Below, one piece after another: positions 1 to 64,000 of a stretch of 64,000 bases of DNA (the stretch's first letter is position 1; each line of letters begins with the position of its first letter). The DNA lies in the NCBI RefSeq assembly GCF_963576615.1, contig NC_088708.1, positions 7,688,001 to 7,752,000 on the forward strand, read 5' to 3'. This stretch comes from Watersipora subatra (Eukaryota > Bryozoa > Gymnolaemata > Cheilostomatida > Watersiporidae). The notes beneath the pieces are model-generated. The model saw nothing but the letters and a program-made list of their open reading frames with translations, was not told the origin of the DNA and searched no databases. The position numbers and the translations under genes are program-made.

Positions 1-1381
1 TAATATATTATTATTATTATATAAAAAATATTTAAATTATAAGTATAATACTTTTGTAGTAATGATACTATAGAAGACCAATTTCTGGTATGGACATAAT
101 AAACATATGGAAGTTATGCTCTGTAATATCATCACTACTGTTACAATAGTATTATAATTATTATAAAATATTATTATATCTTTGAATTGTTACTTGCTAC
201 TGTATATTAAAATTGAAATTTACTAAAGCACAGCTATAGGTAAAAGTGTGCATCCCAATTTGGTACTTGAACAGCACAATGAGCAGAGCCTCATATTTTC
301 AGCTCTGATTGGAAGTTACGGATAGCAAAAGAGTGCATTACCCATAAATTTTCCTATAGGCATTCTTAAAAGTGAGTTTTAAGCTATAATTTTTTGCGGC
401 TCTAAGACTTAACTTCCTCACAGACTGAAACATATTGATGCTGCTATCACGGTTGATATGAGTGGAAAATTGATTCTCTGCAGACTTGATGTATTTATAG
501 AAGCACATATACTATACCGTCTCTGTTTGTTGCGTCCATGAAAGAGCTCATCCGACTTAACTAACCTGATGGTAAGCCATGAAGCTTATCTAAGGATTTT
601 ATGAAGTTTTGAGGTGTTAGTCTCCACAGCAATAAATTTGGCCATAAAAGATGTCTGCTGAGGCCAGCAAAAATTGTAAAATTTCAGGTGGCGTTGGCTG
701 GCTTTTATATCGTCCATGATACTAGCTATATTTGTAGATATTCTGTGTTATGCTGATAATCCCATTTGTGCAGACAGTTTATATGGGTGACAGCGTGTTG
801 CCTCTAGACTCTTCTTGTTCTGCAACAGGCTATTGTCTTCAATACTACTAACAACAGGTCATACGTTCCGTAACTTCTGCTAATTTTATCTTTGTCAGGT
901 CACACAGTTAGCAATTAGCTAGTTAAGAATATGTGGGGCTTTTGGTTTTGTGCCGGCGTTTATTTATGATACCCGAAAACAAAAATGTGTACAAATAAAA
1001 TTATTGAATTTTAGAAATTTAATAAATAATCTAATAATATATTAATTAGCAATATAAGAGAAGTGTAATTGAAGTTAGCACCATAGTATGTACAGTAATC
1101 TTTACAGTATGAATATACCTTGTTCCATCGAGTATGAAGCAGAAAAATGGTGATTGTACGAGCGAATAAGGTAGATAGAGGTGCAGTAGACATAATTTCT
1201 GCACATCAGAGTATTCTCAGTGGTTGCGCAATGATCTTGAAAGTGGTATCTGCGATAAAGTTGGCACGAATCCTCAAGAGCATTCCGGAAAAAAACATGG
1301 AATGTTTGTAGTCAGTTCTTAATAGTAAGAAAGTCACGTATTAAAGATAGAGGCATGGATAAAGAGCGCTTCATTCATAGC
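1..1381. other. 3' flank of the ABTB-type gene
   Basis: AT-rich sequence with no reading frame I can support. It lies downstream of the minus-strand stop codon at 1382-1384, so part of it is probably that gene's 3' untranslated region. A minus-strand AATAAA (TTTATT on the plus strand) at 959-964 is a possible polyadenylation signal, about 420 bp past the stop. Nothing else is recognised. Confidence 0.5.
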
Positions 1382-4300
1382 CTAAGGATTAGAGAGTCTA
1401 GCGCTGAGTCGAGCGGTTAGGGTGAGTGAAAGCCCGTTTATTAACTCTCGGTTGTGAACCTTTGAGCTGTAGAGAACCCGTTTGAACTCTTCACATTTTC
1501 GAAGCAGCCAGCTGAAGTTCTGCAGTAAGTAGGCTTCACAAATCTCCAACAAGTCCGAGCATGAATGAATCTGTAAACACAATGCATAGCCTTAAAACCG
1601 TTTTTTAGAAGATAAATCTCTTACTATAAACATATGTGCATTCAAGAAAATTAAAAACGATTAACCAGTCAAGCCAAAGTGTTGATGACGGAATCTGACA
1701 CGTATGTTGGGTGGCATTTTTGTTTTGCTTCCTCACCTTTGCAACTTTGTAGACCGAGAGGCAGTTGTCCACAGAGAGACTTTTAGATAATAGAATCTCA
1801 CAGTTTCTTTTAAGGCTTTCCAACTGAAAGTAATGCGCAGCTCCGAGCAAGCGTTTGACTGATTTGAAATCACTGCTGTTAGAGATCTTGCTTATGCACT
1901 TCCCTTCGTAGATATAGTGGATGACTCTCTGTAAGAGATTCAAAGTTTGCTCAAGGTGGTAAAGACAAGCATAACCTACTGCACAATGCAGGTAAAGATG
2001 ACTCCAAACGTAAAAAATTTTTAATTTGCCATAGATTACTCACTTCAAAAGTGTCATAGGTGATGTCTTGTACTTCTATTTCCGGCATGCTGTCATCAGC
2101 AAAAGCGGACAGCATATTTTTAAACCTCATCGAGGCACTTGACAAGATAACTCGGTGAGCGTAAAATCTTTTTCTTTCCACCACGAAGCTGACATCTGCA
2201 AGCTCTTTTGAGTTCACAAAACTCGAGTCAATGAACGGAAGAGCATTGTAGCGAGCATTCTTGAGCAAGGGTAAAGGTCGTGAGCCATAAAGTCTGGAGA
2301 AGATAACTGCTAATTGTTGGCTGATCATCTCATTCTAAAACAGCATTATGATTCCCATTATGCCCATTCAACATGGTGGTCAAACGAAGATCACAGCTGA
2401 TTCTCTAATGGCTGCCATTGTTGGAAAACCTAAGCAAAAAATGCTAAAATGATCCTTTCTTTCAGTGTCTGTGCCTAAGTGAGCCGAGAAGCAAGCTATG
2501 TGGCTAGCATTATACAATGGTGAAGATTAGCACTTTATAAATGTTCAATCATTAACATTCCCGCTAGCCATAAAGCAGAATTGCATTAATTAAAACTTCA
2601 AATCCAATCTAACATTATCTTAAATTATCTCTAATAGCTAGATAGTATTGAACATTTTTGTCAAAATGAAAGTGTTTGGGTACAGCGTGGTACGATAATC
2701 GACATACCTTGCTCGCTTTGAATATGTCGAACATCAGTGGGAGACAACTGCTACAGAGTTGGACGATGTCTTTGGAGTAGTCAATCGCGGTGAAGTCACG
2801 AAGCAATGATTGTACGACAGCTTTGCGCTGAGTCGCATGCGCTATGTTGAGCGTCAAAGACCAGATGCGCAGAGTCCATGGAAGGCCTGTAACAGCAAGC
2901 GTTGTTGGCATGTGAAGGGTGAATTTCTAGTAAAACTAGTAGCATTCCATTCTCTGAACAACCAGAGAACAAGCCAAGTCATGCAGCTACCAAAGTGGTC
3001 TATTAATTTCGCAAGCCATTGACATCACAATGCTAATTGTTTCACAACCGCTGTGCCAATTGTCAACGGTCCTGCGATACTGTAAAATAGGCTTTTTCTC
3101 TTACCGGTAGCTCGAATCTCGAGGGTGAGGTCAAGGAATCCATTTTCCGCAGCTTTCATCATGGCTGACTAAAACCAGACAACAAGTGCATCTGTACAAG
3201 CTCTGCAGTCAGTTTTCCAGCAGCAAGCGCTGAGGTGACGGACAAGACTGAAGCGAGAGAGGATATTAAAAGAAGCACTGTAATGACTCAGGGATTAATT
3301 TCTACCTGAAGCGGCTGTAAGATGGTAGGAGATAATCGTTTCTCCATCAGAGCAAGGTTATATTCAGGAGGTTGCATTTCCTCTATAGTCCAGTAATCAT
3401 TCTCTATTACCATGTATTCATTTTCCTAAAACAGTATAAACGAATGCAGACAATGCAAATGGAGCAACTGCAAAAGCTAAGATTAAATAGCTTGGAATAA
3501 CGCTAACAGAGGAGACACAGGCTGACAGCTCGGCCTTAATTTGTATGAACAACAAGAGCGGGTATTTAGTAGTGCGTGACGTGAGACAAAAACATCAAAT
3601 TATAGTCACCTGGCTTGTTGCCTAGATAAAAACATAACTCAACTATTCCTGACCAGCATTAAGCTGCACAAAGGACATCATTTAATTTTTTTTGTAAGGT
3701 TGGTAAAATATATGTCTAATTGGCACAATGATACAATGCTTGTCTAACCACACCTTTAGACTAAGCCTAAGCTCATACTCGCAATATAATTGTTTTAATG
3801 TTTTAATGTATTACGTTAGCATCTTTCCTATAAAGGGACTGATATGACTTCACGCCTCTTGACAGCAATGCTGTTGAACTCAAAAAAGCAAAAATAATTA
3901 CTAATTGGTTAGGCGAGCGGTGTTGTGCAACTTTCCTTCTCTGTCAGCTTGTAATATATTAGAGGTCTTTGTTAATTAACCTGCCGAGATGAGAGCGGCA
4001 AGAGAATGACAAATGAGAGGTGAGAATTATCCTTACCTCTTCTTGATGGAACTCGGCAGCGGTTCTGTTTAATAACTCATTACTACTATCTGACAAGATC
4101 TCCGGGAGTGTCAGCGAGTTATTACTCTTGGTGTTGACTGCCTCTCCAAAGAGCCAGCGAAGTACATCTCTGTAAAGGGGTAATCGGTTTAACGAATGAA
4201 AACTATTTTCTACAGTTTTTCCTGTTCTAGGAAAGAACCGATTGTTTTCATGATTTGTTATGCTTACTAAAAGACTTAAATGCTATTCAAGAAGTCCACA

Positions 4301-7300
4301 AAAATGCTGAAAATTAATCAGGATATGTTTTTGCTAACAGAAGGAATGCTATTAGTGACTAAGATGATTAATTTAATTGAAACTTCCTGTTATGTAACAT
4401 AAGATGCAAAGGCTGGTAAAAGGCTTACAGCTGCGCTCTACAATAACACTGTTCTTGCTATATATCATATGCTTGAAAAGGCTCACACCCACCTTCGGCC
4501 ATGTCCGGCCGCAAGAGTAAATGCGTTGAATGAGCTCTTCACCTCAAAGCCTTGTTGCATGTAAGTACTCTGAATGGAGATGGCGCCGTGGCATGTCAGG
4601 ATGGTGACCAGCTCGAGTTGGCCAGTAGCGGATGCTATCTGCAGAGGAGTCTCGGCAGCGTTTGTCCCCTCAAAAGCCGAGCCCTCAACATTGCATCCAT
4701 AGTCCAGGAGAAACTGGAGCAAAACAACTATGGTTTGGCTCGGATAAAACGAGTGAGGCTAGCTTCAGACATGAATTTGGCTCCTGAGGCTAGGTTCAAA
4801 CTCAGCTATGTTACCAGAGGCTAAGGCCAGACTCGTTTGCTGACAAATAAACTGAATGAACGATATTTTGTTGCATTGATTAAAGGATGAGATGGGATTA
4901 TCCAGATGTGGCGGACAATCTCGACCATTTCCTCATCAAATGAGAAGCTTATGAAATTCTGGCTTCTGGATGGCCTCAATTTGGCCAACTGGCCTCAGCC
5001 ACCTTTGACCATGACTATGTAAAATCGGAAACCACAAATTGAAAAGATTAAAAAATATTTGCTTTGCAAATAACAAATGGAACTAAAATATTAAATTAAT
5101 GCGTTTGCTAACGTCACAGGGTAATGATTTCTATATTCTGATTCTAGAATGGCTACATTATGTTGACTTAACGAATAGCTGTAATACCCATAGAATTGCA
5201 AAAGCTTGGTATATGAGCAAAAACCCCTAGTTACTCATTGAGGGAAGGTCACAAAGCAAGCCATGTTTCTGTCAATCATTTAAGCTAATGTAACATATCT
5301 TGCTTCACCGAGTCATTTTTTTCCGAACGCATTCTATAGACTCACCTTAACAAGAGTGACGTGACCATTTGCCACTGCAAAGCACAGCGCTGTCCACCCA
5401 GGCCAACTTGAGCTCGATAATGGTGCGCAGGCATCACAGGATGCTCCCGCCTCTAACAGATTGAATGCAGCAAACTCGTCTCCCCTGGCACAGGCGAGCA
5501 TCAAAGCTGTCAAACCCTGTAAACAGCGATCATGGTGTGTCTGAAGCGTGAATCAAGCAGTTTGATAAAATACTGTTGCATCAGTTGTGACTAGACAATT
5601 GATTATAGCTGTAGATTCAGTCGGTCGGTTCAGTTTGTGGTAACATGGAGATGTAAATAACTTGGGAGAAGTTTCCTCATGTCATTTTTCAATTAGTAAC
5701 TTTCTGCTCTCCGGCAAGAGATATTGATATGAAAAGTTAAGCCCATTCACCAGTAGAGCTTCATGATATGGTGACTTAATTGTTTGGTAGCAATTTATAA
5801 GGTAGAAGATTTGAACAGCGCCAACATCCAAAGACATATCGCCAATAGTATAAACAATATAATCAGGTAATGGCTGTTTATCTCAGACCTGATGATTATC
5901 AGAGTGAGCGATACTGGAACTGAAATGCACCGGCCTTCTAGTCTTATAATAAGCTCTTTCCATGGTCTTCCACGCACACGGGCATCCATAAAATGAATGT
6001 TTCTAATCATGACAAACACAAAACAGTTTCTTTTTAGGTTGAAACATACAAAAAATACATGTATTAACAAAATTTACTTTTTTTACATATCGATATTGTG
6101 ATATATTGTGAATCACCTATTTGCAGGATCGAATCAAATAGTCTGGTGACTTTTAGAAATGGTGAAGCTCTATCAGAGGAATTTGTGGTGGAACCAAGAA
6201 TAGAAGTAATTAATGTCAAGACCTCCGTGTTTGTTATTTGAGAAAAAAATGAAGTTTACTAAATCACTTTATGTTCAATAGTATGACGAAATACGGTTGG
6301 ACCAATTTTTGACCAAAGATATTTTACAGTTTATATTTTAACAGTTGACTCGTCAAAGAGCGACAGAGATTAATCTGTAACTACAAAACGTAAAAGACAA
6401 GTACCTGTGCATTGAGAGAGTCGAGGCCTTTCTTACAAAGGTGATGAGAGGCAGTCTTCTTCATGCCACGTATACCCCGAGGCGTAGAACCCACCTGCCC
6501 ATAGGTGTCAGCAGAGACAGTTTCTAATTCCAAGCTAGTGGCTAGGTCCGAGTGTCTAAAGAATATGAGACCATCTTCTTGTATACCCAGCTTCCCTCTG
6601 AGAAACTCTGCTAAATGTCAGACAGAGCTATAAACAGTAAGCTTACCTGAAACTGCGAGGTGGGCAGTCCATGCCCGGCAGCAACAAGCGAGCAGCTTGC
6701 ATGACATCATCCTCGTCGATGATGATTTCATTTCGATGTTCGGTGAAACCCTTTGCTACCCTCACCCATTCGGCAATTGGCGGCATCGGGACATTCCATC
6801 TGTTCAATTTTACAAAAGTAAATGATGGAAGGGAAGCCTTCGTAATAGCTAGAAGGCCAACAGCAATCCGTATAGCTTAATGATCCAGAACTGCCTGGTT
6901 TCGATTTACAACTGAATGCTTGATAAAATGATAGCCAAAATCAGAAAGCGTACAACACAAGTTATTTGTGGAAGCTGAGGCTAACCTTTCTGTTCTGAGG
7001 AACAGTGCTGGAGCCGCGGTGTGTGAACATTCTAGCTTGGAGCACTTGAGAAAATAGTACAGAGAATTGAGTGCAGCTGGTGACCATTTCGGTATCACTG
7101 ATGACCCTCTGCACCTAAGCAAGTAGAAACAGAATCTCTTCATTAACTTCTTAGGATATAAATAATATGAATGGAAATGTAATTAGATGTAAATAATTCG
7201 TTTTGACCAGGTCAACTGTATGAAAGTCTAAATATCTAGAGTAAGAGAAGATGTCGGGCACTACTGCTTATAGGAACTAGGGCTAAAATGTGATGTCTAA

Positions 7301-8873
7301 GAATAGCTCTGCACCAGTAAATTATCAAGAACTACAACAAAAATACATGATCTATGCAGGTAAAAATGTAAGGGTTGTATTGCTGAATGTATAGCAACAG
7401 AAGTCCTCTACTACAGGACTACCACTATCAACAATATATATTTATGTAGTAGTTTCTAACCAATAGTGTATAGCTTGGGTGATGATATCTGATAGCTCTG
7501 GTGTTGATGACACACAGTTCATCAGAAGATTTCGTTCCACTGTTTTTGCAGAGGTAGAGTTTTGTTTGTGACTATTCTGGCTGGAGCTGCAGGTCAAACC
7601 TAACTCTGAAAGTCAGCAGTGAGAAAAGGCCATTAACAGACATATAAATGGTAGTAAAGCTTAGCACGATTGACAAGGCCAAGTTAAGGAATAGAAGGTT
7701 TGTTTAGAGCGTAGAGGTGATTTCCTAGTGGACTGGCAGCTGACCTGGATAGGAGACAGAGGTCGGCAGAAGATGAGCGTAGGGATGGTAGATGCTGTGC
7801 AGGTCTTGAACCTTTCTTATTCCTGTCTCGAGTGTGTCTGTAGTTATGATGGTCTTTTCTCCTAATTGTGACTCAACTAAAACAATCAGACAGAAGAATT
7901 AGCATAATGTAGGTGTGGTCACTATCTAGCCCTCACCACTTCCACCATTCATGCCTTAATATACTATGTCCAACCAGCCCATCCATTGAATTAGATATGC
8001 AAAAAACTTCCATTATTATAGTAGCATGCTTGCTAAACTGTTCCAGTGATATATGACCACACCCTTAGAAGAGCAAAGCCAAAATGAATAGTTAATGAAA
8101 CAACATAAGTTGACATACGAAAAGGGACCATACTAAAATTTAAAAGTAAACTACAGTGAAGTCGGACAAACAAACAAGATAACATGATATAGTGACTTAC
8201 TACTCTGGTTTTCTGACAGCATCGCCAGGGTGACAGTCTGTTCTATTAGTGACTCCATTGTGGCTGCCAAGTAGACTGCTGCCAATTCGTGTATGTACCG
8301 GTTAGGTAGGCATTCTATCAGCCACCTCTGGTGCTTGCCGATAGAAAGGCTCATTGAACCTAGGCTGGTGTTGCTGCCAGTGCTCAAGAGCACATAATTC
8401 CATAGACATTGCGATGCAAACTTATGCGATTGTGAGAAGAGACGCGGAGAGAGTATCAGTTTGCAAGCCGAGGACATGTCGTGTTTGCTGCACTTGTTAC
8501 ACGTTTCACTAAATCGTTCAACCTCGCGGGCTATCCTCACTAGTGGCCTCTGTATGAGGTAAGAGAGTCTCTGCAAGAACTCTATCGAGAAGTTGCCGCA
8601 ACTGTCTTTGAATTTGCCACGCTGAAGGACAGATAGTACCTCGGCTTCTGTCCATGGTAACTGATTCAGGTCTGGAAGAACAGGATGCGCTAGGTAACTG
8701 TCACATGATGCTGTCTTAACTAAATTTCCAGTGCTGTCGGAAAAATTCAAGCTGCCACCGATTGAATAATCATGACTTCCCGAACTTGGCATTGAATCTG
8801 TAAAACTGGAGGTTGGGCTAGTCCAGTCACTCGGATGCTGGCTGTCACTTGGCTCAGAATCACAGCTAGACAT
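1382..8873 (-). CDS. ABTB2/ABTB3: Ankyrin repeat and BTB/POZ domain protein, ABTB2/ABTB3 (BTBD11) family
   Basis: Fourteen exons join in phase with consensus splice sites: 8201-8873, 7461-7605, 6986-7114, 6647-6799, 6405-6597, 5346-5516, 4493-4713, 4037-4169, 3306-3425, 3105-3168, 2708-2886, 2044-2334, 1737-1928 and 1382-1570. They give about 950 residues; from memory vertebrate members are about 1000-1100. Domain order is seen directly. A serine-rich N-terminus is followed by a histone-fold-like region (LPWTEAEVLSVL, IHELAAVYLAATMESL) and a second one (WSPAALNSLYYFLKC, DEDDVMQAARLLLPG). Ankyrin repeats follow (GLTALMLACARGDE, GWTALCFAVANGHVTLVK, AAETPLQIASATGQLELV), then a BTB domain (ELADVSFVVERKRFYAHRVI) and a BACK-like tail. 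Vertebrate relatives are linked to cullin-3 adaptor or scaffold roles; that is family knowledge, not shown here. The first in-frame ATG is at 8873, but a family-like LDSG motif lies in frame just upstream (a TTG codon opens that frame at 8942), so an earlier 5' exon may exist. Confidence 0.93.
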
Positions 8874-9483
8874 CGTCAGAACTCCTGAATCTAAATAAGA
8901 ATCTCCGACGATTAGAATGCATAAGATAGAGCTAGCAGGCAAACAGAAATGCCGGCCTGCGAGAGCAAAGAGCAGGGGCGACCGTGATGACAGACTAGTG
9001 AAAGCGGAGCTTTTAACTATATATATGTAATAATTTATTCTGCGAAGCTAATAAGAAGGAAGAAAAGGCTCTTGACATGCCACACTCCCTGACAGACCTC
9101 GGCAAGTGCTTATTGCTCAGCCACTTCGCTACTGTAGCACTAAAGCTATGCAATCTTGCTTGATAAAAGCACACAGCATGATAACCTAATAAGAGCCAAA
9201 CTTAAGCTTAAATTTAAGCAACGAATTAAAAATAAAGAATAGAATAGGGTAACAAAATTATGAATGTAGAAATTAGAGAAATAAACCTCGCACTCCAATG
9301 CGCCACTCTATGTTATTTTGAAGTTTACCACCTACCTTGTGTAGCGTATGAAGGCAGCACGGGCTAAGGGAAAAATGAACTGGCTTGTTGACACTCTTAG
9401 TAGGTAATATTAAACACAATGTCTAGGTTGATAAGCGACACTGCGTAGGGGCACATTCACAGACTGACACTCGAGTAGAAGGT

Positions 9484-9660
9484 ATCTGCACCTACCATTT
9501 GAATGATGCCGGTTATGTGAAATGTATCTGAGCCAAGCATCTCGTTTGCTCGCCGCATCCCTAAGACTATCCATGTCTGAGCGTGTGCGCAGACAATAGA
9601 TGCAGACGACTTCTTCGCTCGTCAAGACACAATGGTAAACTGATGCGCCGGAGTTAGTTT
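9484..9660 (-). other. Possible orphan exon, faint THAP-like pattern
   Basis: The minus strand has an open frame with two close cysteines (VVCIYC), a charged helix-like stretch and RDAWLRYI, followed by a plausible donor (GTAGGT) near 9495. The cysteine pair and the tryptophan faintly recall a THAP zinc finger, but the later Cys-x2-His pair is not visible and no continuing exon was found. It could be a transposon remnant, a 5' exon or a chance frame. Confidence 0.2.
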
Positions 9661-11776
9661 ACCATCATAAATTGCCGAGCTCGGCTGATCAGTTCTACGA
9701 TGCTCATTCAACTTCATTGGTCGACTGAGTCGAATTTAATGCAGTAGAAAATACCTTTTCAAGTCACGCCACGCTTCATCGCTTTATAGATTTGAAATTA
9801 AGTGGAGGCAATCAGGGATTATTTCATCGAATACTCGGTTAACTTACTCCTTACCTGATTGTTGGTCAAACTTAATTATCTTCCCTTCCTTTTTCCTAAA
9901 ACCGAAAGAACAATAGAAGGCACATGTCAGACAATTGGTAAGCGGTTGCTAGTTCTGACAACTGATGCCAGGAGCCTCCTGCTATATTCACCAACTCCAC
10001 CAAGGATAAGGAAATAATCCATAACAGGAGAGTTGAGCTGATCAAATAATAGAAGAAATCTTGCTAGTATATTAAACTGATGGAATACTTCATGTCACGA
10101 GTTGCTAGAGTAACAGTTGGTAGAAGGCAGAACCAGATTTGTCTGTGTTTATGTACTAATGAAATTTAAAATTTTTGTCAAGATAATATTGTCAAAAGAC
10201 TCGCACAATAACCAGCAAAACGGCAATAATTGAAAATTCTGTACAATCACAACCTATTTGATAGTTATTATTGCAACCAAATAGCAAAAACAGTCATTTT
10301 CTAAAAACAACTGCAGTTTTTATTGTTTTTGCTCCAAACTTCAGTTTTATATGATTTTTTTATGTTAAGAATCTGCATTAAACTCCAAAGAGCTAAAGCT
10401 ATAGTTTAAAAGAAAAGAGGAAGCTGTCTTTCCGACGATCAATTATAACATGTTCTAGACTAAGCCCTGAGTGGCAGATGTCATGGCAAGAAAGAATAGA
10501 TACCATAGGATTAATGGCAACCCAGCTCATCCCATCAAATACATCTGACAAATCCACAAAGAATCAATGATTGATTTCTACCATGATTATCTTATCCCGC
10601 AATTAATGCTAAAATATGCTCTTGCCTAATTAGCTTAGCAAATAGGATGAGTTCACACGTAAATATGAAGCTGAGCAATCCTTGATCACTCCCTATCCAC
10701 CTATTTTAACGACGTGTCAAGAATGTCTGCTCGGCTATCGTCGCTCCACTGTCCAAGAACTCGCCACTCGCATAAAAAATCTACCATAAATATTTTATCC
10801 GATGTAATCTTTCTACATTCTTTAACAAAATTACTAAATCATGTTTGTCGATTCCTTGCTGCGATAAGTTTTGGAGGAAACAGCTGCTCAGCTAATTGAA
10901 ATCGCTGTGCAAACAACGGCGAGAGTATTGCGGCTGATCGAAGAAGTAAAAAAATCCGGCGCTCGCGGAGACACTATTGTTCGACTGCTTAAAAATTAGT
11001 TGTTTTGTCTACCATTACGCAGATCATATAAGAAGCGTGTAAACATTTATGTCTATTATGAATGATGACTGGAATTTTTTTTCATTTGACGAGACTGTAA
11101 GACAACACCAAGTTCCTTCAACAATGCTGATGTACATCACCTTTAATGTATCTGCCTCGGGTCAAGCGATAAATTCCGTGTTTTACAAAAGCTATAGACA
11201 AAGCAAATAGTTAAAGACGTCAGAAGAAAATACATAGGTTATGCTCATCTTACTATTGGTTAGCATTTCAATAGAGGTTCGTCTTGAATCTGATTTGCTA
11301 GTCGATGAAGTGTGAAGATAATCGGAAGGGAAGCCAATTTGCAAGCCGATTTTATGATTGTAAATAATAGGCTCTAAAAGTGTGCAAACCAAATAGCATG
11401 ATTGCCTCGGATATAATCACAGTGAGCAAATAAAAGGGAGTTGTTAGCAACTCTATTCCTGATTAGAAACAATAACGTATTACAGGAGTTCTGAGTGTAA
11501 TTAGTGAGCTCCCTTACCGTTGGATAGCACACCTGGTAACCCAATCTGATAAGCCAACCGATGCAGGATTCTGATTTACCACTCTATGAAGGATATTAAT
11601 ATTTGCTCTAAAGTCTCAAGCAAATAAATATGTGTACAGCTGTGCGTTTGATTAGAGAGTTAGACATGTGTAGGCTCAGATGTCATTATATCTCATGGAT
11701 TTTCTACACTTAAACTCGTGTCAGATGATTAAATGTGTCGCGTAGTCCTTAGCTTTGCAGAGTACTCATATAGTTT

Positions 11777-11890
11777 TTACAGTCTGGTCCATTTATCTAC
11801 AGTTACACCTTCACCTCTATAATGTAGTTTTTACAATCTGATCCATTTATCTATAGTTACGCCTTCACCTCTATAATATAGTTTTTACCA
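11777..11890. repeat. Short tandem duplication, unit about 58 bp
   Basis: Two adjacent, diverged copies of a unit beginning TAGTTTTTACAGTCTG and ending in CACCTCTATAAT, followed by a partial third copy that degrades after about 11890. It is intergenic and noncoding. Confidence 0.7.
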
Positions 11891-13212
11891 TCATAACTCA
11901 GTCAAGACCTTCAAAGTCCAGTATCAACTTCTATAACAAATTCTCCCATTTCTATAACACAGTCTCTAACTTTATAAGATAGTAACCGCTTTTATAATTT
12001 ACCAGCTTGCTAGCAATCCCATGCATCGTGAGAGATTTTTGTGTGTAATAGCAATGTGCACAGTTATTCTTAGATGTGGAAAAGTGGTTGAGTGGTGGTG
12101 ATAGTAGCATGAATGGCTGGAAATTTGAGTATTCAGGTAGAATTCCCTTGCGGTGTAATATTTTTTAACGGTTTCAGCATGGCTTCGGACAGACGGACAA
12201 ACAGGCTATCTTTTTAGTTATAGTAAAGATTAGCTGAATGCCCAGAATGCCCAGTTTTTGCACAGAAAACTTATTTGTATTTAAATATAGGCTACAACAG
12301 TTACCATACTAACTTTGAAACTTCATATCATGAGAAAAATGTTTTAGTGCAGTTCAAATAAATTAGGAGAAACAATAAACAATAAGCACATGGAAGTTTT
12401 TTTACATAGAAATGGGGATTTTTCATAGCAAAATTTTTATTGCTATGGCTGTACATATTGACGACAGAAAAAAAGGCAAACAAAAGACAAACTTTGAAAT
12501 TTATATACTTGTATATAGATTGATATCCATTGCCTCCACACCAGACTTCTTAAACAAGCTCATAAATTCCACAAATAATTGCAATTTTGTTGTCACGCCA
12601 TCATGGTCTGTATAATATTTTCCAAGCACACTAAAGATCAGTTTCAACTTTTTATCACCTGATCACAGCTAATCAAAGTCCTCATTTAATAGCGATTGCA
12701 GAATTATCTCCTCTTTTCATGCTCATCATTCACCAATGTTTTTTACAGTTCAGAATGATCAAATGATGATGTGTACACCCTTAAGGCTAAGTATACATGT
12801 AGTCTAATTTAATAAAAGATACATTTAATAGATGAATAGAGTCAATACAATGCAAGTAGCTGTATATCCGCTATTTAACTCAGATTTTATACCCCACATA
12901 TTTACATTTACATGTTACATATTTCTCTAACTTAGCTACAAATGCAGGCCCTCATAAAACGCAGCAATAAATCCAAGGGTAGACGATCTCACATGTGCAC
13001 AATAAGGCGAGGAAGCGCTCTGACATGCCGGTTCCATTTACACACGCTACTTGGCTCAATAATCACCCTCACGTCGCTATTGTAAACAAATCTCCAAGTG
13101 CAGAGCAATTGAGATGAGGGCCACTTTGGACCACTTTCTCGTTCTTTCTACACAGCCATCAGCTTGATGAGTGAAACAATAATGTATAGGCCTGCCTGTG
13201 TAGTAGCTCCAT

Positions 13213-14033
13213 TGAGAGATGGCGGGAGAGATAGAGGGAGAGAGAGATAGGTATAGAGAAAGGGAGAGAGAGGAGAGAGGGATAGAGAGGGAGGGATAGA
13301 GAGAGAGGGAGGGAGAGAGGGGAAGAGAAAGAGAGAGAAAAAGAGGGAGAGAAAGAGGAAAAGATGGAGGGAGAGAGAGGGGGAGAGAGGGAGGGGGAGA
13401 GAGAAAAAGAGGGAAAGTTAGAGGGAGAGAGGAGAGAGAGGGAGAAAAAGAGAAAAGAGGGAGAGAGAGGGAGGGAGAGAGGGAAAAGAGAGAGAGGGGA
13501 AAAGAGAGAGAGGGGAAAAGAGAGAGAGGGAGAGAGAGAAGAAAAGAGAGAGAGGGAGAGAGATGGGGAGAGAGGGGAAGAGAGAGAAAAAGAGGGAGAG
13601 AAAGAGAGGAAAAGATGGAGGGACAGAGGGGGGAGGAAAGGGGAGAGAGGAAGGGGGAGAGAGAGAAAGAGGGAGAGGAAAAGATAGAGGGAGAGAGAGA
13701 AGGGAGAGAAAGGGGAGAGAGGGGGAGAAAGGAGAAAAGAGGGAGAGAGAGAGGAGGAGAGAGAGAGAGTGGAAGAGAGAGAGAGAGGAAGATGGGGAAA
13801 GAGGGGAAGAGAGAGAAAAAGAGGGAGATAAAGAGAATAAGATGAAGGGAGAGAGAGAGGGGGAGAGAGAGGAAAAAAGGAAGGGGGAGAGAGAGAGAAA
13901 GGGAAAGATAAAGGGAGAGAGAGGAAAAGAGAGAGGAGAGAGAGAGGGGGAGAGGGAGGGAAAAATAGAGGGAGAGAGAATGGGAGAGAGTGAGAGAGAG
14001 GGGGAGGGAAAAAAGTCTAAGAAGAGAAAGAAA
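13213..14033. repeat. Polypurine GA-rich microsatellite, about 820 bp
   Basis: The plus strand is almost only G and A for about 820 bp, built from GAGA, GGGA and AAAGA blocks; the minus strand is the matching polypyrimidine tract. Long open frames in several frames (Arg/Glu/Gly on plus, Ser/Leu/Pro on minus) are a by-product of the composition, since stop codons are rare in such sequence. Mirror-symmetric purine tracts can form triplex (H-DNA) and are unstable; that is general knowledge, not shown here. Confidence 0.95.
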
Positions 14034-16969
14034 GGGATAGATAGAGAACAAACAGTAGAGAATAAACCATAGAATTTATAGCACTTACAGCCTGCGAGTG
14101 CCACAGACTCTCTTTGCCATAACATACAGATATACCTGATGAGACAGATACACTATTGTATTTATTATGGTATACATTCATTTTTATCAGAAGTCGTATG
14201 CTCTTGTTGTGCACTCTTGCAACTCATTTACGCACCAATTTGCTTTATTACAAACTAAGACATCATGATATAGGCTATGTAACCAAGACTCGGAGAACAG
14301 TTGCAGCGAGCAGTACAACTGTTAGGAGAGAAAACGTAGTTGTGTTGGGTGCATAATCAACCGCGATCTACACAGATGGCAGATAAAACACCTGTAACAT
14401 GTTAGCCATTTAATAAACAATAGTTTTTATCATTTACAATTAAACAAGTAATGCAGCGCAAAGGCGTGCAGGTTAAAATATAACCATTAATCTAAACCTG
14501 GATACAATAATATCAACAATGAATCTTCCACTGGCTCCAAGCATTTTTAAAGCTAATAAATCTAGTAGGATGTACAGAAATGACATCAACTGAGCTGTTT
14601 ATTAAACTTTTGCTGCTAGATAACTTCTACACTATCTGGTATATACAAGTGTATTCTTATAGTTACTGTATATTGTATATTAATCATTCAAATATACTGT
14701 TTGACACAAGTGTATAACACTTTTTAAACTTTTAAATCTAGTTTTAAATATAACTATAATATAAAAGCACAAAAAGCATTTTTAAAAATTGGAATTAAAT
14801 AAGTTCATGTTGTACTACTCAACTTAATATTGTTCATAAATATATATATAGATACTCATATAGATATATGTATATTCATTTCTACAGTATGTAGACATTC
14901 ATATATTTTGAACATCTACTATATAGATATTCATAATATAAATTGGTTAAAAAATTCATGTTTCTTCTTTCTTAGATATATATATACACATTACATAATA
15001 TTATATATGATTATGATAGATATTACATAATATTATATAGGCTATTGCTACATATTATTTGTAAGAATATACATGTACAGTAGCAATATTATATGATCTA
15101 TTAATTAGAAATCAGAAGATAAACCAGTCGTTTTGCACCTACCAGTAAGAAACTGTCTTCTCTCAAATGAACTCTGAGAGAATTACTTGAAGAGGTAATG
15201 CTGCCAGAGAGTTAGGAGACTAATTACAGTCATTTGCTGCCAATGTTAGCATGTCTGCCATTGATTTATCTAATAGACTTTTGGAACTTGAGGCTGTCTT
15301 ATGGCGCAACCATTGGCTGACATCTCAGTTATGACATTCAATAATTATTGCTGCAGTGACTAACCTGCCTTCACTGTTCAACCTTTAAACACCAACGCAT
15401 TCAATAATCTACCTTTGCATGTGTCTTATTATGTAGTCTGTGATCCAGCACACCAATTTCTAAACTTAATGATTTCATTGACATCAAAAAAGTTTTTCTA
15501 AATGTTGCTACTGTAATATCAAACTTAAAACTGTCTTCCTTACATCATGATTTCTGTTGTGTACGCAATGCAACGTGTAGCACTCATTTATGACTAACAA
15601 ATAATATAGTTTAGAGTTTTTAAGAAGATGTTGATTAAAAAATAGAGAAAGTAGATCAACTGTCTGCGTTGTAAGACGTACACAATAAAACTACAAGCAA
15701 TGAATATTATTTGTTATATTCCATCGTAAATTCTAGACCACATGTTGTTTTGTCCTGAATCTCCACCATGCCTAAAGACTGGCCGATTAGTAATTGCATG
15801 CTGGAAGCATATTTCATATATTTTATATACATACTTTTATATATAAAAACTTCAAATATGGCTCAAATCTACTCCATCAGTACACGTGAAATAATTTCGT
15901 ATATTTGCATTTCTGAAAAAATCGGAACTAAAAAAATGTGTAAATTTTTAAAGCTGTTGAATTTAAACAATGAGGGTAAAAAGTTACTCACACACCAAAG
16001 AGACTTCTTGCTGAGCTACATGAAGCAGTAGATCGCTAACCCTGAGAAGTCATGCAATGCATTTAACACTGTGTTTTAGCTCGCGATAATTGGCCACTCA
16101 CAAACTATGTACCCTGCAAAAGAGAATGCAAATAAATGAATCTGGCCCTATCACGCTGACCGCGCAGTAAACCGCATGAGCAAAGAACGGGCAGGAAGCT
16201 CCGAGTGCGACTCCATTCATCAATCAGCATGTTTGAATTGAATAGATCTAAAAGGTGCTTAGATGACCAACTGCGGGAGCCTTAGTCACAAGTTGGTTAC
16301 GAAAGTGTGCAGTATTAGTCATGAAAGGCATATTAACCGGGATGAGCACTTTGAGATTGTAAGCATAAGACTCATAGACACGCCTGTCTGAAGCTCCAGT
16401 GATGAGTAATTCCAGTGTATTCATCATCTACCATGGTGTCTTTTGAGTTAATCCTGGCTAACACAGATTTTTTCTCTGAAGGCCGGATGCACGTTGAGAA
16501 AGGCTTCTTTTAATACTTTTTCTTACTAGTTTTTTTACAAATCAAGCATTGTGCTAGAAAAAATGAACATAAACATGTCATTAATATCTGAGATTTATTT
16601 ATAAAAAATTCATAAATTGAAAAAGAAACAAATTAAGATGCTGTGTGTATAATACATAACAGTCATGCTCATGGTTGTATGACAGGACGACGGAGGGCTG
16701 CAGTTATTCTGTTTGTAAACATGAAGGGATAAATCCAAACAAAAATAAACTTCTTCAAATGCCATTGACGTCTTTGGGTTAAAAATCATGAGAAATTCAT
16801 AAAAATTCAACAACCAGTTATTGCAGGTGAGTTGGCTACATATACCACAAACTTTTAGTAAACTCTCTCCACCTGCGGCACTTGTTTTTTAACTAGGGAG
16901 CTTATCAAAAATCCTTGTCTCTCAGCTGCTTGATTATCTATTATAGCTATTGAGCAATTGTTTGATTGT

Positions 16970-17051
16970 TATGCAGGATTGAGTGTTGACACCCAGAGTT
17001 CACTGTTATGGATGCAGGATTGAGTGTTGACACCCAGAGTTCACTGTCATG
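16970..17051. repeat. Perfect-to-near 40-bp tandem duplication
   Basis: A unit starting ATGCAGGATTGAGTGTTGAC occurs twice head to tail and ends GTTATGG in one copy and GTCATGG in the other. This looks like a young local duplication in intergenic DNA. Confidence 0.8.
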
Positions 17052-19001
17052 GATGACTTGAAATTTTCATCACTGTTCACCAGTCTGTCAACTTAAGGCT
17101 CTAGTAGACTCTGGGTTAATAATAATGCAGCAAGCTAAATTTTTTTAACGATTCGATTTGTACTGTAGTAGTGTACATATAGCCTGAATATTCCCAGTGG
17201 CGCTTTGCTTGCAGATTAGGCATGACTCAACGACGAGTAAATCAACATAGTTCTGCATTTTTAACCAGCCAAAGACAGAAAAGAGCCTTTAATATAATAT
17301 GTATTGATCCAGCTATAAAATGGATTTTACTAAATTGCATTCACTCTACAATTTGTTTTTTTCCTGCAAGCGAGACACCAATAGTACTGCGACCATTTTA
17401 ATAAAACTTTTTTTACTTGTTCTATATACATATATAAATCTTGTACATGTTTCCACTGTAGCTTTTCACAATATTAACTTTGGTAAGCTATTTTGTCGCT
17501 TTACATTGTTGGCAAACTGCAGGAAATATGAGGTGGCCTGTGACTGCTCGCTATAATTATGTATATATACATGCGTAATGATGAACAAGCCGCCGCAGAC
17601 CATCTCAGGTTTTATACAGTTTGCTATTACGAAGCAGCAACAAAATTTTTAGTAACCAAATCCTATTCTTTAGGAAGCTACAATAGAAGCAGGTACTAAG
17701 TTGCTAATTCCTTTGCAGAGGACTAAAGCTGCAGAGCTGTAACTCTCGACTAAACACCCGAACACATGACAGAGAGATTAGAAGTGATGGCACTGTCTTA
17801 ATAGAATGTGTATTATTAATGAAGAGGGAATTACCTTGTAAGAACATCTTACTGACATGTGAGCTTTGTTTGGTGCCCGTGTCATGGTTGCCTTTCAGCT
17901 CCCTCAGCGGTACTTGACTGGGATATGTCTCCATTGAACATTAATTACCTCGCATATTATCTAGGAAGCACCTAGCTTTGTGTGTCAGTATGCAGCCATT
18001 TTTAAACAATGAGCGATGATTGCCATTTTAGGAAGCACATGTATATCTATTGACTTAATAAAAGCACAGTGGGTGTCAAGCTACTAGCACCTGTTGGAGT
18101 TTTACAAATAATTAAGTTTTCATTAAGGCTTAACAAAATTTTTTGTTGGGTTACTATACTTTACAGACAGCAAAATTATTTTAAACGATTCTTTTAAGGA
18201 ATACCGCAAATACAAGCGGTGGAAGACACTAAGAGATATATATAGCTAAGCAATAAGTATTTTTCTAAGCAAAAAACCGTCAAGTTGTACCAGCCTCACA
18301 GCCAAGTCAATGACCCAAATAGTGTAGCAAGATTTTTCCATACGATAAAACAACTAATGAAGCAGTACTACCTCTCCGCTATATTAATTGATGGATATGT
18401 AGCTATGGATATATTTGTCTTTCTTTGCGAGTTATATGTATTTGTATTATTCGTAGATAAATAACTAATGATGTTGACGTAGATGCAAACTACACAATTT
18501 TTTTAGAACTTAACTACGTAAACTAAGAGATAATCTAAACTTCAAACAGCACACCTTTGCCAAAAGTAGCTATATGACAAGGCCGCAATGTTGGTGAGCG
18601 CAAGCTTTCAATATTCTGACATTCGGTTGTGAATAAACGCGCCTGATGGAGCATTTCGAGTTCTGAATATTGATTTGGTATGTGTCAGTCGGCGAATGTC
18701 AAGAAAATTTAATGAAACAGATGTCAAGCACCACCCAAATTGATTGTCAGTTATGTAAAAGAACAACAGTGAAAGCATTTTCTATTTAACTCTGCTTATC
18801 AGAGCAACCATTGATATATTTAAAAGTTGCATAAAACAAAATATAAATAAAACAGTATAAAAGAAATAATAGTTTGTCAATAAATCAACATATGTGCTAT
18901 ATCAGCAGGGGTATTACTCCTGGGAGTAGCTTCTACTAAAATCAGTAGTGTGACTGCAAGCATCATGCTAGTCCTGTCTCATATAATAAATCTACTTGTC
19001 A

Positions 19002-19007
19002 TTTATT
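19002..19007 (-). terminator. Candidate polyadenylation signal of ORC1
   Basis: AATAAA on the minus strand (TTTATT on plus), about 115 bp past the ORC1 stop codon. Position and sequence fit a cleavage/polyadenylation signal, but this AT-rich region holds other matches. Confidence 0.4.
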
Positions 19008-19121
19008 AAATGCATAACAAGTGAGCCTACACGCTGCAATTGACAAAACAAATTTACTAATACAATGAGAGCACCATTAGAGACAGAGCTGCACATTTAC
19101 GATTATAAAAAAGAGACCGAA

Positions 19122-22100
19122 TTAGGATTTATCCTCTCGCAATGCATATTGTACATCGTCTTGACCTACATTCAGGCGAACTCTCTGATAGATGCCCTTA
19201 CCATTGCATTCCAACAGTATCAACTTTATATTGTTGAGGTTAGAACAGACTTTCATCATCTAAAACAACGTAAACATCAAACTAATTGTGTTCTGCCTCA
19301 GTGGTGAGCTACTAGTTACTACTAGGAGTGTTTGTGGACTCTCCTTTCTAGCGCAGCAGATGGTAAATATTTAAATTATCCATCGTTAAAAGGGGCATAG
19401 AGTAAACAATCGCCTACATGTATCCATGAACTTGGTTTCATTCTCTATCTTCTGCATTTAAAACAACAATTTGTGGATCAGTTAAACGAATCCAATAAAC
19501 GCATTTTAGCATTCACCTAACGCGCTCATGATACGGCAAGCATTCAGTAATTGAAGCTGACAAACAGCGACAACTTATAAAAATATTTAGCCGGATCTTT
19601 TAATAAAGCATTGACAAGTGTTATCTTATTCGCTGTCAAAGAAGTCTACCTGGCTCAGTTAAGATGTACACTTGTGTACTCCAAGCAAGACAAAGATTAC
19701 TGTGATGCAACAATTGTATGAGGTATGTGCTGGGAGTCTTAGAGCAACGGGTACACCCGAGCGAGCAGACAAATCTGAAAGCACCCAGATCAACTCCAAG
19801 GAGCCAATTTGTTCAGAGTTGCGTTTTCAAGCACTAACCGGATGCTGTTGTAATTGACGTGACAGTCTTCTGTACACAGCTAGACACAGAGCCTTTAAGG
19901 AAGTGGTAGAACGACTCTGACTAATCACAAGAGATCACAGAACAAAAAAACACAAGAGCAATTGTCATGCAAGTGCCAAGTATTACTGGTACTTTGCCAA
20001 CAAACATTATGCTTTTTAGCTAAAGCTTTATACAAGCTAATATTATATAGTACTGTCTCATTATAGCTATTAATAATGCTTGTAGCTTTTTACAAAGCTT
20101 TTCTATGACCAAACATATAAATACTTGGGTTTTCTGTTATCAAATCAGTTGTCTCTGGAGTGTGCAATAAACCATTCCTCTAATTTAATACTCTATTTAA
20201 TTGCTTCTGTGCAGAAACATAACAGCAATCCGCTCAGAGTTGACTGCATACAATGATAAAAATGGATACAACTGTCTCTTGGAAAGTCCAGAGTTGAAAA
20301 CAGACATTTAGACTGCCTTTATAGCTGTTCAACCTTGTCGCAGATGACTGTAGGAATCCAAGTGTCGAGACAACACAACTTACCTGCATCATCTTAATAT
20401 GAGGTACCCTCTCCATACTACAGAGGGCATTAACATGTCTTGACACTTGACAGAGTGTGGCCTCTTCTATACCACTTCTTGTAAACTCTGCCAGTAATGC
20501 CTTAAGCATGACCTTCTCATATATAGAACAGTTTCTACAGATAGCAAAGAATACAGGGTCTAACCATACCATCCATTAGAGACAATGCGCCTTTAAATAG
20601 ATCAGCATATAGGTGGTGCCTAAAAGGTGTACCTTATGGCCGTAATCTTGGGAGAAGAGAACATTTCCTGCAACGCCTGATTCACATGCTGCATGCGTAC
20701 TAACTCCTGTCCGTCCGCCTCGGCCACCTCCGTCGATCGGCGGCATATATCGAGGGCTCTGCGAGCATCCCCTGACACAGCTGCGACCTATAAAGGTCAT
20801 CAGCACAAATAACCATTTCCGCTTGTCCAACTGAAGTTAGCCAGCGAAGAGTGAGAGCAGATGCCTACCTTTCTAGATGCGAGCTGAACTGCGTCAGGAT
20901 CAAAAGCAGAAATGCCGGTAAGTCGGGAGTGGACAATTTCCTGCAGCTGCTGGAAGGTGTACGGCTGAAATGTCATCCTGTTTAATCCCTAAAGAGGCAA
21001 CACATATAATAGACATTGACGACATATAGACACATATAATAGGTGATCTCTTTGGTGAGTCTGTGATTCCAAACATGCAGTTAACCAATACAACATAAAA
21101 TGTGTTTTACCTCCCCAATGACTAACATTCATACATACTCGCCCTGTTCCCCTCTTCACCTACCAATTAACTATTAAAGACCAGCCGTGGCCTAATGGTC
21201 TAGACTGACTGACCTGCAAGCAACAGGTTGGGTGTTCAGTACCCCAACAAGGCTACTGTTGGTGACCTACAGAAATGCCATCAAATTTTAAAGGTTGACT
21301 TGCAACAAAATTCGCATTACAGTTATTTAGTATCAAAAGATTCACCATGTCTTACTCTGCTGTGTTGTAGGTGCAAAATATGTGGAAATGTGATTACAAG
21401 CTCTTAAAAGCTAAAAAACGAACAGTGAATTGCAGCCATCATGAAATCCCTGTCAATTGGAATCTTTTTTCAAAACGGCTCAAATAGAATGTAGCTGAAC
21501 ACGATGGCTCCTGTTTACACTTTTATGCAGCCTCCTACGTCAAAACCTCATGCGTGAAGTATATTTGTAAAAATATTTTTCACGCCAGACATTTAGACCT
21601 CGCATTCAATAAAACCATGTCTATTGTCCTTATGCATCTGTTTCATCATCATTGTAATGCTGTCACTTTTAGCACTGATATCTCAAAACCTACCGTAAAA
21701 TATTGTTTAATTATTTTACCTTAGCTCGAAGGAGTGCATATCATCATCTGATAAACATGAAGAGCCTGTTGGTCAACGGCGATAGTCGAAAAATGCTGCA
21801 GAAATCATTCGCGCTATTTGGCAAGAAGTATGCGCCACATGATCAGATCACGACTAGATGATTAGACCAAACCGAAACAAAACTGTAACGTAGCGAGAAT
21901 CTATATTTGATACGGGCTTTTCGGTAGAACCCGAAGTGTTTATCATAAACTAGTGCTACGAGACGTTTTATATTGCGCCTTTTATTTCACGTGATCAAGA
22001 AACAATAACCACGATGTTTGAGTTCGCCGTCGAAATAAGATATTCCAATCTACGGCGTTTTCGTGATGGCTACAGTTAACTGTTCATTTTTGCACCTACA

Positions 22101-25100
22101 ACACAGCAGAGTAAGCCATAGTGAACCTTTTCATACCAAATAACTGTAATGCGAATTTTAGTTGCAAATAAACCTTTAAATTTCTCTCTGTAACTGGGCA
22201 TGACTTGTCCAAGAGGCTTTCTTGCCACTGGACTCAGAAATGTCCAGCAAAGATCACAGAACATTTGTTTGTGCAACATTGCTCTTTACGACAAACACGC
22301 ATGGCCTCTGTTTAAGTTAAGTAGCCAAGTTATAAGCTAAGTAGCCATCATACTTGGTCTTCGAGGGATTGCTTACACAACTAACTGCTGGGACAAGGCT
22401 TGGGGGTGGTACATGAAAAGTGCACCGTATGCTCGTAATCATAGCAGAAGGCATATCATACACGCTAGTAAACTGCAGTAAATGAAATTGCCTTCAATTA
22501 TTTGCAATCTAAGTTCCCATCACTTCTCAGCTTCAAAGATTGAATAACTAAAACCAACCAGCCTACTTGAAACTCGATTCATCATGACTCTCTCCGGCAG
22601 GTCCATCGTGTTGGCAATGGCTAGCACGACCAGCCTGCTCTTCGGCTTCGTCGGCCAATCAAAGAGGTTGTAGAGGATTTCCTGCTTACGCGTCACCAAC
22701 AGATCAAGCTGCCAAACAAAATAAGTTAAACGATGTTGGCAGCTTTTAAAGACACTCTAAATATGCTCCACGGAGTCATCATCCCACATGTTTTGATGTT
22801 TTATTTAAAATATAATAAAATGTTAGCCTGTAAGTGGTTGTTCACGATCTGCACTTAGCGTTTTAGACATAGGCCTCTATAACAATGTATATACTGAAGT
22901 CATATCAAAGAAAGTTCATGGCTATATCTCTGGTTCTATAGATTATAGATATTGCATATGAGTTATGTTAAACATTACAAACCATTGTAGAAACTGTTTC
23001 TTCGAACAATAAATGACGTAATGAACTTTCAACTTGTCATTTTAATAAAGTGCATTAATAAATTTAAAAAAAGAATAAGTGCTATTTTACAACTTTACAC
23101 TAAAAAGTTTTTAGCATTACAATTTTGCTCCCACCTGTATATGCATTCAAAGACCGGGAGAAGAAACAGAAGGGAGTAGAAGAAATGAAAGATGCAATAA
23201 AAAAAGAACATTGATAGCAAATGAATCCACAGAGATGGAGTTGAGGCTATAGATAGAGAACCTAGGCTATTCTCACCTCATCGACAAGTAATACAATGCT
23301 CTCCTGTCTGCGATCTTTGCAGAAGATGTTATCTAGAAGAGACGTCGCGTGATCGGCAGTCACAATCTTGTCCTTCAACCCCTACAAAATGTCAGCACCA
23401 GGCAAGCATGTAAAACCGCTAAGAAGATGCAGCTGGGGTATATTCTAAAAGTGAGTTATGATGGCAATCAGCTTCTCCTGTACAGCAGCACAAGTGGTAA
23501 AATGCAATTGGTTGCTAAATGGATTGAACTACGAGCCCGCGTCCTCTGATGTGTCCCCTGAAGCGAGGACTGAAATGTCCGCGTCCTCTGATGTGTCCCC
23601 TGAAGCGAGGACTGAAATGCCCGCGTCCTCTGATGTGTCCCCTGAAGCGAGAACTGAAATGCCCGTGTCCTTTGATGTTTCCCCTGAAGTGAGGACTGAA
23701 ATGCCCGCATCCTTTGATGTTTCCCCTGAAGTGAGGACTGGAATGCCTGCGTCCTCTGGTGTCCCCTGAAACAAGGACTGAAATGCCCACGTCCTCTGAT
23801 GTTTCCCCTAAAGCGAGGACCGGAATGCCTGCGTCCTCGGGTGTCCCCTGAAACGAGAACTGAAATGCCCACGTCCTCTGATGTGTCCCCTGAAGCGAGG
23901 GCTGAAATGCCCACATCCTCTGATGTTTCCCCTGAAGCGAGGACCGGAATGCCTGCGTCCTCTGGTGTCCCTTGAAGCGAGGGCTGAAATGCCCGCGTCC
24001 TCTGATGTGTCCACTGAAGCGAGGACTAAAATGCCCGCATCCTCTGATGTATCCCCTGAAGCGAGGACCGAAATCAACTGATCCACTAATATTTATTTAT
24101 TTTTCTTTTATTTATTTAATCTTATAGTCTATCCTGATTTTTGTACTTCTGACAAACAGTTTGCAATGCAAACAGAGGTTCATTCATATTCGAGATGTTA
24201 AATCATATTCGCAAGCGTAGCGAAGAACTATGCTTGCGATGAATTACGTAATCAGATAATAAAAAATAAATGTTAGGTTTTCCATCGCATCGGCATCATT
24301 ATTATGGGGTGGATAAAAGACTACAACTCCGTGTATAGAGGCCGATATTTGCACAAAAACTGGAGACCTGAAACAAGACAGAGCTATTCCTGGTTGTATA
24401 AGGTCATACAGCATAACAGAGTCCAGTGACCATGTGAAAAAAGATAAAAACCCTAGCATAGGCTACTGGTAAGTAGTTCATCCATATCCTGAGCATGATT
24501 GTTGCATTTTGAGATATACCCAAACTGCTCATAATCCAAGTAGCTAACACTTAATGCTTATAGGGCTAAGCTTCCTGCCATGCCATAAACCATGTTCTCA
24601 CAAAACAAAGATACTTACATTACTGTGATCAAACTTAACTTCCTGGCAACCAAACACGGACAGGAAAAAGGTGAGCACCATAGAAAGCAACAAATCAGAC
24701 ATGTTAATTACATCATACCTATACAATAGATATTACAAGTACTACAAGCCGTTGTGACACCAGAGAGGAAGCTTCATCATAACACCATTTATCAAGGAAT
24801 TTGAGGGTTTAGCAATAGAAAGTAATTAGGTCGAGTACAGACATCTCACAAATGTCTATTAAAATTCTAAAATTCAAGTCCATAAATAATGGATTACCGC
24901 AGACGTCGAACATTATAATTCTATTACATACAATCAAAAACCCGCATTCCAAGAAAAATTGAAAGTTTAAAATAGTACGATTATCTGCAGCTAAAAGGAT
25001 GTGACAGAGGAGTGGCAAAGTCTACATACCTATTTTACAGAAGTCGTTATGAGATAGAAGTTAATTTTTTTCAGGAGTAATTTCTTCGTGGAGCCATTCG

Positions 25101-28100
25101 CAATAGTTCGACAATTTTGTACTCAAGCAGTAAGGAAGAAAAATGGCAAAAACAGATTACACGGTCTCATCGTTATAGGTATGTAGCAGATCAACTCCCC
25201 AATTAACTAAGTCAACGTACCACTACAGACAATGCATTACTAAATCCTCGTTTTTCTTCGTCCGTGTATTTTGTAAAACTTCTCTAAAATAGTCTAATAT
25301 TTTAATGAAAACAAATTCTACTAGAATATAAATAAGGGTGCCTTGTTGCCGTACCTGAATTTTACGTAGACTTTTAAGGAATGTAAGTCTTTTCCATGCA
25401 CTGTATATCAACAGCATATTGCTATAGCAATAACTCGAGAGTCGGCAAAGTTAAACACTACTTGAACTTTTATTCTTTTGTATAAAACTTGATCGATTAT
25501 TATAAAAATGATAAACGCAAAATCTCTCATTTTTAGCTGCGCCATCATTATGTAAACACCAACCCCACAGCCACCAACCGTAGCTAAATGTTAGGAATAT
25601 ACGTATGTGGTGGCACCCTAACTGCTTCACATATTAACTGATGTAAGAGCTTATCTCAGATTGAGTACTGTAACAAACCTTCTTTGGGTGAGATAATAAA
25701 ATTATTTTATAAAAGAACAGTTGTAACTTTACGACTACAACAAAGTGAATGACTCGCAGATACGATACAAATCGCTGCAGGCACTACCACTGTAAATGAA
25801 TGCTGTGCTGTCCTTGTAAACTTGCAAAGTGTAAAAATATCTATAGAGAATGAGAGGGCAAATCTTGAACTCTTAGTGCAACAGGAAGTGTAAAGCTATG
25901 TGGAGCTTCAGCCACAAATAGTATTGAGTCCTTCACAAGCAAATGTGTCTATCTCATTGTAATATAGAATCGATATTGCCATTGTACACTAGCGAGTGAA
26001 CAACCCCCGTACCTTTCCTAGTATTCACATGCACAGTATACTAACACATGCATCCTGGATTAACTGCAGGTTAGTCTCTGCGACAAGGAGTGTCCAATGA
26101 GCTCGCCCTTTGAACTAGTCAATTTTTAAAATCTTACAAGTAATACCGCAATTGTGTATGAAAGACTCAGTTGCGGGATTTTTTGTAGATAAACGACACA
26201 GATTTTCATAGACATTTGTTGGTAGGTTTTGAGTAGAGGCATAACTAGCCATCAATGGCTCTAGTGTAACACGACCACTTCCTGAAAAATAGCAGATATT
26301 AATGGTAATGATCATTTTCATATATCCTACAATGTCATAGTTGTCCCTTTTATTGATGAGTTACCGAAAACCTAAATCGAGGTGATCCTGGAGATAGAGT
26401 ACAGCGATGATACTGGTGAACTTAGTTTGTTGAATTCTCAGTTTAAGCCTAAATGTATGTTGAGTTCTCAGTCTAGGACCTACAGGTGGTGAGTTCTAAG
26501 GACCTACAGGTATGTTGAGACCTCAGTCTAAGACCTACATGTATGTCGGTAACACATTCATTATCCATGCGCTGATGAACTGTAGCCTCACCTTGTGGAC
26601 ACTGTGCTATCTCTTACGATGGCATCTCAACAGCTGACTAGCCTAGCAATAAAAGAGTTCTCATTGGCCGATGGTATTTCTTTACAACTTCTCCGGGACA
26701 ACAGGCTAATTATGATCCAAACAATTTTACTCTCAGAAATGATGACACCCACTGAATATTTTTGCCAGCTCATTCAGCTAAGCAAAAGCTTAGAAAATGT
26801 GTTTCACACATTTTTTAAGAAGGAAGAAGAAGAGTAATGGCTGACCTTATAGATTTGTACGAACGCCTGGTGAGGTTGGGTGAGGCGCATGCCGTTTACA
26901 TCAATAAACTTAAAGCCTGGCAGCGAATGATCAGATTGCTGCTGCAAATGTCTCACCACCTCCAATACTGTTGCTGTCTTGCCTGTCCCAGGCACACCCG
27001 ATATGTACAGACATCTGCAAGACCAATAAAGCCATAAGATTGACACACTATCCACACTTTCCATCAGACAAGCCAACTGTATCTAGGGTGCTTAGCTTTT
27101 GCTACGAGCCTGGAACAGGAGTGAATTATCTTATTTTAAATAAAACTAAATAAGAATTCGACGTACCCGCCTGTACCGCTCTCAAGTTTTCCCTCAACAT
27201 AGCCAAGAATGTTAGCAAACTCCTCCTCTCTGCATGGCAAGGAGATCGGAACTGCGCTCACATGCAGTTGAGCACGGGCTCTCTCTAGGACCGTCCCTCT
27301 CTCTTTTACAGGTTTGCGTCTTTCCTGCACTGAAGGCGTAAAAGTTGATAGCCTGCTATGTCTGGTCTGGCTAGCTTTGCCCTATATTAACACAAAAACA
27401 ACTAGGTGCCAAGAAAGTAGACAGTGCTTGGGAAGGGTAGGAGAAACAGCAAGCAGTAAATATAATGTATGTTGATCTGGTTGATCTGTATCCAGATTTG
27501 CTTGCTATGTTGAAACTGTCACACATTGGAGTAAATATTCTAATAACAATACATTGTGTTTAGTTCATTTGAGAGCCCAAAAATGATAAATATTTTAATT
27601 AAACAATTTTATACAGCATTTAAACAAATACACTACATGAAACTATGCCGAAACATAAATGTAAAAACCCAAATTATAAGTAAAAACTACATTACTAAAG
27701 CAATGATAAACTGTAAAAAAAGGTTTTACTGTTACTTTGCCTTAAGGAAACATGAACAGAAGTGCAGGCTGAGTAATGGATAGGTTCAGTGGTAGAGTGA
27801 GAGAGATAGTTTTCAGAAAAATAAATGCTGGAAAGGAGTTGATAGGTCAAGACAAAAATTTGCTCAAGTTTAGTAATACAGTCATACATCTACATACTTG
27901 CTTAATGCATTCTAGGAATGAACTCGTTCATAAATTTTCTCTTACCTCAGCAATATTTCCTATATAAATAAACTAAATACAAATTACCGTGAATTTCGGC
28001 GTATAAGTTAAAAATTTGACACCAAATTTCAAGCTTAATAACCCATCCTCGAAGTATACAGCGGTCATATTTTTTATGACATGAATTCTAGTAAAATTAA

Positions 28101-31100
28101 ACTTCAAAAAGCCATCACAAATCAAAATTACGTGATATGACAAATAAGGACTTATTTATAAAGTAGTAAAATATTAGTAATCCTACTCAACATGAGATGG
28201 ATCATAAAACACATAAATGAGATAGATCAAACGCAGTCTCATTTTTCACCATTCAAATTATCATCAATAGGATTCTCTTCTACAATAGCGTGTTATTTTT
28301 CGAACTTTTTTCTTTTCTTTTTTTCATAGTATCTGCCTACGAGCCCACACTTTGGTAATCTATTTGACATGTCAACTATTGTCCATCCATCTTTTTACTT
28401 GTACATGAACCATGATTCCTGACAAAAATCTGTCTTGCGGGATAGCTTTTCTGTTTGCTAAAAATGTACTTTATAAACTTTTAATCTTACATTAAACTTA
28501 ATTCTAATTTTGTCATTTTCATTTTGTATTAACTATTTCCAGCTTGGTGCTTTTTGCCTCGCTTTCACCATTCACTTTTAGACTGTCTTTTCAAAACTTT
28601 TTCAAACTGATCCAGCGAAAAAAACCGAGCCATGCTGTTCTTAAAAGCGGCCTTTCACATACTTGGCCACTTAGCGGTCGTGTCGAAAACCTCAAATCTC
28701 AAAGCTGTCTCGTATCTCAAAGCAGAAACTTGCATGAAATTTTGCCTGTTTATCAAATTTTTGATATGTTGGGGCGCTCGCATGTCGAGGTATGACTGTA
28801 TATTAACAAACCTGTAAATAAAGGTTCAACTGCAACAAGTATCGAAGTAATATGGTAGCTATGATGAGAGATATAGAAGTAAGAAGCATGTAATATGTAC
28901 AGTGTAAAGACAAGCACAGGATTAACAACTTTACTCTCACACCTTGTCAGTTCTGGTCTTGCTGCTGTGTTTCCTGTCTTTAGAGTCACCAGAAGCATCG
29001 GATGAGTCAGAGAGACCTTCATAATCGCTGTCCGATTTCTGATCAGGTTCTGAGGTGTACTGAACACGACTGCATAGGTAAGGCAGAACAGGCATGTCAT
29101 ATTGTCAGCATTTGATTGTAAAACAAATAGTCTATTCGTATGATAAAATCGATTTTTATTACACAGCCATCTCAAAGGCTCGGACACCTACTCCTTCATC
29201 CCTTCAGACAACACTGTTATTCACCATATAACTGCTCCGCAATACCATAAATATATTTATAAATACATGTACATGTATGTTATAACGTTACAGTCAAAAC
29301 TTGTGTGGAGAACACTGAGAGCTAAAGATGAGAACAACTTATATTGCCATCTTGTCAACTCAACACTATTTCAATAAAAGTTCATTCCAACACTGACCTT
29401 TTAGCTTTCCTATGTGGAGTTCGTCTTAATTGTGTTTGAGATTGGGGAGTGGGAGTGTGGCGACCCGATACTTGTAGAGGAGTTTGAGACGAGGCTCTAG
29501 TACTTCTGCGGTCGTCGGGCTACAAATGTGTCCCATTAGTCACACGCAGTGCTAAGCGTTGTCTCAATACTTGTTATAAATCTATAAGTGATTATAAACA
29601 TTCTAAACCTTCCAAGGATGAACATACCTTGTAAATACTCTGTCTGCGAGCAGAACGCCTGAACTTATGTTTGACAGGCTCACTGTCGCTCGGCGCTTCT
29701 GAAGAGTCAGCGCTGTCAGAGACTTTTTCCATCATCAGCCTAATAAAATGCACCTTCCACAATTTCAAAATACACAAAATTTGTGTCTTTTTACCTTACT
29801 ACCTTCAACCATCGAGTAGACGGCTACATGACACCGTAGACGCCAACAAGCAGCAAACCTCAAGAATCACAAATTCTAAATAGATTTTGTGAAACTATAT
29901 GATAAAACTACCAATACTAACATACTTAATTGGCACAGCTTCTGTGCTAGAAACCTTTATGGAGTGGCATAAACTCAACCGTTTCTCACCTTTCACACCC
30001 TCTTTTTAATTTTGTCTTTTCCAATTGATTTGTTGACTTGCCCTGATGTTGCTGAGTCGAAGACATGCTGCTCAGCGTATGACGTCGAGTACGACATGAC
30101 AATGGAGGTTCTACATTCTACAAGTTTGGAGACTTGCTGCTTAGTGCAAAATTTCCATTATGATATACTGCGTTATATGCTATGTATAACAATTTGGAAT
30201 CACTCCAAGTATGATACTACTCTAATACTCACTCAGACTATGATATTACAGTACTATTCACTCAGATTATGATATAACACTACTATTCACTCAGACTATG
30301 ATAATACACTACTATTCACTCAGACTATGATATTACAGTACTACTCACTCAGACTATGATATTACACTACTACTCACTCAGACTATGATAATACACTACT
30401 ACTCACTCAGACTATGATAATACACTACTACTTACTCAGACTATGATATAACACTATTACTCACCCAGACTATGATATTACACTACTACTCACTCAGACT
30501 ATGATATTACACTACTATTCACTCAGACTATGATATTACACTACTACTCACTCAGACTATGATAATACACTACTACTCACTCAGACTATGATAATACACT
30601 ACTACTTACTCAGACTATGATATAACACTATTACTCACCCAGACTATGATATTACACTACTACTCACTCAGACTATGATATTACACTACTATTCACTCAG
30701 ACTATGATATTACACTACTACTCACTCAGACTATGATAATACACTACTACTCACTCAGACTATGATATTACACTACTATTCACTCAGACTATGATAATAC
30801 ACTACTACTCACTCAGACTATAATAATACACTACTACTTACTCAGACTATGATATAACACTATTACTCACCCAGACTATGATATTACACTACTACTCACT
30901 CAGACTATGATATTACACTACTACTCACTCAGACTATGATATAACACTACTACTCACTCAGACTATGATATTACACTACTACTCACTCAGACTGCATGAC
31001 ATAATATGATAATATCCTCTATAATTTGAATAAGACACTCACACTCTCCATATATTCAGGAAGTATTTTTACTTGCTCTCTTGTGCTTCTTATTGACTGG

Positions 31101-34100
31101 GTTAGGATTATTTCTTCATCAGAATTTGCCATTTCTAGTCTTTCAACTTCATTGTCCCGCCTACAAAAAGACAGAGAAGAATTCCAACACAAATAGAATA
31201 AAACAGCCTTCAAATCAGTTGCGGACTCAGAACTAGCACTAGTGACAACTTACCCTTCCGTATTTCTGTGATGGCTTTCATCTTTAGGTTTAGTTTGAGT
31301 CAGCGGAGTTGGATTCTCAATAAGCCGCTTTCTTGTGTGTCTTACCGCTCGAGGCACTTCGGGCTACAAAAAGGCAAGTATTTAGACTATGACACAAGCA
31401 ATCAATAGGGACCTAACGAAATCATACTTGGGGTAATGTGATGGCGAGTAACAGGAATAATTTCTCGTCCCATCCTACCATCACTACGACGATAGAAAGT
31501 ACAAAGGCTAATAGACCAGCAATTTACTACACCAATCGCAAACAAGTTAGGAGATTAGAAAAAACCTGTCATGGAAAAAATATTTACGGTGATTAAGGAG
31601 TTAGACATTAAAGTGACAGAATTTCATAGAATATTTGAAAGAAATTTCGTTTCATAACAAAGTCCACAAGTATATGGGTGGTAGAATGTTTTCTTGACAA
31701 ATATTTGGAGAACCTTAAGCAATGTCCTAAAAACCCTTGAATATAAACAACAGAGTGGTGCAAAGTACATGAAGCTTGTCACTAGCCAAGTTTATAGTTA
31801 GCTTACAAAGTGGTAATTGTACCCTGTGCTGTTGCTCACGGGCAACCATGCCAAACAATCAAATTGAAAAGTAAAACCTCTATTTGAACGCCACCTCTAT
31901 TTGAATACCACTATAGGAAAAGGGCTGAAAACAAGAGCACCACCCTATAATTGAAAGCCACCTTTATTTGACCGCCACTTTGACATTCTTTGATCTTTAT
32001 GAACCCAAAATAGCAAATGATCAATAGGAAAGTGTCTACAAAATGGTACTAATAACGACTCGGGTACATCAATAACAATTAATTATTTCTTGCTGCTGTT
32101 CATATCATATTTTTTTAACTTGTTCTTTAGCCAAAGCTTTACAGTGTTTCTGTAAAACTTTGAAAAGAAAAACACCATAGAAATAACTAATAGCTGTATC
32201 AAGCTAATAGTAGTTCCTTGTTTAATGCAGGCTTGGTTCTTTGATGTATATGAAAAATGGTTTAGCAATTACGATGGAATCTGTACTATTATTTTGAGGA
32301 TAAACCTTCTGCTTAGCGCGCATGCGCAAGCTTACACACGGCTAAGTTTCTCTTTATTTGCATGAAAAGTGTATTCTAAATAGCAACGCATAAATTTTGC
32401 TCTGCTAAAAACGTTGTTTGGACGCAAATATCGACTAGTTCAGCAGAGTAGAAGAAGAGTTGAGGTCAGAAGATCCTGTAGAAGGTATTGGACAGCCAGG
32501 AGATGAACTGGGTCCAAACGAAAGCAACAGTCAGAACGCAACTGGCCGAGATAACGATGCAAATATTTTGGTTTCAAAAATGTTAACTTTTGTTTCTGTA
32601 TGTATTATAAATATGGTTTGTTCATGTAACTCGATCTTGAATATATATTAATAGCATTTGATAGAATATTATTATATAATTTATAAATTTGGAGATTTAT
32701 AGCATATTATTGGATAGCATCTTCACCGATAGCTAAACTCAGCTTTTGATGGTTTGATGCTCATAGCTTTTCCATTGCACGTAAAAAGCTAGTTTTGGCT
32801 GCAAACTGTAGGACACATATCAATGAGCTTTTATGCAACATTGTTAAATACAGTGGATCCTCAAGCTACGGTGTCCTTTTCTTACGGTTTTTCTGCCTTA
32901 CGATGTGGAACACAAGGTTTTTCTGGCCACTTGTTAAAGAACTTTCCTGGCCATGACATCAAAAATGTTTCTCGAAAATTAAATTTGGCAATTGGGGTGC
33001 TGCATATGTCAGAGTCACAAGGATGCCAATATGCTATTCCCCGAAAGTCCTCCCACAACGCCTAAAAGAGATATGATGCTCTCTCTCCCATTTCAATTCA
33101 GCATTCTTTGCGTTTCGTAGAGGCTTGATCTGATATCGAAACGATATCAAATTTATTGTGCAATTTAGTGTTTAATATAGATTTACAATAAACTTTAAGT
33201 TACTAAGGTTAATATACTAGTTTGATACTAATTTTTAATATGTCCAGTACGTATACAAATTTTTGATGTTTTTTTTACTGGGGTTGTTTGCATTAGATAA
33301 TTACTATGGGATTCTATACCCCTTTATACTACATTTTCGCCTTACGATCCCAACACCGGAACGAATTATTGTCGTATGAAAGTACTGTACAATTATAAAA
33401 CAAAAATATGCCTTCAAATTTTGAATAAAACAAAAAATTGAAAGCTCCAACAAACTGCAACGCAGGCTATAAAATCATGGTAGGTTAAATGCAGGCAATA
33501 GATATCAACAGGTAGAGATATTTTTCAGCTTCCCAATACATATTTATTTAAAGATCTACGACAAGTTGGAGGTAGGTTATAGCAGATTTCTTGCATCCCA
33601 AAGGATTAATGTTGCTCTACCCGTAGGAGAGTGCAAAATATGGGGGGTGTTCGTTTCGCTGGTAAAAGGTTAAATTTATTTTCTGAAAATTTTGATGAGC
33701 TAATCAGAAAACACTATGCCACCCTCTATTTGACCATCACCTCTAATAAAGCGCCCCTATAAGGAAAGCGTTGAAAAATAGAGCGCCATAGCTTTCAGAT
33801 AAACGTTTTACAGTATTCCATGAAAATATTACTCTTGATTAACGTAAAGTTGTTCATTTTGTGACCAACTTACCAGCTAGTCCCTCTTTCAAAAGTGAAT
33901 AAAAACCTGTCAATGTGGGTTGAAGATTACTTTGAACTCAACAGCCAAGTTGGTGCACAGAAATTTTTAGAATACAGTATTTATGATACCTTTGGAAGGA
34001 GCTGGTAAAAACAGATCAAGATCAAAATTGTTACAGACCTTCGTAGAAACAGAAGAAACCTCCTGATGTTGCGAGTTAGCTCCGCCTCGTCTAGAAATAC

Positions 34101-37100
34101 ACAAGACTTCCAAGTAACACAAAAGAGGCAACATACAAACCAACAGGTGCATAGAAAAGACAACTCCTGATGATTCAACCTAGAAGAGTAAGAACCTCGA
34201 AAGTGAAAGGATGCCTGCAATCCTAGTTTAACGAGAAGCACCCTTTAGTAACTCAGCTGTATAGCAAATTTTACTAACTTTTTGACTTCTCTCGCATTGG
34301 ACGATTTGCGAGGCTTCTTTTCATCCTCAGATTCTGAGCTAGAGGTGTCTAGCAAAGAGTTAGCTTCCCAGTATTTTCTTCTGCCACTGCAATAAACACT
34401 TTACTTAATGTAACTGAAAATCTTCTATTTTTTGGAATTGACTCGACGTTTAAACCAATCAAACAGGACATACACAACTTCAGCGTTCTGTTGACTTCTA
34501 AGATATTATGGCTAACACAAATTTGAACTATTTATGGGCAAACAAAGAGATAATGACCAACTTTAAACAATATTTTTAAAACATTCTGTGACTCCAAGAA
34601 GACAATATAATAGTAGCATAAGTTTTAGTATAAGCGTGGGGTACCATCATCTTAGTATTAGTATGCTATCAAGAAGGTTTAAGACCCTAGTGTTATTGTA
34701 TGTTACCATGGGTACCTATTACCTTGGTATTCCTGTGTTACCATGGGTACCTATTATCTTGGTATTCCTGTGTTAGCAGAGGTACCTATCACCTTGGTAT
34801 TCCTGTGTTAGCAAAGGTACCTATCACCTTGGTAATCCTGTGATAGCACGGGTACTACTTATCACCTTGGCATTCCTGTATTAGCAAGGGTACTTATCGC
34901 CTCGGTATTCTTGTGTTAGCAAGGATAATTTTCACCTTGGTATTCCTGTGTTAGCAAGTTAATAATCTTAGTGTTACCAGGAGTGCCAACAACTGACTTA
35001 ATAATTTGCTAGATGGATCAACGACCATTTTTAAACATAAGATAGTTGTATCCGCCATCTATCACATCGCTATTATCCACTCCGTCAAGAGTTATTCCAA
35101 CTCTGCCATCTCACCACTTCTAAAGACTTGTTCACATATATGAAGTGTCACAGCTGAGCAGCTCAAAACCTGCTGATTGTACAATTGAGTTGCAGAAGAT
35201 TAACGTTCAGCACAAGCAAACACTTTTGTGTTACATTTTATTGGAAATTTTAACATCATCACGAATTACATGTTTTTTCCCAACACCAAATCAGAAAACT
35301 TTCAGCGTATCTACAATCATTTAAATTTATTGCAGAAATCATTATTACGCAAACCAATTCTTGAGCTAGAAAACAAACAAGTATATAATTTTCATTAAAG
35401 AAAAACAGCATCTGATACGCATAATAATTCAAAATGTGCAATTGTCTTATTATGGTTCATTTGGATGGGGCAGGTGACATATAGTTTGGGGCAGGTGACA
35501 TATAGTTTGGGGCAGGTGACATATAGTTTGGGGCAGGTGACATATAGTTTGGGGCAGGTGACATATAGTTTGGGGCAGGTGACATATAGTTTGGGGCAGG
35601 TGACATATAGTTTGGGGCAGGTGACATATAGTTTGGGGCAGGTGACATATAGTTTGGGGCAGGTGACATATAGTTTGGGGCAGGTGACATATAGTTTGGG
35701 GCAGGTGACATATAGTTTGGGGCAGGTGACATATAGTTTGGGGCAGGTAACATATAGTTTGCAAGCTAGAGCCTGCCACATCTCACGCTAGGTAGTTTTA
35801 TCATAATTACGATGCTTGATCTGTCACATAAACCGCAAAGAAACGTGTAAAACTCTTGATTGTTGGAGCTTTGTAAGCAATGTAAAACTAGACTATATAA
35901 AGGCTATTGAAAGAGAAAACAAGCGATTACCCAAAAAGAGAGGACAGCCTATCTGCAACACTTTGCAAGTTGTTAACACGAATACTAGAGTACATTTGAT
36001 TGTACAACATGACATGAAAGTCTAGCGTCCCTGAATTGAATGTTCATTCGAATTGCGGATGACGCAGGACTTGTATGGAAGGCTTCTACATCTCTTGTGC
36101 TATGTCATGGATTAAATATATAAGCAGACATAAACAAGCTGATAATTTGTATATCTACTCTCAATTCACGGCACTGAATGTAAAAGATAATCATAAACTA
36201 CAATTCCGCTTACAGGATGCTGGTAAATAAAGGGATGAAAATAAGTTTCCTTATGGTATAATCATTATGATATACGATACAGTATTAAATTTGTACCGCT
36301 AATGTCTCCTACAGAATAGAGCTTAGGAAATTTCCACACAAGTTCCCAAATAGCTAAGCACTACGACATTCTTCTGACAAACTGTGACCAGACCAGTTAC
36401 ACACAGTCTCAACTGAAGTGCCTTGTAAAGCTAATAAAGGTTCATACGATTTCGCCGTATGTCAGCGTTTTCCTTTCGGCGTTCATCGTCGACTATGTGA
36501 ACCAAAAACTGATGGCATCGACGAAGCAACGCGGACATGTCGGAAATGTTGGCAGTTGACAAACTTTCCCGATCTTTCACCGAGTATCGACGACTGCCTT
36601 TTAAATAAAACCATTTCGGCGATAGTAATTCGCGGATGCCGTTAGCGTGATATATTTCCGTTTATGACCATTGCTGCAGGACTAGTATTTGATTTCAGTC
36701 ATGCGGAAACAAAGTTTTTTGACGAAAATTTAAAAAGAAAGATGAGAACACTACATCACAAATGCAAACGCGGATGGGTTGGTGATATCGTGATCATTGA
36801 CAATAACCGAAGTATTGTGGCATCAACGCCGAGATACGAATATATAGTGTGAACCAGCATTAAAACTGCCAACATCTCTAATCAAGGACGGAGCACCTGT
36901 AGAACCAGTATCTGAAGACCCCAAGAGTGTCACACTCAACCTGTCACACTGGTATAGCGGCTCAGAGTGGATAATAGCTTGTTAGTTGGAATTAATGACT
37001 CTCCTAGCCTCTGCACCAGCACAAATAAACACAAGAATACTTGAAATCCAGTTACCCACCTTTTTCGCTGCCGATGAGTTGGAGCATCTGACTGAGTGAT

Positions 37101-40100
37101 CTTTTTCAACCCTGCGGGTGTGCTCTCTTTTGATTTTTCTTTTGGTGTGACAAAAACTCTGCTTAACCTCTTTGATCTGCAAGAGACTTTAGTTATGTGA
37201 TTGGCTTGCTCTGTCATCCGTAGTCACAAGTGCATATACTTTAAAGAATGTGTATTTGTGGAATCATTTACTAAATTGTAGCAATATTTTGCAGCAATCA
37301 TTTTTGTACTAGGTAATCAAGCAAAAAAATTGAAAAGGTTTCAATTTTATCAAAGGAGTTGTACATTTTATATCGAACCAGTCACAGAAATATTCCGCAG
37401 CGGCAAGATCTTCAAGGGCTTACCTAGCATGAACTGGTGTATTGGAGAATGAGCAGTCATTATCTCTCATTGTAGTTATTGAGTCTGTTTCCTTTTTGGC
37501 TGATTGCTCTCTCATCCCTAATGAAGAAGACTTTTCATCTTTCCTTCTGTTAAAATAGTCAGCTCTGAGCACCACGTATTTTCTCAATGCAGTAATTATC
37601 GATTAACTGAGTTTATAAAAGGTTTTACTATCAGAAAAATAATTTTTATTTGTATCAGAAAAAGGTTCATGAAAAGGTAAAACATGCACATTACAGACAG
37701 AATTGGTCTGCAATGTAATTATATAGACAGCATTTGCAACCTGTGTCATCTTGGTTCAACATCACCTCTTATCAACGCAACCTGAAATTAATTTCGTCTG
37801 CTGTAACCATACAACCAATATCACCTGCTATCGGTGTTACCTTCTATCTGTCTTTCTAGGGGAGGACAAGTCATCACTTGTAAAGTCATAAGGATTCTGA
37901 TTAGTCTGTGTTCCTACAAAACATAAGCACAGGTGGGGTACGACAGGTGGTGTATGACAAGTGGGGGAATAGAGACAAGTCACGTTAAGGAATACTCTAG
38001 CTCAACTCGCCACAGAAAGTTACCTCCTAGAGAGTCGCATGAAAACAAAAAATTTGGTTAAGAAAAAGAAAACCTGCTAGAGAATTCAATAGAAAAACTA
38101 ATGATATAGATGTAGAAAAATCATTCAATGTGGTTGCTCTATAGAAGGGTTATTTACAATACGCCTCTTATAGAAGTATGAGAGACTTCGTTTAACAGGG
38201 CTGAACAAATGGCTGCAGTATTGTTTCGGTCAATCACTGCATATCAAAGATGGCTGTTGTTAACAAACTTGGCTGTTGACATACCAGTGCTATTTACTCT
38301 ATCATAACTCTGTGCCACTTGCCATATGGTGTCAAATGAAATTTGTTACCTGTCATTAATTTTTATCATTCACAACCTGCCACTAGGGAACATGTAACCT
38401 GCTTAATGAATGTTCTTTCAACCAACTTAGGTAACAGGTTGGAGAATAAGATACAGCACAATCGTAAACCCGTTTATCTACCAAAGTAAGAATTGCTTTC
38501 TCTCTTTCACTTTAACCTAATTTAGTTCTCAATCACTTTCGCTGATTAAGTTCTACCAATTTGTGAGTTTGTTTACATGAAATTATCTCTATTATCTCCT
38601 CACCATGAACAAGAGCAGCGAACTCTTTTTATCCCCGATTCATATTGCACCGCTGTTGTAAAATCTATGTGAACACCAACTGTCTGGTTAGAAAGTCTGG
38701 CAAATACAATGCAAATCTCTCCTTTGACGACTTCAATAATTGCAGATCGAATGCTGAACAGGTCTACCATCAGCATATTTAGACTCACCATAATTGACTG
38801 CCTCTATTAAGTCCTTCCTTCCTACCCGTCTCGATTTTATGTCTGACCGGCCATTAGCCATTCGTGGGTTAAGGCTGGACGTACTGCCATGACGTGATCT
38901 TGTGAGTGGTTTCACTTTAAAATGGTTGTCTTGCAGGGAACGTTCAGCTTGCTGTTGAGTTTCCTTTTTATTTAAAATCAAATTCGGCCGACGTGTGTCT
39001 TGAGGGACGCCATCTATAAAAATATCATCACTTTACATCTGATCATTATTCACTAATACAACCAGAAAATCAGCAGAACATTATAGCGAGCCTTGCTGCC
39101 TCATTTGTAAGTCTCATGTCATATCCAAAATACAATATCAGTGACGAACTGATCACATGACTATTATAAAGGAAGCTAGCGTGTGAGCTGCACATATTTC
39201 ACTAGACCATCATGAACCACAGAACACCATTTCTAGAATTAAGATTAAATTGCTAAGCCTAGATTGGCGCAAATATTGGACATGATTTTATGGCTTTATG
39301 ATCTTCTGACATGTCTGAGTACAAATTACATAGTATCTGTAGAGAGCAGAGCTGTGACCTTGGTTTGTCTGTGCTTATATGGTTCTCAGTGAAACTGTTC
39401 AAATAGGGTATTAATCGCAGCTATGTGGTAGTTAATAGACAGTTCATCGTTTTAACATGGTGAGAACAGTTAACATGGTTAGAACAGGTAACATGGTGAG
39501 AACAGTTAACATGGTTAGAACAGTTAACATGGTGAGAACAGTTAACATGATGAGAACAGTTAACATGGTGAGAACGGTTAACAGCTAACATGGTGAGAAC
39601 GGTTAACAGCTAACATGGTGAGAATGGTTAACAGCTAACATGGTGAGAACGGTTAACAGCTAACACGGTGAGAACGGTTAACAGCTAACATGGTGAGAAG
39701 GGTTAACAGCTAACTAAAATCCTTTTTAGATGAAAAAGATTAGAAACTAGATGACTCAACAACATACTAAAGAATAATGCAAATCGAATTTCAGCTACTG
39801 CGCCATGCATGCTGGCATATAAACTTATCACTCTGATCTCCAGCTATAAAGTTGAACTAGCAGTTTGAGAAAGATGACTATCTAATGATCAACCAGTGAA
39901 TCTAATGAGCTCGATAAAATATAAGAAACCAAAAAACCGGAGGAATAATGGCTAATGGGGTGAAACGAGACGAGCTTGGAAAAGCCATAAGCAACGACAG
40001 AAATTTTAATATTTTGCTCAAATTCTTTTAGCAAATTCTGTTGATTTTACGAACGAATAGCGCTAAGACTAAGAGATACACACATAACCATTCTGATGGA

Positions 40101-42430
40101 GTTGAAACTTAAATATCTAAACAGATGGATGGTTTTAGAGTTCAGCTAAAGGTCACCCACAAACACACCTTTTCAGCAAAACTTTTATTTACAGACCTTT
40201 TGTCTTTTGCTTCTCTTTTGTATGTCTTAGAAACCTCTCATCCAATTGTTCGTCTATGTCATCCGATTCTGAAAAGTAAGGTAATTCTCACAATTCTAGA
40301 TAGAGTCGATAGTACTAACCCTGTAGCCAGTTTTGCTATGTAGAATCATGCAAAGCAAAAACCAATATGCATCAACAATATTAAAGTTTTATAAATGCTA
40401 AAATCACAAGTCAAATAGATGTTGTATTACAAATGATTAATGTTAGAGCCTTTAGCTTAAGCAGAGCTATATAGATCTTGTCCTGTAAAATTTTTTCAAC
40501 ACAAACGTATATTCGGTTGAAATAACAACAGGACTAAAACTGAGTTACTACTACCTGTGTTGTTACAGACAGGACTAACACGGAGATATTACTACCTGTG
40601 TTGTTACAGACTGGACTAGCACAGAGATACTACTACCTGCGTTATTACAGATAGGACTAACACAGAGATATTATTACCTGCGTTATTACAGACTGGACTA
40701 GCAGAGATATTACTACCTGCGTTGTTACAGACAGGACTAACACAGAGATACTATTACCTGCGTTGTTACAGACTGGACTAGCACAGAGATACTACTACCT
40801 GCGTTGTTACAGACAGGACTAGCAGTGAGTAAAAAGACTAGCAGGCAGAATAAGAAGTAATAATACAAACGAGAAGCTGCGCTGTTATAACCCAACTGGG
40901 AAATGTCTTGCAGAGGCTCAAGCCGGATCACTGAAGGAGTCGAGACAGCCATCAGTTTCCTCTCCCTCAGGGGACTTTGATTCTCCTGGACAAATGGAGG
41001 AATGAATTAAATGAACTAAGTAGAGTCTACATTAAAGGACTTCATGTGTAGACAGAGCTTATCAGAAATTTCATATATTATTGTATAACTATTATAAAAC
41101 ACTGCACAAACTAATCTAAGATGCAACAGTGATTGTATGTTCTCACCGCATCCGTGGGAAGTTTGTTTACAATTTGTTTTGTTGCCTAATCAAGAATGAA
41201 TGTTTTTATCACAGACTGAACAACCACGTTTTATTGAAATTGGAGACATCCCTGGCAATATGGAATGTGCTTTGTTGAACAATCACAGTTGTCAACTTGA
41301 CAGCCTCATCTAATTCTTACTCGAGAGCATTTCTCAAGTAAAACTTAGACGGGGCTGTCAAGTTGAAAACCCTGATTGGGTGCCAACCCACATTCAGTGT
41401 CAATAATGCATGGTTTGCTTAACATGTATAATCTGAGAATTGCCATGTTTGGTTGGCATAAACATTCCGGTGAAAGAATAAGTGAAAGAATCAACCAGAT
41501 ATAACTAGATCTTAGTAAAGATTAGATTTACTGAGTCATTCTTGGACTTGGAGCAACTTCGCTTCAGATTAAATTCGAATGCGGGCTTGATGTCCTCTTT
41601 TGTTAGAAGTCTCTTTCTCGTTCCATCATAGCCAGATCGAAAATAGAAACTCTCACTGTCATCTGCCTCAAGATCATCTACATGAACCTACAGCATCAAC
41701 TGTTTTACTTGAAGAGAACTAATGCAGCAAATTTACCATCTCTTGTACCTGGTATTTGATTACCGGCACAAACAAACTCAATAGATACAACATCAACAAC
41801 AAACAGCCAGCTTAGGGTCTACGTACCACTTTACAAACATAATTAATACGAGCAGCCAAAAAAACCTCTGAGCCAACACGATTTCTTTTGTCCATTATAA
41901 GCTCCCTCCGATCCAAATTTAAATTAGGCACATCCTTCTTTCTTAAAAATGGTGTGGAATAGACTTGCACACTTTTGGCAGACGCTGAACCTAAAAGACA
42001 CTCAAATATGTAGCAAGGCTTTTACAGCAGTCTATTCTAGACGTGCGAGCTGTACAATAACAAAACCAAGAATAACAAAATAGCAAATAAAACAACAAAA
42101 TAACAAATAGCAAAATAGCATTTGCTTGCTCTACAGTATCGCTACCTTTGCTAGAGAAAGTCTCAATACGCAAAACCCGTGCATCTTGAGATGAACTTTT
42201 CCTCTTATGAACAACGACAAAATCTCCAATACTGCATTTCCTGCTACCCACGTAGCATGACCTAAAATTAAAAAGTTGCAATATATTTTTCTGTGATGTT
42301 ACCTCATTGCGTGAATTGTTAACCCATGAATGTACATCATCAAGATGGAGAACACTTACCGAAAAAACTGACTTCCCGATGCAATGGCATCAAATATTGG
42401 GGACGGAATCTCAAGATTCATTTGAAAGGT
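19122..42430 (-). CDS. ORC1: Origin recognition complex subunit 1
   Basis: Exons read on the minus strand, 5' to 3': 42360-42430, 42146-42261, 41827-41990, 41532-41687, 40892-40985, 38789-39013, 37841-37913, 37424-37546, 37060-37176, 34279-34386, 33990-34090, 31254-31363, 31043-31160, tentative 29795-29823, 29628-29739, 29398-29519, 28943-29069, 27167-27381, 26846-27014, 23277-23381, 22559-22708, 20869-20988, 20633-20787, 20384-20534 and 19122-19259. Nearly all junctions keep phase, giving about 1050 residues (human about 860). A BAH domain ([33 protein letters not shown]) is followed by a charged linker rich in Ser/Thr-Pro, likely CDK sites. The AAA+ core follows: [17 protein letters not shown], Walker A GVPGTGKT, Walker B LLVDE|LDLL split by an intron, sensor-1 [31 protein letters not shown]. 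The protein ends in a winged-helix tail, [14 protein letters not shown]. In animals ORC1 is the ATPase of ORC, which loads MCM at origins. The exact start is unsettled: the first in-frame ATG in exon 1 is at 42421, and an upstream exon is possible. A junction near 31.4-34.0 kb does not fit in phase. Confidence 0.95.
21183..21254 (+). repeat. tRNA-like sequence (SINE head or tRNA pseudogene), intronic
   Basis: A 72-nt segment has box A-like GTGGCCTAATGG and box B-like GTGTTCAGTACCCC. A perfect 5-bp anticodon stem encloses CAAGCAA, which would place anticodon AGC (Ala). The acceptor arms pair at about six of seven positions, but the T arm is imperfect. It sits in an ORC1 intron on the opposite strand. 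Most likely it is a tRNA-derived SINE head or pseudogene; a working tRNA is unlikely. Confidence 0.45.
23533..24081. repeat. 42-bp minisatellite in an ORC1 AAA+ intron
   Basis: About 13 units of 39-42 bp carry a core TGTCCCCTGAAGCGAGGACT. Because 42 is a multiple of three, most units stay open in several frames on both strands (plus: [14 protein letters not shown]-like repeats). Shorter units that drop 3 bp keep a frame while others break it. It begins about 150 bp upstream (ORC1 sense) of the exon at 23277-23381. I read it as a noncoding minisatellite. Confidence 0.92.
26458..26550. repeat. Short degenerate tandem repeat
   Basis: Three or four imperfect copies of a unit containing GTTGAGTTCTCAGTCTA and GACCTACAGGTATG. 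Intronic in ORC1. Confidence 0.6.
27879..28798. mobile_element. Tigger/pogo-like non-autonomous DNA transposon
   Basis: The ends are CAGTCATACATCTACATACT on the left and, reverse complemented, CAGTCATACCTCGACATGCG on the right, each flanked by TA (27877-27878 and 28799-28800). Terminal inverted repeats starting CAGT with TA duplications are typical of the pogo/Tigger branch of Tc1-mariner. The element is about 920 bp and no transposase domain is recognisable. It lies in an ORC1 intron just upstream of the AAA+ exons. A different repeat may be nested near 28000-28140. Confidence 0.75.
29795..29823 (-). CDS. ORC1: Tentative 29-bp ORC1 microexon
   Basis: The neighbouring exons do not join in phase: 31043-31160 ends at phase 0 and 29628-29739 needs two leading bases. 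This 29-bp segment has a minus-strand acceptor (CATGTAG) and donor (AAG then GTAAAA). It starts in phase 0, ends in phase 2 and encodes PSTRWLKVV plus part of an Arg, so it repairs the frame exactly. The polypyrimidine tract is weak, so this is an inference from phase; unannotated alternatives are possible. Confidence 0.4.
30195..30990. repeat. 29-bp minisatellite with higher-order structure
   Basis: About 26-27 copies of a 29-bp unit with core ACTCAGACTATGATATTACA. Variant units recur in blocks: the ACTTACTCAG...TTACTCACCCAG pair appears near 30428, 30602 and 30834, spaced 174 bp (6 units) and 232 bp (8 units). This indicates duplication of multi-unit segments. It lies within an ORC1 intron. 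Confidence 0.95.
31873..33812. mobile_element. Composite non-autonomous DNA transposon in an ORC1 intron
   Basis: The left end reads AAAACCTCTATTTGAACGCC. The right end, reverse complemented, reads TAAAACGTTTATCTGAAAGC and continues into CGCTCTATTTTTCAACG, a motif shared with the related fragment at 55014-55148. Near both ends are blocks about CTCTATTTGA and a GAAAAATAGAGCGCCA motif. The element is interrupted by the Tigger-like insertion at 32851-33387. No transposase is seen. The exact ends are uncertain. Confidence 0.5.
32851..33387. mobile_element. Second Tigger-like MITE, nested
   Basis: It begins CAGTGGATCCTCAAGCTACG and ends GTCGTATGAAAGTACTG, with TA on both sides (32849-32850 and 33388-33389). 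Inner blocks such as CTTACGGTTTTTCTGCC and CGCCTTACGATCCC appear at opposite ends. At 537 bp it has no coding capacity. The short CAGT ends and TA duplications fit the pogo/Tigger group; family assignment needs a database search. Confidence 0.6.
34700..34965. repeat. Minisatellite, unit about 35-37 bp
   Basis: About seven diverged copies of a unit containing GGTACCTATTACCTTGG and TATTCCTGTGTTA. Noncoding, in an ORC1 intron upstream (ORC1 sense) of exon 34279-34386. Confidence 0.85.
35468..35761. repeat. Highly uniform 21-bp minisatellite, 14 copies
   Basis: Fourteen nearly identical 21-bp units (core GGGGCAGGTGACATATAG). The unit length is divisible by three and free of stops in several frames, so at least four frames are open across the array (plus GQVTYSL; minus frames with CPKLYVT, PQTICHL and APNYMSP). 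These are compositional by-products. The uniformity suggests recent expansion. It is in an ORC1 intron. Confidence 0.97.
36438..36860. mobile_element. Possible degraded DNA element with two short frames
   Basis: The left side reads GGTTCATACGATTTCGCCG. The right side, reverse complemented, reads GGTTCACACTATATATTCG then TCTCGGCGTTGATG, giving loosely matching inverted ends. Between them are CG-containing blocks unlike the AT-rich surroundings and two short plus-strand frames (36418-36645 and 36664-36852) without a recognisable domain. It is probably a transposon remnant; no target duplication was confirmed. Confidence 0.3.
39445..39716. repeat. Evolving minisatellite, 18-bp then about 26-bp units
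   Basis: The left half is about seven units of GTTAACATGGTGAGAACA (18 bp). The right half is about six units in which GGTTAACAGCTAACATGG replaces the simple junction (about 25-26 bp). The longer unit appears to be the 18-bp unit plus an inserted CAGCTAA-like segment that then spread. In an ORC1 intron. Confidence 0.9.
40545..40830. repeat. 41-bp minisatellite, about 7 copies
   Basis: Units carry GACTAGCACAGAGATACTAC and end in CTGCGTTGTTACAGA. Alternating units read GACAGGACTAAC and GACTGGACTAGC, suggesting duplication in pairs. It begins about 60 bp downstream (ORC1 sense) of the exon at 40892-40985. Confidence 0.92.
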
Positions 42431-43329
42431 CTATAACATAAACCATGACAAGACGCTAGCGGCTAGATAAATACATGTTTCAAATAGTAAACTAAATAAA
42501 CACAGTGCCAGAGCTTTCACAGATGCCTTTGGAGTTGTTAATATTGAGCAAACTTGAAGACATCACTGCACTTCCCGCAATCACTAGCTAAGCAGAGCCT
42601 CTGATTACAGGTGATGTAATTGATGGCTGAACCAAAATATAACTGTAGTATTCAGTCATTGCCCTGCCACAATTTATAGTAAGACATTTAATAACTCGCA
42701 ATCTGTTCCAAACCAAAATTTACATTTCAGCTGCTGATGCATAGTTACTTTATTCAACAGTTTGAGGTTTTTGGACTTTTTAGACTACATGATTAACAAT
42801 TACAAGAATGAAATTTTGCATTGTTCGAAGTGGTTTAAATCAGCATTCTATCAAGTATTTATTTCTCTTCTAAAACATATGCGTGGTCTGCACAACTGCA
42901 AATACATGTACTTATAATTAGTAAAACTACATATGAGCAGACCTCAACAAGTACATTTTTTAGAAAAAGGGATAGCGGTTATTCTTGAACTAAAGCTTAC
43001 TAAGAAATCTACTTTGTTAATGACTAATTTTCTAACACAGTATTTTCTCAACATCAACTTATGGAGTCTGAAGAACAGTGCCTCAAATTCATTGCTCATA
43101 ATATGCAGTTAAAGCAAATTTCACAGCTGGCTTGATGTGGACAGATGGCTGTTATGAGTATCCCATTGGCAGAGGGCATGGCCAAGATTATGTAGGCATT
43201 TTGTATGTATGAAGAGTGTGAGGAAGGCTGTGCAGCTGGCAGCAAATAAGATAGTTGTAGCCTTAGCAAAGAAAAATTTATTTGCTTTTGGAGTGTCAGC
43301 TGAGAGTTATGCAAACAAACCGTGCTTAC

Positions 43330-43432
43330 CAGCTGATTCACTGTAGAGGTTGTCGGAGATTGGCTCCTAAACTTGCCATTATAACCAATATAATAAATAG
43401 CACAATTTCTTATTGACAAACTTTTCAACCAT
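43330..43432 (-). CDS. ORC1: Tentative upstream ORC1 exon
   Basis: A frame reading YYIGYNGKFRSQSP ends at a good donor (CAGCTG then GTAAGC) in phase 0, which matches the phase-0 start of exon 42360-42430. Human ORC1 has a similarly placed segment before its BAH domain. No in-frame ATG is present and an upstream stop lies near 43432. It would need a still earlier exon, or the segment is untranslated. The left limit of the exon is not defined. Confidence 0.35.
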
Positions 43433-43512
43433 TAAAAGCCTGTGTGATTACATTTGCTTCATCTTCTGATTACTTGCATTGAAATTGCTACTATGAGGTA
43501 CTCTTCTAGGAT

Positions 43513-43719
43513 TCACAACAACAGCACAAGTGAATATAGCATTATTATCGTCCGAGCTACCACGTCAGAGCTAACATCACTTTTCTCTGTATATCCGAAG
43601 TCTTCAGAGTTTACCTCACCATCATCTGAATTATTATCATACTGATCAGTCAAAAGATCACTAACGACCGCGGGGATAAAATAAAATTGTATTTTTTCGT
43701 TTTGAATGTCGAGCCGCAT
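43513..43719 (-). other. Short acidic open frame upstream of ORC1
   Basis: A 68-codon frame starts with a true ATG at 43719 and contains an acidic stretch (DNNSDDGEVNSEDFGY). A possible donor (GAG then GTAAAC) lies within it. Acidic starts like this occur in piggyBac-type transposases and also in many unrelated proteins. It could be a 5' exon of ORC1 or transposon debris next to the foldback at 44024; I cannot decide. Confidence 0.2.
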
Positions 43720-44023
43720 GTTGATTGTTTTTTACAATGTACATTTTTTGATGGTATCGTGATTTCATATTTCTATAGCTTGTAGCAAAAAACAACGCCC
43801 CTCATATAATCGTTTCGTATCATAATTCATAGATTAAAATCTTGCCGATGATGTTTAGGATTCAATAACGTTCATACCTTTGCTTAATGTTACTAGGCCA
43901 CAGCTTTATAAACGTTTACCCAAATTGACAAAAATGTTGTTACCCTATGGATCCGATAAACAACACATTGGTTGTTTTTTTGGCGAAAGTGTTTAATAGA
44001 AACTTACACAATTTTTTGTAGAA

Positions 44024-44412
44024 TTTATCAGAAAGTATCGATATTTTTTATCATTTGCGATTGTATTTGATGTTTGAGGTGATCTGATTACCAGGATGTT
44101 TATAGACTAAAATCGCTAGAACTTGATCAAGATTAAGCGCTCAAAAGAAAAATACTTGCAAAATGATGTCACTAGTTGTTATGGTTGCGATAGTTGATAT
44201 CAGCTATTGCATTCAAGTTGCAGCGTTACACGTCTCTATTTTATCGGTCTCTTTGTAACTATAGACGTCATAATTGCACTTTCGCCTGATTTGAGTGTTT
44301 TATCGCGATCAAGTTTTGTCAATTTTAATCTTGAAGCATCCTGGCAATTAGATCACCTCAAACACCAAAAACAATCGCAAACGATAGAAAAATACCTATA
44401 CTTTCTGATAAA
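44024..44412. mobile_element. Foldback element, arms about 120 bp
   Basis: The segment at 44024-44145 matches the reverse complement of 44288-44412. Shared blocks include TTTGCGATTG, GTGTTTGAGGTGATCT and CTTGATC. A related sequence lies at about 57880-58025 inside the Tigger-like element at 57097-58225, so this is a repeated family and not a chance hairpin. It is noncoding. Confidence 0.7.
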
Positions 44413-45529
44413 ATCTACAAACAATTTGGGTAAGTTCTTCTTTAAACCAAAAACACAATCATCCCTACTTTTGCTAGTCCATTTAATAATAGTTCATTAG
44501 GTAGATAATAATAAAATAGTTTGACATTTTTAATCTTAGTCTTAATCCAAAGCTAACTGCGAGATACTTGGACGCCAAAAAAACAACTAAAGAAACTGGG
44601 GACTCTTATTGATGACCAAGTCTCTAAAAAGGGTATTACAGATAGAGAAAAACTTTATAATGAAATGAAAATGTACCCATCAGCTTATAACATCAAAAAG
44701 TACAAAAATCTGAAAAAAAAGTCGAAAAAGCAAAAAAGTTACCTCAATCAAAGATTATACAAACCATTTATAAATGGCAATTGTACAGTATTTTACAGTT
44801 ATTTTCACCAATGCAATGGTGATGGCCTAAATGCTATTCCACATTTGAAGCATGATAATCAAACGCTAACTAAATCGAAAACCCCGGCGAATTGTTTTAG
44901 TGCATTGTTAATGTTTTTGCAGTAGATAATGAAACACATTGCCATCAGTTTGATACAGCTAAAGTTTCAGATGAAACTACATTAAATATTGATAACGCAA
45001 AAGTTCTACAGTTGCCCACTAACTTAGACACTAACAAGTCTTGTGGACCTGACAACGTAACTGGTATTATTTTGAAAACCTTTTCTTTGGTGGTGTTTAA
45101 GACCCTTGCCTCAAATTTACATACTCTCTAGAAATAGTAAAACTTCCAAAAGTCAAACCAAACACAAGAAGCCGAATGAACAGCAACCAATAATTACAGA
45201 CCTATTTCCCTAGTATTGTTTGCAAACTGCTGAAATATATAATACCTTCACATATGCATAGCATTTTAATGGTAATATTTTTTTGACAACCAACATAGTT
45301 TCCAGCCTCATAGGTCTTGCAAAACTAGTGGTCACCTTTTACTCTTATACGATCAAAGAAGCGCATAACTGATATCATATTAAATTTTTCTAAACCATTT
45401 GACACTGTCACCCATCACAAACTTATTTTTTAACTTTCAAACATTGGAATTAACACTGTCTTGCTTTCTTGGATATCAGATCTTAGTATATCTACATGTA
45501 TATATCTTACCTATATCAACATATATATT

Positions 45530-45700
45530 TCTTGAAGTATGTTTTATCTCGTGTCTGTCTGCATTCCGGCTATAGCTATTAAAATCTTGGAATAAAGAAT
45601 CCGTACCGAAGATTTGATTACCCCCCGTTCACCAGTCCGATGCCCTACCCAATAGGCCACAGAGATTGAGTTCTTCGCTTACTGATTTAAGTCGTTATGT
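45530..45700 (-). mobile_element. tRNA-derived SINE, copy A
   Basis: Read on the minus strand it has a tRNA-like head (TGGCCTATTGGGTAGGGCAT as box A; GGTAATCAAATCTTC as box B), then the body TTTATTCCAAGATTTTAATA and GCTATAGCCGGAATGCAGAC. The same body occurs in copies at 45890-46100 and 63435-63620, whose heads differ. It is inserted in the LINE fragment. Confidence 0.65.
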
Positions 45701-45837
45701 GAGAGCACATACCCAACGGCTTTGCATACCACGCAGGGTGATTGCGTCAGTAAGTGATTGTCATTAGTTAGCTTACTAAAATTTTCCATTTAGTAAGCTC
45801 TCATCACTTGTCATTGATTATAAGCTGATTTCTAATA

Positions 45838-45862
45838 CCCGGGCAACGCCGGGTAGTACAGG
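45838..45862. repeat. Short GC-rich palindrome
   Basis: TACCCGGGCAACGCCGGGTA is a compact inverted repeat between two SINE copies. A similar, less regular motif (CTACCCGTGTAATGCCCGG) is at about 55293-55312. It may be the terminal hairpin of an unidentified repeat. Confidence 0.4.
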
Positions 45863-45889
45863 TAGTCTTAGTATATACTAAGATATCTA

Positions 45890-46100
45890 TATATATATTT
45901 CTCAAAGGTGATCATGTGTGTATCTGTCAATGTGCGTGTCCAGCTGTAGCTATCAAAATCTCGGAATTGAAATTCTGCATTCTGATGGATTTGATCTCAC
46001 AGAGATTGTTCCCCCAAATTCAAAATTCAGGCGCTCTACCACTGAGCCATACAAAGCGTATTGATCTAAGTCGTTATCATATACCGTATAGCGTATGCAC
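45890..46100 (-). mobile_element. tRNA-derived SINE, copy B
   Basis: The minus-strand head reads TGGCTCAGTGGTAGAGCGCC (box A) and GAGATCAAATCC (box B), followed by the shared body (AATTCCGAGATTTTGATAGC, GGACACGCAC). The head differs from copy A while the body is clearly related. It has no coding capacity. Confidence 0.65.
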
Positions 46101-47230
46101 ACGCTAATTATTTTAGCATCGCGCCCACACGTTTCGATGCCACTATTAAGAAATATTTTGGAACCCAAGTATATGCTTCTTCATTTTTCATTCGTTAGGG
46201 CTAATTTGTTCCGCCCTACGATATCAACAATAATTTATCTCGAACTTAAAATTTGATGATTTGTGTACTGATCCCACGACCAAACGAGCGGAGCGAAGTT
46301 TGAGTTTTTATGATAAATGCATGTGCACACAACTTACGAAAATTATTCATCAACAACGTCGCAAACCCTTTTTTCGAAATCTCATCAACAAATTTAACCA
46401 TCGTTTTGTAAAGTCGTTAAAATATAATAACGATACAAAACACATATAAGCCACGTCAAGCCTACAACATCTAACTAAAGAATTCTACTTTTGTAGAATT
46501 CTGACCTTTCGTAACTACTTTTTCAACAACCAGCAGTACCCTTTCTTTTTCCCCCCATTATTACTTTGGTCGTGGGCTGTATGACAGGGGAATTTCTAGT
46601 AATTATACATAAATGACCTTTCGACTTCTCTTCAATTAACAATTGTCTTTTTAATTATTCAATTATCATGTTGCTTGTTTGCAGATGATGCTATTTTATA
46701 TCATACTAGTGACAAGAACGCTAGTATAAAACAAGATCTATCTTCATTAAAAGCCTGGGTTAATAAATGGCAAAAGAAATTTAAAACTGATTAGTGCACC
46801 TTTCTACAAGTCGGTAAACATATCAATCACTATCTTGGATACATTTTTTATGGTAGGGCACTTACTAATGTGTCTTCCCATTCTTATCTAAGTATGCTAT
46901 TACAGTCAAATCTAAAATGGAATTTCAGTACTTAGACAAAATGGAATGGACACTCAGACAAAATAGCAACGAAAGTTACACAAAAGCCAACCATGATTAG
47001 AAGAGTTTTAAAATCAGCTGACACCCCTATTCAAATTAAATATTTATCTTTGGCCAGACCTTTGCTTCAGTATGCTTCTCACATGTGGGATCCTTATGAA
47101 AAATCAATAAACAACTTAAAAGCTACATAACAAAGCATTAGCTGTATTTTCAAAATCAAGAGACCGATTAGCTTTAAAAAACTTAAAAAAAATATTGGTA
47201 TTGAGACGTTGAGAGAGAAGGCGAAGGAGA

Positions 47231-48299
47231 GAGAAGGAAAACATAGACTATTTATTAGGCGTTGAGGGAGCTATTTATGAGGGGATTGAGCCACCATACC
47301 AGTGTGATAGCATAGGTTATAAAACTCTTCAGAGAGCAAAAACCTATACACTATATATAAAAACCAAGCTGTGTTAACAGTCTTTTTGGCCTCGTACACT
47401 AACGAAGCTTGAAAGTATTTAATATATGCACATAAAGTTAGAGACAACACAAACCAACACATCTAAAACAAGTTCTTACTTGGGTCCACTTTTCTTAATT
47501 ACTAAGATATTATGTTTCCACACGCTTTTACAAACTCGGTAAGTGCAGTCTTTGTGGGAAAACCCAATAATGAACTAGAAAGTCATAGAAGTTTTTTAAC
47601 TTCTATGTTGAAAATATTCATGGCTATATCGAGACAAGGGACATTTCCCGCGTTGAAGTCATCACAAACATAATGAATTTCCCTTGACTTGGAAAAATTC
47701 CCGATCGAAACGCCATCACGAAGTTTTTACTCTATATTGTTCGCGAAGACGCATTGTAAAAGGTCTAATCGGTCAAGTTGATATATCACGGTTTAGTGTT
47801 GCATTACAATTTACTTGTAATCGCTAGAATGGGCCTTGTTCTATCTATCGTTTGAGAAATATCAACTCGCAGTGGTTCAAAGACACAGATTTGCGCAGGA
47901 TCTTAAACTATGCCCATTCAACTGGCTATGCACGAAATTGCTGTCTACCGAAAAGTTAAATTCGTCTGGGCGCAGTTTGTTTTTATTATTCTTTTGGGTT
48001 TGCCAAAAAGTTTGAACTTTATATGTATATGAGGTTACATGAACTTATATGTATATGAGCAGTAAAATAAATCACTATTTTAGCTTCTTTGATTTCTTGA
48101 ACTGTAATACATACCGGTATTGCCTTTCGCCTATAGTTATTCCTAAAAGAGTGTATGTTTCTCTTCTCTTCTTCTATCGGACACACTAGAGCAGGAACAA
48201 GTGGTCTGCCTCATAGATTAAAGTCATTAGCCAGTATTTATCAGTAGTGTTTTACTATGTCACGACTATATGTTATAGCAGCATGTTAGAAGCATCGGT
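47231..48299. other. Gene-poor spacer
   Basis: AT-rich DNA between two LINE fragments. It includes short inverted stretches (AGTTTTTTAACTTCTATG near 47588) but no supported gene, RNA or family-level repeat. Confidence 0.5.
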
Positions 48300-49395
48300 A
48301 TGTTACGAAAGCAGTTAGCAAGCAATCTTTAATTTACGTTCTCTGACAGTTCGTGGTAAGAAGCTGTTATGGTACACTGATTTTTTGGCGAATATTGTAG
48401 GAGGTTCTCCCTTTGCTGCAGCCCTAGTTGTCGCCATTTCAGTAGGATGGTCTTGTATAAGCTCATCAAATGAGCTTGACAAAGCTTTATGGTTTTCTTC
48501 ATTAGACAAAATGCGGTATAAGAGAGTATGTCTTATTTTCATGCCTCTATCTGCAAGTGTGTCAATCTCAAGCTTTTTCGAGCAGCAGTAATGCTTTCTC
48601 TTCCCTTGATGTTAGAAATATATCTTTTGGCTTTGTTCTGCACCATCTCAATATCTTGAACTAACTTGTTGATGGGCGTGTCTCAAACTGAGCTGGCATA
48701 CTCAACATGGGGTCTACAAAGGCTTGTATACGCTAGAAGTCTGGCTTTCTCTGGAGCATGGTGGACTGTACGTTTGATCATGCCAAGTTGACGATTTGCT
48801 TTGGATATTTTATCCTGTATATGCGAGTTAAATTTTAGGTCTTATTGTTGTATCACGCCAAGATATTTAGTTTCAGCAGCAATCTCAAGAGGATTGTTGT
48901 CCAGATAGTAGTCTGGCGGAGGAGATGCCACAGTAAGGTTAAATACCATTATCGAGCATTTGCTTACATTAAATGACATACACCATTTGGATGACCAGGC
49001 TTTTAAGGCGTCTATGTTGCGTTGGAACTTTGTTTTATCGCTGGCAGTATTGACTGACTGGTATATTAGAGTATCGTCAGCAAACAGACTGGTATTACAG
49101 TTGACAATATCTGGCAGGTTGTTTATGTTTACGAGAAACAAAACTGGGCCAAGCACAAATCCTTGGGGTATTCCTGATGTGACGGGTAGTTCATCGGATT
49201 GTTGACCTTTAATTAAGACCTTTTGGTTTAGAAAAAAGTCATGGACCCACATAATTATTTGTTGACTGATGTCTGGGATTTTGGCTAGTTTACGCATGAG
49301 TAGTTCGTGTGGCATCTTATCGAACGAAGGCTTTAGTAAAATCTAGAACCAGTGCAGGGACAGTACTCCCTTCATGTTAAACCATTAGTTCGATA
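48300..49395 (-). pseudogene. 5'-truncated LINE reverse transcriptase (CR1/Jockey-like)
   Basis: On the minus strand: VLDFTKAF then, after a one-base shift, DKMPHELLMRKL; GIPQGFVLGPVLFLVNINN; LFADDTLIYQ; KCSIMVFN; a TKYLGV block; HIQDKISKANRQLGMIKRT; and a C-terminal segment with NSFLPRTVRE. These are the thumb and tail blocks of a Jockey/CR1-type LINE ORF2. A frameshift near 49322 and stops near 48842, 48690 and 48543 show it is inactive. The endonuclease is missing and the 5' end abuts the gag-like ORF. Confidence 0.85.
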
Positions 49396-49459
49396 TATGG
49401 CCACTCTTGTCGGTCTGTCCTACAGTAAATACACAGTAATCCAATTTTAGTTAATTTTG

Positions 49460-49897
49460 TTAAATTTGAAACAATATAAGCGGATGCCCAGTTTCTCCAA
49501 ATGGGTGAATTTTATCTTTAGTTCGCAGTTTTAGAGTTTTTAATAATGCACTCGCTGTTTCAGCTGTTATATCGTATTGAGAGCGAAGTTTTCTATAGAC
49601 ATCTGCGCAGGAATCTCCTTGAACCCCACAACTGGCGGCTCCCCGGAGAGAAAATTGTAGGCGAGGTCTGTTTTCCTCCTCTGACCAGCCATTGTGTTTG
49701 GCAATTGCTTCATAATTTTCTATAAACTGATCCACATTTCCCATATCATCAAACACTGGTGCAGGAATGGGTTGGTGAGTTACCGTCTTGTTAACCTTCA
49801 CTACTTGCATTACTTCTTTGGGGTCAGTGCCACTGTCATCCGAGTCAGAATTGACAAGCAGTTGTGCTTTCGTCAATCTTTTCTGTCGCTTAGTCAT
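49460..49897 (-). pseudogene. Gag-like ORF of a Ty3/Gypsy-type retroelement
   Basis: A 145-codon frame starts at a true ATG (49897). It has a charged N-terminus with an acidic serine stretch (NSDSDDSGTDP), then a capsid-like segment (VDQFIENYEAIAKHNGWSEE, FSLRGAASCGVQGDS, YRKLRSQYD). That pattern resembles the capsid part of gypsy-like Gag. No zinc knuckle, protease or integrase follows; a truncated LINE adjoins its 3' side. About 100 bp upstream is a primer-binding-site-like motif. It looks like a truncated retroelement. Confidence 0.55.
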
Positions 49898-49998
49898 ATT
49901 TGTACTTAATGGCGTTACGATTTTCTGTGTTTAGAGGGCTTTTTGGCGCCTAGTGTTAGGTTTGCCCATAATGGTTAGTCACGATTGCTCTATGAAAT

Positions 49999-50017
49999 AT
50001 CCCACCGCTGCCACCAC
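49999..50017 (-). promoter_or_regulatory. Primer-binding-site-like motif
   Basis: TGGTGGCAGCGGTGGGATA on the minus strand, just 5' of the gag-like ORF. TGG followed by a GC-rich stretch is the usual form of a primer-binding site complementary to a tRNA 3' end in gypsy-type elements. The priming tRNA was not determined. The bases just upstream (CTTCA) could be an LTR end. Confidence 0.4.
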
Positions 50018-51236
50018 TGAAGTAAAATCAGGGCAACTCCCGAACTAGGCCAAGCAGGAACTGATGCTTGGTTATAGAAGCTTAGGCACCTCCAATTCAA
50101 CTAGCCTTCCATCACTGCCGGCGTAATAGCCATTAATACCGACTCACTATCACAGCCGATAGCAGACTGTGAATATACCGACGCAACCCCAACAAAAGCC
50201 GATAAATCAGACTCTGTATAACAGCCGATAGCAGACTGTGTATATACCAGCGCAACTCCAACAAGAGCCAATAATACAGACTATATATTACAGCCGATAG
50301 CAGACTGAATACATACCAGCGCAACTCTAACAAGAGCCGATAAATGCAAACTCTATATATTACAGCCAATAGCAGACTGTATAGAGACCAGCGCAACTCC
50401 AGCAAGAGCCGATAAATCAGACTCTATATACTGCAGCCGATAGCAGACTATATATATACGTATATACTAGCTCGACTCTACCAAGAGCCGATAAATGCAG
50501 ACTCTATACATACAGCTGATAGCAGACTGTATATATACTAGCGCAACTCCAACAAGAGCCAATAAATCAGACTCTATATAACAGCCGATAGCAGACTGTG
50601 TATAGACTAGCAAGCCAAGCTGTCTAAGTTACAAAAAAGATGTGTTGTACTTGAATAAATTTATTGTGATATCATAGTATGTCTCATCATGCTAGCCAAG
50701 TCTCGACTCCCCTCAAATGCAAAAACAACTGTTTATATAAGCGAGCAGAAGCAAACTCAACATATGATTGGTGGTTACAAGTAGTTGAAATTTGTAGGTC
50801 AAAACGGCAGTTACTTTTCAAAAAAACAAACGCCATTTACAAGTTAATACATAATATAAAAATCTTGTTACATTTTTGTAATACATTAATTAATATGAAA
50901 AAAAAGTTAATAATAAAACAAAGAACCAACGAATATTCTTTTTTGAAGTTCAGAGGATTTTCTGCTTGTAAGCCCAAGATAGTGGGCGCCTTATAATTCC
51001 TAAAGCGGGTGCATTTTAGCTTGCATTTATTCCGTTCTTCGTTAGCCGTTGGAACTTGAATTCTTTAGTTAGATAAATAAGCCCTGATTAACTCGCTAGT
51101 CTAGTTTTAGTCCTTGCCCCCGTCCTTTCTTCGGCCCTTCTCAGTGTCGCCGAGATTTAATGAGGAGTCGTCCTTTTGCTTAAGTGGTAAAAAGTCTTTT
51201 TCGTAAATTTACTACACTGCTTCAAGTTTGTGTTAC
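50018..51236 (-). mobile_element. Putative LTR with an internal minisatellite
   Basis: If the primer-binding-site call is right, the adjoining upstream sequence should be an LTR. On the minus strand a TGTAACA start near 51236 and a CTTCA end at 50018 would bound about 1.2 kb with TG...CA ends. It contains a 70-bp tandem array (50150-50615). No second LTR is visible to confirm the limits, so this is tentative. Confidence 0.25.
50150..50615. repeat. Minisatellite, unit about 70 bp
   Basis: About six or seven copies of a unit containing AGCCGATAAATCAGACTC, CAGCCGATAGCAGACTG and CCAGCGCAACTCCAACAAG. Each unit itself holds two AGCCGATA-type halves, suggesting an older duplication. Confidence 0.9.
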
Positions 51237-52240
51237 ATTATCATCTCATTTTTAAGTGTCAGTATAGTTACACATAGCAAGAATTTAGTATTTATGACTA
51301 TTGTGAAACAGTCATAAATTGCCCACCTCATAATCTGGTTAGATACAAAATTAACCGAGTACTCAACTGTTGATTCAAGTTTTAATGCTTTATAAGTAAG
51401 TATTAAAAACTAACAGAAGGATCTAGGAATAGAATTGAGTGGCATTCAAACTGGTTGTTTCTTATCTTTGAAATATGTCCAACTCTGCTTCCTAAATACG
51501 TTTTGCATTTTGCATTACAAGGTCTCTAAGTTTTACACAAAAACATACCTATTAAAGTTTAACATATCGATACCTTGTATCTTTAAAACAGATAACTATT
51601 TAGTTGATAGCAGCACCAACTGAAAAGCTTCCATAACACCAGCATTACTAGAGTAGTTACTAAGATCTAAATGACAAAATCTGTTATAATGAAAAAATAG
51701 CTAGCAATTCTGGGTATGAAGTAAATGGTGTCTCTAAAGTGGGCTGAGTGAATATTTGTTAAACTTTTACCAGTCTCTTTTTTTATACGATTCATGCAAA
51801 GTAAAACCAGTCATTTCTTCTCTCCCCCAAATTTATTTTCTGTTTCATTAGTAATCGAGTTTCATTAGTACACCATGAGCAACCTTTAATACTAGTAGCT
51901 TATTTATAAGGCTTACTTAGTAAATAGAGTCTTTGGTGTTACATATTGTATAAAACTTCAAGGTCTTAGCACTCCTAGTCTGTTTTTGTTGTTGTTTAGT
52001 GTAAGAAGTTGCATATTGTTGTATCAACAATATTTGAGCTCTTTTTTCCTTGATACCTGCTTCCGTATAAAGTAATTTATATTAATGCTAGTAATTTTGC
52101 CTACCACGTATAACTAACAGAACGCTGTTTACTGTTTTGGTATGAATAGGCAGTAGCTACTACTATCAGTTGTCATGCCTTCTATTTACACCAGTTATGC
52201 CAAGTGCTCTGTTATTCTTTGCTATGGCTTTGCTGTAGGG
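51237..52240. other. Spacer upstream of PRPF38A
   Basis: AT-rich DNA with no supported gene. The PRPF38A promoter and 5' untranslated region should lie toward the right end; no TATA box or known motif stands out. Confidence 0.5.
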
Positions 52241-55200
52241 ATGGCCAATCGAACAGTGAAAGATGCACATACCGTTAAAGGGACTAATCCTCAGTATTTG
52301 ATAGAGAAGATAATTCGCTCCAGAATATATGAGTCTAAATTCTGGAAGGAACAATGTTTTGCACTGTCTGGTAAGTTCATGCTACTGTCGTTCTATGGTA
52401 TTTAGTTGTCAGGTCACTCAGAGTCAGGTCACTCAGACCTTCAGCTTTGCCTATTCAATTCGTAACTTCGTTCATTAATATTACAGTACAGTCTAACGAG
52501 TACAGGCTTCTGAGAGTCTCATGAAAAATTGGCGTTTGAACAAAAGATTCGTGATTTAGCTTCACTGTAGACCAAAAGTTTAAAACTCAAACATCTCCAG
52601 GAAAAAGGGCTCGCTTACCAACAGATGGCTCTCTTTTTTATCGTTAGTATTCAACTGTTGTATGCAGACCTACGAAATACCGACAGTGTTTTGTTTGGCG
52701 TAGCTTATTATTTTATTGGAATAAAACACAAGCTGTTTCTACACATTTTCGTATAACACAGTTCTGATAGCACCAGTTTGAGGTACAGGGTTGCTAAAGT
52801 TACTGCAATACATTTCCTAGCCTAACTTCTCTAATAATAGACTATTTGTGCAAAGTTCAATTACTACTATTTTTATATGGAAACGCATAAGTCTTTTTCG
52901 GTCTTGAAACAGATGAAAATTTTATATCGAAGTTTGAAAAATCACTGTTTCCTGTAGCCTTCTAGAATGAGTTGTGGTTGAAAACTGAGTTTTCATATTT
53001 GAAAGGCTTTATGTTATAAACACAACACAATAAGCAGTTTTTTAACTTGTGAACTGGCAGATGTTTGTTGGCAGGTTTGCTGCTGTGATAGAGACTAAAG
53101 TATTTTCGACCTTCAACTACAGGCTATATCCTTCAATTTAAACCATAACTGTCACGAACAACTTTTATCGTATTTATTAGGTAAATCAGACACGCTGATT
53201 CCGATTTTGTACTCAAAATAAAGATTAGTCCACTAACCTTCAAAGTCATTTAGGCTTTTTTAAAGCGTTTCAATGTTCGTTTCGAAAACAACACAATCGG
53301 CATTACAAGCTCTGACCATAAATATGTGACGAAACCTAGCTTTTTCAGGAACGGAAGTTAGGAATGTTTAGTCCGATTTAGAATAATAGAGATTGGTGTC
53401 TTAAAACCCATTGTTATCTAAATCCAGCCTGTTAAATAATTTCAGTTTTTTATGAAAGGTATATAAACTATTTAAAATTGCTCGTAGCTTGTTACATGAC
53501 GTTTAAATGGGCTGAACGCCGAGAAAAGTGAACTTAAAAAGCGCGGTTTTATCACAAGCTAGCGTTGTTATCGCGCTTTTTTAAATATGCAATGCTAAAT
53601 AGCTTATCTACCTTTCAGAAAAGACTTATATTATTTTTAAGGCTTAATTTAGATAATAATGGATTTTGAAACACCCATCTCTATTATTATTCTAAATCGG
53701 TCTAAACATCCCTACATAGCTTCTGTTCCTAAAAAGCTAGGTTACATCACGTATTTATGGGCGGAGCTTGTTATGCCGATCGTGTTGTTTTCGAGACCGA
53801 TATTAAAACGCTGTAAAAAAGCCTTCATTACTCTGAATGTTAGTGGACGAATCTTTATTTTGAGTACAAAATCGGAATCAGCGTGTCTGATTTACCTAGT
53901 AAATACGATAAAAGCTGTTCGTGACAGTTATGGTTTAAGTTACTAAACAATTGTTGGTGGTTGGATGTCACTCTCGGTTGCATCTTGCACTTTCTAAATT
54001 CTAATAAAGCATTCACTTTGTCTGTAGCCGAGCTTCTTGTGGACAGGGCCATAGAGCTGAGGTATATTGGTGGTCACTATGGTGGCAATGTAAAACCAAC
54101 ACCATTTCTCTGTCTAATATTAAAGATGCTACAGATACAACCTGACAAAGACATCATCATAGAATTTATCAAGAATGATCACAAGTTAGTAGCTCATTGA
54201 GCCATTTTGTTAGTACACATCTAACTAGGCCATAGTATTCCAGGACAAATTTGCCACTCTTAAGTTGTATTATTCACAATATCTGGATTACCACTAAACT
54301 TGATGTGTATATTGACAGGTATGTTCGTGCTCTGGGCGCCTTTTACATGAGGATGACAGGCTCTTCCTTAGACTGCTACAAATACCTCGAACCTTTGCTT
54401 AATGACTACCGGAAAATTAGAATGCAAAATAAAATGGGAGGTAAGAAAAAATATTGGCGTCGTTTGCTCGGCCAGCTGCACTTTGATTGTTGCTTTAGTT
54501 TGGAATTATGTCGTCTTCTTCAGGCTATTTAATACTTTCCACCATGTCTTCTGATCTTAACTCTTTTTTTGCACTTCTGAGCTAGTCGATATTAGCGTCC
54601 AAACAATTTTTTAAGCAGGGCAAAACTTTTATTACGCGTTGCATTTCGCACAAATGATGATAAACGTTTAGCTGCATGTGCGCTAAGTACAACTTTTAGC
54701 CTAAAACTAGTTGTTCATATACCATCGTAAATGTAAGCCTTTTTTACAAAGTACTTTTGTCAAAGTATTAAGATCGCGTTAAACAAGGAACTACTATTAG
54801 TCTAGTTATTAATTATTTCTATGGTGTTGCTTTTTAAGTTTTAACGAAAAAACTGAAAGTTTTTGAGTTGGAAAACAAACTACGATACGAACAGAAACAA
54901 TGAAAAAATAAATTGTTATCGATGTAACTGAACCATTATGGATGATTTATGGACGATTTTATGGACACTCTTCTACTGATCACTTGCTATTACGGGTTCG
55001 TAAAGATCAAGAATGTCAAAGTGGCCGACAAATGAAGGTGGCATTCAATTACATGGTGGCGCTCTATTTTTCAACCCTTATCTATAGTGGCATTCAAATA
55101 GAGGTGGTGTTCAAATAAAGGTGTCATTCAATTAGAGGTTTTATGGTAAATCCGATTTACAACCCCAAATTGTTTCTGAATGAGTCAGAGTTCTTTTAAT

Positions 55201-58200
55201 GAATGTTTGTTTATTTCATATTGTTATTGCATTAATTTAGCCTGTAGACCAGTTCAAGGTAAGTTACTCAAATCCATTAGGTAATTGTTCTACTACCCGT
55301 GTAATGCCCGGCATTCGGCTAGTAATATCATAAGATTGGGTTACATACTTTGTAGTAGCAAAGCAAAGATGTATATACCTAATAGTAATATAACATAGAA
55401 TTATGTACCTAATAGTAGCATATAGTTATATTACTAATAGTAGCATAACGTGGAGTTATACACCTAATAGTAATATAGCCAGGAACTAGGGCTCTGTCTT
55501 CTGAGAGAAGCTTTGCTATTTATATGAATGTCAGAGTTAGTCTAGGTTTGATTGTTTCGTGATAGTATTTGCTATAGACAAAAAGGAAGGAGCCAAACAG
55601 CTACAGCTCTATCTCTGAAACTCTAAAGTAAACTTTGCGGCAGTAAATATAAAACACTTTAACAAAATATGCAATTTTCTGTAATGTCCATTTAAAAATA
55701 TATGTTCAATTTATTGTTGTCTAACCTGTGGGAAAAACTCCAAATTTATAGCTTTACTGAATCTTGCGTGCCCGATTTATCTTGCCTTGAAAACATGAAT
55801 TTTTAACTTTTCAAAAGCTAATTTTAGCAAGGCCATAAGCTGACAGATTCCATCCGCATTATTGGCATTTTACAAGCGCCCTTGAATAGTGCTAAACTTG
55901 TTCATTTGTTTGAGTATATGAGACAAATGATGTTACCAGTTTTCTCATATTCCGTTGCAACTTAACTGCTAATCATGCGATTCCAAGCTTTCTGTGTCAA
56001 CAATTGAATAAATTAGTAAGAAGTGGTTCCTCATGAAAGAGTTACTTGCATAGATAATCGATGGGTAGTAACTATTTGTAATATCTGCTCAGAGCTCACT
56101 CAGGACTAGTATGGCACTATTTGTGTTCATTGTAATTGAATATAATACTTCAATCATCTTTGCTATGCACATCATCCTGTGTTGTTTCTCATTTTTTACA
56201 GACTTTGAATTGTCTCACATGGATGAGTTTATCGACTCACTCCTGCGAGAAGACAGGGTGTGCGACTGTATACTACCCCGTATACAGAAGAGATTGGTGC
56301 TTGAGGAAAACAACGAGCTCGATCCAAGGATAAGCGCTCTTGATGATGATATGGATGACATTGAAAGTTCAGATGAGGAGGGAGAGTTGAGGGTGGGTTG
56401 GCGTGTGCTGGTTTTGGCATAGACTGGCAATTCTCAACTACCTGCATGATGGTACATTTTTCATACAGCATAATACTGTCAGTGGTATTTTGTGTTAGCA
56501 AAAAAGATCCTTCGATACTCAGGGTTAAATTTTTTGCTGTGGTGCCATATTTTAATTACAAAATCTCGGTCTCAAAAAAATTTAATCGTGTTATCTCAAA
56601 AATAAGAAAACCTTTGATAGACCTTTCTTTAGTTTCTTTCATCCTTTTCACGCGTTCTCGGTGTGAGCATGCTTGTCTGTTCTGGTGGCATGTACTGATA
56701 TGGAATTTTTGCAAAATCGTATTGAAAATGATAAAATTTTTGAGGTATATATCGTTTGTACATTCATCAATATCAAATCATATGCAGGCAATGCTTATAA
56801 TTATGATGAAATATCACTTTCAATATCATGTTTTTCATCTGGCCAGGGGTCATGAACATACAGGCGTAAAGGTGTGCCCACTGTTGCCTATTCAAAACAC
56901 TTACATGTACACATACAATTATTTATAGGCATGCCTGTTTAGAATGAAGAATATTTTTTGCAAAAATTATGATTGTTTTTAAACAGTTCTAGGAAGATTC
57001 ATAGCTTGTTAAGGTCGATCATCAAGACCTAATGATCAACTTTGGCAGGTTATGAAACTGGCAGTAATGGACAAATAGAAGAATAATAGACAAGTACAGT
57101 CAAACATGGATAACTCGTCCACGGATAGCTCGAACACATGGTTAATTCGAACATTTCCTTTGGTCCGTTCCCACGTAATGATAAATTGCTATAGATAACT
57201 CGAACTCAACACTGTTAATTCGAACTGTTTTTTTGCCCAACGGCTACCGAAACGGTTGTTATCGCTTTAGAAAATCACTTTATTCAAAGCCATAGAGGTA
57301 AACTTCATCTTTTCGTAATTCATAAGCGTCGTTATTACCACCATCGGCAAAATATTTTTGTCAACGACTTTTCTAAAGGTTTGGTGAAATTTGATTTATA
57401 CTGCTACACGATGAATAGCACGGGCTAGCCGGGTCACGCGCGCAAGGATTTTCGCCACGCACATACAAAACAAAAATCGCATGTTGTTTTTGTTTTGTAT
57501 GTGCGTGGCGAAAATCCTTGAGTGCGTGACCTGGCTAGCCCGTGATGAATAGTTTTCCGACGTTGATTCCGTGTTGAATAAACGTCGGAATGTTGAATGT
57601 TTAAAACGTCTTAAAAATTGTTGTAATTAAACTTTAACGTTGTCTGAGCTACAAAAAACTATTCATCGTTTGACCTAAACACAGAATACGTGTGTACATT
57701 CAATAAGTATCTATTAAAAAAACGTGAGTGATATAGAATGTACCGTAAAACCTCGTAAAACTTCTTACTGAACTGCCTCGGAGTGTTGCTCTTAACGAAT
57801 CCCAGGTAAAGTAAGATAATCTTTGCATAAACTTCAAGAAAAAACGGCAAAATTGATCGTGGGTAAAACCCCAAAAGAAAAAAATGTCTTTTCTTTTGAG
57901 CATTTCAACAACGATCAAGTTTTGCCAATGTCAATCTGAAAAACGTCCTGGCAATAACATCACCTCAAACAACAAACCAATCTCAAGTGATAGAAAAATC
58001 TCTATACTTTTTCATAAAAACGTTTTAAACTTTACATTTGAAGCATTTAATTTGAAACAAGCCATTTGTGCTTTTGATTTATATTATAGTTTGTATATGT
58101 ACATGTATCTACTAATAAATAAGTAAATATATGGACTTGTGACAGTGCTCTGATAACTTGAACGCTCTGATAATTCAAACACTTTTGCTCGGTCCCTTGA

Positions 58201-61028
58201 AGTTCGAGTTATCCATGTTTGACTGTATGTGTACCTGGCGTGTTAACTAGCTTATATATAGTCTAATTTTCTTTGTTTGCACCAGTTAGTTATAATTAAC
58301 GTTTGCATGAATTTCAGATTTTTGTACATCCTTTGGATGACCAGCAAACTTAAAAACAAGATTGTCATTTATTAACATGGAAAATTTGTCCAAGTAGTCA
58401 ATTTTAGACTTCGGTGATGAATTTGCTAATAATTTTTTTCAAGTTCATGTATTGGTTATTCACACAGCAAAATGTTGTTGAGCAAAGAAAAACATTTCAT
58501 GCGTAATTTTTGAAAACTCACTATACAGTTTTGATAAATTTCGCATACATTTGCTGGAGTAAAAAACTGTACTTTCTCATTTAGCATACAAAAACTAGAT
58601 CAACTACACATATTATCAGTTTTGATGCATTCTGGGTATACAAACTGATAATTGTGGAGGTTAGGACTACCGGGTGAAAATTAGTAGGTTGCCAGCTTTG
58701 CTCTGATGAGTAATATTCCTAACCAAATAGATTATTACATACAAGATTTATCAGATATTCTGGCCCTATTCTAGTGCTTGTGCTCTATAGTTTTAACCAT
58801 TGTTTTCTGTGAAGGCAAAATTCATCAAATATAGCAAGTTACCCTCTGCATGTGGAATGCCAGAGGAGCAACTATTTGCTCGGTTTTCCAATACGTATTC
58901 CTGTAAAGGAAATCCTGGCGTCAAGCTGCATGGTGGTAGATTGCTCATATTCTGATTGCCACTTGACGTTGCTTGTCGCTTTTGTAGTCTTTTATAAATA
59001 TCAGCTTAATGTGTCTGCAGTTCAAATTTTGCAGTTTTTTGATGCTTAGGAAATGGCTGCAAAGCAACGAGAGCGAGAAAGCCCCCGTAGACGATCTCCT
59101 GTGAGGAAGCGAAGCAGGTCGCCTCAGGCAAGACGAAGAGACAGGCATGACAATAGACATGGAGGACATGACAGGGACCGACACAGACGGTCTAGGGAAC
59201 GTGATAGGGGTGTCAGGGATGATCGGGGTGTCAGGGATGATCGGGGTATCAGGGATGATCGAGGTATCAGGGATGATCGGGGTGTCAGGGATGATCGGGG
59301 AGAAAGAGATCGTGGAGAAAGAGACAGAAAACGACCTCGCTCGAGATCACCAAAACGAAGTGATCGACCAAGGTAAGGCAGGCTCACATAAAAATATTTA
59401 ACTAACATTGTTGAATTGTCGAGCTCTACGTACTAATTGTCCCAGTTGAATTATGAATATGGCGCCTGGGAAGCGATATGACACGCGTTGCCTTGGTTCA
59501 ATTCTAGTAGATATCCCCAAACTCAGCTGTACTGGTCAGGTGTTTCAACTCGATGCCATTTAATATTTGGACTAATGTTACACACTAGTCGTATCGATGT
59601 TTGACATTTTTATAATATCAATTTTGGCATTAAACACCATAGGACAATGATATTCGAAGTTAGCGCACTTGCAACTAAAAACAATGCAAAAGCCCAATCC
59701 AATATGTTCATGACACATACAAGGTCTGCACTTTAAACTCCCAAACGGTTTTTGATTTATTTTCATCAACAATAGTAATTAAACAAAAGGAAAAAGCTAG
59801 ACATGTGATGAAGCCCATAATACACATTAGCATAGCTAGCCGTGGCGTCGGGCTTGTCATCATTGCATAATCAAGATCAATTCTATGAATAATTAGCTTT
59901 TATTCACTTATTAAAAGATGTAATTTAAGTTGTTTCTTCAAACTGACCACCTCTATTTTTTCTATAGTATTAGTGAGTTGGTTCCAAAAATGACCTGTTG
60001 GTAATCCAACCTGCGATGGCCTGCACGGGAAGATTGTGGGAGATTTAGACAGAAATTTGAGAACCTAGTTTGATATATTGTGGAAGAGATGTAATTGCAA
60101 TAAAATTTATGATGGGCTAAAAGTATAATGTAGTATGAATATAGTGATCTGATAGGTAGTATGGATGAATTGAAAAGAGATTTGGTGTAGATGAGGTTTT
60201 TTGTGAATGGTTCTACCATGCGCTTTTGAAGTGTTATCAACTTCGTAAGATGGGTGGGAGGTGCTTTGTCCCATGCCTCAATGCAATATGAAAGTTTGGA
60301 ATTAACCATGGAATTGTATAACGAAAGCAGAGGTTTGTGAGGTAAATATTCAGATGTGCAGTCGATCAAGTCTGATAAGGATCTGTTGTTTTAGTAAATA
60401 TTCGATGCATTTTTTCCAAGTGAGATTAGAATCGATGAAAATACCAAAGAATTTTATTTGATCTGTTTGACAAATTGGTTTGTTGAAAATGAAAAGGGAC
60501 GAGTGCTATCTAGATGAGATTAGTTTCTGTTTTTTTTAGTAGCATGAGAAACTAGTCTTATCAACATTTAAGGTGAGTTTGTTATAACTCACCTTAAATT
60601 TTGTTATATGAACTACATGTAATAAGAAATATTTAGAAGTACGCAACATGCCTTATGATTCACATTTGTTTTCAGCATCTACCTTACAATGCTTGTTTCA
60701 ATTCGTGATTACGTTGACTTTGAACCAAATCTGCTCATTGATTTGTTTATTTATATAAAGACTTAGATTATGTAGCAATAGCTGTGTTTCTTTGTCTGCT
60801 TACATTAAAATACCATCTAACATCTAATTTATTTGTTAATATCAAGATGATATTTATGGATTTTTGAGTAATCATGAGGTCTTGTATCAGATTAATTTTC
60901 AAACACTGCCTTGCAGCAGGAGACATAGGTCACGGGAACGTGGAGGAGCAAGCTCAAAAGACCAACTTGATATTGAAGAAGCTAATGCATTGCGAGCGAA
61001 ACTGGGACTGGCACCACTACGCCCTTGA
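52241..61028 (+). CDS. PRPF38A: Pre-mRNA-splicing factor 38A
   Basis: Six exons, all in phase with GT-AG sites: 52241-52370, 54028-54184, 54319-54440, 56202-56392, 59050-59372 and 60920-61028, giving 343 residues (human about 312). The start is fixed by MANRTVKDAHTVKGTNPQYL, nearly identical to human. The PRP38 domain follows: IIRSRIYESKFWKEQC, ELRYIGGHYGGNVKPTPFLC, MLQIQPDKDIIIEFIKN, LGAFYMRMTGSSLDCYKYLE and MDEFIDSLLREDRVCD. Then come an acidic stretch (DDDMDDIESSDEEGE) and an RS/RD-rich tail. PRPF38A is a component of the B-stage spliceosome; that is family knowledge. Oddities are a six-residue RD repeat (RGVRDD-like, about five copies) encoded by an 18-bp minisatellite in exon 5, a NAGNAG acceptor before exon 6, and a C-terminal EEANALRAKLGLAPLRP motif resembling the Hub1-interaction element HIND. 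The human protein ends differently, so exon 6 may be ancestral or gained. Confidence 0.96.
53138..53938. mobile_element. Foldback element, arms about 295 bp, PRPF38A intron 1
   Basis: The segment at 53138-53430 is closely complementary to 53640-53938, separated by a loop of about 210 bp. Outer ends are TTAAACCATAACTGTCACGA and its complement; inner ends near GGCTTAATTTAGATAATA. Arm identity looks high. An RNA of the intron could form a very long hairpin 90 bp before exon 2. It is a MITE/foldback type; the family is unknown. Confidence 0.85.
55014..55148. mobile_element. MITE end fragment related to 31873-33812
   Basis: This contains GGTGGCGCTCTATTTTTCAA, TAGTGGCATTCAAATAGAGG and ends TTAGAGGTTTTATGG. 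Reverse complemented it matches the left end of the element at 31873. A single end is present in PRPF38A intron 3. Confidence 0.6.
55370..55490. repeat. Degenerate tandem repeat
   Basis: Four imperfect units of about 33 bp with TACCTAATAGTAATATA and AGCATA variants, in PRPF38A intron 3. Confidence 0.6.
57097..58225. mobile_element. Tigger/pogo-like element with perfect 20-bp-plus terminal repeats
   Basis: The left end CAGTCAAACATGGATAACTC matches the reverse complement of the right end exactly for 21 bp, and both sides carry TA (57095-57096 and 58226-58227). Subterminal AACTCGAAC and AATTCGAAC motifs recur at both ends. It is about 1.13 kb with no transposase. It contains the hAT-like MITE at 57419-57544 and sequence related to the foldback at 44024-44412. 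It lies in PRPF38A intron 4. Confidence 0.85.
57419..57544. mobile_element. 126-bp hAT-like hairpin MITE with 8-bp target duplication
   Basis: Near-perfect inverted arms start CACGGGCTAGCCGGGTCACG and, on the other side reverse complemented, CACGGGCTAGCCAGGTCACG. They continue with only about three mismatches through AAGGATTTTCGCC and CATACAAAACAAAAA. Exact 8-bp direct repeats ATGAATAG flank it at 57411-57418 and 57545-57552. Eight-base duplications fit hAT transposases. It is inserted within the Tigger-like element, so it is younger. Confidence 0.9.
59200..59310 (+). repeat. 18-bp coding minisatellite in PRPF38A exon 5
   Basis: Units of GGGGTGTCAGGGATGATC encode Arg-Gly-Val-Arg-Asp-Asp (with Ile or Glu variants). 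Because 18 is a multiple of three, copy changes keep the frame. The stretch lengthens the RD-dipeptide tail. Confidence 0.9.
59960..60590 (-). pseudogene. LINE 3' fragment in PRPF38A intron 5
   Basis: The minus strand shows DKTSF, then TDQIKFFGIFIDSNLTWKKC (the usual K-FLGV-ID--L-W block), a frame change, then LYNSMVNSKLSYCIEAWDKA, LQKRMVEPFTKN and an arginine/tyrosine-rich end. This is the C-terminal part of a CR1/Jockey-type reverse transcriptase ORF. It is 5'-truncated, antisense to PRPF38A and frame-shifted. Confidence 0.8.
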
Positions 61029-61098
61029 GCACTTAAGTTATGACTTGTCATTATAATACACAATACATCAGAACACAAAGTTAATTTGCTACATGATA

Positions 61099-61104
61099 TT
61101 TATT
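61099..61104 (-). terminator. Polyadenylation signal of the convergent gene
   Basis: AATAAA on the minus strand, 15 bp past the stop at 61119-61121, within the interval between the two facing stop codons. Confidence 0.55.
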
Positions 61105-61118
61105 TCACATGGTCAAAT

Positions 61119-61206
61119 CTACTTGGATTTCAACATCTTTGAAGCCTTGCCATAGAGTTGATTCCTCATCCCGCGTCTTGCTTGTTTGGCTTTCATGAGT
61201 TTGTAC
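61119..61206 (-). CDS. Last coding exon of an unidentified convergent gene
   Basis: A minus-strand acceptor (CTGTTGTAG) opens a frame encoding YKLMKAKQARRGMRN and then QLYGKASKMLKSK before a TAG stop. It is 28 residues, very basic, with one leading base from the previous exon. An AATAAA follows 15 bp later. Basic lysine-rich tails like this are common in nucleolar and ribosome-assembly proteins, but I do not recognise the protein. Upstream exons should lie between 61207 and the window edge or beyond; I could not identify any. Confidence 0.6.
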
Positions 61207-61275
61207 CTACAACAGTGGAAGGGAAGAGGGCTAAATCATTGTTAAGTCACAGCATACAGCCAAACCTCAACATAC

Positions 61276-61352
61276 CGTGGAATGAGCGCAAAAATGTTGT
61301 AACTTCATTTAGAACATAAGGGAAGTTACAACAATTTTGCGCTCAGCCCACG
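61276..61352. repeat. Imperfect hairpin, possible small MITE
   Basis: CGTGGAATGAGCGCAAAAAT and GTTGTAACTTC on the left pair with GAAGTTACAAC and TTTTGCGCTCAGCCCACG on the right around a short loop. Target duplications are not clear. Confidence 0.6.
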
Positions 61353-62065
61353 ATACGATCATCTCAATATACGTATTTTTCATCACGATGTAAAAGTTCA
61401 GCAAACATTAGACTCCGCATCTAGATTAATTTCAATATATGACCTTTCGAGTTTCTCAAAATGAAACAGTTTTATTAATTAGTGTATGCATAAGCAGCTG
61501 TTTTCATATAGTTGAGTCCATATATAAGTTCATATATAAAATATGTTATATATGAATAAGTTTATATTCATATATAACATATACGTGCTTCACACATTTT
61601 TAGTTTCAACTTCTTGTTACAAAAGTTTCCAAGGTTATCGAGCAGCTACATATATTGATGGATCAGAATCAATCCAAAATAAGAATACTTGAAACAGCTG
61701 CAAGTTTAAGACTGCGCAGGCTATACTTCGGTTAATCCGTGTTTAACATACAAGCGCATTCACAACAAATACTTCTCGCGATTATTACTTGATTTAGTTT
61801 TGTCCATATAGTTTCGCGTTTTCACATTGTTTATTTACATTGCGTTTGATTTAACGCTATATACATGCTATTTTCTGGCATTTCGATCATCAAGTATGTG
61901 AGCTGTGGAAAAAATTAACTAACATTCAATGTATTTTGGTGGAAATAATTGTTCCAACATACGATAGTTTTGACATAGAAAAATTTCCTTATGATTTTTA
62001 ACAAGCACAGGTTGTTACTTAGCACATGTCAACTAAACTAAATATTGCAGAGAGAGTAGACACAC

Positions 62066-62150
62066 CCTTTTAATTAAAAGACCCAAAGACGCCTTTTAAT
62101 TAAAAGACCCAAAGACGCCTTTTAATTAAAAGACCCAAAGACGCCCTTTA
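62066..62150. repeat. 26-bp tandem repeat, three copies
   Basis: Three head-to-tail copies of a unit with CCTTTTAATTAAAAGACC and CAAAGACG. TTTTAATTAAAA within each unit is itself palindromic. Confidence 0.9.
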
Positions 62151-63434
62151 ACTAACATTAAAATGAAATGGTTTTTCCCTAGTGTACCGCTCTTGTACTG
62201 ACTCTACCAACATGCCGAATAAATAAGCAAGACGCATGTAAAAATGCTCTTGTGCTCATAGCATGTATTCAAAGTAGGATTATCCGCAAATAGCTACTAA
62301 CAAAATTAGCTATTACAAATACTTGTTGATTAATTCATGGTTTCATTACAAACTCGATCTGAATATGGAGATAATTAAATCAGTTGTACTTGTGAGATTT
62401 ATAGATACATGCCTATTGAAAATGGCTGCTATTTTAATTGCAAGCGCAGTCCATCTTGTTCAATTAGCAGTATTATGATAAATACCAAGATAAACTTGTC
62501 ACAAATTTTAGCGCTTTAATAACAAAAATTCATTTAGCAAGTATGGAGATAGCCCTACAAGATGGAGATGTGCTACTATTTCATGCCAACAATGATAGTT
62601 TCCAAATGACAATGAAGAGCGTTAGCATTTCTAGGTTACTACTGTCATGACGGATATGTTGACGTGAAACAAAGTAAAAACTATGTAAACAGAACTAAAG
62701 CAAGCTTAACAGTCATACCTTTGGCAGGTTTGACTGTTAAGCCATACGTAAAATTTAACCATTTCAAGTTACAGTGAACACAGCATGAAAGAATTTCATA
62801 GCAATTAATAGCAAGTTTTGAAAAGTTATACGACTACAACAAATACTTATCAAATACGCTGAAAATAAAAACTGGCTACTTGTGGAAAATCTATATATTT
62901 TGTGTTCTTGAAACTCATGCTAACATTAAATTTTCATTCAATTCTAGCATTGAGTGAATTGTAACTCAGAGGTTATGCATTATATTATTAGTATTAATTA
63001 GTAATTAAACAACACTTGTTTGGAATCTTTGTTGCATTTATGTTGAACGCTTAATATTTTGTGCATACAAAATAACTCGTCCCATTTATGTGGCACAAGT
63101 ACATTGCCTGTTCTTATCACTTTTGCTAATTTGTAATGCCGTTAATGACAAAGAGAAGTTATGTTCACATAGAAATATGCAGCAACACAGTATAATTTTT
63201 TAACTCATGTTTTTGCAATAATGTAGACTTGCATATAATAACAGGTTCAGAGTGGTCACAATAAATATGACTTAAAATGCATGAGTTATTGCCCACAAAT
63301 AGTCCTTACAATTACTTAGGAGGTAGGTGAGGCCTTTGTGGCAAATAACTGGCAACAGCATTGAAAATCTACCATAGTATTAGGAAATCTTACATTGGCA
63401 ACCCATATGAATAACAGGAGTTGTCCATGCAATC

Positions 63435-63620
63435 TATATATAAATCTCAAGGTTGTTGTCATCTGTTCAGATGTCTGCCTGTCCTGTTATAGCTATTAAA
63501 ATCTTGGAATAAAAAGCGTGCTGGATTTGAACTCACGAAGATGGCAACCGCATGTTTCAAACCACGCAATTAACCACTGGGCTATACAGTCCTTAGCATT
63601 CTAGCTATCTTATAATATAC
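63435..63620 (-). mobile_element. tRNA-derived SINE, copy C
   Basis: The minus-strand head has TATAGCCCAGTGGTTAATTG (box A) and GTGAGTTCAAATCC (box B), then body TTTATTCCAAGATTTTAATA and GCTATAACAGGACAGGCAGA. The body matches copies at 45530 and 45890; the head differs from both. Confidence 0.7.
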
Positions 63621-64000
63621 TGTATGCACACGCCAAATGTGCACTTTTGATTATTAACTAATATTACCTTTGCATTTGTTTTTTTTAATTGTTTAACTCA
63701 TTTTTTGTGAACACTATCTAATTTTTTAATTTGTAACTTTTAAATGTGCCATTACACTTGTATTTCCGGCTTTCGTAAGTTTTGATTGCTAAATCGGTCA
63801 ATAATTTTCCCACGCCAGACAATTGTATTATCTCAAGTAGGAATAGCCTCTACATTCTCTCTCCGTTTGGTCAGACAAAGTACCAGACAAAGACAGTCTG
63901 ATATCTCATTTTTACAATATCGAGAGGTACCAGTATGGTCGTATTCAGAGTTTTGATAGATAGCTTCTGCTGGAATAGTAACCTTTCTTATAACTTTACC

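Follow-up and report, generated by a model that had tools for sequence, protein, structure and literature searches.

A probable HIND motif at the C terminus of PRPF38A in a bryozoan that also has one in SART1

The window, by which we mean the whole 64,000-nucleotide stretch of Watersipora subatra DNA that was analysed (C1:7688001-7752000, in a genome of 784 Mb and 239 contigs), holds a PRPF38A gene whose six coding exons span 52241-61028 on the + strand and encode 343 residues without an internal stop. Exon 1 begins at the ATG (52241..52370) and is followed by exon 2 (54028..54184), exon 3 (54319..54440), exon 4 with the end of the PRP38 domain and an acidic stretch (56202..56392), exon 5 with an Arg/Ser/Asp-rich tail that includes an 18-nt coding tandem repeat of the DDRGVR type (59050..59372), and exon 6, which encodes the end of the RS tail, a HIND motif and the stop (60920..61028). 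All five introns are GT...AG. An alternative end of exon 4 at 56391 instead of 56392 was considered and discarded, as it breaks the frame. Profile search with Pfam recovers the PRP38 domain in the joined protein at E 8.9e-67, and the best PDB matches are human PRPF38A, at 5.5e-102 for 4rza_A and 9e-97 for the full-length 5o9z_I. When the identity of the protein was tested, four human PRPF38A PDB sequences matched at E<=1.9e-91 and Chaetomium Prp38 at 9.7e-47. Two bases 5' of the ATG there is a possible 3' splice site, ttgctgtag/GG (window 52230-52241), which may belong to an intron in the 5' UTR or may accept a spliced leader.

A PRP38-domain profile search of the genome gave six matches, two of which fall at a second locus on contig C9 (3680007-3680219 and 3682310-3682459, - strand), with stops inside the matched stretches; this locus may be PRPF38B or a broken copy. 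None of the 46 pattern matches in genome_contigs and the five in viral_contigs, collections that hold no animal genomes as such, was confirmed as a PRP38 relative.

Exon 5 (donor AAG/gtaagg) joins exon 6 in phase 2. Exon 6 has a tandem acceptor, CAGCAG, either position of which is in frame: the one at 60920 gives 343 residues and the alternative one upstream, at 60917, gives 344, the difference being one extra Ser. Translation of exon 6 reads (S)RRHRSRERGGASSKDQLDIEEANALRAKLGLAPLRP and then the TGA stop codon at 61026-61028, and the C-terminus of the protein is QLDIEEANALRAKLGLAPLRP. The gene model confirms both the coordinates and the C-terminal peptide that an earlier sequence-only reading had given for this exon. 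It is conceivable that the HIND is a regulated module, such that retention of intron 5, or polyadenylation inside it, would yield an isoform that lacks the HIND, as the human protein does. An open frame from 59050 to 59376, ending ...SDRPR with an in-frame TAA at the donor (59374-59376), would fit such a scheme, but with a gtaag donor in phase 2 the consensus of the site by itself produces a stop so close by, and we regard regulation of this kind as very unlikely.

The founding HIND paper is reportedly that of Mishra et al. 2011. In PRPF38A the motif is LDIEEANALRAKLGLAPLRP, the 20 residues preceding the stop (60966..61025, + strand). The Pfam family PF19252 (HIND) matches the C-terminal 35 residues at E 2.7e-5 and 23.9 bits and the whole protein at E 7.7e-4 and 19.2 bits, both under the curated cut-off of 25, on a scale where a human SART1 HIND peptide reaches 53.6 bits and the SART1 HIND of this animal 38.9 bits. 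Searched at E<=10 against the PDB, a 31-residue tail finds three distinct sequences, all Snu66/SART1 and none PRPF38A (5nrl_E at 1.1e-4, human SART1 5o9z_P at 0.016 and 3plv_C at 0.18). When the isolated 35-residue tail was modelled with AlphaFold2, as a single sequence with no partner, residues 12-28 formed a helix with a mean pLDDT of 78, and the block 21-30 reached 92, which supports a helical HIND only weakly; both yeast HINDs are described as helical when bound (PMC3628832, in the part available).

Could such a short match be a chance reading frame, in an exon that lies outside PRPF38A altogether? When all six frames of the 784 Mb genome were searched for HINDs at E<=10, the PRPF38A tail was the better of two matches, but its E was only 0.077 (22.9 bits), and of 14 control genomes three also gave matches in this search, none of them above the cut-off. 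Neither AATAAA nor ATTAAA occurs in the 672 bases 3' of the stop, which counts mildly against exon 6 being the last exon. Against a chance frame, the splice sites are phase-compatible and the motif lies directly 5' of the stop, and we identify it as a HIND because it sits in frame at the PRPF38A end. Moreover, a six-frame scan of the window finds the core LRxxLGLxP[LI] once and the pattern EExNxLRxxLG once as well, and neither turns up in any of 200 first-order Markov simulations of it; the looser core [LI]R..LG[LM], with 0.6 occurrences expected by chance, is observed once, at the PRPF38A tail. The Prp38 HINDs of nematodes and plants are also C-terminal, as described in the available text of PMC7615767 and PMC6857937. 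We therefore consider a chance frame outside the gene to be extremely improbable.

The second of the two genome-wide matches, at C9:50086270-50086317 (16.3 bits, E 8.7), was rejected as a HIND, since the stretch matches zf-C4H2 (PF10146, E 1.7e-6, 29.2 bits, under that family's cut-off of 34.5). This ZC4H2-like stretch lies on the - strand, has weak PDB matches (best E 0.029) and contains the HIND-like piece EVNELRTELGLEPLEEDD, which scores 16.1 bits and E 0.0071 against PF19252; its resemblance to a HIND is probably a coincidence.

Residue by residue, the PRPF38A tail resembles the crystallised human SART1 HIND peptide, given as SLSIEETNKLRAKLGLKPL in the accessible part of PMC4141198, at 14 of 19 identical positions, and it keeps seven of the eight listed contact residues. 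Among these is the salt-bridge Arg, whose codon (60993..60995, + strand) is equivalent to human SART1 R127, the partner of UBL5 D22, by alignment to the published peptide. The one contact residue changed is human SART1 Thr123, which is Ala here, and Ala also stands in place of Lys133. For comparison, the two yeast HINDs share 11/19 and 10/19 with the human peptide. We take the HIND-like motif recognised by the sequence-only reading to be real. Its position differs from the human one: the human SART1/SNU66 HIND (residues 117-135, PDB 4PYU) lies near the N terminus of SART1, whereas the motif described here forms the very end of PRPF38A. Human PRPF38A, although it is the closest PDB protein, has no HIND match in its tail; the alignment to the full-length human sequence ends at residue 302 of 312, within the human RS tail, and human PRPF38A is absent from the PDB matches of the HIND-bearing tail, which supports, as far as the human protein goes, the earlier statement that the vertebrate PRPF38A C-terminus lacks the motif.

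A C-terminal HIND on Prp38 could be the outcome of a plant-like relocation, in which the HIND of SART1 has been lost, and the absence of a SART1 match from the genome-wide search suggested as much. We rejected this idea, because the SART1 HIND is present and split between exons. On contig C7, SART1 gives six exon-wise profile matches at E<=1, three of them above the family cut-off, and the joined-exon peptide, ENLSIEETNALRLKLGLKPL, aligns to human SART1 112-191. The two halves of the HIND lie in two exons (...ENLSIEETN / ALRLKLGLKPL...), separated by an intron of about 1.66 kb, in phase 2, that falls in an Asn codon (...GAA ACA AA/gtaagt ... ttcag/T GCA CTC...) and runs from about C7:21383637 down to 21381982 as read from the genomic stretch. 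After splicing the HIND reads NLSIEETNALRLKLGLKPL and matches PF19252 at 5.6e-10 and 38.9 bits. The six-frame search gave no SART1 HIND because this intron splits the motif, and other intron-split HINDs in the genome would be missed in the same way. The check proposed by the sequence-only reading, whether the SART1 of this species has retained a HIND as well, is accordingly answered in the affirmative. The presumed ligand is encoded as well: UBL5, on contig C2, is identical to the human protein at 64 of 72 positions and keeps 11/11 of the positions that we checked (M1, N7, K13, V16, K17, C18, N19, D22, K29, L30 and A33). With one HIND in SART1 and another in PRPF38A of one genome, the animal, as judged from its sequence, carries two HINDs.

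If the HIND of SART1 suffices, that of PRPF38A might be a redundant, fading leftover of an inherited motif, whose binding to UBL5 is weak or nil in cells. The higher score of the SART1 HIND in the same genome (38.9 against 23.9 bits) is consistent with such decay, and so is the weak behaviour of the C. elegans counterpart, which was two-hybrid negative (PMC7615767). But the Arg and the IEE-N-LR-KLGL-PL pattern are kept, together with all but one of the eight contact residues, where a neutrally drifting RS tail should have lost them, and we consider a fading motif unlikely. We instead think it likely that the HIND encoded by the final PRPF38A exon is genuine, that the animal has two of them, and that tethering of UBL5 is the most probable role of this one.

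The sequence-only reading took a Prp38-borne HIND to be potentially new for an animal, and this does not hold. According to the part of PMC7615767 available, C. elegans PRP-38 carries a C-terminal HIND and SART-1 a further one; the PRP-38 HIND pulled down UBL-5 from crude lysate in a GST assay, gave a negative result in yeast two-hybrid, and neither PRP-38 nor SART-1 was detected in the UBL-5 co-immunoprecipitation reported there. Our finding is a further animal with a nematode-like dual arrangement, of a kind already published: as in C. elegans, a Prp38 with a C-terminal HIND is accompanied by a SART1 HIND in the same species. It differs from the worm, with which we compare it by description, in that the species and the tail are others, and in that worm UBL-5 was pulled down whereas binding is here only predicted. 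Outside the animals, plants have a HIND on Prp38 (PMC7615767 and PMC4141198, as far as their available text goes), and that at the C terminus of Arabidopsis PRP38 binds UBL5 in two-hybrid and BiFC assays (PMC6857937, accessible part). In the same portion of that paper Arabidopsis Snu66 is said to be without a HIND, and elsewhere in the paper no Snu66 homologue is said to exist; the bryozoan resembles Arabidopsis in the C-terminal HIND on Prp38, but unlike Arabidopsis it keeps the HIND of SART1. Plasmodium likewise has dual HINDs, on Snu66 and Prp38 (available parts of PMC4141198, PMC7615767 and PMC8431670), but is a protist, and the comparison is made via published descriptions. Among the open-licence papers listed by our searches, none was a survey of the motif in other animals.

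What might a second HIND be for? The sequence-only reading had envisaged a second tri-snRNP subunit as a possible docking place for Hub1, which is doubtful in an animal. Human PRPF38A is counted with UBL5, SNU23 and MFAP1 among the B-specific proteins (PMC5364666; PMC10943123, in the sections available), and the same sections of PMC10943123 have PRP38A, SNU23, MFAP1 and UBL5 join at the transition from pre-B to B, whereas a review, in its accessible text, treats PRPF38A/Prp38 as a tri-snRNP component (PMC8431670). The supposed second docking site on the tri-snRNP is better described as a tether by which UBL5 would be delivered at the B complex. Since PRPF38A and UBL5 are recruited together at the B step in humans, a HIND on the PRPF38A tail would be well placed to bring or retain UBL5 and then to release it, and we infer that it would do so locally instead of holding UBL5 permanently. 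In our reading the HIND is probably a short amphipathic helix that ends a probably disordered RS-type tail, and it would bind UBL5 non-covalently in the manner of the SART1 HIND, through a salt bridge between the Arg and Asp22 and through leucine contacts. The flexible tail would then most likely act as a tether: PRPF38A, which in humans enters the spliceosome at the B-complex stage beside the site of UBL5, would bring UBL5 in or keep it there, and then pass it on to its final place near the 5' exon, where the HIND face of UBL5 would be taken over by MFAP1 or SART1.

That final place is where UBL5 is found in human B complexes, by the 5' exon (available text of PMC6274647 and PMC10943123). Which protein occupies its HIND face differs between models: in the human B-complex model of 2018 the SNU66 HIND binds UBL5, with Prp38 and Prp8 domains surrounding it (PMC6274647, in part), whereas in that of 2024 the density at UBL5 is the C-terminal region of MFAP1, whose R358 meets UBL5 D22 (PMC10943123, in part). 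The two models conflict as to whether SNU66 or MFAP1 lies there. In yeast, moving the Snu66 HIND to other tri-snRNP proteins restores Hub1 function, as recounted in the accessible part of PMC8431670, which fits a tether for which the precise point of attachment is of little consequence. In human cells Hub1 D22A still rescues splicing, perhaps less well (available part of PMC4141198), which means that splicing does not strictly depend on the HIND contact.

A wider scenario, which is possible and which we put forward only tentatively, is that the common ancestor of animals, perhaps even that of eukaryotes, already had a C-terminal HIND on Prp38, which then disappeared along the line leading to human PRPF38A. 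Where animals have kept it, PRPF38A and SART1 would work as a two-site relay for loading UBL5 onto the 5' exon while the B complex forms, and would broaden the choice of 5' splice sites. With a bryozoan beside it C. elegans looks less of an oddity, and it may be the human PRPF38A tail that is the exception. The peptides from PRPF38A and SART1 also offer a concrete pair with which to ask why the spliceosome would need two grips on UBL5, given that the one UBL5 face must finally be held by MFAP1 or SART1.

The minisatellite in exon 5 (window 59202-59300) has an 18-nt unit in 5.5 copies with 93% matches, which places DDRGVR/DDRGIR repeats in the tail, and its length may vary between individuals. 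Intron 4 contains an element looking like a DNA transposon (window 57090-58232), bounded by 28-nt terminal inverted repeats, ACAAGTACAGTCAAACATGGATAACTCG, that are 93% complementary and 1087 nt apart; nested within it is a 58-nt hairpin at 57419-57544, and the terminal inverted repeats may resemble Tigger/pogo ends. Open frames on the - strand of intron 5 (59962-60505) may resemble the end of a LINE reverse transcriptase protein, and a Pfam scan of these frames gave no LINE reverse transcriptase match. In intron 1 there is a large foldback (window 53135-53941) with 211-nt arms, 90% complementary and 385 nt apart, and with further arms inside. Beside the gene lie two tandem arrays, one at window 62066-62155 with a 26-nt unit in 3.5 copies (96% matches) and the other at window 50141-50611 with a 69-nt unit in 6.6 copies (80% matches).
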